A DNA stretch of 36,477 bases, taken from positions 1 to 36,477 of the forward strand of contig NZ_MRBY01000040.1 of assembly GCF_001904615.1 (NCBI RefSeq), written 5' to 3'. This stretch comes from [Limnothrix rosea] IAM M-220 (GTDB lineage Bacteria > Cyanobacteriota > Cyanobacteriia > Cyanobacteriales > MRBY01). The notes under the pieces were generated by a model that had not been told where the DNA came from, ran no database searches, and worked only from the letters and a program-made list of their open reading frames with translations. The position numbers and the translations under genes are program-made. Within the stretch, counting starts at the first letter, position 1. Every line of letters begins with the position of its first letter. Below, one piece after another: positions 1-36,477 of the stretch.

Positions 1-78
1 TCTCTCCCTCTCCATGTCTCCTTTTCTCTAAAGAATTTTGGCTACATTCTTATCAATAACTGACGTTAAATATATTTT

Positions 79-381
79 CTATTCCTCAGATTTAGAGGAC
101 TTCAGTTTGGCGATCGCCCCAGCAAAGCCCAATACAACTAAGACATTAGATAACGTCAAAAACGACTCAGCACTGCCGTGGAGCCAATCAACATTTGCCA
201 ATTCTACGCCATATTCATTTTGGGCATAGAGACCCGCGGGAATTGTGATTACGACAAAAACTAATAATACATAAAACCCACTGAGAGCTAATTTTGGTGT
301 TTTCCCAGAGCGCGTTAAAAACCAGAGAAAGCCGAGATAGGGAAAAAGGGAAACGGCAAATAATGTTTCTTTGGAGAACAT
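79..381 (-). CDS. small membrane protein, DUF3593-like
   Basis: This 100-residue protein is predominantly hydrophobic, with about three membrane-spanning stretches (roughly residues 5-22, 32-54 and 72-92) and a short charged tail ending KLKSSKSEE. Length and overall look fit the DUF3593 family of cyanobacteria and plastid-bearing eukaryotes, whose function is not established; that assignment is from memory of the family. It lies 40 nt downstream of the HlyD gene on the same strand and may be co-transcribed with it, but nothing links it to secretion. The 78 bases beyond its stop at the window edge contain only a pyrimidine-rich stretch. Confidence 0.65.
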   Translation of the reverse strand: MFSKETLFAVSLFPYLGFLWFLTRSGKTPKLALSGFYVLLVFVVITIPAGLYAQNEYGVELANVDWLHGSAESFLTLSNVLVVLGFAGAIAKLKSSKSEE

Positions 382-421
382 AAAGTCCTTAAATTAAATA
401 AGTGCGTCATTAGTGCGTAAT

Positions 422-2101
422 TTAGCGCGATTCCTTAAGATCCTGGACACGGCGGCTAAATAAATCCGTAAAGACACTGTAAACACGGCGATCTTCGCGA
501 ATTTTGATATTAACATTCACCGACATCCCCGACTGAAGCGGTCGCCCATTCAGCTCCTGCGCCTCTAGTGCAATCTTCACGGGAAAACGGTAAAAAGGAT
601 AAATCTGATCCGGGGGTAATGCATCAGAGCCAATGCTTAAAATTTCACCACCAATATCGCCATACTCATTAAAGGCATAGGTATCGATGCGCACATCCAC
701 TTCCACCGGTTCACCACCAGCCAATGCCTCGTCGTACCGTTGCCGCACAAAACCAATATCTTGGTTCGTCACAAAGACCTCAGCCACCAGTTCGTCATTG
801 GGCACAATTTTGAGTAATGGCTCCGCTTGACCAGACCGAGGCACAAAGCCTTCCCGCGCCTGCAAATCAAAAACTGTCCCATTAATAGGTGCTGTCACCG
901 CCTGATAGTCTAGCGTTTCAGCATTTTGAATCAGTTGCGCTTCGACTTCAGATAACCGCTTTTCATTTTCGACAATAATTTTATTGAGTTCGCTATCAAC
1001 GACAGCTAAACGTTGTTCAACATTATCAAGTTGCTCCCGCAAAGTGCGCTCTGACGCTGAACGAGTATTGAGTAATTCTTGTCTGGCCTGACTGATATCG
1101 AATTGTAATCGCCTTTGTTCTTTTAGGAGCTGGTCAATTTCGGCTAGGCGACTATCGACGCGCTGTTGTTGTTGTTGTTGTTCGATGCCACCGTTAGATC
1201 GTTGTTCGATAATCCGCTCTGTGCGGTCATTGAGCTGTTGTTCTTGACGTTCTAATTGCAGAGCAGAAACGGCTCCTTCATCGACGAGGGGCGCAATTTC
1301 TTTAATGATTTTCTCTTCGATTTCGAGGCTTTCTTGGGCTTCTGCCATTAGTAATTCGTTGCGATCGCGGATTTCATCTAGTACTTCTCGGTCTGTTTTT
1401 AGCTGGGCACGGCGATCGGCGATTTGTACTTCATTTTGATTTGCTAATTCTTGGAGTTGCTGTAGTTCGAGTTCTGCTGCCCGTAATCGAGAAGTAATCT
1501 CCTGGGATGAAGCACTTAACCTTGCTGATTGCTGAGGGTTTAATCGGCCACTATTGAGGCCGAGTTGGGCACGAATTACTTGGGTTTCGCTAATAAGACT
1601 GAGGCGGTTGCGGGCAAGAGCGACGACTTCTGGTGGCAACTTCATTTCTGCGAGTTGTGCTTCAAGGGTGGCAATGTCTGCATTGTTATTCAGAACAGCG
1701 CGGTAAAGCTGGTTTTCTTGGCGGAGGGAATTTTGAATTTGTAACAGAGATTCTTGGTTTGCTTCCGCTGCATCAGAATCAAAAGTTAGCAATAAATCTC
1801 CCTTTTTGACTTGATCGCCGTCGGCTACTTCTACGTCTTTGACAACGCCATTGACGGGTGCTTGAATTTCTTGGACATCGCCTTTGGGTTGGAGTTGACC
1901 GCTGCCGGCTATGACTTGTTCGAGTCTGGCGAAGTATGCCCAAGTAAAGAAAGCGCCACTAAAAATTAAAATAATCCAAATAATTGCCCGTGATAGAACG
2001 GGTGACTGGCGCAACACGACGGGTTGGTCAAACTCGGTAACGGTTTCTGGCTGTTGTTGTGGTGCGGTTTTTCCGTTTGTTTCGGCTGGGGATTGGGTCA
2101 T
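422..2101 (-). CDS. HlyD-family membrane-fusion (adaptor) protein of a type I secretion system
   Basis: This is a 559-residue periplasmic adaptor. A Pro/Gln-rich cytoplasmic tail (1-35) is followed by one transmembrane helix (about 39-58) and a first half-lipoyl hairpin (about 75-115, with APVNGVVKDVEVADGDQVKKG). A long Gln/Glu-rich coiled coil (about 115-400) includes a short polyglutamine run encoded by repeated CAA codons near 1163-1181. The second half-lipoyl segment starts at APINGTVFDL, and a beta-barrel region completes the protein. In the HlyD family this protein links the inner-membrane ABC exporter to a TolC-type outer-membrane channel. It follows the ABC exporter gene on the same strand after about 100 nt, and no outer-membrane component is present here. 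The substrate is unknown. Confidence 0.93.
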   Translation of the reverse strand: MTQSPAETNGKTAPQQQPETVTEFDQPVVLRQSPVLSRAIIWIILIFSGAFFTWAYFARLEQVIAGSGQLQPKGDVQEIQAPVNGVVKDVEVADGDQVKKGDLLLTFDSDAAEANQESLLQIQNSLRQENQLYRAVLNNNADIATLEAQLAEMKLPPEVVALARNRLSLISETQVIRAQLGLNSGRLNPQQSARLSASSQEITSRLRAAELELQQLQELANQNEVQIADRRAQLKTDREVLDEIRDRNELLMAEAQESLEIEEKIIKEIAPLVDEGAVSALQLERQEQQLNDRTERIIEQRSNGGIEQQQQQQRVDSRLAEIDQLLKEQRRLQFDISQARQELLNTRSASERTLREQLDNVEQRLAVVDSELNKIIVENEKRLSEVEAQLIQNAETLDYQAVTAPINGTVFDLQAREGFVPRSGQAEPLLKIVPNDELVAEVFVTNQDIGFVRQRYDEALAGGEPVEVDVRIDTYAFNEYGDIGGEILSIGSDALPPDQIYPFYRFPVKIALEAQELNGRPLQSGMSVNVNIKIREDRRVYSVFTDLFSRRVQDLKESR

Positions 2102-2199
2102 GGGTCTGGGCGATCGCCTAAAAAATAGTTTTAAAAATCGAATTTAAAAGTTTTGGTTATGCAAAACCTGAAAAAAGCTTTGTAGTAAAGGTGAAATTT

Positions 2200-5100
2200 C
2201 TATTCGCCACCACCCCGCGTCTGCTGCTGATAAAGGCTGTAGTAACGGCCACGCATTGCCATTAGTTCATCGTGAGTGCCTTGTTCGGCGAGGGAGCCTT
2301 CATGCATCAAAATAATGGTGTCGGCATCTTTGATGGTGTCGAGACGGTGGGTAATAAAAAATACGGTTGTGTCGTCAAAGGCGGCTTTAAGGTTATTACA
2401 AACTTCCCGCTCTGTGAGGTAATCCAAGGCACTGGTCGCCTCGTCAAGGACTAAAACTTGGGGACGTTGCAATACTGACCGGGCGATCGCAATCCGTTGT
2501 TTTTGACCACCAGAAAGGGATGCGCCTCGCTCTCCCACTTGGGTGTTATAGCCATTGGGCAAAGACTCCATAATGAAATCGTGGGCTGCTGCAACCTTCG
2601 CTGCGTATTCAATTTCCTCTGGTTCCGCTTCTGGATTTGTGAGGGCAATATTATCCTGTACTGTGCCCTCAAAGAGCAGCGTTTCTTGGGGAACCACACC
2701 AATTTGCCGACGCAGGGAATAAAGCTCCACTTTATTTACGTCATAGCCATCTACTAAAATCCTGCCCGACTCCGGTTCATAGAGACGTGATAGCAATTTT
2801 GTGAGGGTACTTTTACCTGCACCACTCTGCCCAACGATCGCCACGAATGTACCAGCGGGAAATACCAAACTGACATTATTCAGATTTAGCGGGCCATGCT
2901 TTTTAAAGCGGAAGCTAATATTTTCGTAAATTACCTCGCCCTTCACCAATGGCATAGGAATGTTGTCGCGGTCTTCCTCGCCCTCTTGGGGATGGTCAAC
3001 AATATCGGCTAAACGTTCAAGGGAAATGGCTGTGTCTTGGAAATTTTGCCAGAGCTGAGTGAGACGCAAAATCGGCGATGTTACATAGCCTGCGATGATA
3101 CGAAATGCGATCAATTGTCCGAGGGTAATGCCTTCCTCTGGCCCTTTCAGCACAAGGGATGTTCCCACCCATAACACCAATAGACCCGACAATTTATTGA
3201 GGAAATTACTAATGGAGCTGGAAGCTGTGGAGGTAACGACAGTATTGAAGCCAGCGGAAACATAGCTGGCATATTTTTCTTGCCATTTCCAGCGGGATCG
3301 CAGTTCGATATTTTGGGCTTTCACGGTTTGCACACCAGTCATCACTTCCACAAGGTAGGATTGACTTTGGGCATTTTTCTCGGCTTTGGTGCGGAGTTGC
3401 TTACGAATAATCGGCGAGAAAATTAGCGTCGTAATGATAAAAACCGGAATAACACCGAGAGAAACAGCGGTCAATAGCGGGCTATACCAAACCATCACGA
3501 AGATGTAGACCACAGAAAAAACTGCGTCGAGGACGACGGTGAGGGCTGTTCCGGTGAGGAATGAGCGAATTTTTTCCAGCTCGCCAACCCTTGTGGAGAT
3601 TTCACCGACAGGGCGTTTCTCAAAGTATTGCAGGGGAAGTCGGAACAGGTGGTCAATGATTTCTGAACCGAGGGTCATGTCAATCCGATTGGTGGTATCG
3701 ACAAAGAGGCTGGTGCGCACAAAGCCTAAAATTCCTTCGGCGATCGCAAAAATAAGGAGCAGCGAACCATAAACCTGTAGGGTATCGGCACTGCCTTGGG
3801 AAATAACTTTATCGATAATTTGCTGAATAATCAGGGGGTTAGCGAGGGCAAAAAGTTGGAACAGGAAGGAGGCAATGAGAACCTCAATGAGAACCCACTT
3901 ATATTTTTTGATCGACGGAATAAACCAATTTAAGCCAAAGCGTTCTTCGGGAGTGTATTTGCCTTTTTTCAGCAGTAAAATTTCCACTTGACCGGTTTCG
4001 TCGCCCCACCCTTCGAGAAATTCTTGGGGTTTTTTCTTAATTAAGCCAATGTCCGGCACTGCAACGACAATTTCGCGATCGCCGACTTCATAGATCACCG
4101 CCAAACTATCGCGCCACTTCACCATGACAGGCACAGTTAGGCGCGTCACGGTTTGAACCGGGATTTTAATCAGTTGGGCATTAAGACCCATCAGCTCAGA
4201 AATTGCACCGCAAATGGGTAAAGATAATGCACCATAACGTTGGATCTGATCTGTCACCACGCGCCGAATTACATCGCCTTTAAAACGCATCCCAAAATAT
4301 TGCGCCAACATCTGAAAACAGGCGATCGCCACCCCATCTTCGCCCTTACCTTTGATTAGCGGATAACGTTTAGACCGACGCTCCTCTTCGGACTGCTCTG
4401 GCGTTAACCCGACGATTTCAACGGGTGCATAGGGAATCTCTTCTTCTTTCTCTGTTTGGGGTGCAGTCAGAACCTTTGAGCCGTTGCCATTAGAATTTTT
4501 GGGAGGGTTATCGTCAAAGGGATCGGGAATGACATCAATGGGGAGAGGCGGTTCTATTGGGGGCGTTTTTTGCTGTTCGAGAATATTCGCCCAAGCCTGT
4601 TCTGGGAAACCCACAAGGCGGGCAGGCTGAATTCCTTTAACTTCTAGCTGTTTTGTTTGCTCAAAATCTAACTGGGTGCGGGGCGGCAAGGACAGTAAAC
4701 TACCACCACCACTGACAAACCACAGCTTTTCTGATTGGCGGAGAATTTTTTGTTCGGCGCTATTTTCGGTGTAGTAGCCCGGCGGTAAATTGCAGACTTC
4801 TGCCTGCTCCATCGCTGCATGAACAATATCTTTTAGATTGCCGTTAACCTTGGCTTTTTGAGAAAAGTAATAGCCCAATAAATCAAAGGTCTCGGTAATG
4901 GAACAGCGATCGCCGAATTCCTCTTGAAAGACGGGATATGTTTGTAGGAGATACAGAAATTCTTGACTGGTAATATTGAGGCAAATGGCTTCCGTTGAGG
5001 CGATCGCCGTTTCACAGGCCACCCCCCGCACTGCATTGACCCAGCCGACCACACCGCCAGTCCTCAGCAATTTCAAAGTCGTTGGCGCTTGGGTTCTCGG

Positions 5101-5295
5101 TTCGTAGCCCAAGATGCGCACTTGACCTTGATAAACAATAGAAACTTGATGTAGGAGTTTACCGCGCTGCAAAATAGGCTGCCCCATGCGATAGCGAAAG
5201 GCGGTCACTTTCCCTCCTAATGCGGCGAGGGCTTCTGGTGGTAGGTGGCTAAAGGGAGCAGTATTACTCAGAAATTCTTGATAGTTGAGTTTCAT
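2200..5295 (-). CDS. type I secretion ABC exporter with cyclic-nucleotide-binding-like and degenerate C39 domains
   Basis: The 1031-residue protein has four parts. Residues 1-150 resemble a cNMP-binding/Crp-type beta barrel (QGQVRILGYEP, LLRTGGVVGWVNAV). Residues 315-445 align with a C39 peptidase domain. A six-helix transmembrane domain spans about 455-735 and an ABC ATPase about 790-1020. The ATPase is intact: Walker A GQSGAGKST, signature LSGGQKQR, Walker B VLVLDEATSALD, and His switch ITHR. In the C39 region the catalytic Cys of the usual DCGxxC motif is replaced (GVAIAC, Val322 at the Cys position) and no His appears at the expected place (WRDSLAVIYEV). Cleavage of double-Gly leaders is therefore unlikely, and the domain more likely recruits substrate as in HlyB. 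The gene lies between a parvulin and an HlyD gene. Confidence 0.93.
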   Translation of the reverse strand: MKLNYQEFLSNTAPFSHLPPEALAALGGKVTAFRYRMGQPILQRGKLLHQVSIVYQGQVRILGYEPRTQAPTTLKLLRTGGVVGWVNAVRGVACETAIASTEAICLNITSQEFLYLLQTYPVFQEEFGDRCSITETFDLLGYYFSQKAKVNGNLKDIVHAAMEQAEVCNLPPGYYTENSAEQKILRQSEKLWFVSGGGSLLSLPPRTQLDFEQTKQLEVKGIQPARLVGFPEQAWANILEQQKTPPIEPPLPIDVIPDPFDDNPPKNSNGNGSKVLTAPQTEKEEEIPYAPVEIVGLTPEQSEEERRSKRYPLIKGKGEDGVAIACFQMLAQYFGMRFKGDVIRRVVTDQIQRYGALSLPICGAISELMGLNAQLIKIPVQTVTRLTVPVMVKWRDSLAVIYEVGDREIVVAVPDIGLIKKKPQEFLEGWGDETGQVEILLLKKGKYTPEERFGLNWFIPSIKKYKWVLIEVLIASFLFQLFALANPLIIQQIIDKVISQGSADTLQVYGSLLLIFAIAEGILGFVRTSLFVDTTNRIDMTLGSEIIDHLFRLPLQYFEKRPVGEISTRVGELEKIRSFLTGTALTVVLDAVFSVVYIFVMVWYSPLLTAVSLGVIPVFIITTLIFSPIIRKQLRTKAEKNAQSQSYLVEVMTGVQTVKAQNIELRSRWKWQEKYASYVSAGFNTVVTSTASSSISNFLNKLSGLLVLWVGTSLVLKGPEEGITLGQLIAFRIIAGYVTSPILRLTQLWQNFQDTAISLERLADIVDHPQEGEEDRDNIPMPLVKGEVIYENISFRFKKHGPLNLNNVSLVFPAGTFVAIVGQSGAGKSTLTKLLSRLYEPESGRILVDGYDVNKVELYSLRRQIGVVPQETLLFEGTVQDNIALTNPEAEPEEIEYAAKVAAAHDFIMESLPNGYNTQVGERGASLSGGQKQRIAIARSVLQRPQVLVLDEATSALDYLTEREVCNNLKAAFDDTTVFFITHRLDTIKDADTIILMHEGSLAEQGTHDELMAMRGRYYSLYQQQTRGGGE

Positions 5296-5399
5296 ATTTT
5301 CGGCAAATCCTGAGGGTCAAATAATACTAAAAAAATCATTAAAAAAATATCAAAAAAAATTATTAATACTGAAAAAATAAAAGCAAAAAGTTACTTAAA

Positions 5400-6140
5400 T
5401 TATTCTAAATGCTCGATCAAAAGTTGTTCTTGCACCTGTTGATTTAGCCACTGCTCAAATTGTTCATTAATTAATCGCTGTTGCATTGTTTCATCTAATT
5501 GGGCAGGAATTGATTTTTCGAGGCGTAAAATAACAAACCATTCACCGATTTTGACTGGAGGCTTGAGCTCGCCGGGTTGTGAGCTGCTCAAAATTTGTAT
5601 CATCGCTGGGTGGGGAACATTCATTTCCACAGGGCCAACGAGTCCGCCAGTCTGCGATTCAGGGCCTTTCGAGTACTCTCGTGCTAGCTCTGGAAAGAGG
5701 CTTGCGTCATCCAAAATCCGGAAATATAGCTCTTGGGCAACGCCAGCGTCGTTGGTGCGCAGTAGGGAATAAATAATGCGGTCAAGTTGGCTTTTGCGTT
5801 GGACAAAATATGATTCTAAGTTATCGCCCCAGCGCTGCTGTTTGAATTTTTCAAGAAGAATCGGACGCGAGGCGATCGCCGGCAGTTGATCAAAAGCGAG
5901 GCCATTTTTCTTGAGCCAATTTTGAATATCTGCTTCGGACTTTAGTTGCCGCTGCTGCACAAATAAATTTATGGCGGCTTTAACTTCCTCTTGGGTACAG
6001 GACAGATCTGGCGTTGTGGCGATCGCCTGATCGATAATCATTTCTTGGGCGAGACGAGGCAAAAGTTGATATTTCGCCAAGAGTGATAGCAGCTGCTCTT
6101 GATCTAGTTTCTGCTCACCAATCTGGACTTGAAGCGCCAT
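5400..6140 (-). CDS. parvulin-type peptidyl-prolyl isomerase associated with type I secretion
   Basis: This 246-residue protein has a helical SurA-like N-terminal part (about 1-110). A PpiC/rotamase domain follows at about 120-210, with the family landmarks DDASLFPELAREYSKGPES, TGGLVGPV and GEWFVILRLEK, and the C-terminus is helical. There is no signal peptide, so it should act in the cytoplasm, plausibly keeping an exported substrate unfolded or helping it dock at the exporter; that role is inference. It is the first gene of the minus-strand block. The 104-nt gap to the ABC gene is very A/T-rich. Translation starts at an ATG with no strong Shine-Dalgarno sequence. Confidence 0.88.
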   Translation of the reverse strand: MALQVQIGEQKLDQEQLLSLLAKYQLLPRLAQEMIIDQAIATTPDLSCTQEEVKAAINLFVQQRQLKSEADIQNWLKKNGLAFDQLPAIASRPILLEKFKQQRWGDNLESYFVQRKSQLDRIIYSLLRTNDAGVAQELYFRILDDASLFPELAREYSKGPESQTGGLVGPVEMNVPHPAMIQILSSSQPGELKPPVKIGEWFVILRLEKSIPAQLDETMQQRLINEQFEQWLNQQVQEQLLIEHLE

Positions 6141-6312
6141 AACAACAAATTAAACATAAATACCTACGGTTGATCATAAACCGACACTTTACGCTTGTCT
6201 TGAATTTTTCTTGAAGTTTGGGCGATCGCCTGAGCTAGATGACTTTTCTTGGGGGGAATTTGAGATTTAGATCTGTCGTTACAATGACAGCTAGGTAACA
6301 GCTGAAGTGAGT

Positions 6313-6912
6313 ATGCAAAAGATTAAAATTTTCCTCGCGTCTTCGTCTGAACTGAAGTCAGACAGGGAACAGTTCGAGATTTTTATGTACCGAGAATGCA
6401 AGAAACGCTTCGATGATGGGGTCTTTCTGCACCTCGATATCTGGGAAGATTTTCTAGATGCGATGTCGGCGACAGGTCTCCAGAGTGAATACAACAAGGC
6501 CATTCAGGACTGTGACATTTTTGTGTTGCTCGCATGGAACAAGGTCGGGAAATATACCGCCGAGGAATTTGAAAAGGCGTTCGGTTCATTTGAAGAAAAT
6601 CAAAAGCCGTTTATTTTTACTTATTTCAAACCGCACACGACAAGGGATCGAGATGAACTAAAAAGCCTCTGGGAATTTGAAGATAAGCTCAATGAACTAA
6701 AGCATTACAAAACGCCCTACGAAACCATCGAAGGGTTGCGGGAGCATTTTGGAAATCAGTTGGATAAGCTCGCGAAGAATGGGTTTGAGCAGTTGGGTTT
6801 GTCGGCGGCGATCACAGATGATGGCGCAGCAAAAAATTCTCAAACCGGAACAGTGACGGATAATCGCAAAATTTACAATATCGAAAAAATTGATCAAGCT
6901 GAGTTCAGTTAA
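6313..6912 (+). CDS. DUF4062/TIR-like effector-type protein with C-terminal amyloid-like motif
   Basis: The 199-residue protein begins KIKIFLASSSELKSDREQF, the hallmark start of DUF4062-like alpha/beta domains that sit at the N-terminus of many NLR/STAND-type proteins. The domain continues through WEDFLDAMSATGLQSEYNKAI, CDIFVLLAWNKVGKYTAEEFEKAF and PFIFTYFK to about residue 155. A polar linker leads to KIYNIEKIDQAEFS at the very C-terminus (6868-6909). The same pattern occurs near the N-terminus of the downstream TPR protein, as in bacterial amyloid-signalling effector/receptor pairs, where the effector carries the motif last. ATG 6313 is preferred over an in-frame GTG at 6307. Enzymatic activity cannot be read from the sequence. 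The hairpin-ended element begins only 13 bases after the stop codon. Confidence 0.75.
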   Translation: MQKIKIFLASSSELKSDREQFEIFMYRECKKRFDDGVFLHLDIWEDFLDAMSATGLQSEYNKAIQDCDIFVLLAWNKVGKYTAEEFEKAFGSFEENQKPFIFTYFKPHTTRDRDELKSLWEFEDKLNELKHYKTPYETIEGLREHFGNQLDKLAKNGFEQLGLSAAITDDGAAKNSQTGTVTDNRKIYNIEKIDQAEFS

Positions 6913-6933
6913 TATTGTAAAAAATCCCCCTCC

Positions 6934-7153
6934 TTGGAGGGGTTAGGGGTGGGTTCTCCGAGGATTTCGTAATAACTTTTTCTAATTAGGATTAGGGTAA
7001 ACATGAAGCGACAAATTATTCCTTACAAACCACATCTCAAAGATTGGAGGGGTTAGGGGTAGGTTCTCCGAGGATTTCGTAATAACTTTTTCTAATTAGG
7101 ATTAGGGTAAACATAAAGCGACAAATTATTCCTTACAAACCACATCTCAAAGA
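6934..7153 (+). repeat. 110-bp tandem duplication of the DUF559 gene leader
   Basis: Positions 6934-7043 and 7044-7153 are near-identical direct copies with two evident substitutions (G/A in the GGGTT/AGGTT run, and ATG/ATA). Each copy contains the left-end sequence TTGGAGGGGTTAGGGGT and the first codons of the DUF559 reading frame. Copy 1 keeps the ATG (7003) but runs into a TAG at 7054-7056 after 17 codons. Copy 2, which is joined to the full gene, has ATA at 7113-7115 instead of ATG. Confidence 0.93.
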
Positions 7154-7154
7154 G

Positions 7155-7499
7155 TTGGCAAAAAAGCTTCGCAACAGCATGACTCCCGGCGAAATTGCTG
7201 TATGGCAAATGATTAAAGGGAAAAAACTAATGGGGTATGATTTTGACCGTCAGCGTCCCATTGATGAATTTATTGTTGATTTCTATTGCAAGGATTTAAT
7301 GTTAGCGATTGAAATTGATGGGTTTAGCCATGATTCTTTAGAGGCTCAGCTCAAGGATGAGTATCGGCAAAAAACTTTGGAGTCTTTTGGCATTCATTTT
7401 TTACGTTTCTCGGAGTCTGATGCGAAAAATCATTCTAAAAGCGTTGTCGAAGCAATACAGAATTGGATCATGGTATATATTTCTTCTTCTAAAATTTAA
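7155..7499 (+). CDS. DUF559 family endonuclease-like protein (start codon apparently lost)
   Basis: The reading frame encodes a Vsr-like, PD-(D/E)XK-type DUF559 domain: LRNSMTPGEIAVWQMI, GYDFDRQRPIDEFIVDFYC, LAIEIDGFSH, and a C-terminal FGIHFLRFSESD. The Asp of IVDF and the Glu and Asp of EIDG are the expected metal-binding residues and are present. The full family-like start is KRQIIPYKPHLKELAKKLRN, but its first codon is ATA (7113) in the copy fused to the gene, and an in-frame stop lies upstream. Translation must therefore use TTG 7155, ATG 7182, a rare ATA start, or not occur. The protein may be a crippled version of an element-encoded nuclease. It belongs to the hairpin-ended element and not to the flanking effector/TPR pair. 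Confidence 0.75.
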   Translation: MAKKLRNSMTPGEIAVWQMIKGKKLMGYDFDRQRPIDEFIVDFYCKDLMLAIEIDGFSHDSLEAQLKDEYRQKTLESFGIHFLRFSESDAKNHSKSVVEAIQNWIMVYISSSKI

Positions 7500-7569
7500 A
7501 AGTGATTGTTTGTAGGTTGCATAACTGATCGAAACCCCTTCCGGCTTCGCCACCTTCCCCAAGGAAGGA

Positions 7570-9276
7570 TTGATTTTAGATTCGTTTATTTGGACACAGG
7601 CAGTGACGGCAGAGAAAATCTACAACATCGGCAATATTGAGAATGCGACTTTTCTGAATCAATCGCTGGATTATCAGAATCTCAAACAACGCATCGACGA
7701 AAAACGAGAATATCTAGAATTTCTACAGGCGAAAGGCGACACCGCAAAAGCCATCAAAGCCGATGGGGAACTGCAACAACTCCTCAAAGAACTGGAACAA
7801 CTTAAAGACTCAGTCTTTCGGCTATACGAAACCTTCACGAAAATCGAGATTAATACCGAACGACTACGGCAGGCAAAAACATATTTTGAGCTGGGGCAAT
7901 TTCGGGAGGCAGATGCAATCCTCAAAGCGGAGGACATTAATGCCGACCTCGACAAACTCCTCGACCGGGAACAGCAACTCGCACAAGAACAAACGCAGAT
8001 TCAGGCGAGTAAAACACAGATTGCCGATGAGTTTCTGATTAAGGCGCGGCTGTGGGCGACTTTCTACGATGAAAAAGATTGGTTTGAGCGGGTCTGTGAA
8101 TACTTCGACGGCGCACTCAGGGCAACTAAAACCACAGAGATTTTGTTTGAATATGCCGTCTTTCTGCAAAAACACAATCAATTTAAAAAGGCTCTCCCCC
8201 TCTACGAAGAAGCCCTTGAGATAAGGAGGCAATTAGCGGCAACCAATCCCCAGTCCTTTCTGCCCGATGTGGCGATGACCCTCAACAATTTGGCGATTTT
8301 GCACAAAGCATTGAACGAATATGAAACGGCCTTAGGGGAGTACGAAGAAGCCCTTGAGATATACCGGCAATTAGCGGCAACCAATCCCCAGTCCTTTCTG
8401 CCCGATGTGGCGATGACCCTCAACAATTTGGCGGTTTTGCACAGCGATCGCAACGAATATGAAACGGCCTTAGGGGAGTACGAAGAAGCCCTTGAGATAT
8501 ACCGGCAATTAGCGGCAACCAATCCCCAGTCCTTTCTGCCTTACGTTGCAGGAACCCTCAACAATTTGGCGGTTTTGCACAAAGCATTGAACGAATATGA
8601 AACGGCCTTAGGGGAGTACGAAGAAGCCCTTGAGATATACCGGCAATTAGCGGCAACCAATCCCCAGTCCTTTCTGCCCTACGTTGCAGGAACCCTCAAC
8701 AATTTGGCGGTTTTGCACAGCGATCGCAACGAATATGAAACGGCCTTAGGGGAGTACGAAGAAGCCCTTGAGATATACCGGCAATTAGCGGCAACCAATC
8801 CCCAGTCCTTTCTGCCCTACGTTGCAGGAACCCTCAACAATTTGGGGCTTTTGCACAAAGCATTGAACGAATATGAAACGGCCTTAGGGGAGTACGAAGA
8901 AGCCCTTGAGATATACCGGCAATTAGCGGCAACCAATCCCCAGTCCTTTCTGCCCTACGTTGCTACGACCCTCAACAATTTGGCGGTTTTGCACAGCGAT
9001 CGCAACGAATATGAAACGGCCTTAGGGGAGTACGAAGAAGCCCTTGAGATAAGGAGGCAATTAGCGGCAACCAATCCCCAGTCCTTTCTGCCCGATGTGG
9101 CGATGACTGCGATTAATCTCAGTATTTTTTATCTTCAGGCTGTTGGCGATCAGAAAAAATCTATCGCCCTTGCTCAAGAATGCATTGAAATCGCAAGAGA
9201 TTTTTCTTTTATTCCAATTGTTCAGCAATATGCCGCCGCTGCTCAACAGGTTCTCGATGCATGGGAGCAAACTTAA
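7570..9276 (+). CDS. TPR-repeat protein with N-terminal amyloid-like motif, putative receptor
   Basis: This frame of up to 568 residues has three parts. Near the N-terminus is KIYNIGNIENATF (7615-7653), matching the end of the upstream effector. A charged helical/coiled-coil segment (about 35-175, QRIDEKREYLEFLQAKGD onward) follows. The rest is a TPR superhelix of about seven kinesin-light-chain-type repeats (EALEIYRQLAATNPQSFLP, TLNNLAVLH, NEYETALGEYEEAL). No NB-ARC/STAND ATPase is present, so it would be a TPR-only receptor. The start is uncertain: TTG 7570 abuts the right hairpin of the inserted element with AAGGAAGG too close to serve as a normal ribosome site, and GTG 7603 is the next option. 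The insertion may have removed the original start. Its stop overlaps that of the convergent folate gene by 4 nt. Confidence 0.8.
   Translation: MILDSFIWTQAVTAEKIYNIGNIENATFLNQSLDYQNLKQRIDEKREYLEFLQAKGDTAKAIKADGELQQLLKELEQLKDSVFRLYETFTKIEINTERLRQAKTYFELGQFREADAILKAEDINADLDKLLDREQQLAQEQTQIQASKTQIADEFLIKARLWATFYDEKDWFERVCEYFDGALRATKTTEILFEYAVFLQKHNQFKKALPLYEEALEIRRQLAATNPQSFLPDVAMTLNNLAILHKALNEYETALGEYEEALEIYRQLAATNPQSFLPDVAMTLNNLAVLHSDRNEYETALGEYEEALEIYRQLAATNPQSFLPYVAGTLNNLAVLHKALNEYETALGEYEEALEIYRQLAATNPQSFLPYVAGTLNNLAVLHSDRNEYETALGEYEEALEIYRQLAATNPQSFLPYVAGTLNNLGLLHKALNEYETALGEYEEALEIYRQLAATNPQSFLPYVATTLNNLAVLHSDRNEYETALGEYEEALEIRRQLAATNPQSFLPDVAMTAINLSIFYLQAVGDQKKSIALAQECIEIARDFSFIPIVQQYAAAAQQVLDAWEQT
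8203..9107 (+). repeat. 138-bp intragenic tandem repeats (46-residue TPR units)
   Basis: The string TACGAAGAAGCCCTTGAGA begins at 8203, 8341, 8479, 8617, 8755, 8893 and 9031, exactly 138 bp apart. The DNA, not only the protein, is nearly identical, so the expansion or homogenisation is recent. Two unit types alternate: one encodes HKALNEYE, the other HSDRNEYE (the latter containing a GCGATCGC site), giving a 276-bp higher-order period. The last unit is partial and diverges after 9107. Confidence 0.95.
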
Positions 9277-10019
9277 GATCCTTTAAGCTTTTTCAAAATT
9301 GGAATTGAACGCCACTGCTCCGGTTTGATTTTGTCCCAGTCTAAGCCCTGCGGTTGTGGGTGACTATGATTTGTCGCAATTGCCCGTTCCGGCGTGCACA
9401 CCCAATCCAATGACCAATCATGGGATTCTAGCGGCAATACTTTCGACGACACCAATTGTTCCGCGTGAATGGTGGTGGCAATCTGCATCTCATCTTTAAT
9501 CAACCCAAAATGTTGTAACATCGCCAGTTCGAGATCCGCAAACCCTGCCCCTTTTCCGGTACGTCCCCCAGCCTTACTCGCCGCGACACAACCCACGATC
9601 GCCAAATCCAGAGGCCTCATTTCCGTAAAACTTACCGGACGACCAAGCTGTAAAAATACTTTTTTTTGGGATGCCACCGCAAAACTAAGACCCCGCTCTA
9701 AAACCCATTCCCGTCGTAACACCACAAAACAATGGTCATCCACTAAACGGGGCACAGCCATATAAACCAGTTTGCCATCCTCTAGAGCCGCTGCCCTGAC
9801 GGGAGCTTGGGGTTGATCCGGATTACATTTGACCACGCGAGCCTTGCGCCACATCTCTAACTGCCGCAACTGCGCCGCCGCCTGCTTTGCCCCCAGAAAA
9901 TTTGGGATATGACCACGGGGATCAATCTGTACAGCCTTCTCCGCGACCAAACGCTGCCATATTTTTTGTCGGAGTATTTCCTTTGGTGGGCAGTACTGCG
10001 ACCAAGGATTTTGAGACAT
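9273..10019 (-). CDS. 5-formyltetrahydrofolate cyclo-ligase paralogue (COG0212/MTHFSD-like)
   Basis: This 248-residue protein resembles the 5-FCL superfamily. Its key motif is the paralogue form GGRTGKGAGFADLELAML and not the canonical glycine/tyrosine-rich GYGGGYYDR of true 5-formyl-THF cyclo-ligase. Plant and cyanobacterial COG0212 paralogues of this type have been linked by comparative genomics to thiamin metabolism and often lack 5-FCL activity. Other conserved stretches are FLGAKQAAAQLRQLEMW, LVYMAVPRL and ATTIHAEQLV. ATG 10019 is preferred over an in-frame GTG at 10028 because GGTGAG precedes it. The start lies just 14 nt beyond the stop of the glycosyltransferase gene, and glyA, which makes 5-formyl-THF as a by-product, is two genes upstream. 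Confidence 0.82.
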   Translation of the reverse strand: MSQNPWSQYCPPKEILRQKIWQRLVAEKAVQIDPRGHIPNFLGAKQAAAQLRQLEMWRKARVVKCNPDQPQAPVRAAALEDGKLVYMAVPRLVDDHCFVVLRREWVLERGLSFAVASQKKVFLQLGRPVSFTEMRPLDLAIVGCVAASKAGGRTGKGAGFADLELAMLQHFGLIKDEMQIATTIHAEQLVSSKVLPLESHDWSLDWVCTPERAIATNHSHPQPQGLDWDKIKPEQWRSIPILKKLKGS

Positions 10020-10033
10020 TTTTCTCACCCAAA

Positions 10034-11083
10034 TTACTTTTGAGTTGTGGCCACATCACGGGTACGCCATAGCTGCCAGCCAATTGTCCCCAACAGCACC
10101 GATGTCCCCGCAATGACAATTTCGCCCCTTGCTAGGCCGGCGATCGCCAACGCAAAGCTCCCAGACCAAAGGGTGAGGAGATAGATAAAAATCACGGCTG
10201 TTTTTTGGGAAAAACCGGCACTGAGTAAACGATGGTGTAAGTGACGTTTGTCCGGTTTGAAAGGAGACACACCATCCCCTAAGCGCGCAAAGACAACCAC
10301 CGTCATATCTAGCACCGGCACCAGCAAAATAATATAGGGCAACATTACCGCTCGCGCCGTCGGCTCCCCCGATAACCCAAGGGTTGCCAAGCCCGCCAAA
10401 ATAAAGCCAATAAAATAAGACCCGCCATCGCCCATAAACAGTTGAGCTGGATTGAAGTTGTATCGCAAAAACCCAATGGCTGCACCAGCTAAGGCGATCG
10501 CCAAAATTGCCACCGAAGGTTCACCAACCACCAACATCACCACAAAAAATAAAGTACTCGTAATGCTAGTCACCCCGGCAGCAAGACCATCAAGGCCATC
10601 AATCCAGTTAATGGCATTCACCATCCCCACCAGCCAAATGAGGGTAAACGGCAAACTTAAAAGACCAACGGAAAAAGCCGAGCCAAAAGGCAGCGCCAAA
10701 TAGTCGATACGAACCCCAAAATACCAAGTGATCGCCGCCACAATAAATTGTAAAATTAGCCGAGAAATCGCACTCAGCTCGAACAAATCATCCAGTAAGC
10801 CAATGGCAAAAAAGGCGATCGCCCCAATGAGTAAAGCGAGTAAGGGAACATCGCCCCTCAAATTAATACCAGACTGCAACAATCCGTAGGCGATCGCGGC
10901 GATCGTGCCAGTAAAAATAGCAGTACCACCCAAACGCACCATCGGCTCACTATGCACCTTCCGTTCGTCAGGTTCATCAAACAGACCACTCTGCAACCCA
11001 ACGGTTTTGACAATTGGCGTTAAAACTAAAACAAGACTAAAGGAAATCAGAAAAATAATCGGGTAAAAAAGTTCCGTTGGCAT
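10034..11083 (-). CDS. WecA/MraY-family undecaprenyl-phosphate sugar-1-phosphate transferase
   Basis: This roughly 349-residue polytopic membrane protein belongs to glycosyltransferase family 4. Diagnostic motifs are present: FDEPDERKVHSEPMVRLGG in the first cytoplasmic loop, LLDDLFELSAISRL (metal-binding Asp-Asp), NAINWIDGLDGLAAGV, FMGDGGSYFIGF, and the loop-5 motif DKRHLHHRLLSAG. HLHHRL is typical of WecA/TagO/RgpG-type enzymes, which transfer HexNAc-1-phosphate to undecaprenyl phosphate to start polysaccharide or cell-wall polymer synthesis. The sugar cannot be determined here. ATG 11083 is chosen over TTG 11119; neither has a clear Shine-Dalgarno site. It lies downstream of glyA beyond a likely terminator. 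Confidence 0.88.
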   Translation of the reverse strand: MPTELFYPIIFLISFSLVLVLTPIVKTVGLQSGLFDEPDERKVHSEPMVRLGGTAIFTGTIAAIAYGLLQSGINLRGDVPLLALLIGAIAFFAIGLLDDLFELSAISRLILQFIVAAITWYFGVRIDYLALPFGSAFSVGLLSLPFTLIWLVGMVNAINWIDGLDGLAAGVTSITSTLFFVVMLVVGEPSVAILAIALAGAAIGFLRYNFNPAQLFMGDGGSYFIGFILAGLATLGLSGEPTARAVMLPYIILLVPVLDMTVVVFARLGDGVSPFKPDKRHLHHRLLSAGFSQKTAVIFIYLLTLWSGSFALAIAGLARGEIVIAGTSVLLGTIGWQLWRTRDVATTQK

Positions 11084-11121
11084 TGGCTTGTAAACGGTAA
11101 TAAAAATCAGTTCAGTCAAAG

Positions 11122-11161
11122 AAAAAGCTTAGGCCTCTTTACTTCATTAAACCTAAGCTCT
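11122..11161 (-). terminator. Rho-independent terminator downstream of glyA
   Basis: Read on the minus strand, AGCTTAGG (11159-11152) pairs with CCTAAGCT (11133-11126) across an 18-nt loop, and the stem is followed directly by TTTTC and a further T-rich stretch. It lies 41-76 nt past the glyA stop and upstream of the glycosyltransferase start, so it should terminate or attenuate readthrough from glyA. Confidence 0.6.
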
Positions 11162-11201
11162 CCGTATTTGTAGAAAATTAATTTTGACAAAATTTAGTTA
11201 A

Positions 11202-12485
11202 CTAAACTGCCGTGGCAACGGGCATCTGAAGATGGGGATACAGCGGGAACTTCTCACACAGATCAGCCACTCGTCCGAGACAATCTTGCTTAATCGCTTC
11301 ATCCTCAGGGTTTAGCAGGCGATCGGCGATGATATTTGCAATCTCTGCAAAGTCTGCCTCAAGCAACCCACGGGTAGTCATAGCCGGGGAACCAAGACGG
11401 ATACCGCTACCAATCCAAGGCTTCTCAGGATCAAAGGGAACAGTATTTTTGTTAGCTGTGATGTTAATCGCGCTAATCAGCTGGTCAGCACGCTTACCAT
11501 TCATACCAATGGAACGCATATCCACGAGCATTAAGTGGTTGTCAGTACCATCAGAAACCAACTTAAAACCCCGGCTAACCAACGTTTTCGCCATCGCTTG
11601 GGCATTCGCAATCACCTGAGCTGAATAAGCCTTAAACTCCGGCTTGAGGGCTTCACCAAAAGCAACCGCTTTACCCGCAATCACATGCTCTAGGGGGCCA
11701 CCTTGGGTTCCGGGGAACACAGCTTTGTCAAATTTCTTACCGAGGTCAGCATCGCGGGTCATGATCAAACCGCCACGGGGGCCACGCAATGTTTTGTGAG
11801 TTGTTGTCGTCACCACATCACAGTGGGGCAAAGGATTAGGGTGATGCCCAGTGGCAACCAGACCAGCAATGTGAGCAATGTCCGCCATCAGATACGCGCC
11901 AATCTCGTCGGCGATCGCCCGGAACTTTTCAAACTCAATAATGCGAGGATAAGCAGAATAGCCACAAATGATCATCTTGGGCTTTTCACGGAGGGCAATC
12001 TCACGGATTTCGTCATAGTCCAACCGCTCAGTTTCCTTATTTACGCCATACTGAACCACCTCAAACCACTTACCCGAAACATTCACTGGTGAACCGTGGG
12101 TCAAATGACCACCATGGGATAAATCCATCCCCATAATCTTGTCGCCCGGCTCCAGCAGCGTTAGAAATACCGCGAAATTCGCCTGAGCACCAGAGTGGGG
12201 CTGCACATTGGCGTGGGCTGCACCAAACAGCTCCTTGACACGGTCAATGGCAACTTGCTCAACCTGATCCACAAACTCACAACCGCCGTAGTAGCGTTTC
12301 TTTGGTAAACCCTCTGCATACTTATTCGTTAAAACAGAGCCTTGGGCAGCCATTACCGCTGGAGACGTAAAATTCTCGCTAGCAATCAGTTCTAAATGCA
12401 CCCGTTGGCGATTGAGTTCACTGGCAATCATGCCGGCAACGAGGTCATCGGTTTGCGCCAAAAAATCAAGGTTGGTATGAGTCAC
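11202..12485 (-). CDS. glyA: serine hydroxymethyltransferase
   Basis: This is a full-length 427-residue PLP enzyme that interconverts serine plus THF with glycine plus 5,10-methylene-THF. Recognisable elements are [71 protein letters not shown] and the Schiff-base motif [15 protein letters not shown], with the PLP lysine at about residue 231. The start is GTG (12485-12483, GTG ACT CAT ACC), about ten bases after AAGGAAG. In cyanobacteria the enzyme serves one-carbon metabolism and the photorespiratory glycine/serine balance. No glycine-riboswitch structure was recognised in the 5' region, although a perfect 14-bp palindrome lies there (12557-12570). Confidence 0.97.
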
Positions 12486-12556
12486 AGTTAAAGTCTTCCT
12501 TATTTCGCAGTATCAGTAGAACGTGAGGAGAGTAGACGGCTATTTCACGATCAGCA

Positions 12557-12570
12557 GCTAAAATTTTAGC
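12557..12570. promoter_or_regulatory. perfect 14-bp palindrome GCTAAAATTTTAGC between divergent genes
   Basis: The palindrome lies 72 bases upstream of the glyA start and 135 bases upstream of the small Cys-rich gene. On the glyA strand its TAAAAT half could also serve as a -10 element. It could be an operator, but no matching regulator is known to me and no second copy was noticed. Confidence 0.3.
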
Positions 12571-12630
12571 AAATCTTTTTCACCAAAACTCTCATCATAA
12601 AGTCTTCAGGGTTTCAATGTGTCACACAAT

Positions 12631-12662
12631 TGACCGATTTTCCAAGCGTTCGCACTACAATA
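12631..12662 (+). promoter_or_regulatory. possible sigma-70-type promoter for the small Cys-rich gene
   Basis: TTGACC (12631-12636) and TACAAT (12657-12662) are good -35 and -10 hexamers, but the 20-nt spacer is longer than usual. The predicted transcript would start near 12669, about 35 nt before the ATG at 12705. Confidence 0.4.
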
Positions 12663-12704
12663 AAGGCAGAGATATGCTGCGAAACCGCTCTGGGAGGAAG
12701 TTTT

Positions 12705-12917
12705 ATGCTAGTCATCCTAACCGAGGGACAAGTTTTACCTACAGACCAAGTTTGTCAAGGATGTTTGATGGCAGACCAAAGTGGTGCTCCACGTCTACGT
12801 CACGGCGTTCTTAAATGTGGCCGGGCAATTCAAAATGGCATGGGAGAACAGGCGCAAACTTACCAATGTCAAATGGGTTTTCGTTTAGCTCAAGTCAGTG
12901 CCCTAGCTGCTAGCTAA
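12705..12917 (+). CDS. small Cys-rich protein, unknown function
   Basis: This 70-residue protein starts MLVILTEGQVLPTDQVCQGC. An excellent ribosome site (GGAGGAAG, 5 nt before the ATG) fixes this start; the open frame extends further upstream but that part is unlikely to be translated. It has CxxC (Cys17, Cys20) and later Cys38 and Cys55, a spacing compatible with a small zinc-binding fold. I do not recognise a named family. It resembles short conserved cyanobacterial hypotheticals, and its divergent position from glyA is the only context. The 224 nt after it contain no supported gene. Confidence 0.72.
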   Translation: MLVILTEGQVLPTDQVCQGCLMADQSGAPRLRHGVLKCGRAIQNGMGEQAQTYQCQMGFRLAQVSALAAS

Positions 12918-13141
12918 TTGGGTTTAAGCAGAACCTAAAGTTTGGAAAAAGCGTTTATTTGCCCGTAAAGAATTACAAAGCTCCGCAATACAGACAGAAA
13001 TTGTTTGTGAATATAGTCGAAGCTATCAAAGTCAAGGTGTCTGACAGGCTTTAAAGCTTGATTCTATCGGGGTTTAACATGTTAAATCTGTACTAATCTT
13101 GGCAACCACGACTATGGCAATAGTGTCGAATTTCCAGCACA

Positions 13142-15037
13142 TTAGGATACGTCTTTGCGGAGATCTGCTGTGTCCCATGTCTGATCCGCTTCATGGGGAA
13201 GATCATAATTATCTGATTGGAAAATTTCTTGGAGATCGTCAAAGAGCTGATTACTACGGGCGACTAATCCTGTTTCATCTTCGTGAATTTCTGCCATTTC
13301 ATACATTGCTTCAATGTCATGGTGACGGAAAGTTTGGGCATCGTGGTGGGCGCGGTATGCACGAAAACCTAAGAGTTTTAAGGCTTCAATGCCGAGGTGA
13401 AGGGCGGATTCGAATGTTTCTCGCTCGATAACGTCAACTTTCCGATGGATAAGCTGGTAGGCATGGCGACGGTCAACGGCTCGTACGAGGAGTTTGAGGT
13501 GTGGAAATTTTTTTTGGGCTAAGTCGATCATATGTAGGCATTTTTCTACATCGTCGATGGCAATAATTAAAAGTTTGGCATGTTCCGCTCCGGCAGATTG
13601 GAGTAAATCCATTCTTGTTGGATCGCCATAGAAGACTTTATGGCCAAATTTACGGAGCATTTCGATGTGAACGGGATCGTTGTCAAGAATGGTTGTTTGG
13701 AAACCGTTGGCAATCAGTAGGCGACCTACCACCTGACCGAAGCGACCAAATCCGGCAATGATCACTGGGGTTTTGCCATCGTCAATATTGTCGGGTTTTT
13801 GCTGCGGGGCGATCGCCTGAAATCGCGGCTGGATAAACTGTTCGTGAAAAATAATCACCAGAGGGGTCAAGCCCATGGACAACGCGACAATGACAATGAG
13901 TAGCGCCACAATTTCTTCTGGTAAAACGTTACTGCTGAGGGCAAAGGAAAAGATCACAAATCCAAATTCGCCGCCTTGGGCTAACGCTGTGGCAAAAAAG
14001 AGATTTTCGCTTAGGGGCTGCTGAAATGCTTTGCCGAGGCCAAACAAAATGACACTTTTGAGGAGCATCAAGCCTACGACCAAACCCAAAATCAATAGGG
14101 GCTGTGCCCATAGAATATTGAAATTAATCCCGGCACCAACGGAGATAAAAAATAAGCCTAAAAGTAAGCCTTTAAAGGGTTCAACGTTTGTCTCAAGCTC
14201 GTGACGATATTCGTTGTCGGCTAGGACAACACCAGCGACAAAGGTGCCGAGGGCTGGGGACAAACCGACTTCACTCATGAGTAATGCGATGCCGATCACT
14301 AGCAATAATGCTGTCGCGGTAAAAATTTCTCGCATACCCGTTGTGGCAATAAAGCGAAAAATTGGCCGCATTAAAAATCGACCCATCACGATAATGCCTC
14401 CCACTGCACCCATGACAAATAGGGTCTGTTGCCAACCGGGGCGATCGCCGGCGGCAGTTTCAGCGGCAGCGACAAGTATATTTGTCGAGGCAACTAAAGC
14501 TGTTGTTTTATCTGTCGTACCAGTCGTGAGTAATGGCATTAATGCCAACATCGGAATGACGGCAATATCTTGAAAGAGCAAGACAGAAAAGCAAGCTTGT
14601 CCGGCTTCGGTACGCATTAGGCCTTTTTCGCTGAGGGTCTGTAAAACGATCGCCGTTGAAGATAAGGCTAATGTCATGGCGATCGCCAAACTTGCTTGCC
14701 AAGACTGCCCCAATAGCATGGCAATGCCCATAATTGCAGCTGTTGTGACCGCGACCTGCAGACCCCCTAAACCCAAAATAGGGCCGCGCATCCGCCAGAG
14801 CAACGGAGGTTGTAGCTCTAAACCAATGAGGAATAGCATCATCACTACGCCAAACTCCGCAAAGTGCATCACCCCCTCCTCTGCTCCCACAAAATTGAAG
14901 CCATAGGGGCCAATCACAATCCCTGCAATGAGATAGCCCAGAACGGAGCCTAAACCTAGATGTTTGGCGATGGGAACGGAAAAAACAGCTGCGGCGAGAT
15001 AAATAAAAGCTTGATAAAAAAAGTCTTGGCTATGCAC
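13142..15037 (-). CDS. CPA2-family cation:proton antiporter with TrkA-N domain (KefB/KefC-like)
   Basis: This 631-residue protein has an N-terminal CPA2 membrane domain of about 12 helices (1-400), with LIAGIVIGPYG, FLIGLELQP, LALSSTAIVLQ, FQDIAVIPMLALMPLL (Asp157), GTFVAGVVLAD and ALAQGGEFGFVIF. A cytosolic regulatory TrkA-N Rossmann domain begins at about residue 424 (VIIAGFGRFGQVVGRLL, the GxGxxG nucleotide motif). The family exchanges K+ or Na+ for H+ across the inner membrane under nucleotide or glutathione-adduct control. The C-terminal tail (about 545-631) has no recognised domain. A decayed flavoprotein gene resembling the Kef ancillary subunit lies directly upstream on the same strand. 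Confidence 0.92.
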   Translation of the reverse strand: MHSQDFFYQAFIYLAAAVFSVPIAKHLGLGSVLGYLIAGIVIGPYGFNFVGAEEGVMHFAEFGVVMMLFLIGLELQPPLLWRMRGPILGLGGLQVAVTTAAIMGIAMLLGQSWQASLAIAMTLALSSTAIVLQTLSEKGLMRTEAGQACFSVLLFQDIAVIPMLALMPLLTTGTTDKTTALVASTNILVAAAETAAGDRPGWQQTLFVMGAVGGIIVMGRFLMRPIFRFIATTGMREIFTATALLLVIGIALLMSEVGLSPALGTFVAGVVLADNEYRHELETNVEPFKGLLLGLFFISVGAGINFNILWAQPLLILGLVVGLMLLKSVILFGLGKAFQQPLSENLFFATALAQGGEFGFVIFSFALSSNVLPEEIVALLIVIVALSMGLTPLVIIFHEQFIQPRFQAIAPQQKPDNIDDGKTPVIIAGFGRFGQVVGRLLIANGFQTTILDNDPVHIEMLRKFGHKVFYGDPTRMDLLQSAGAEHAKLLIIAIDDVEKCLHMIDLAQKKFPHLKLLVRAVDRRHAYQLIHRKVDVIERETFESALHLGIEALKLLGFRAYRAHHDAQTFRHHDIEAMYEMAEIHEDETGLVARSNQLFDDLQEIFQSDNYDLPHEADQTWDTADLRKDVS

Positions 15038-15067
15038 GGGCTACCTCAGCAGGAGAAGGAATGAAAT

Positions 15068-15669
15068 TTAAATCGTCATTAATATATTCACGGTTGGCGA
15101 GTTTTGCCAGTGAACTTTCCCCCGGTGTAAAGCTTTGAGAATACGTTGATAGTGATCGATATAGCCATCAATGTGGTGGCGATCGCCAATTTTGCAAGCA
15201 CCATAAATCTTAAAAGGCGGTAAATATTCCATATATTCCACACCCCATCACCATGCCGTTTGCCCCAAGGGTGCGAACAATTCACCCATGGAATCATCAT
15301 CATCTCCCTCGCAACAGTCGGTTTACTGCGCACCACCTGTCGCAATAACGGACAAACATTTTTTCCGTGCAAAGCTGTACCTTCATGGCCATAGGCAAAG
15401 CCATATTCCAGCACTAAATCAGGCCACTTTTTTAACATTGCCGGAGCACTGTACCAGAAAAAAGGATGCTGCCACACCACAATATTATGGTCGAGACAGA
15501 GCTGCTTTTCCCGCGGCATATTAATGGGAAGATCAAGATATTCGTCCTAGAGATCATTGACCATCACACCATCAAAATCGGCGATCGCCGCCAATAGCGC
15601 CCGATTCATACGAGACTTTTGGAGAGGCGGATGGGCAAATAAAACCAAAATCCCATGGAGGACAGCCAT
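15068..15669 (-). pseudogene. decayed KefF/KefG-like NAD(P)H-quinone oxidoreductase gene
   Basis: Reading from ATG 15669, the frame gives VLFAHPPLQKSRMNRALL and then VMVNDL followed by TAG where the family has Tyr (DLYDEY). It continues DEYLDLPINMPREKQ, then the typical IVVWQHPFFWYSAPAMLKKW and FAYGHEGTALHGK. The homologous protein then shifts frame (LLIATGGAQ, followed by a stop), later shows ELFAPLGQTA, and ends in another register with YLPPFKIYG and LHRGKVHWQNSPTVN. At least one nonsense change and two frame disruptions are therefore present. The flavodoxin-fold family includes KefF/KefG, the soluble activators of Kef antiporters, matching the adjacent antiporter gene 31 nt downstream. The gene should be non-functional unless the assembly is wrong here. 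Confidence 0.83.
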
Positions 15670-15786
15670 ATCACACTAAACCAAATAGACGACTACCATA
15701 GAGCCATCATGATCCCAAATTCGCCAGCATAGCAGCCTCTATCCCAAAACATCCTTAATCTTTTGACAAGCCTTCCCCAATCAAAA

Positions 15787-16914
15787 TTAAGCTGTATAAA
15801 GAGAATTAATTTCTGCTTCGATGGCCTCCACACGCTCTGACGGTAACGCCAATAATTCCAATAAATGTCGATATGTAATGGCCTCAAGGGCATTGACCTC
15901 ATTGGAACGAATCACCTCATAGCACAACCGTAGCGCAACCTCTTTCTCTTCCACTGTTTGCAGAGGTTCCACCAAAGGTTCGAGGTAGGGGGTATTTACC
16001 CCTAAATAATTCTGTAGCTCTTCCCGTAACTCGACCTGATGCTGACTGTCATTTGTGAACTGCTCACTCAGACGTGTCAAAATTACAGCTTTTTGTTCCG
16101 GCGCAAAATTTCCATCTGCCCAAGCCATGCTGGCGGCCAAACGAATTAAATTCATCTGTGCGGGTGTAACGCTAGGTGCTTCCCCTAGATACACCTCAAT
16201 GACCCGTGGATCATTTTGTACCTCGTTCATATTGCCTTCGCATAGCACCGAACCTTGGTGCAAAACAGTCACCTGCCGGGCAATTTGGCGGACAAACTCC
16301 ATATCATGCTCAATCACGATGAGGGAATGGCTTTCAGCAAGGGCAAGTAATAAATTACCGACATTTTCTGTTTCTTCGTCCGTTAAACCCGCCACAGGTT
16401 CATCCACTAGCAACAAATCTGGTGACTGTGCCACAAGCATCCCAATTTCCAGACGCTGTTTTTCGCCATGGGCTAACCATGCCGCTTGGATATCCGCTTT
16501 TTCGGTTAAGCCGATCGTTTCTAGTAGACTCACGGTTTGTGTTTTTTCTGTCGCTTTTGCTTTCCCAAAGAGGGTCGCGAAAACATTTTTCTGTTGATTG
16601 CAGGCGAGATCGAGGTTTTCACGAACGGTTAGGTTTAGATAAACCCGTGGTGTTTGAAATTTTCGACCAATACCGAGGCGAGCCACTTTGTGCTCTGATA
16701 GGCCACTAATGGTTTTGCCTTTAAATCGGACTTTTCCCATTGTTGGTCGTACCTTGCCTGTAATGACATCAAGGAATGTGGTTTTACCCGCACCATTAGG
16801 GCCAATAATGACTCGTAGTTCCCCTTTACGCATCGTAAAGTTGAGGTTGTTTAGGGCTTTAAAGCCGTCAAAGCTTACGGTTAGATCTTTGATTTCAAGG
16901 ATATTTTCGGACAT
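15787..16914 (-). CDS. urtD: urea ABC transporter ATPase UrtD with TerB-like C-terminal domain
   Basis: The protein has 375 residues from ATG 16914 (MSENILEIKDLTVSFDGF); an upstream in-frame start at 16983 would add unconserved sequence. Residues 1-245 are a branched-chain-amino-acid/urea-type ABC ATPase: Walker A GPNGAGKTT (38-46), GRKFQTPRVY, signature AHGEKQRLEIG, Walker B LLLVDEPVAGL, and His switch VIEHDM. Typical UrtD proteins end at about 250 residues. Here about 125 more follow, with the TerB/DUF533-like pattern LIRLAASMAWADGNFAPEQKAVIL and a helical tail to 375. The extension may regulate or anchor the ATPase (inference). It is the last urt gene of the cluster, and the companion ATPase urtE is not nearby. 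Confidence 0.92.
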   Translation of the reverse strand: MSENILEIKDLTVSFDGFKALNNLNFTMRKGELRVIIGPNGAGKTTFLDVITGKVRPTMGKVRFKGKTISGLSEHKVARLGIGRKFQTPRVYLNLTVRENLDLACNQQKNVFATLFGKAKATEKTQTVSLLETIGLTEKADIQAAWLAHGEKQRLEIGMLVAQSPDLLLVDEPVAGLTDEETENVGNLLLALAESHSLIVIEHDMEFVRQIARQVTVLHQGSVLCEGNMNEVQNDPRVIEVYLGEAPSVTPAQMNLIRLAASMAWADGNFAPEQKAVILTRLSEQFTNDSQHQVELREELQNYLGVNTPYLEPLVEPLQTVEEKEVALRLCYEVIRSNEVNALEAITYRHLLELLALPSERVEAIEAEINSLYTA

Positions 16915-17013
16915 GGTGGCTGTAATTTCGATAATGGAAGCGGGTAATGGTGTCGATCTATGGCGATCGCCAAAAATTAACAAACAAAAGAGTTAACGGG
17001 AGCGAATGGCGCA

Positions 17014-18195
17014 CTAGGGCACTTGAGATTCTTCGTCAGCGAATATTTTTTCACCTTCCCTTTGCACTTCAGGATCTTCGTCAATGGCAGGGTAAGTGAC
17101 GGGCTGATCCACGCCGAATATTCGCTTTGCCTGTACCCAAAAAACATCCTTAAACCAACCGACAATACCATCGGGTAATACGGTTACAACAATCAAGAAC
17201 AGTGCGCCTTGGAAAAAGAGCCAAATTTCGGGAAAGCTTTCGCTAAGGTAAATCCGCGCGAAGTTCACAAGCATCGTGCCGAGGATTGCACCGATTAATG
17301 TGCCACGACCGCCTACGGCAACGGCAATTACCATCTCAATGGAAAAGGAGACTTCCATAAAGTTCGGGGTAATAATACCGCTCTGTACTGTGTAAAAAGC
17401 CCCAGAAATGCCGGCGATCGCCCCAGAAATTGCAAAGACAACCACCTTAAACCAAGTAGGGTCATAGCCTGTAAAACGGACACGGGTCTCATCATCACGA
17501 ATTGCCACAAGTAAACGGCCAAAGCGGCCGCTAGTTAGCCAGCGACAAAGTAGATAGATCAGCAACAGAGTCACAATGGTTAATTCATAGAAAATCAATT
17601 GTGTGGAAGGATCGCCAACACGTTGCCCAAAGAAGATTGCCGTATCAGTTTTCAGACCATTTGTGCCATTAATTAGCTTTTGCTGACCATTAAAAAAATT
17701 AAAAAATACCAGCAAGGCCGCCTGGGTAATAATCGAAAAATAAACGCCTTTAATGCGATTCCGAAAGACAAGGTAACCCAAAACACCCGCCACAAAACCG
17801 GGAATTACCACCAGAGCAATGAGAGTAAAAGGCAACGAGCTAAACGGTTGCCAAAATGCTGGAAGCTTTTCGACACCATAGAGCATAAAAAACTCTGGCA
17901 TCTCGCCTTCTGGCAATTGCAAGTTGAGATACATGGCAAAGGCATAGCCCCCAAGGGCAAAGAAAATACCATGCCCCAAACTTAGAAGGCCGGTATAGCC
18001 CCAAATAAGATCGATTCCTAGTGCCACGATCGCCATGGAGAGAAAACGACCCACTAATTTCAAGCGAAAGTCTGGTAATACAAGGGGCAAAATTACCATC
18101 GTTAAAATGACTAAAGCAATGATGATACCCGCTTCGATGAAAAGACGAATGCGTGATTGTTTTTGTTTATCCCGTCGGCTTAGACATACATTCAT
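17014..18195 (-). CDS. urtC: urea ABC transporter permease UrtC
   Basis: This 393-residue membrane permease belongs to the LivM/UrtC branch. Its features include LLSLGHGIFFALGGYAFAMYL, FRNRIKGVYFSIITQAALLV, NGTNGLK, ATP-coupling-loop-like RFTGYDPTWFKVVVFAISG and AGISGAFY, and VAVGGRGTLIGAILG. The charged N-terminus (MNVCLSRRDKQKQSR) and the acidic C-terminal tail are cytoplasmic. With UrtB it forms the membrane channel of the high-affinity urea transporter. It begins 20 nt after the urtB stop, consistent with one transcript, and the 99-nt gap to urtD contains a GCGATCGC site. Confidence 0.94.
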   Translation of the reverse strand: MNVCLSRRDKQKQSRIRLFIEAGIIIALVILTMVILPLVLPDFRLKLVGRFLSMAIVALGIDLIWGYTGLLSLGHGIFFALGGYAFAMYLNLQLPEGEMPEFFMLYGVEKLPAFWQPFSSLPFTLIALVVIPGFVAGVLGYLVFRNRIKGVYFSIITQAALLVFFNFFNGQQKLINGTNGLKTDTAIFFGQRVGDPSTQLIFYELTIVTLLLIYLLCRWLTSGRFGRLLVAIRDDETRVRFTGYDPTWFKVVVFAISGAIAGISGAFYTVQSGIITPNFMEVSFSIEMVIAVAVGGRGTLIGAILGTMLVNFARIYLSESFPEIWLFFQGALFLIVVTVLPDGIVGWFKDVFWVQAKRIFGVDQPVTYPAIDEDPEVQREGEKIFADEESQVP

Positions 18196-18215
18196 TATTT
18201 TGTATTTATATCTAG

Positions 18216-19394
18216 TTACAGTTCAGCAGTTCGTCCCTTCGGTGGAAATAATCCAGCCGGACGGAATTGGAGGAAGCCAATAATAATCGCAAAGGACATG
18301 ACCTTCGCCATACTTGTCGTTGCGAAAAAGATTGACAAATCAAGTAAAAATTGCGGCGCTTGGATAGAGGTAAACAGGGTGACAAAGGTACCAGAGCCAA
18401 TCAAATAATTGACAATGCCGATCCCCAAAGCAGCTAAAATTGTGCCCAATAAATTACCGACACCACCAACGACCACCACCATAAAGGCATCAACAATATA
18501 GTTTTGTCCGGTGTTTGGCCCGACAGAACCCAGCAGGGCGATCGCCACCCCAGCAATGCCCGCCAAACCAGAACCAAGGGCGAAGGTCAGAGAGTCCACA
18601 CGCGCCGTGGGAATCCCCAAACAAGAACTCATTTCACGATTTTGAGTCACTGAACGAATCCGTAAACCCCAGTTGGATTTATTTAAAAACCAATACATTG
18701 CCGCTAAACAAATGAGCGTCAGCACAATGATAAAAATACGGCTGTAGGGCAACTGGGTCGTCCCAAACGGAATACCACCTTGCAACCATTGAGGCGCTGT
18801 GACATCGACATTTCTGGCACTAAACCACGCCTTCGTTAGGGCCTCATTTTGAGTCGCATTAGTGGCAACAATAGTCATCCCAGCAACGACCAAGGCCACA
18901 GGAATAGTGAGGCGATTTAGCCAACTCCGCACAGTTTGCTTATCCAAAGAGGCAACAGCTAGAACCTTGAGGAGCAACCAGCGAAACACATCTTTCAATA
19001 AAAAGATCACGACACCAAAGATAATTGCCCAATTCACACTGCGCACAAATTGCTGAAGAATCAAGCTCACACCCCAAGTCGCCAAGAGCGTTTCAAGGGG
19101 ACGTCCGTAAAGAAAACGAATCACTCCCCGTTCCAAACCAAAACCAACCGCCGCCGCGACCAGAAAAGCACAGGGAATCGCAAACAGAATATAAAAATCA
19201 AACCAACCTTCGCCAAAACTCCTAAATACATTTTGGACAACAAAGGTGGTATATGCCCCTAGCATCATCAGTTCACCATGGGCGAGGTTAATGACCCCCA
19301 TCAAACCAAAGGCGATCGCCAAACCTAGCGCCGAGATTAGCAAAACAGAGCCAATGCTAACCCCATTAAAAATTCCAATTAAAAGTTCAGTCAC
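18216..19394 (-). CDS. urtB: urea ABC transporter permease UrtB
   Basis: This 392-residue permease of the LivH/UrtB type starts MTELLIGIFNGVSIGSVLL. Conserved stretches are GLMGVINLAHGELMMLGAYTTF, ATWGVSLILQQFVRS, RSVTQNREMSSCLGIPTARVDSLTFALGSGLAGIAG, and VDAFMVVVVGGVGNLLGTI. Its length is longer than an average LivH permease because of an internal periplasmic segment (about 160-210), which is usual for UrtB. It lies 118 nt after urtA, a gap that contains a stem-loop (19449-19484), and directly before urtC. Confidence 0.94.
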   Translation of the reverse strand: MTELLIGIFNGVSIGSVLLISALGLAIAFGLMGVINLAHGELMMLGAYTTFVVQNVFRSFGEGWFDFYILFAIPCAFLVAAAVGFGLERGVIRFLYGRPLETLLATWGVSLILQQFVRSVNWAIIFGVVIFLLKDVFRWLLLKVLAVASLDKQTVRSWLNRLTIPVALVVAGMTIVATNATQNEALTKAWFSARNVDVTAPQWLQGGIPFGTTQLPYSRIFIIVLTLICLAAMYWFLNKSNWGLRIRSVTQNREMSSCLGIPTARVDSLTFALGSGLAGIAGVAIALLGSVGPNTGQNYIVDAFMVVVVGGVGNLLGTILAALGIGIVNYLIGSGTFVTLFTSIQAPQFLLDLSIFFATTSMAKVMSFAIIIGFLQFRPAGLFPPKGRTAEL

Positions 19395-19448
19395 GAGTTC
19401 TCAAAAAATCTACTAGGACTTTACCGAGCCATGATGTAAATAACAACA

Positions 19449-19484
19449 AAGCTGGACTCAACAACAAGTATCAAGTCACAGCTT
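19449..19484 (-). promoter_or_regulatory. intercistronic stem-loop between urtA and urtB
   Basis: AAGCTGGACT (19449-19458) and AGTCACAGCTT (19474-19484) form a 10-bp stem with one bulged base and a 15-nt loop. On the transcribed strand the stem is followed by a U/G-rich stretch without a clean U-tract. Hairpins after binding-protein genes commonly partly terminate transcription or protect the 3' end, so that the binding protein outnumbers the permeases. That role is inferred here. Confidence 0.45.
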
Positions 19485-19512
19485 CACTTCAACTGTTCAA
19501 TTTAAACAGATT

Positions 19513-20844
19513 TTAGATTTCGTACTTTTCACCCTTAGCAGGATCACTCCAGTCACAAGCAAAGCCCTTAGTCGCTTCAACATACTGGTTCCAAGCTTGG
19601 GGAGTGACAGGGCCATCAGTTTCCCAGACAATGTCAAACATACCGTCTTCACGGACTTCACCAATACGGACAGTCTTCGATAGATGGTGATTGGCATTCA
19701 TCGTCACCAGACCACCGGGAGCCGCAAACTCTTGACCAATAACCGCTGCACGAACCGCTTCGAGATCATAAGCATCAGCCGCACCACCTTCAAGAGCCTG
19801 CTCGACAGCCTGCTTCCAGAGATAAACCATGATGTATGCCGCTTCCATGGGGTCATTCGTTACACGGTCTTCACCATATTCAGCCTTAAAGTCTGCAACC
19901 CACTTTTCGTTTTCAGGAGACTCAACCGTTTGGAAGTAGTTCCAAGACGCATAATGACCCGTCAAGTACTCAGGGCCAATTTGACGAACTTCTTCTTCTG
20001 CAATACTGACAGACATGACAGGATACTTATCAGGCGTAAGACCTGCATCGGCAATCTGCTTAAAGAAAGCAACATTACTATCGCCATTCATACTGTTAAA
20101 AATAACGCCACCATCAGGAAGAGCCGCTTGGATCTTGGAGATAATCGGCGTTACTTCCGTATTCCCCAAGGGAAGATAATCTTCACCGACAGTGTTGCCA
20201 CCATTGGCTTCTAGCTGAGCCTTGATGATTGTATTTGCTGTGCGGGGGAAAACGTAATCAGAACCAACGAGGAAGAAGTCTGTCCCCTTGTTTTCAAGCA
20301 ACCAGTCAACGGCAGGTTCGATCTGTTGGTTAGGCGCGGCACCTGTATAGAAAATATTTTTAGAACATTCCTGACCTTCGTACTGTACGGGGTAGAAAAG
20401 CATGTGGTCTTTGGACTCAAATACGTCCTTAACGGCCTTACGGCTGGCAGAAGTCCAACAACCGAAAACAACGGCAACGCCATCTTGGTCAATCAGTTTT
20501 TCTGCTTTTTCTTTGAAGACATCCCAGTCAGAAGCACCATCTTCGATAATGGCTTCAATCATTTTGCCGCCGATACCGCCAGCTTCGTTAATTTCTTTAA
20601 TTGCAAGCTTTTCTGCTTCTACAACGGTCGTTTCACTAATGGCCATTGTGCCACTGAGGGAGTGGAGAATACCGACTTTGATGGTGTCACCACTGGCTTC
20701 CGGTGCTGAGGATTCAGAACCTTCGGTCGCTTCAGAATCAGGAGTCGCGGGTTCTTCGGGTGTACCGCAAGCTTTTAGGAGGATGCTGGAACCGAGAGCG
20801 GCAGAGCTGTAAAGGATAAATTTACGTCTTCCGAGATTACTCAT
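19513..20844 (-). CDS. urtA: urea ABC transporter substrate-binding lipoprotein UrtA
   Basis: The protein has 443 residues from ATG 20844 ([19 protein letters not shown]); an in-frame TTG at 20862 is less likely. The signal region combines a twin-arginine-like RRKFIL with a lipobox LKAC (Cys26), so the protein should be exported and lipid-anchored. After a Ser/Glu/Pro-rich linker comes the periplasmic binding fold: [87 protein letters not shown]. These are diagnostic of urea/short-amide-binding UrtA. It is the first gene of the urt operon and has an NtcA-type promoter upstream. Confidence 0.96.
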
Positions 20845-20926
20845 AATTTCTTTTGATCTCAAGTGTGTGTAGTGTGCGGTGAGGAGAAAATATTAAATAT
20901 TGGTTTAAGCTACATTTAAGAATTGA

Positions 20927-20968
20927 AGTTTAGAAGCCAGTCTTGGGAAAAAAAGTAGCTTGTGATAC
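20927..20968 (-). promoter_or_regulatory. NtcA-activated class II promoter of the urt operon
   Basis: On the minus strand, GTA-TCACAAGC-TAC (20968-20955) is a perfect GTA-N8-TAC NtcA site. It is followed after exactly 22 nt by TAAACT (20932-20927), which fits the TAN3T -10 box. The arrangement GTAN8TAC-N22-TAN3T is the textbook NtcA-activated promoter of cyanobacterial nitrogen genes. Transcription would begin near 20920, giving a leader of about 75 nt before urtA, and should be induced under nitrogen limitation. Confidence 0.85.
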
Positions 20969-20989
20969 ATAAGTGGAGTTCCTGGAGGC

Positions 20990-22036
20990 GAATGTCATAG
21001 TAATTTACGTTTATCGCACTAAAGGCTCATCACAAAATATCCATGGGCGATCGCCCTTTCGTTTCAGGCAAACTAAGGGATCCTCGCAGGTCTTTCAGAG
21101 TCCATAACCACAGGTAGCCTTTTAAGCATAGTTACTTAGTTTCGACGGAATGTACTCCACATAATATCCTAGAAATTTGCCGAGTGCCCCTAGATCGATG
21201 GTAGACCAAGGACTTCAGTTGTATAGCCTAGATGCTGTACAGGCAGAGCTATTGAAAGTGAGGCAGTATGTCATCGTCTCGCAACGGAGCCAGTGGAGTA
21301 CAAGGCGGATTTTTTTATCAGTCAGTCAGTTGGCATTAGACAATTGCATATGAACAAGACCTATTGAGCGATGTGGTAGTCGGTTAGTCACCGCAATGTC
21401 CGAGTACTGGCACACAGTTTAGATTCATTAACGATCTCGAAGTGGGGTTTTTATCAAAAGACTCTACTCAAATAGCTGGAATAAAATATTTCTTGATCTT
21501 CAAAGATGAGTACTTTATAAGGTATTTTATGAATCATCTGCGATGAAGTTGATTGGACTCAGGCGGATATAGTCAAAGTCAGTATGTTTAGGTCTACAAA
21601 GTTGGAGATTTGTGAGCTTCTAGCGAAGTAAATGAAACCTATTGATAAAGCCTCGACTTTTAAACTCCAAGGTTTTTATTTTTATCTTGCGAGCCTTGGT
21701 CATCGATCTTCCTAGCTCAGTCCTTTGCTGTTTTGAAAAGATTGGCCAATGTGGTGATAAGTTTAGGGTTTTGAGAGTTTTAAGCTTGTTTGTTGGCTGT
21801 GATCAAATCAGTGTGATTCAACGGTTTACTGGTCAAGTTTTCACTTTTTAGAGTTGATTTTATCAGCCATTTGTTGACGCTGCTTTGATTTTTTTATTGG
21901 TTCTTTCTTGTTGTGATAGATTTTCGAAAAGTAGGCTTGTAATCTTTTCTGTGTGGCAGAAAATTGCGGAAAGATCCCAAAGGTGCTTGAAGTTTTTCTT
22001 TGGTTTTAGTCACAAGAGACCGCGGAATTTCTTTTC
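20990..22036. other. about 1.05 kb gene-poor region, no intact gene recognised
   Basis: No reading frame here looks like a real gene. The longest, about 70 codons at 21642-21851, has no ribosome site and no recognisable family. Short fragments read like protein remains, for example IAGIKYFLIFKDEY at 21472-21513, but they are interrupted by stops in every frame. One HIP1 site lies near 21047, and no clear terminator or structured RNA was found. The region is probably decayed coding or mobile DNA, or it may hold a non-coding RNA that cannot be detected by eye. Confidence 0.5.
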
Positions 22037-22042
22037 TATAAT
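22037..22042 (+). promoter_or_regulatory. possible -10 element upstream of the DUF4126 gene
   Basis: A TATAAT hexamer lies 52 nt before the ATG at 22095. No convincing -35 hexamer is present at 17 nt, so this is only a weak suggestion. Confidence 0.3.
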
Positions 22043-22094
22043 CACAGTGTAGGGAGTATTTTCTCGCGGCGTTTAAATTTTCGGTAGTTGCAAT

Positions 22095-22685
22095 ATGGAT
22101 ATTTTGCTGGCTTTGTGTATTGGTATCACCTTAAGTGCGGCCTGTGGTTTTCGGATTTTTGTGCCGCCATTGGTGATGAGTGCAGGGGCTATTTATGGTG
22201 ATTTTAGTCTCGGTGAAAATTTTGCTTGGATGGGTACGCATACTGCTCTGATTGCTTTTGCTGCGGCAACAGTGGCTGAGGTTTTGGCCTATTATGTTCC
22301 GGTTGTCGATAATTTGCTGGATGCGATTGAGATGCCAACGGCGATCGCCATCGGAACTTTAATAATGTCGGCCAGTCTTGGTGCTGTGGCAGAAATCGAA
22401 CCGCTACTCCAGTGGGCGATCGCCATTGCCGCCGGGGGAGGTACAGCAGGCATCATAGAGGGATTTACGGTCATGACGCGGGGCGCATCTACGGCCATGA
22501 CAGGCGGTATGGCTAATCCAATTATGTCAACAACGGAGGTTCTTAGTGCGGGCGTACTATCTTTGCTGGCATTGTCTGTGCCGTTACTGGCTATTTTTGT
22601 GGTTTTTGGTGTTTTGGGGTTGGCTTTACAGCGATTAGGTCGCATTTTTCGGGACAAATCTACATCGAACAATTCTCAACTTTAG
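22095..22685 (+). CDS. DUF4126 domain membrane protein
   Basis: This 196-residue protein is rich in Ala, Gly and Val with about five membrane segments. It shows the DUF4126 pattern: ALCIGITLSAACGFRIFVPPLV near the N-terminus, VAEVLAYYVPVVDNLLDAIEMP in the middle, and GGTAGIIEGFTVMTRGASTA with NPIMSTTEVLSAGVLSLLAL later. The function of this family is unknown. It stands about 190 nt before the next plus-strand gene and more than 1.2 kb from urtA, so it is probably transcribed on its own. Confidence 0.82.
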   Translation: MDILLALCIGITLSAACGFRIFVPPLVMSAGAIYGDFSLGENFAWMGTHTALIAFAAATVAEVLAYYVPVVDNLLDAIEMPTAIAIGTLIMSASLGAVAEIEPLLQWAIAIAAGGGTAGIIEGFTVMTRGASTAMTGGMANPIMSTTEVLSAGVLSLLALSVPLLAIFVVFGVLGLALQRLGRIFRDKSTSNNSQL

Positions 22686-22875
22686 GTTTCTTCGCTATGC
22701 TGTGATCAAGTTCTTTTTATTGTTGCTAAAACGAAGTAAAAAAGTACATTTGTTCGGCATAAAAATAGTTCATTTTTTCTACTTTTAACTGTTGCTAATC
22801 ATTAGTTTGTTAGAAGAAAAATAATATCTTTGAACTAATTCTTTGTTTTTTGTGTGAGGCTGGAAAGCGAAAGTT

Positions 22876-23748
22876 ATGGTGTCTGAGAAGCGTCGGAAAA
22901 AAGCATCGGCAACGTTAGAACCCCCGTTACATTCGGAGCGATTGTTTTTGCTCGGTGGCGCTTGGGTTGCCATGGTGACTATGGGTTTTCTTGGTCTGTC
23001 GGCTCTTGTTAATCCAGAAAAACGCTTGCCTCTTATTGACCCGATGCTGGAGGCGATCGCCGCCATGAAGCAGCAGGAACACATATTTGCGCCAGCCCCG
23101 GAAGATGTGAAAGCAGATAAAACCCCTGATGTATGGTCAGCCGTTGATTTGGGTGTCGGCTACTTTGGCGAACCTGCGGAATTTTCAGCGGATGTGGTTT
23201 CCCTTGTTGCTGTTGAATCGGATGCTGTCGTGACGGCTGATGGCATCATCGAGAGCGGCTCTGTGGCGGAAACCATTGCCGTAGCACCGCCGACATTACC
23301 GCCAGCTGTGGATGTCATGCCCAAAGATAATGATGTGCCTGACTGGGTTTATTGGGCGATCGCCGTTAGTTGTATCTCCGGTTCATCTGTGATCACTTTG
23401 TTTTTGTATAAGCTCACATCACCCACAAAAGTTCAGTCACGCCCATCGACTCGCCGACCCGTGCGCAGAAGAATGAAAACAGCAGCCGTGGCTACTGCGC
23501 CTGTGACCAAAATTCCCGTCGTGGCAGTGCCCCCCATTACTCCCCTCAAAATTTCTACCCCCAAGACCGTTCAGCCGCCCACCCTAAAAATTGAGCCTGT
23601 GATCGATCCACAGCCAGCAGAGCAGCAAAAACATTCCCGCGCTGACTATCTAGCAACCCTCGCGAAAAATGCCCAGCGACAACGACCCAAGAGTTTGGTG
23701 GAAATGATGGATGTACGCCGTCGGAATCATCTCGCTCGTTTTTCCTAA
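22876..23748 (+). CDS. two-helix membrane protein with Pro/Thr-rich tail, unknown
   Basis: I do not recognise this 290-residue protein. A basic N-terminus (SEKRRKKASATLE) precedes a first membrane helix (about 24-46, LFLLGGAWVAMVTMGFLGL). A Val/Ala/Glu/Asp-rich central region follows, then a second helix (about 157-177, WVYWAIAVSCISGSSVITLF). After this comes a Pro/Lys/Thr-rich stretch and a conserved-looking basic C-terminus (RADYLATLAKNAQRQRPKSL). This layout leaves the central part on one side of the membrane and both ends on the other. Codon use and HIP1 sites match the neighbours, so it does not look recently acquired. Confidence 0.65.
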   Translation: MVSEKRRKKASATLEPPLHSERLFLLGGAWVAMVTMGFLGLSALVNPEKRLPLIDPMLEAIAAMKQQEHIFAPAPEDVKADKTPDVWSAVDLGVGYFGEPAEFSADVVSLVAVESDAVVTADGIIESGSVAETIAVAPPTLPPAVDVMPKDNDVPDWVYWAIAVSCISGSSVITLFLYKLTSPTKVQSRPSTRRPVRRRMKTAAVATAPVTKIPVVAVPPITPLKISTPKTVQPPTLKIEPVIDPQPAEQQKHSRADYLATLAKNAQRQRPKSLVEMMDVRRRNHLARFS

Positions 23749-23842
23749 GGGCTAAGTAACAGGCGTTTGGGTGCTGCAGAAAAAGTCTCAATAGTTGAGC
23801 TTACGAATTATGGGTAAGGTCTATTGCGCCACCGCAAGGCTC

Positions 23843-23848
23843 TATAAT
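23843..23848 (+). promoter_or_regulatory. TATAAT -10 element upstream of the DUF4330 gene
   Basis: A consensus TATAAT lies 33 nt before the ATG at 23882. TTGCGC at 23824-23829 is a possible -35, but the 13-nt spacer is short. It could drive the downstream genes from DUF4330 to rimK. Confidence 0.4.
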
Positions 23849-23881
23849 AGCTGCGTTAATCTTTTTGTCTTCCCTTAAGTT

Positions 23882-24415
23882 ATGGCTCTGCTGGATTCTA
23901 AAGGACGTTTGTTCGGCAAAATTAGTGTGCTTGATGTCGGGGCGATCGCCATTACTTTAGCGGTGATTTTCGGCATCTTCTTTTTGCCCGGTAATTCGGG
24001 GTCAGTGGCGCAAATCGGTGCCAATGTCAAAACTGTCGAAGTGGAGCTTTTAGTGCGGGGACTGAGCGTCAAAAATCCAGATCGTTTTGTGGAAGAATTT
24101 CGCGAATCGGAGACCACCTCCGTGGTTATTCGCAACCAACCCTTTGCCAATATTGGGATTAAATCCATCGAGCGTTTACCCCGCACGACCCCGGTTCCCC
24201 AGCCTGACGGTACTGTAAAAGCCCTAGAAGATCCCCGCCCTGAAATTGAAAATATTACGGATCTTTCCATTATTTTGACCAGCGATGCGGAGCTCACCGA
24301 TAACGGTTTTGTCTTTGGCAACAACAAAGTAAAGGTGGGTCATACCCTGCGCCTAGAAGGCTATAACTACGACTTTAACGGTAGCGTTATTGATATTCGT
24401 GCTGTCGAAGAATAA
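23882..24415 (+). CDS. DUF4330 domain membrane-anchored protein
   Basis: This 177-residue protein begins MALLDSKGRLFGKISVLDVG, then one transmembrane helix (about 19-38, AIAITLAVIFGIFFLPG) and a soluble domain with VEVELLVRGLSVKNPD, PRPEIENITDLSIILTSDAEL and KVKVGHTLRLEGYNYDFNGSVIDI. This is the DUF4330 layout found widely in cyanobacteria; its function is not known. It lies 27 nt before an ABC-2-type permease on the same strand and may be co-transcribed with it, perhaps as an accessory periplasmic domain (inference). Confidence 0.85.
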   Translation: MALLDSKGRLFGKISVLDVGAIAITLAVIFGIFFLPGNSGSVAQIGANVKTVEVELLVRGLSVKNPDRFVEEFRESETTSVVIRNQPFANIGIKSIERLPRTTPVPQPDGTVKALEDPRPEIENITDLSIILTSDAELTDNGFVFGNNKVKVGHTLRLEGYNYDFNGSVIDIRAVEE

Positions 24416-24442
24416 CTCGGACTCCCTAAATCTGCGGAATTG

Positions 24443-25225
24443 ATGCTGAAATATTGGCGAATTTTAAAACTATTCTGGGCAACGGCGATCGCCGCAGAAT
24501 TAGAGTATCGTCTCAACTTTGTGATTGCGGCGTTAAGTAGTGCTGGCAATTTGGCCGGGAGTTTATTTAGTCTGTTTTTGTTTTATCGCACAGGCTATCA
24601 ATTTGCCGGGTGGACGTGGCAAGAGGCCATGCTGGTGGTAGGAATGTTTACCTTTTTACAGGGTATTTCTCAAACATTTTTGTCCCCCAATCTCAACCGC
24701 ATTGTGAAGCAAGTCCAGGACGGCACACTGGACTATGTATTGCTAAAGCCCATTAGTAGTCAATTTTGGTTATCGACGCGGATGGTGTCGCCTTGGGGAT
24801 TGCCGGATCTATTTCTCGGCTGTTTGATTTTGGTTTATATGGGCAATCGGTTAGGCTTAGAGCCCTTGCGCTATGGCATCAGCCTTATCCCCATCGCCTG
24901 TGGCATCACCATTTTGTATAGTCTCTGGTTTATGTTGGGCGCAACCAGTATTTGGTTTGTGAAAATCTATAATGTCACCGAAGTTTTGCGCGGTTTTTTA
25001 GAGGCTGGACGTTATCCCATCGTGGCTTATCCGGCGATTTACCGCTTTTTCTTCACCTTCATCGTGCCCGTCACTTTCCTGACCACGGTTCCCGCTGAAA
25101 CAATGCTGGGGCGATCGCCGCTGGGCTGGATAATTGGAGCAGGATGTTTAGGAATAGCACTACTATGTTTGTCGAATTTAGTTTGGCGCTTTGCATTACG
25201 GTTTTATACGAGTGCCTCTAGCTAA
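24443..25225 (+). CDS. ABC-2 type transporter permease (ABC2_membrane_6-like)
   Basis: This 260-residue protein has six predicted transmembrane helices and is related to the DUF990/ABC2_membrane_6 permeases. Landmarks are the amphipathic N-terminus (LKYWRILKLFWATAIAAELEYR), the segment LNRIVKQVQDGTLDYVLLKPISSQFWL, which is typical of this family, and the closing YPIVAYPAIYRFFFTFIVPVTFLTTVPAE. ATG 24443 is preferred over the preceding TTG at 24440. These permeases pair with a separate ATPase that is not encoded in this neighbourhood, so the partner must be elsewhere. The substrate is unknown. Confidence 0.85.
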   Translation: MLKYWRILKLFWATAIAAELEYRLNFVIAALSSAGNLAGSLFSLFLFYRTGYQFAGWTWQEAMLVVGMFTFLQGISQTFLSPNLNRIVKQVQDGTLDYVLLKPISSQFWLSTRMVSPWGLPDLFLGCLILVYMGNRLGLEPLRYGISLIPIACGITILYSLWFMLGATSIWFVKIYNVTEVLRGFLEAGRYPIVAYPAIYRFFFTFIVPVTFLTTVPAETMLGRSPLGWIIGAGCLGIALLCLSNLVWRFALRFYTSASS

Positions 25226-25252
25226 TTTTTTTCTCCTTTAAAAGCATGCAAT

Positions 25253-25711
25253 ATGAAAAAATCCCTGCCACTAACTGTGATTGGTTGGCGTGAATGTGTC
25301 TCTTTGCCCGGATTTGAGATCCCGCTAATTCGCGCCAAAATTGATACCGGAGCAGCTTCGTCTTCGATCCACGCCACCCACATTGAATATTTCCAAGAAG
25401 GCGATCGCCAGATGATTCGCTTTCAAATTCATCCCCACCAACGCAATGTCCATGACACCGTAACCGTCGTTGCCCCTTTAGTTGAGCACCGCGATGTGAA
25501 AAGCTCCAATGGACAAAAACAAACCCGTCCCGTCATTAAAACACCCATTCAACTGGGCGAGCATTGCTGGGATATCGAGCTAAGTCTTACGAATCGATCC
25601 TTGATGGGCTACCGTATGCTGGTAGGCCGTAAAGCCTTGCGCAAACGTTTTCTTGTCGATGTCAGCAAATCCTTTTTACAAAGCCACCCCGATCACCCAG
25701 AGTCAAAATGA
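25253..25711 (+). CDS. RimB-like putative retropepsin-type protease (PF05618)
   Basis: This 152-residue protein belongs to the family historically labelled ATP-dependent zinc protease. The sequence itself shows a retropepsin-like aspartic motif, [15 protein letters not shown] (Asp31-Thr-Gly), followed by [21 protein letters not shown] and [14 protein letters not shown], which resemble the flap and psi-loop regions of retroviral-type proteases. In other bacteria the homologue RimB lies beside RimK and acts on its glutamylated product or on polyglutamate. Here its TGA stop overlaps the rimK start by 4 nt (ATGA), strongly suggesting translational coupling and a shared pathway. Confidence 0.87.
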
Positions 25712-26613
25712 AAATTGCTATCCTCTCCCAAAATGCAAAACTATACTCAACAAACCGTCTAAAAGAAGCGGCGATCGAGCGTGGTCATGAAGTGCAGGTG
25801 ATTAATTTTTTGCGCTGCTACATGAATATCACCTCCCACCAACCTTTTATTATTTACCAAGGGAAGCGGCTAGACGATTTTGATGCAATTATTCCGCGCA
25901 TCGGTGCATCAGCAACCTTTTATGGCAATGCCGTCGTGCGTCAGTTTGAAATTATGGGGGTCTTTGCGGCGAATACCTCCCAAGCTATTTCTCGCTCACG
26001 GGATAAGTTGCGATCGCTCCAGATTTTGGCACAAAAAGGTATTGGGTTACCTGTGACCGGTTTCGCCCATGCCACAGAAGATATCGAAGGTCTCCTTGAA
26101 ACCGTTGGTGGTGCGCCTGTGGTGATTAAGCTCCTCGAAGGGACTCAAGGGATTGGTGTGGTACTTGCGGAAACAAAACCAGCGGCTACCTCGGTTATTG
26201 AAGCGTTTCGCGGTTTAGATGCCAATATTTTGGTGCAGGAGTTTATTAAAGAAGCGAAGGGTATGGATATCCGCTGTTTTGTGATTGGCGACAAAGTCGT
26301 CGCATCCATGAAGCGGCAAGGGGCAGAGGGGGAATTTCGCTCTAATCTCCACCGTGGTGGTAGCTCTGGCAAGATCAAACTCACTCCAGAGGAGCGTAGT
26401 ACGGCAGTGCGGGCAGCGAAGGCTATGGGTTTAAGGATTGCTGGGGTTGATTTGTTGCGTTCTAATCATGGCCCTGTGGTGATGGAGATTAATTCTTCAC
26501 CGGGTTTAGAGGGGATTGAAAAAACCTCTAATATTGATGTGGCGGGCAAAATTATTGAATATCTCGAAAAAAATGCGTCGCCTTCGAGAAATAATGATCG
26601 CATCAAGTACTAG
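25708..26613 (+). CDS. rimK: RimK-type alpha-L-glutamate ligase
   Basis: This 301-residue ATP-grasp ligase, homologous to E. coli RimK, adds glutamate residues to the C-terminus of ribosomal protein S6 or makes poly-alpha-glutamate. The N-terminal pre-ATP domain ([43 protein letters not shown]) is followed by the ATP-grasp part: [66 protein letters not shown] and [16 protein letters not shown], with the metal-binding Glu and Asn. All expected ATP- and Mg-binding residues appear present. It is translationally coupled to the upstream RimB-like gene. Confidence 0.94.
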
Positions 26614-26747
26614 CCTGTAAATTTTCCATAGATTTCTAGTCAAAAAATAGTTGCAAAATATGGGGCAGGCGATCGCCCCAAGAGTTGACGCTATGACTGC
26701 CGTTGGGGTCTTCAACGATAAATAAGTGTTGCAACCCAAAAGAGCCC

Positions 26748-26927
26748 ATGAGACATCGCGAAAAAAATTGCGCCTACTGCCAAAAATCGACTGAAATTTG
26801 TTACCGCATCCAATACGACACAACCCAACAATGGCAGCTCGTTTGTCCAGCCTGCCAAAAGCAACTTAAAAAAGATAATCCGTTTTATCGTTATGGCGGC
26901 ACTTGGAAAGCAAAAAAAAAGAAATAA
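26748..26927 (+). CDS. small zinc-ribbon-like protein, unknown
   Basis: This 59-residue protein starts at ATG 26748 (MRHREKNCAYCQKSTEICYR); the open frame extends upstream only through a TTG at 26703 with no support. Two CxxC pairs (CAYC and CPAC), 26 residues apart and separated by a short beta-like stretch (IQYDTTQQWQLV), suggest a zinc ribbon. The tail is very basic (GTWKAKKKK). Its function is unknown, though similar short CxxC proteins are conserved in cyanobacteria. It ends 3 nt before the convergent cysK stop. Confidence 0.6.
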   Translation: MRHREKNCAYCQKSTEICYRIQYDTTQQWQLVCPACQKQLKKDNPFYRYGGTWKAKKKK

Positions 26928-26930
26928 TGA

Positions 26931-27896
26931 TTAGTGAGTCATGGTTGCAATTACATTGGCAGGTAAATCCTGATAGAGCGGTGTACTAAGATAACGTTCA
27001 CCGTAGCTTGGTTGAATCACCACGATGAGTTTGCCTGCATTTTCTGGACGTTGGGCAACTTTAATGCCTGCACAAATGGCAGCTCCCGTCGAAATCCCTG
27101 ACAAAATCCCTTCATCCCGCGCCAACCGACGACCATATTCAATCGCCTCATCGTCAGTGACCGTAACCACTTCATCAATTAATTCTTGTTTTAAAACGCT
27201 CGGAATAAAGCCTGCCCCAATCCCTTGAATTTTGTGAGGCCCCGGCTTGCCTCCTGAAAGGACTGGACTATTGGCAGGTTCGACGGCGATCGCCTGACAT
27301 TCAGGCTTATATTTTTTCAAGACATCCGCAATCCCTGTAATTGTGCCACCAGTACCGACCCCAGCCACAATCATATCGACTTTACCCTCGGTATCTTCCC
27401 AAATTTCAAGAGCCGTCGTTTTGCGGTGGGCATCGGGGTTCGCGTTGTTATTAAACTGCTGCAACATATAGGCATCGGGCAGACTATCCACAATTTCCTG
27501 CGCCCGCGTAATACATGCACTCATGCCCGCATCACCAGAAGTCAGTTCGAGTTGTGCGCCATAGGCCAAAAGCATTGCTCTTCGTTCCGTACTCATGGTT
27601 TCCGGCATGGTCAGAATCAGCTTATAGCCCTTTGCCGCTGCCGCCATTGCTAGAGCAATACCCGTATTTCCAGAAGTTGGCTCCACTAAAATTGTTTTGC
27701 CCGGCGTAATTTCCCCTGCCGCTTCCGCCGCCTCGATCATATTGACACCGATGCGATCCTTTACCGAGGCTGCCGGATTCATACCTTCGAGCTTTACCAC
27801 CACTTGGGCAACGCAATTTTCCTGCTGAGCAATGCGATTTAATTGCACAAGGGGAGTTTTTCCCACTAACTCGGTAATATTTTTAGCGATTCTCAT
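26931..27896 (-). CDS. cysK: cysteine synthase (O-acetylserine sulfhydrylase)
   Basis: This 321-residue fold-type II PLP enzyme makes cysteine from O-acetylserine and sulfide. The start is ATG 27896 ([20 protein letters not shown]), because the upstream 20-codon extension of the frame is not family-like. Motifs are [15 protein letters not shown] with PLP lysine 46, [25 protein letters not shown] (phosphate loop), and [13 protein letters not shown]. The C-terminal [15 protein letters not shown] is typical of CysK. It stands alone, convergent with the small zinc-ribbon gene and divergent from the HAD phosphatase. Confidence 0.95.
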
Positions 27897-28140
27897 AGTG
27901 TCGGTTTCATGCCGGAGGGCGGGCTGGAAAGTAATGCCCTTTATTATAAATGTCACCTTCGTTCAAAATTGCGGATTATCCCACCATCAACGGCACGGGT
28001 TTCCTGCTATTTCAAGGTTTGTGAAAATCGTTAAGCCATTGAGTCAGTGACACGGAGAGGGAGAGAGTAGGGGAAAGGGTGAATTCCTGACGAATTTGGA
28101 CATCAGAACTTTTATCTTTATTAATTTTGTCGTTTTTCAA

Positions 28141-28190
28141 TCACCGCGTCCCCCAATCACCGCGTCCCCCAATCCCCCGTTCCCCGCGTC
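28141..28190. repeat. short G/C-rich tandem repeats in the cysK-HAD intergenic region
   Basis: A 16-bp unit, TCACCGCGTCCCCCAA, occurs twice in tandem (28141-28156 and 28157-28172) and is followed by a degraded copy (TCCCCCGTTCCCCGCGTCTC). The 366-nt divergent gap between cysK and the HAD gene also has a purine-rich tract near 28052-28080. No coding potential was seen in it. Confidence 0.7.
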
Positions 28191-28262
28191 TCTTTCGCGT
28201 TTACGAACTTTGCCAGTATATTAATCAAGTCACAAAAATTGGATTGAACTGGACTAAAAATT

Positions 28263-29036
28263 ATGGCGAAATTAGAGGCTTTGATTTTCGATGTGGATGG
28301 CACCCTCGCCAATACAGAAAAAGATGCCCACCGCGTCGCTTTTAATCGCGCTTTCGCCGATGCTGGACTAGCTTGGGAATGGTCTGTGGAGCTGTATGGC
28401 AAGTTGCTAAAGGTCGCTGGCGGGAAGGAAAGAATTCGGTTTTATATCAAAGATTGGCAGCCTGAAATGCCTGAAGTGGAGGATCTGACAGAGTTTATCA
28501 AAGGACTCCACGCCAGCAAAACAAAGCATTATTGTGACCTCCTCGCTAATGAAGTTTTACCGTTACGCCCCGGTGTGCGCCGATTAATTAATGAGGCTCG
28601 CGAAAAAGGTATTCGGTTGGCGATCGCCACCACCACGACTCCAGCTAATGTCACAGCCCTTGTGACCCACTCCCTCGCCCCCGATGCCATGGATTGGTTT
28701 GAGGTAATTGCAGCGGGTGATATGGTTCCCCAGAAAAAACCCGCCCCCGATATTTTCCTTTATGCCTTAGAAAAGATGAATCTAAATGCAGATCAATGTG
28801 TGGCATTTGAAGATTCTGGTAATGGTTGGTTATCCGCGAGAGATTCTAATTTAACGACTGTTGTGACGGTGAATAATTACACCGAAAACCAAGATTTTAC
28901 AGGCGCAGATTTGATTTTGAGCAATCTTGGGGAACCGGATCAACCCTTTAAGGTAATGTCCGGAGATGTTGGCAAAAAAAGTTATTTTGATGTGGAGTTG
29001 GCAGCAGATTTACTTAGCCGGAAAAGCAATACTTGA
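28263..29036 (+). CDS. HAD-superfamily phosphatase, CbbY-like
   Basis: This 257-residue hydrolase has motif I FDVDGTLANTE (Asp10 nucleophile, Asp12), motif II-like AIATTTTPANV, the catalytic lysine in VPQKKPAPDIFLYALE, and the motif III FEDSGNGWLSARDSNL. It also has a helical cap (about 18-95). These features and the length fit CbbY-type enzymes, which in photosynthetic bacteria and chloroplasts remove the Rubisco inhibitor xylulose-1,5-bisphosphate. The exact substrate here is inferred. The last 55 nt overlap the 3' end of the convergent phytase-like gene. Confidence 0.88.
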   Translation: MAKLEALIFDVDGTLANTEKDAHRVAFNRAFADAGLAWEWSVELYGKLLKVAGGKERIRFYIKDWQPEMPEVEDLTEFIKGLHASKTKHYCDLLANEVLPLRPGVRRLINEAREKGIRLAIATTTTPANVTALVTHSLAPDAMDWFEVIAAGDMVPQKKPAPDIFLYALEKMNLNADQCVAFEDSGNGWLSARDSNLTTVVTVNNYTENQDFTGADLILSNLGEPDQPFKVMSGDVGKKSYFDVELAADLLSRKSNT

Positions 29037-30166
29037 TTGACCTGATTTTCACTGAAATTATTGTCGCTAATCAAGACTAAACTTTGGCTCCCATCCGCCA
29101 GCTTGGGGCCAAGGGTCATGCCCTCTAGATTATCTAAACCGATGCCAATGGTTCTCAGGTCAAAAAGTAACGTCTTTTGCATCGGCGTAATGGTGTCGGC
29201 AAGTTCAGGAATTGACTCGATGCGCGATGTGTCAGTGGCATTACCAATGGTTGTTTGAAATAACTTTGCGCCCGCGCCGCCAAGACCATAGGTGCGTTCC
29301 AAACTTAGTAAATAGCCTTCCTTTGGTAGTGCAATCAATTCCACTAAACCATTTGCCACAACACCTTCTGGAGTCGGTTCTAGGGGATAAAGATGCTCCC
29401 CAATTAAGACCGGGTTGCCGATGGGGTTAATGACATAGTGTAAAAAGCGAATCGGCTGCGAAATATTTTCTGGAGAATTGTCTTGGGTGAGTGAAGATTC
29501 TGGCGCAACAAATAGCCGAAAGGGATCTTCTGGGGCTATTGACGGTGTGCTTAAACTTAAGGCTTCAAAGCCTAAATTATCTTGTACGCCTTGCTCGTCA
29601 CTCAGAGGTAAAAAGCGCTCTGGAATCCGCAGGTTGTCAATTTCCTGACCGTTTAAATTAAACTCCTTCACAAAGGGATTGATTTGCTGCTTGGTCACGC
29701 CTTCACTGGCAATAAAGAGGCTGTTGCGGGGCGATAGACTTAAGCCTTCTGGATCGATTGTGCCGCGGCTAAAACTGTTACCTTCTGCATCGGTTAGGGT
29801 AACGATTTTTTCAAAATTAACGCTTTCAATCTGCGGAATCACGCCGGCTTCGTCTAGTTTGATGCTTAGTTCGTAGAAGCGGGCTGGGTCAAAGTTAGAG
29901 CGGTCATCACTGAGGGCATAGAAAACGCCTCGACGCGGATCATAATTTATCGCTGATAAACCGCCAATCTTTGTGTCTTGAAAGCTTGTATCGAGAATAT
30001 GGTACTCGTCTAAAAATTCGACTGTTAGGTTACTTAAAAAAGTACGGGGATTGGTGGGTGCTGGCTGGGGGGTGACATTTGTGCAGCCTGAGAGTAATAG
30101 CAGACTGAAAAAACAAGCAATGGTAAAAGTCAAAATGCGTGGCGATCGCCCCAAAAAAAGCAACAT
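28982..30166 (-). CDS. esterase-like/phytase-like secreted lipoprotein (PF13449 type)
   Basis: The protein has 394 residues from ATG 30166; a GTG at 30172 precedes it. The signal peptide ends in a lipobox (LLLLSGC), so the mature protein should be lipid-anchored on the periplasmic side. The rest reads as the phytase-like beta-propeller family: IGGLSAINYDPRRGVFYALSDDRSNFDPARFYEL, TIDPEGLSLSPRNSLFIASEG, QGVQDNLGFEALSLS, EGYLLSLERTYG and GLDNLEGMTLGPKLADGSQSLVLISDNNF. The annotated enzyme name is historical; true phytase activity is uncertain. The coding end overlaps the convergent HAD gene by 55 nt. Confidence 0.88.
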   Translation of the reverse strand: MLLFLGRSPRILTFTIACFFSLLLLSGCTNVTPQPAPTNPRTFLSNLTVEFLDEYHILDTSFQDTKIGGLSAINYDPRRGVFYALSDDRSNFDPARFYELSIKLDEAGVIPQIESVNFEKIVTLTDAEGNSFSRGTIDPEGLSLSPRNSLFIASEGVTKQQINPFVKEFNLNGQEIDNLRIPERFLPLSDEQGVQDNLGFEALSLSTPSIAPEDPFRLFVAPESSLTQDNSPENISQPIRFLHYVINPIGNPVLIGEHLYPLEPTPEGVVANGLVELIALPKEGYLLSLERTYGLGGAGAKLFQTTIGNATDTSRIESIPELADTITPMQKTLLFDLRTIGIGLDNLEGMTLGPKLADGSQSLVLISDNNFSENQVNQVLLFRLSKSAANSTSK

Positions 30167-30205
30167 AATCACAACCTAAAAAAGCGAGACAGAGCAAAAA
30201 TAAAC

Positions 30206-30229
30206 AAGAAAAAAGGGGACAACTCCCCC
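30206..30229 (-). terminator. Rho-independent terminator after the 296-residue unknown gene
   Basis: On the minus strand, GGGGA-GTTG-TCCCC (30228-30215) is followed directly by TTTTTTCTT. This compact G/C-rich hairpin with a U-tract lies about 80 nt past the stop of the minus-strand gene ending at 30310 and about 40 nt upstream of the phytase-like start, so it separates the two transcripts. Confidence 0.75.
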
Positions 30230-30309
30230 AATCAAGTTAACAGATACAAGATTCTGTCTGGTGGGCGATCAGTCGGCGATCGCCGCCCATCGATGTTTTC
30301 TAGCGAAAT

Positions 30310-31200
30310 TTAAATTTCACCATAAGCACGATCAATGAGGCTTTTCGCAATAGTTTGCGTACCAGTATGCTCGTAGTAATTAGTACTAGCATCGATAAAT
30401 GCCGCCACATAATCCAGCTTATTATCAGAAACATCAATGATAGTTTTGATGTGATCCATGACCTTTTCTGGCGTTAAACCACGGGCAGTGACAAAGCCAT
30501 CCATCCACTCTTTCATTGAGTCAAAACTGTTATTAATAAAGCCGAGTTTACCATCAGCGCCATTACCGGGAATAAACTCACGAATCCGCGCAAAGGCCGG
30601 ATTATTAGAAAGTTCACCGCTGGAAATATTGTGAATAGTTGCTTGCACTTTCTGGAGAAAATCTGGGCCAAGGGGAATCAAGCCATCCACACAAACGAGG
30701 GTCGCTAAGCGCATAATTTCCTCGCCGCTGTAGTTACCCACTGCCCCCATAAAGTCACCGATGCTGTCACCGGGGATGCCGTTAATTTTGCAATAGCAGG
30801 TAATCTCCGCCACGAGTTTAAGACTCAGGTCGATCGCCTGGGCTTTGTCCGCACTAGGAGTAACTTTTTTCATAAAGCCACCCACTAGGGGGATTTTATC
30901 CCCGACTTTATTCGCCATCGCCGCCACCGCCAAAGCTTTATCAGCACGGTCTACCGTCTGGTAAATCCACATGGCTCGTTGGTAACCTTGATTTTTGTCC
31001 GAATAGAGCACAATGGCGCGATCGCGGATCGCTTGAACTATTTCAGGATCATCTTCCCCGGTCACCTCAGTGACCATATTGTTAAAACCGACAATATTTT
31101 TCCATTCCCCCGGCACAGCAAAATCAAGACTATTTAGCATCATGGTCGTAATATTGCGTTGGGGTAGCTCGTCCATTAATTCAACGATGGATTCACTCAT
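30310..31200 (-). CDS. conserved hypothetical, mostly helical protein
   Basis: I do not recognise the 296-residue product. It has no signal peptide or membrane helix and appears almost wholly alpha-helical. Distinctive stretches are VELMDELPQRNITTMMLNSLDF near the start, ADKALAVAAMANKVGDKIPLVGGFMKK, KLVAEITCYCKINGIPGDSIGDF, and VDGLIPLGPDFLQKVQATIHN. The ATG at 31200 is well supported by AGGAG five bases upstream. A terminator follows it, so it is probably monocistronic. A 91-bp hairpin-rich repeat element sits 80-170 nt upstream of its start, where it could affect expression. Confidence 0.75.
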   Translation of the reverse strand: MSESIVELMDELPQRNITTMMLNSLDFAVPGEWKNIVGFNNMVTEVTGEDDPEIVQAIRDRAIVLYSDKNQGYQRAMWIYQTVDRADKALAVAAMANKVGDKIPLVGGFMKKVTPSADKAQAIDLSLKLVAEITCYCKINGIPGDSIGDFMGAVGNYSGEEIMRLATLVCVDGLIPLGPDFLQKVQATIHNISSGELSNNPAFARIREFIPGNGADGKLGFINNSFDSMKEWMDGFVTARGLTPEKVMDHIKTIIDVSDNKLDYVAAFIDASTNYYEHTGTQTIAKSLIDRAYGEI

Positions 31201-31279
31201 AAAAACTCCTAGTTGTTGTCAATCAAATGTGGTTAATAGTTGGTGGATGCAAAAGCTTTCTGACAGAAGCCTCAAAAGT

Positions 31280-31370
31280 TCCCCTCTTGGGAGGGGCTAG
31301 GGGTGGGTTGCGATCAGTTATGCAACTCACGGAAACCCCTTCCGCCTTCGGCACCTTCCCCAAGGAAGGA
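31280..31370. mobile_element. 91-bp MITE-like relative of the DUF559 element, no coding sequence
   Basis: The left end CCCCTC-TTGG-GAGGGG (31281-31296) and GGGGCTAGGGGTGGGTT match the left end of the 6925-7569 element. The right end GAAACCCCTTCCG followed by CCTTCC-CCAA-GGAAGG (31354-31369) matches its right end. Next to the right end, GCC-TTC-GGC (31344-31352) replaces GGC-TTC-GCC of the larger copy: both arms change but pairing is kept. The central 15 bases (31311-31325) are the exact reverse complement of 7517-7531. It looks like a non-autonomous, internally deleted or ancestral form of the DUF559 element. Confidence 0.68.
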
Positions 31371-31478
31371 TGTTTTGTAGTGAGACTTGCTTACTTTTGT
31401 CAAAACTCTAAGTTCAGGACAAAAAATTAACGGGTTAATGAACTTTGCGACTAACCCGCCATTGCATTGCCTCAATGC

Positions 31479-32057
31479 TTACAAGCTCGAAAGTCCTTTT
31501 AAATCAACTTTGCCGAGCCATGCTTTGCGATCTACATCGGTAAAGGAATCATCCCGTGACATCACTTTCACTTGGTAGCGATCGCCGACGAGAACGGCGT
31601 GGGCTTTTTTACCTTGGGCAACAAGGGGGAAACCAGCAACCTGCTCCTTTGCCCCCTCAAATTTGCTGCGTGCCGTTAAATTCGTGACGGTATCAGAAAT
31701 AGAGATCTTAGCCATCTCTGTGCCCTTTTGGGATAGCTTCACCTCAGCAAACCCTTCCTTTTCTTGGGTGTAGGTCACATCAAAATCAGATCCTGTGCCC
31801 TCGGGGAAAAATTTGTTAAAAGCACTACCTTTCTGGGGAGGTAAGCCGGCAATGTCCTTCATGGAAGAACTAGGCGTGGCCTCTTCTGGGGCAGTAGGGG
31901 TTGTGGCTGCAGGGGCAGGTTCTGTTTGAGGTGCGGTGGTGGTGCTAGAGCCATTGGCAGTACTAGCCGGAGGTGAGGTCGGAGTACCACAGGCCGTTAA
32001 TAAAAAGACTGTTAAAAGTAAAGGGGCGATCGCCCTTTGGATTAGTCTAATATTCAT
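31479..32057 (-). CDS. small lipoprotein, unknown function
   Basis: This 192-residue protein has a classical lipoprotein signal (residues 1-22, lipobox LTAC, Cys23). A Thr/Ser/Pro/Ala-rich low-complexity linker (about 24-65) and a compact C-terminal domain of about 125 residues follow, with FFPEGTGSDFDVTYTQEKEG, MAKISISDTVTNLTARSKF and YQVKVMSRDDSFTDVDRKAWL. I do not recognise a named family, but the architecture resembles conserved cyanobacterial lipoproteins with a small alpha/beta domain. It is divergent from the acyltransferase gene. Confidence 0.75.
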   Translation of the reverse strand: MNIRLIQRAIAPLLLTVFLLTACGTPTSPPASTANGSSTTTAPQTEPAPAATTPTAPEEATPSSSMKDIAGLPPQKGSAFNKFFPEGTGSDFDVTYTQEKEGFAEVKLSQKGTEMAKISISDTVTNLTARSKFEGAKEQVAGFPLVAQGKKAHAVLVGDRYQVKVMSRDDSFTDVDRKAWLGKVDLKGLSSL

Positions 32058-32257
32058 ACTTTTATAAATAATTTAACTTTACGATCTCCTCTAATTGTGG
32101 CGGGATTTCTTCGGGATCAGCCAAAAAATTAATAATCAAGAAAGAAATTTATCTCCCAAGAGAGACCGACTAAGAGGTCTAATATGAGGTGTCACATTCT
32201 TTAGATAGAGAAAGCATGCCATACTTTGAAGATATGTAACGCTCGATTTTAGGCCAT

Positions 32258-33118
32258 ATGCAGCTTTTTCCTCCATTTTTACCTCCAGAATCACCCCTAG
32301 ATGGTTGGTCGTTGGCAGGTCGTGATCCAGCCGTGATTCGACAATGGCTGCCTATTTGGGAATGGCTGTATACCTATTATTTTCGAGTGCAAACTAGTGG
32401 CTGGGAACATATTCCAACGACCGAAAATGTGTTGGTGGTCGGTTCCCACAATGGTGGTTTGGCAGCGCCGGATATGTGGATGATGATGTATGACTGGTTT
32501 AAGCGCTTTGGGACGGAGCGACTCACCTATGGTTTGATGCATCGTAATATTTGGACAGTGTTTCCTGAGTTGGCAAAGTTTGCGGTTAAAACGGGAGCAT
32601 TGGAAGCTCATCCAAAGGTGGCGATCAAGGCCCTAAAGGCGGGTGCTGATGTCTTGGTTTATCCCGGTGGTGGTCAGGATGTGTTTCGCCCCCATGGCGA
32701 TCGCCACAAAATTTATTTTGCGGAAAGACGCGGTTTTATTAAATTGGCCTTGCGACAAAAGGTGGCTATTGTACCCGCGATTTCTTGGGGGGCTCACGAC
32801 AGTATTTTTGTGATCGACGATATTTACGACGAAGTGAAACAGTTCCTAGAAACTTTTAATTTGCCGTGGCTTTTTGGTATCGATCCAGAGGTTTTTCCGG
32901 TTTATCTCGGCTTGCCTTGGGGGTTAGCCTTTGGCCCTTTCCCAAATTTTCCGTTACCCACCCCCATGCACACCCGTGTTTGCCCACCGATTCGCTTTGA
33001 AAAGTACGGTCGCCAAGCGGCCAGTGACCATGACTACGTCGAGGCTTGTTATGAACTGGTGCTCACCACCATGCAAGCGGCACTGGATCAACTCATTATT
33101 GAAGTAGAGGGTCGCTGA
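32258..33118 (+). CDS. lysophospholipid/diacylglycerol acyltransferase-like protein (PlsC/DGAT2 superfamily)
   Basis: This 286-residue protein resembles the PlsC-related acyltransferases close to the TMEM68/DGAT2/phytyl-ester-synthase branch. It has LVVGSHNGGLAAPDMWMM as the putative active-site His block (His64), VLVYPGGGQDVFRPHGDRHK as the conserved glycine block, GFIKLALRQKVAIVPAISWGAHDS, and a C-terminal region with FPLPTPMHTRVCPPIRF. The spacing between His64 and the next Asp is seven residues, not the four of the textbook HX4D motif, which argues for a divergent branch. It may esterify diacylglycerol, phytol or a lysolipid; the substrate is not determinable. It is convergent with the LOV-GGDEF-EAL gene, only 2 nt apart. 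Confidence 0.8.
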   Translation: MQLFPPFLPPESPLDGWSLAGRDPAVIRQWLPIWEWLYTYYFRVQTSGWEHIPTTENVLVVGSHNGGLAAPDMWMMMYDWFKRFGTERLTYGLMHRNIWTVFPELAKFAVKTGALEAHPKVAIKALKAGADVLVYPGGGQDVFRPHGDRHKIYFAERRGFIKLALRQKVAIVPAISWGAHDSIFVIDDIYDEVKQFLETFNLPWLFGIDPEVFPVYLGLPWGLAFGPFPNFPLPTPMHTRVCPPIRFEKYGRQAASDHDYVEACYELVLTTMQAALDQLIIEVEGR

Positions 33119-33120
33119 AC

Positions 33121-36100
33121 CTAGGGGGAGGCGATCGCCACAGATTGTAGCAAGCGAGCAATCTCCTCCTGCGTTTGCCATGCCCCAAATAATTGTCCCT
33201 GACCCAACCCACAATGGAAATTACATGCAATACATCGCTGATGTTCGGTCTGAATATCTTGCACTAATATGTTCAAATCTAGGCTGTGGGCTAAATGAAC
33301 TAGCGCTTCAAACAAGGCCACCTCTGGATCTTGTTCGCTCACTGCATCCTTGAGAACCGTTGCTGCGATCACCACCCCCTGAATTAACTGATGATATTGG
33401 GGACTAAGCACGAGGTTGGTTTCCCCAAAATGCCCTAAATATAGGCACACACCAAGGGTTCTGAGCTGTACAAGGTGCTGTCGCGCTTCCGTTTCTGTCA
33501 CCCCTTCAAGATTTTCGCAAAACTCAATCACAAGTTGTTCGTAACTTAAATTGTACGTCTGGGGCAGATCAGTAATCAGATGCACTAACTGGGGATCCCG
33601 CAGTTGTTTGCTCGACATTGTCATGTGGAGCTTTAGGGGTTTTGTGGGAGACATGACTTGCCATTGCTGGAAATCTTGGCAGGCAGCCTGAAAGCCCCAG
33701 CGAAGTAATTGGCGACTGAGCCCTGTTTCGGTGGCGATCGCCCAAAAATCCTCAGGATCAACCCAGCCATTGCGGGGATGGAACCAGTGAATCTGCGCCG
33801 CAACAGCCACGAGCTCCTGTTTTTCTAGGCTAAAAATCGGTCGATAGCGCATCGCCAAACCCTGATCGGCGATCGCCTCCCGTAAATCTTGCTCTAAATG
33901 ACGACGATTGGCAATTTCCGTTTGAAGCTTGCGATCAAAAACCTCCGAGCGCGATCGCCCCCGAGATTTCGCTTGGTACATAGCCACATCAGCATCCTGC
34001 AACAACGCATCAGGACTCTGATAATCATGAGAACCTTGGACAATGCCAATACTTGTATTCACAAAAACATCTTGACCCGCTAGCCGAAAAGGTTGTTGGA
34101 GCACACCATGAATCCGCTGGGCAATTTGCAAAGCATAGCTTTCATGGTGAATCTCATCCAGCAAGATCACAAACTCATCCCCCCCCAATCTCGCAAGCGT
34201 ATCCGTTTCCCGCAGACAATCCTGCACCCGCAACGCAAAAGCCTGAAGCAGCTGATCGCCTACCTGGTGACCGAGACTATCATTAATCCACTTAAAATGA
34301 TCTAAATCTAAAAACAACACCGCAAAATCGTAGCCAGAGTATCGTTGATGGTGCTTAAAAGATTGCTTCAGGCGTTCCTGTAGTAATGAACGGTTGGGTA
34401 AATTTGTCAGCGGATCATATAAAGCATCATGGATCAATTGTTTTTCCATCTGTTTGCGATCACTAATATCCACCATCTGCCGAATCACATGGAGAGGCTC
34501 ACCCGTGGCCGTTTCCACCAAAACAGCTTGCATGAGGGCATGGATCACTTGCCCATTTTTCGCGAGGTAACGTTTTTCCCGTTGAAACTGTTTAATATGT
34601 CCCGTCTTTAGCTCTAGATTTTGATGTAAATCTTCCGGTACATCATCGGGGTGAGTCACATCCAGATAGCTTGTCCCCTGTAGCTCTCGTGGCTCATAGC
34701 CTAGGGTGTGGCACCAGGACTGATTAATGGTTTCGTAGCGCCCTTCAAGATCGGTAATGGCCATACCGATCGGTGCCAGATTAAAGGTTTGTCGAAACTG
34801 AAAGTCACTTTGGTAGAGGTGATCGGCCACAGCACGGCGCTCTGTAACATCCGTTTGAATCCCAATGAAATGGGTTAAATAACCCTGGTCATCCCGGACG
34901 GGAAAAATCTGCAACTCATTCCAAAATAAATCACCTGTTTTGCGATAGTTGCGTAACAGTACACGGCAGGGTTGACCGCGGAGGATGGCCTTGCGTAGTT
35001 CATCTAAAGCCGGCTGTTGGGTTTGTTGTCCCTGTAAAAAATTGCAATTTTGACCGACAATTTCTGAGGTGTCATAGCCCGTAATTTTCGCAAATCCTTC
35101 GTTGGCATAAATAATCGGGTTATGCACCTGCTGTGGATCGGTAATGACAACTCCTTGCTCGATGGCATCAATGGAGCGGTGTAACAAATTCATATTTTGA
35201 GTTTGTTGGTGATGGGTCACTGCTGTCGCCAAAATATTGGCGATCGCCTGTAGAAAATAAATTTGATCCTTAGAAAAGACCTGAGTCTCCAAGCTATAAA
35301 CAGCCAAAACTCCCCAGAGATGATCACCAGACCCGATCAAGACACTCACACCACTAACAATGCGGTGATTGTGCAGTAATGCCTCCCCCTTAAACCGTGT
35401 TTCCAGACGAAGATCTTCAATCACAACCGTTTGCTTTGTTGCCAAGGTATGGCCCACATGACTCTGGGTTGGCTGCTTACTCACCGTCACTAAACCGATC
35501 AGATCATCCGCCCAACCATAACCAGCCTCTAAAAGACAGCTAGAGGTATTGGGTTGTGAGCGATAGAGACAGGCAAATGGTAGATCTAAAATGCGGGCAA
35601 CAGCCGTAACACTCTGGCAAAACAAGCGATCAAGCTGTGCTGTTGTCTCTAAACTCAGTTGTCCAAGGCGAGCGATGGTGGATTGTTGCTTGGCTTTCTG
35701 GCGCAATTTTTGCTCGGTCAGCACCCGCTCACTTTCATCTTCAAGGAACATCAAAACTTGGTCTGGCTCTAGATAGACGTAGTCAACCTTGAGATAAATC
35801 TGGAGGTGGTCAAATTCGAGGTGATAGGTGCTAGAGCTTTTAGATTCGTAGCAATCAACAAGGTAACGATACAGCGCCGGTAAGCCTAAAAATAATTTCT
35901 CAGGCTTGTGGCCAATCGAGATGGTTTGATGCTCTAGACTGTTTCGGCTAAACTTTGCGGCGGCTGGATTAAAGTCGACTAGCTGTAGGGTTTCGTCAAT
36001 GTATTGCCAGTTATAGCAGGGGATTGGCAGGGAAAAATACTGTTGATATTGTTGGCTATATTGGTGGTCAAATTGTTCTTTGAGGTCGTGATATTGGTGC

Positions 36101-36267
36101 ATTGCCTCGTGATATTTGCCGAGGGTTTGCTCTAGGGAAGTTTCGATGGTGTTGATATATTCTGCCTGTTCCTGAATCTTGGCGATCGCCCCACCATAGG
36201 ACTGCAGTAACAGGAACCATAATGTTTTTTCTGGGGAAGAAGTATTACGAGAAGCAGATTGAGACAT
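33121..36267 (-). CDS. GAF-LOV-PAS-GGDEF-EAL signalling protein, predicted blue-light-regulated diguanylate cyclase
   Basis: The 1048-residue cytoplasmic protein starts with a helical/PAS-like region (1-185), then a GAF domain (about 205-350). A LOV-type PAS domain (about 362-478) has photoactive Cys408 in GQNCNFLQG and flavin contacts Asn440, Asn450 and Gln471. A further PAS/PAC (about 485-605), GGDEF (about 612-785) and an EAL-like domain (about 795-1040) follow. GGDEF is intact (RLGGDEF, 693-699) with an RxxD inhibitory site (RETD, 686-689). The EAL domain has AAQ where EAL is expected (823-825), HFGET in place of DDFGTG, and IQG in place of the KID metal site, so it should lack phosphodiesterase activity. 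The Arg after the LOV Cys is replaced by Asn409. Expected role: light-dependent c-di-GMP synthesis. Confidence 0.93.
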   Translation of the reverse strand: MSQSASRNTSSPEKTLWFLLLQSYGGAIAKIQEQAEYINTIETSLEQTLGKYHEAMHQYHDLKEQFDHQYSQQYQQYFSLPIPCYNWQYIDETLQLVDFNPAAAKFSRNSLEHQTISIGHKPEKLFLGLPALYRYLVDCYESKSSSTYHLEFDHLQIYLKVDYVYLEPDQVLMFLEDESERVLTEQKLRQKAKQQSTIARLGQLSLETTAQLDRLFCQSVTAVARILDLPFACLYRSQPNTSSCLLEAGYGWADDLIGLVTVSKQPTQSHVGHTLATKQTVVIEDLRLETRFKGEALLHNHRIVSGVSVLIGSGDHLWGVLAVYSLETQVFSKDQIYFLQAIANILATAVTHHQQTQNMNLLHRSIDAIEQGVVITDPQQVHNPIIYANEGFAKITGYDTSEIVGQNCNFLQGQQTQQPALDELRKAILRGQPCRVLLRNYRKTGDLFWNELQIFPVRDDQGYLTHFIGIQTDVTERRAVADHLYQSDFQFRQTFNLAPIGMAITDLEGRYETINQSWCHTLGYEPRELQGTSYLDVTHPDDVPEDLHQNLELKTGHIKQFQREKRYLAKNGQVIHALMQAVLVETATGEPLHVIRQMVDISDRKQMEKQLIHDALYDPLTNLPNRSLLQERLKQSFKHHQRYSGYDFAVLFLDLDHFKWINDSLGHQVGDQLLQAFALRVQDCLRETDTLARLGGDEFVILLDEIHHESYALQIAQRIHGVLQQPFRLAGQDVFVNTSIGIVQGSHDYQSPDALLQDADVAMYQAKSRGRSRSEVFDRKLQTEIANRRHLEQDLREAIADQGLAMRYRPIFSLEKQELVAVAAQIHWFHPRNGWVDPEDFWAIATETGLSRQLLRWGFQAACQDFQQWQVMSPTKPLKLHMTMSSKQLRDPQLVHLITDLPQTYNLSYEQLVIEFCENLEGVTETEARQHLVQLRTLGVCLYLGHFGETNLVLSPQYHQLIQGVVIAATVLKDAVSEQDPEVALFEALVHLAHSLDLNILVQDIQTEHQRCIACNFHCGLGQGQLFGAWQTQEEIARLLQSVAIASP

Positions 36268-36477
36268 CGACTACCTTGAATTTGTAGTGTCCTAAAAAAT
36301 TATTAGACTATATCTAAATCCGTATTTTTACGGAGTATGTCAAAACTATTTGTCGTCACTTTTAGTCTGGGCAGATCACAAAAAAAAGATTTAACTAATA
36401 GTTTAAACCGTAGGATTCGCCAAATAAGCAAAATCAATTTAAAGGATCTTAATAATTTACAATTATAGAAATTATTT
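36268..36477. other. A/T-rich upstream region at window edge
   Basis: These 210 bases upstream of the sensor gene are A/T-rich and contain no gene. They presumably carry its promoter, but no hexamer pair stands out. Confidence 0.5.

What the first reader, a model, noticed from the sequence alone, without database searches (positions are those of the whole stretch)
31280..31370. Gene-less 91-bp copy of the element with a compensatory base-pair swap
The element matches both ends of the DUF559 element. The small hairpin near its right end is GCC-TTC-GGC here and GGC-TTC-GCC in the larger copy: both arms changed yet pairing is kept. This is covariation evidence that the folded form matters. The central 15 bases are the exact reverse complement of 7517-7531, implying that the interior can invert or that the element evolved through palindromic rearrangement. 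It lies upstream of the 296-residue unknown gene and may influence it.
Basis: seen in the sequence. Interest (0 to 1): 0.68.

Follow-up and report, generated by a model that had tools for sequence, protein, structure and literature searches.

The report
REPIN-like hairpin repeat with DUF559 ends
This 91-base stretch is one of dozens of gene-less copies of a small repeat; one of its hairpins has stayed paired through repeated two-sided mutations, and its ends are of the kind that enclose a little-studied nuclease gene (DUF559) in several bacterial phyla.

Summary
31280-31370 is two inverted hairpin modules around a quasi-palindromic core, with the stated pair swap and the exact 15-base reverse complement. 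It is one of many: a model of its right module finds at least 80 places in this cyanobacterial genome and 4 to 62 in each of five genus mates. Among 64 copies with a four-pair small hairpin, 89% of cells pair and 45 are double changes against 15 in shuffles; two coarser measures are not significant. Neither larger hairpin covaries. The loop is T-N-C, so the other strand reads GNA, a very stable DNA loop. Seven of 67 complete copies, this one included, carry the core reversed. Such ends flank DUF559 genes across phyla: 48 of 64 upstream, 45 of 64 downstream, distant flanks 0 and 1. At the window's DUF559 site a sister species has a gene-less unit with both junctions. No Y1/RAYT transposase was found here. 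Best reading: a REPIN-like element with a Vsr/homing-type nuclease in place of RAYT. Activity is inferred. This copy lies in a degenerate outer MITE; no effect on its neighbour gene was seen.

The parts
31281..31296 (+). left-end hairpin CCCCTC-TTGG-GAGGGG (LE)
   Evidence: sequence; inverted relative of the right end: model R1 hits 31279-31336 on the - strand, 25.4 bits, E 1.1e-5
31300..31309 (+). inner inverted-repeat arm GGGGTGGGTT
   Evidence: sequence; pairs with the AAACCCC arm in the predicted ssDNA fold
31310..31332 (+). quasi-palindromic core, reversed relative to most complete copies; 31311-31325 is the reverse complement of 7517-7531
31333..31343 (+). inner inverted-repeat arm AAACCCCTTCC of the right end
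31344..31352 (+). small hairpin GCC-TTC-GGC (other strand C-GAA-G triloop); the stem that covaries in other copies
31354..31369 (+). right-end hairpin CCTTCC-CCAA-GGAAGG (RE), terminator-like on the + strand
   Evidence: no covariation
31259..31280 (+). degenerate left terminal repeat of an outer MITE
   Evidence: local alignment score 10, 18 of 2000 shuffles as good; not above the threshold used
31393..31410 (+). right terminal repeat of the outer MITE
   Evidence: score 13, 0 of 2000 shuffles as good; above threshold
6927..6942 (+). LE hairpin of the gene-bearing copy (CCCCTCC-TT-GGAGGGG), followed by GGGGTGGGTT 6946-6955
6934..7153 (+). 110-bp tandem duplication of LE plus the start of the DUF559 gene
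7113..7499 (+). DUF559 reading frame; the initiator position reads ATA here (the listed ORF starts at TTG 7155)
7510..7531 (+). right part of the core before RE, GTAGGTTGCATAACTGATCG
   Evidence: 0 and 5 of 2000 shuffles as good against two forms of the gene-less core
7532..7569 (+). RE of the gene-bearing copy; small hairpin GGC-TTC-GCC at 7543-7551

Best explanation
31280-31370 is a gene-less doublet of two inverted hairpin modules (LE-core-RE), a REPIN-like, probably non-autonomous copy of an element family whose gene-bearing form carries a DUF559 nuclease (Vsr / EDxHD homing-endonuclease fold) between ends of the same kind. Shown: copy number, inverted related ends, the covarying small hairpin with a T-N-C loop (GNA on the other strand), enclosure of DUF559 genes by such ends in several phyla, and a gene-less and a gene-bearing unit between the same two junction sequences in sister species. 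Inferred: the element moves or converts with the help of DUF559; the small hairpin is read as single-stranded DNA on the strand that carries GNA; the core is the nuclease's site, cut in gene-less copies and repaired from a gene-bearing copy, as in homing. The 31280 copy itself looks like an old passenger in an outer MITE, and this genome's only DUF559 gene has lost its usual start codon, so movement here may be over.
For: Copies at E up to 0.001: own 80, G004 62, G005 33, G002 25, G003 19, G001 4, G014 2; none in the other 23 of 30 genomes (only the 150 best candidates per genome were scored, so counts are lower bounds). LE and RE related: R1 finds LE on the opposite strand. Covariation: 44 of 64 four-pair copies fully paired against a permuted mean of 15.7, maximum 27 of 10,000; of 30 distinct arm combinations 13 paired against 4.9, maximum 11; 45 double-change cells against 15.2, 0 of 500 shuffles; all six slid controls score lower. 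Loop: among 84 hairpins of 3 or more pairs, T first in 84, C last in 78, any of four bases in the middle. DUF559 flanks: 48 and 45 of 64, both sides 37, against far flanks 0 and 1 of 64 and shuffles 1 and 0 of 192. Junction pair: G004:C118 carries both junction sequences of the window's DUF559 element around a gene-less unit, G005 the right one beside a gene-less unit. Core sequence before RE: 0 and 5 of 2000 shuffles; after LE: 22 of 2000 against one core form. Protein model (pLDDT 91.5) matches 3hrl and the homing endonuclease I-Bth0305I, Vsr weakly. No PF01797 match in the own genome.
Against: No cleavage, excision or movement was observed. In one search the two measures that the tool calls least prone to relatedness, pairs with a double change (3 against 2.7, 347 of 500 shuffles) and further pair types (8 against 6.8, 112 of 500), are not significant, though with three varying pairs the first is saturated; cells count sequences, not events. 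The four-pair set was chosen for a C-TNC-G centre, and 21 copies without it were left out. LE and RE terminal hairpins do not covary. In G004, 32 of 47 copies have a first-type outer MITE end on at least one side. After LE, the other core form does not fit (1990 of 2000 shuffles as good), nor do the LE side and RE side of the gene match each other (1870 of 2000). Eight of 64 DUF559 loci showed no unit on either side; wrong-way units occur in 14 and 19. In 12 plasmid-collection loci a looser scan found a unit on at least one side in 7. The G004 junction site may be a partial duplicate: its upstream gene is a fragment there and a longer match lies on another contig.
Confidence: 0.5

Rival explanations
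1. Passenger: the LE-RE unit is inert DNA inside ordinary MITEs, copied by an unrelated IS transposase that recognises the outer ends; DUF559 is irrelevant to its spread.
For: The 31280 copy has recognisable outer ends. With an outer end on at least one side: 32 of 47 (first type) in G004; 7 (first type) and 10 (second type) of 43 in the own genome.
Against: No outer end above threshold in 27 of 43 own, 17 of 24 G005 and 12 of 47 G004 copies; 12, 6 and 8 of these have an LE. The outer MITE without the unit had 0 matches in three genomes with one exact pattern (a strict test). It does not by itself predict kept pairing in the small hairpin.
Confidence: 0.25
2. DUF559 is a host-type Vsr-like repair nuclease that merely sits near hairpin repeats; it plays no part in their copying.
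For: VsrA of Caulobacter, a DUF559 protein, is needed for the DNA-damage response of cells lacking a cytosine methyltransferase and is predicted to be a mismatch-repair endonuclease (PMC12907096, passages read). Structural match to Vsr, weak.
Against: Inverted units close to the gene on both sides in 37 of 64 loci, against none in far flanks; patchy genes of different clades in the same genus.
Confidence: 0.15
3. The paired changes come from templated repair or template switching in a quasi-palindrome (one event copies one arm to the other), a mutation bias and not selection on the folded form.
For: Known mechanism (recalled). Perfect arms of several kinds coexist.
Against: The longer LE and RE hairpins show no excess of double changes (5 against 4.8; 1 against 2.5). 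The loop edges are conserved while the middle base varies.
Confidence: 0.12
4. The hairpins act at the RNA level (terminator, mRNA stabiliser or small RNA).
For: One terminator-like site on the + strand, 31354-31369. RNA folding of the + strand is better than shuffles, z -2.35.
Against: No Rfam match in the window at the gathering scores. DNA folding departs further from shuffles on both strands (z -3.38 and -2.90; RNA -2.35 and -1.44). In stems with a T-A third pair the register leaves three loop bases, not a UNCG tetraloop (inferred from the rows). Both flanking genes run against the terminator-like strand.
Confidence: 0.08

Closest known systems
REPINs and RAYTs (PMC3116915; passages read)
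   Same: Doublet of inverted short palindromic modules with a spacer, gene-less, high copy; singlets also occur; a nuclease gene flanked by the modules.
   Different: No Y1/RAYT gene was found in the own genome; the module-flanked gene is DUF559, of Vsr-like fold. The right module carries a second, covarying mini-hairpin.
EDxHD homing endonucleases / Vsr (I-Bth0305I, 3r3p; Vsr, 1cw0)
   Same: Fold; invariant E, D, H and D residues (that these form the EDxHD signature is recalled). The gene seems to interrupt a quasi-palindromic site that is whole in gene-less copies.
   Different: Here the gene lies between hairpin repeats that exist in many gene-less copies; cleavage has not been tested.
MITEs of bacteria (PMC10969869, search listing only)
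   Same: Short, non-autonomous, inverted ends; the 31280 copy lies inside one.
   Different: The LE-RE unit has hairpin modules as ends, and it often occurs without outer ends.
Small dispersed repeats of cyanobacteria (Elhai 2008) and rhizobial RIME elements (both recalled, not read)
   Same: Small, folded, dispersed intergenic repeats.
   Different: Sequences were not compared; whether they are the same class is open.

Membership tests
REPIN / REP-RAYT | Inverted doublet of palindromic modules with a short spacer | tested here: met
   LE-core-RE; R1 finds both ends in opposite orientation
REPIN / REP-RAYT | Cognate RAYT (Y1 transposase, PF01797) in the genome | tested here: not met
   0 matches in the own genome (completeness 100); 1 to 3 in each of five genus mates
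REPIN / REP-RAYT | GTAG or CGTC tag at the palindrome head | not tested
   tags known from the title and abstract start of PMC3733652 (listing); no scan was made
IS200/IS605 | TnpA (Y1 HUH) between subterminal hairpins | tested here: not met
   PF01797 not found in the own genome
DUF559-enclosed element | DUF559 gene enclosed by inverted hairpin units | tested here: met
   for the window's copy at 6927-7569; both sides in 37 of 64 relatives; the 31280 copy itself has no gene
EDxHD homing endonuclease | Fold and catalytic residues | tested here: met
EDxHD homing endonuclease | Cleaves the uninterrupted site | not testable with these tools
   needs a biochemical assay
MITE (outer element) | Terminal inverted repeats | tested here: met
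   right end 0 of 2000 shuffles, left end weaker, 18 of 2000; both ends above threshold in 29 of 47 G004 copies
MITE (outer element) | Target-site duplication | tested here: inconclusive
   empty sites in four genomes are too diverged to place the junction; ends read TAGA...TCTA in many G004 copies by eye

The most novel reading that the evidence does not exclude
DUF559 nucleases are the RAYT-equivalents of a class of hairpin repeats spread over many bacterial phyla: they recognise ends with GNA-loop single-stranded DNA hairpins and home into the quasi-palindromic core of gene-less doublets, turning them into gene-bearing copies, which later lose the gene again.
Probability: 0.3. Interest if true: 0.82.

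Novelty: new variant of a known kind. Interest (0 to 1): 0.6.

Why it matters
REP-like repeats are common, and RAYT is the only partner enzyme established for them that I know of (recalled). A second, unrelated nuclease family with its own hairpin repeats would give a function to a widespread 'domain of unknown function', might explain many GC-rich intergenic palindromes, and offers a covariation-backed target (the C-GNA-G mini-hairpin) for direct biochemical tests.

Tried and rejected
Rejected: REP/RAYT or IS200 as the mover in this genome (no PF01797 match). A known RNA family (no Rfam match at gathering scores). Regulation of the 296-residue gene: four of five mates have the gene pair without the element; in the fifth, G004, the two genes match on different contigs, so it says nothing.

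Against my reading: covariation tests of the LE hairpin and the RE terminal hairpin gave nothing; two of five measures were not significant; an exact pattern for the outer MITE without the unit had 0 matches in 3 genomes; the LE-side and RE-side sequences around the DUF559 gene do not match each other better than shuffles (1870 of 2000) and the LE side fits only one of two core forms, so a direct repeat around the gene is not shown; 12 plasmid-collection DUF559 loci gave a unit on at least one side in 7 by a looser scan, with 1 far-flank match. The L011 site was meant as a second empty site, but the two close relatives carry a different palindromic unit there.

Rows dropped: 26 of 141 model matches (the weakest, mostly LE read on the other strand), then 7 of 115 that the pattern did not parse. 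Of the 108 left, 84 form 3 or more pairs and 24 form 2 or fewer; 64 entered the four-pair test, 23 have three-pair stems, 21 have no C-TNC-G centre. The 115 come from loci I chose to fetch, the better matches of own (43), G004 (47), G005 (24) and G003 (1), not from all places. 4 of 68 DUF559 loci (L075, L099, L110, L126), cut at contig ends, were left out; in a few other short loci (such as L064 and L104) the downstream 'far' window lies nearer to the gene than 1.1 kb. In one search, 67 of 81 pattern hits were kept (duplicates and odd lengths dropped); 11 of 67 scored higher reversed, 7 of them by more than 1.5.

Literature: 'DUF559' occurs in 14 held papers; by title none concerns repeats or transposition. 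Passages were read in PMC12907096 and PMC9403480. Further searches. The library lacks most subscription papers, so I do not claim that the link is absent from print.

Full report
WHAT IS THERE. The 91 bases at 31280-31370 are two inverted hairpin modules around a 23-base core. The left module is a hairpin, three bases, then GGGGTGGGTT. The right module is AAACCCCTTCC, a small hairpin GCC-TTC-GGC, then a hairpin CCTTCC-CCAA-GGAAGG. The 15-base reverse complement is exact (31311-31325 against 7517-7531).

COPIES. BLAST finds 41 matches in the own genome. A covariance model of the right module (R1) finds 80 places in the own genome, 62, 33, 25, 19 and 4 in five genus mates and 2 weak ones in one further genome; the other 23 of 30 genomes have none (150 candidates scored per genome). 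By BLAST the left-module sequence alone also matches in four genomes of other families, G007, G014, G021 and G029. R1 recognises the left module on the opposite strand, for this copy with 25.4 bits, so both ends are versions of one module. Some copies are right modules only, some are complete doublets. In G002 four right-module matches follow each other at about 38-base steps (1614473-1614632).

COVARIATION. From 115 strong matches in fetched own, G003, G004 and G005 loci, 108 were parsed; 84 form a hairpin of 3 or more pairs, 24 do not. Sixty-four have a four-pair stem around a C-TNC-G centre: arms such as GCCC/GGGC, GGTC/GACC, GCTC/GAGC, GGCC/GGCC, AGCC/GGCT and CGCC/GGCG. Fully paired: 44 of 64, permuted mean 15.7, maximum 27 of 10,000; of 30 distinct arm combinations 13 are fully paired, mean 4.9, maximum 11. 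With identical rows counted once (54), 89.4% of cells pair and 45 cells are double changes against 15.2 in shuffles (0 of 500); sliding the partner by 1 to 3 columns lowers every such figure. In the same call the number of pairs with a double change (3 against 2.7) and of further pair types (8 against 6.8) are not significant; these are the measures least prone to relatedness, but with only three varying pairs the first cannot rise further. The three-pair class, which holds both window copies, is too uniform to be significant alone (23 copies). The left hairpin (59 of 71 copies usable, 44 distinct; 5 double changes, null 4.8) and the right terminal hairpin (108 copies, 53 identical to the consensus; 1 double change, null 2.5) do not covary. 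So the evidence for folding is good for the small hairpin and absent for the others, which are conserved as sequence or decaying.

WHICH STRAND. Among the 84 hairpins the loop begins with T in 84 and ends with C in 78, with all four bases in the middle; 87 of 108 copies have a C-TNC-G centre. The other strand therefore reads C-GNA-G. GNA trinucleotide loops are reported to make extraordinarily stable DNA minihairpins (Yoshizawa 1997, seen only as a reference in PMC7432603; a sentence to this effect was read in PMC8984947). With T-A third pairs the stem register leaves three loop bases, which excludes the RNA UNCG tetraloop. This points to single-stranded DNA on the strand complementary to the right module as written; it is an inference.

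THE CORE. A common form among complete copies is CTCAGTAAGTTGCGACACCTATCGA and near variants. Of 67 complete copies, seven (31280, L009, L010, L011, L012, L153, L154) fit the rest better as reverse complement by more than 1.5 score units, and four others slightly. L009, L010, L012 and 31280 show the same outer right end by eye, so one or few inversions spread by copying suffice.

OUTER ELEMENT. Many copies, most clearly in G004, sit between outer ends TAGACCTCTTGCATAAGTC and CTTTTGCAAGAACTCTA: on at least one side in 32 of 47 in G004, 7 of 43 in the own genome and 3 of 24 in G005; a second end type (TTCGAATAAG) in 10 of 43 own copies; neither in 27 of 43, 12 of 47 and 17 of 24. The 31280 copy has a good right end (0 of 2000 shuffles) and a degenerate left end (18 of 2000) of the first type.

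EMPTY SITE. The two flanking genes are neighbours without the element in G005, G003, G002 and G001. By eye the own intergenic region has about 100 further bases not seen in G005, so the exact junction cannot be drawn.

THE DUF559 LINK. The window's other copy encloses the only DUF559 match of this genome; all five genus mates have DUF559 matches. A protein search brought 68 loci, mostly Bacteroidota, with Planctomycetota, Neomarinimicrobiota, Chlorobiota/Ignavibacteriota and one further cyanobacterium. In 64 of them a pyrimidine-armed hairpin followed by a G-rich motif lies within 350 bases upstream in 48, downstream in inverted orientation in 45, on both sides in 37; in far windows (1.1 to 1.45 kb upstream; the last 350 bases downstream) 0 and 1 of 64, in dinucleotide shuffles 1 and 0 of 192; wrong-way units occur in 14 and 19 of 64, as would follow if units cluster; 8 loci have none. 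Loci from the plasmid collection (alphaproteobacteria, Deinococcus, cyanobacteria, E. coli) show related ends in part by eye, 7 of 12 by a looser scan. A small hairpin with GAA or TTC loop is seen in Sphingobium, Novosphingobium and Shinella loci. Six of eight genomes loci, searched with a Pontibacter left end, hold 2 to 15 matches, the DUF559 loci's own ends included; two hold none.

WITH AND WITHOUT GENE. G004:C118:22400-22836 carries the left junction (own 6846-6957) and the right junction (own 7528-7842) of the window's gene-bearing element with a gene-less doublet between them; in G005 the right junction also carries a gene-less doublet, with another left flank. In G004 the upstream gene is a fragment at this site and a longer match lies on contig C137, so the site may be a partial duplicate and not a strict orthologue. 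In the own copy the core's right part lies before RE (0 and 5 of 2000 shuffles against two core forms); its left part after LE fits one form (22 of 2000) and not the other (1990 of 2000). This fits a gene inserted into, or lost from, the core. The own gene is probably damaged at its start: a 110-bp tandem duplication (6934-7043 / 7044-7153) leaves ATA where relatives such as L063 and L107 have ATG, while the invariant E, D, H and D residues are kept.

THE ENZYME. The model (pLDDT 91.5, pTM 0.85) matches 3hrl (E 8.6e-7), the homing endonuclease I-Bth0305I (E 7.8e-4), and Vsr at low significance (E 0.14); 3hrl is also the best sequence match in the PDB (E 1.1e-11). VsrA of Caulobacter, a DUF559 protein, is needed for the DNA-damage response of cells without a cytosine methyltransferase and is predicted to be a repair endonuclease (PMC12907096, passages). 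YcjD was linked to Vsr by profile comparison in 2005 (PMC1189080, passages); that YcjD belongs to DUF559 is recalled.

MECHANISM. Best supported as anatomy: a REPIN-like doublet. Inferred: DUF559 recognises the modules or the core and moves or converts copies, perhaps by homing into gene-less cores. Against: no activity shown; outer MITEs explain part of the copying; the local gene looks damaged; DUF559 may be a repair enzyme only.

MEMBERSHIP. It is built like a REPIN (inverted doublet, high copy, an associated nuclease gene) but the RAYT criterion is not met here, so it is not filed as one.

Noticed in passing
window 6934-7153: 110-bp tandem duplication of the left end and the start of the DUF559 gene; the second copy has ATA in place of the start codon.
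   Followed up: partly
L231/L232 (G005, G004) against L011 (own genome): At one intergenic site the own genome has an LE-RE doublet while two sister species have a different palindromic unit (GATCCCCCTAAATCCCCC...), arranged inside-out and, in G004, flanked by core-like sequence (by eye).
   Followed up: partly
G002:C1:1614473-1614632: Four right-module matches in a row at about 38-base steps, a tandem array of the module.
   Followed up: no
L013 (G000:C20:21000-26900): Cluster of four doublets, three with the lost small hairpin (TTATACGAAAAG), all four followed by GTCATTTTGGTGTAGAGGTCAAAGAG.
   Followed up: no
L014 (own) and L156 (G005): Doublets with similar flanks, apparently one shared insertion, with the same stem and a changed loop (TCC against TTC).
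   Followed up: partly
L080, 1271-1500 and downstream of the gene: About 100 bases of the same sequence lie on both sides of the DUF559 element in Fulvivirga imtechensis (by eye).
   Followed up: no
window 7570-9276: TPR protein with near-identical repeats next to the DUF559 element; the G004 counterpart at the same junction looks degenerate by eye.
   Followed up: no
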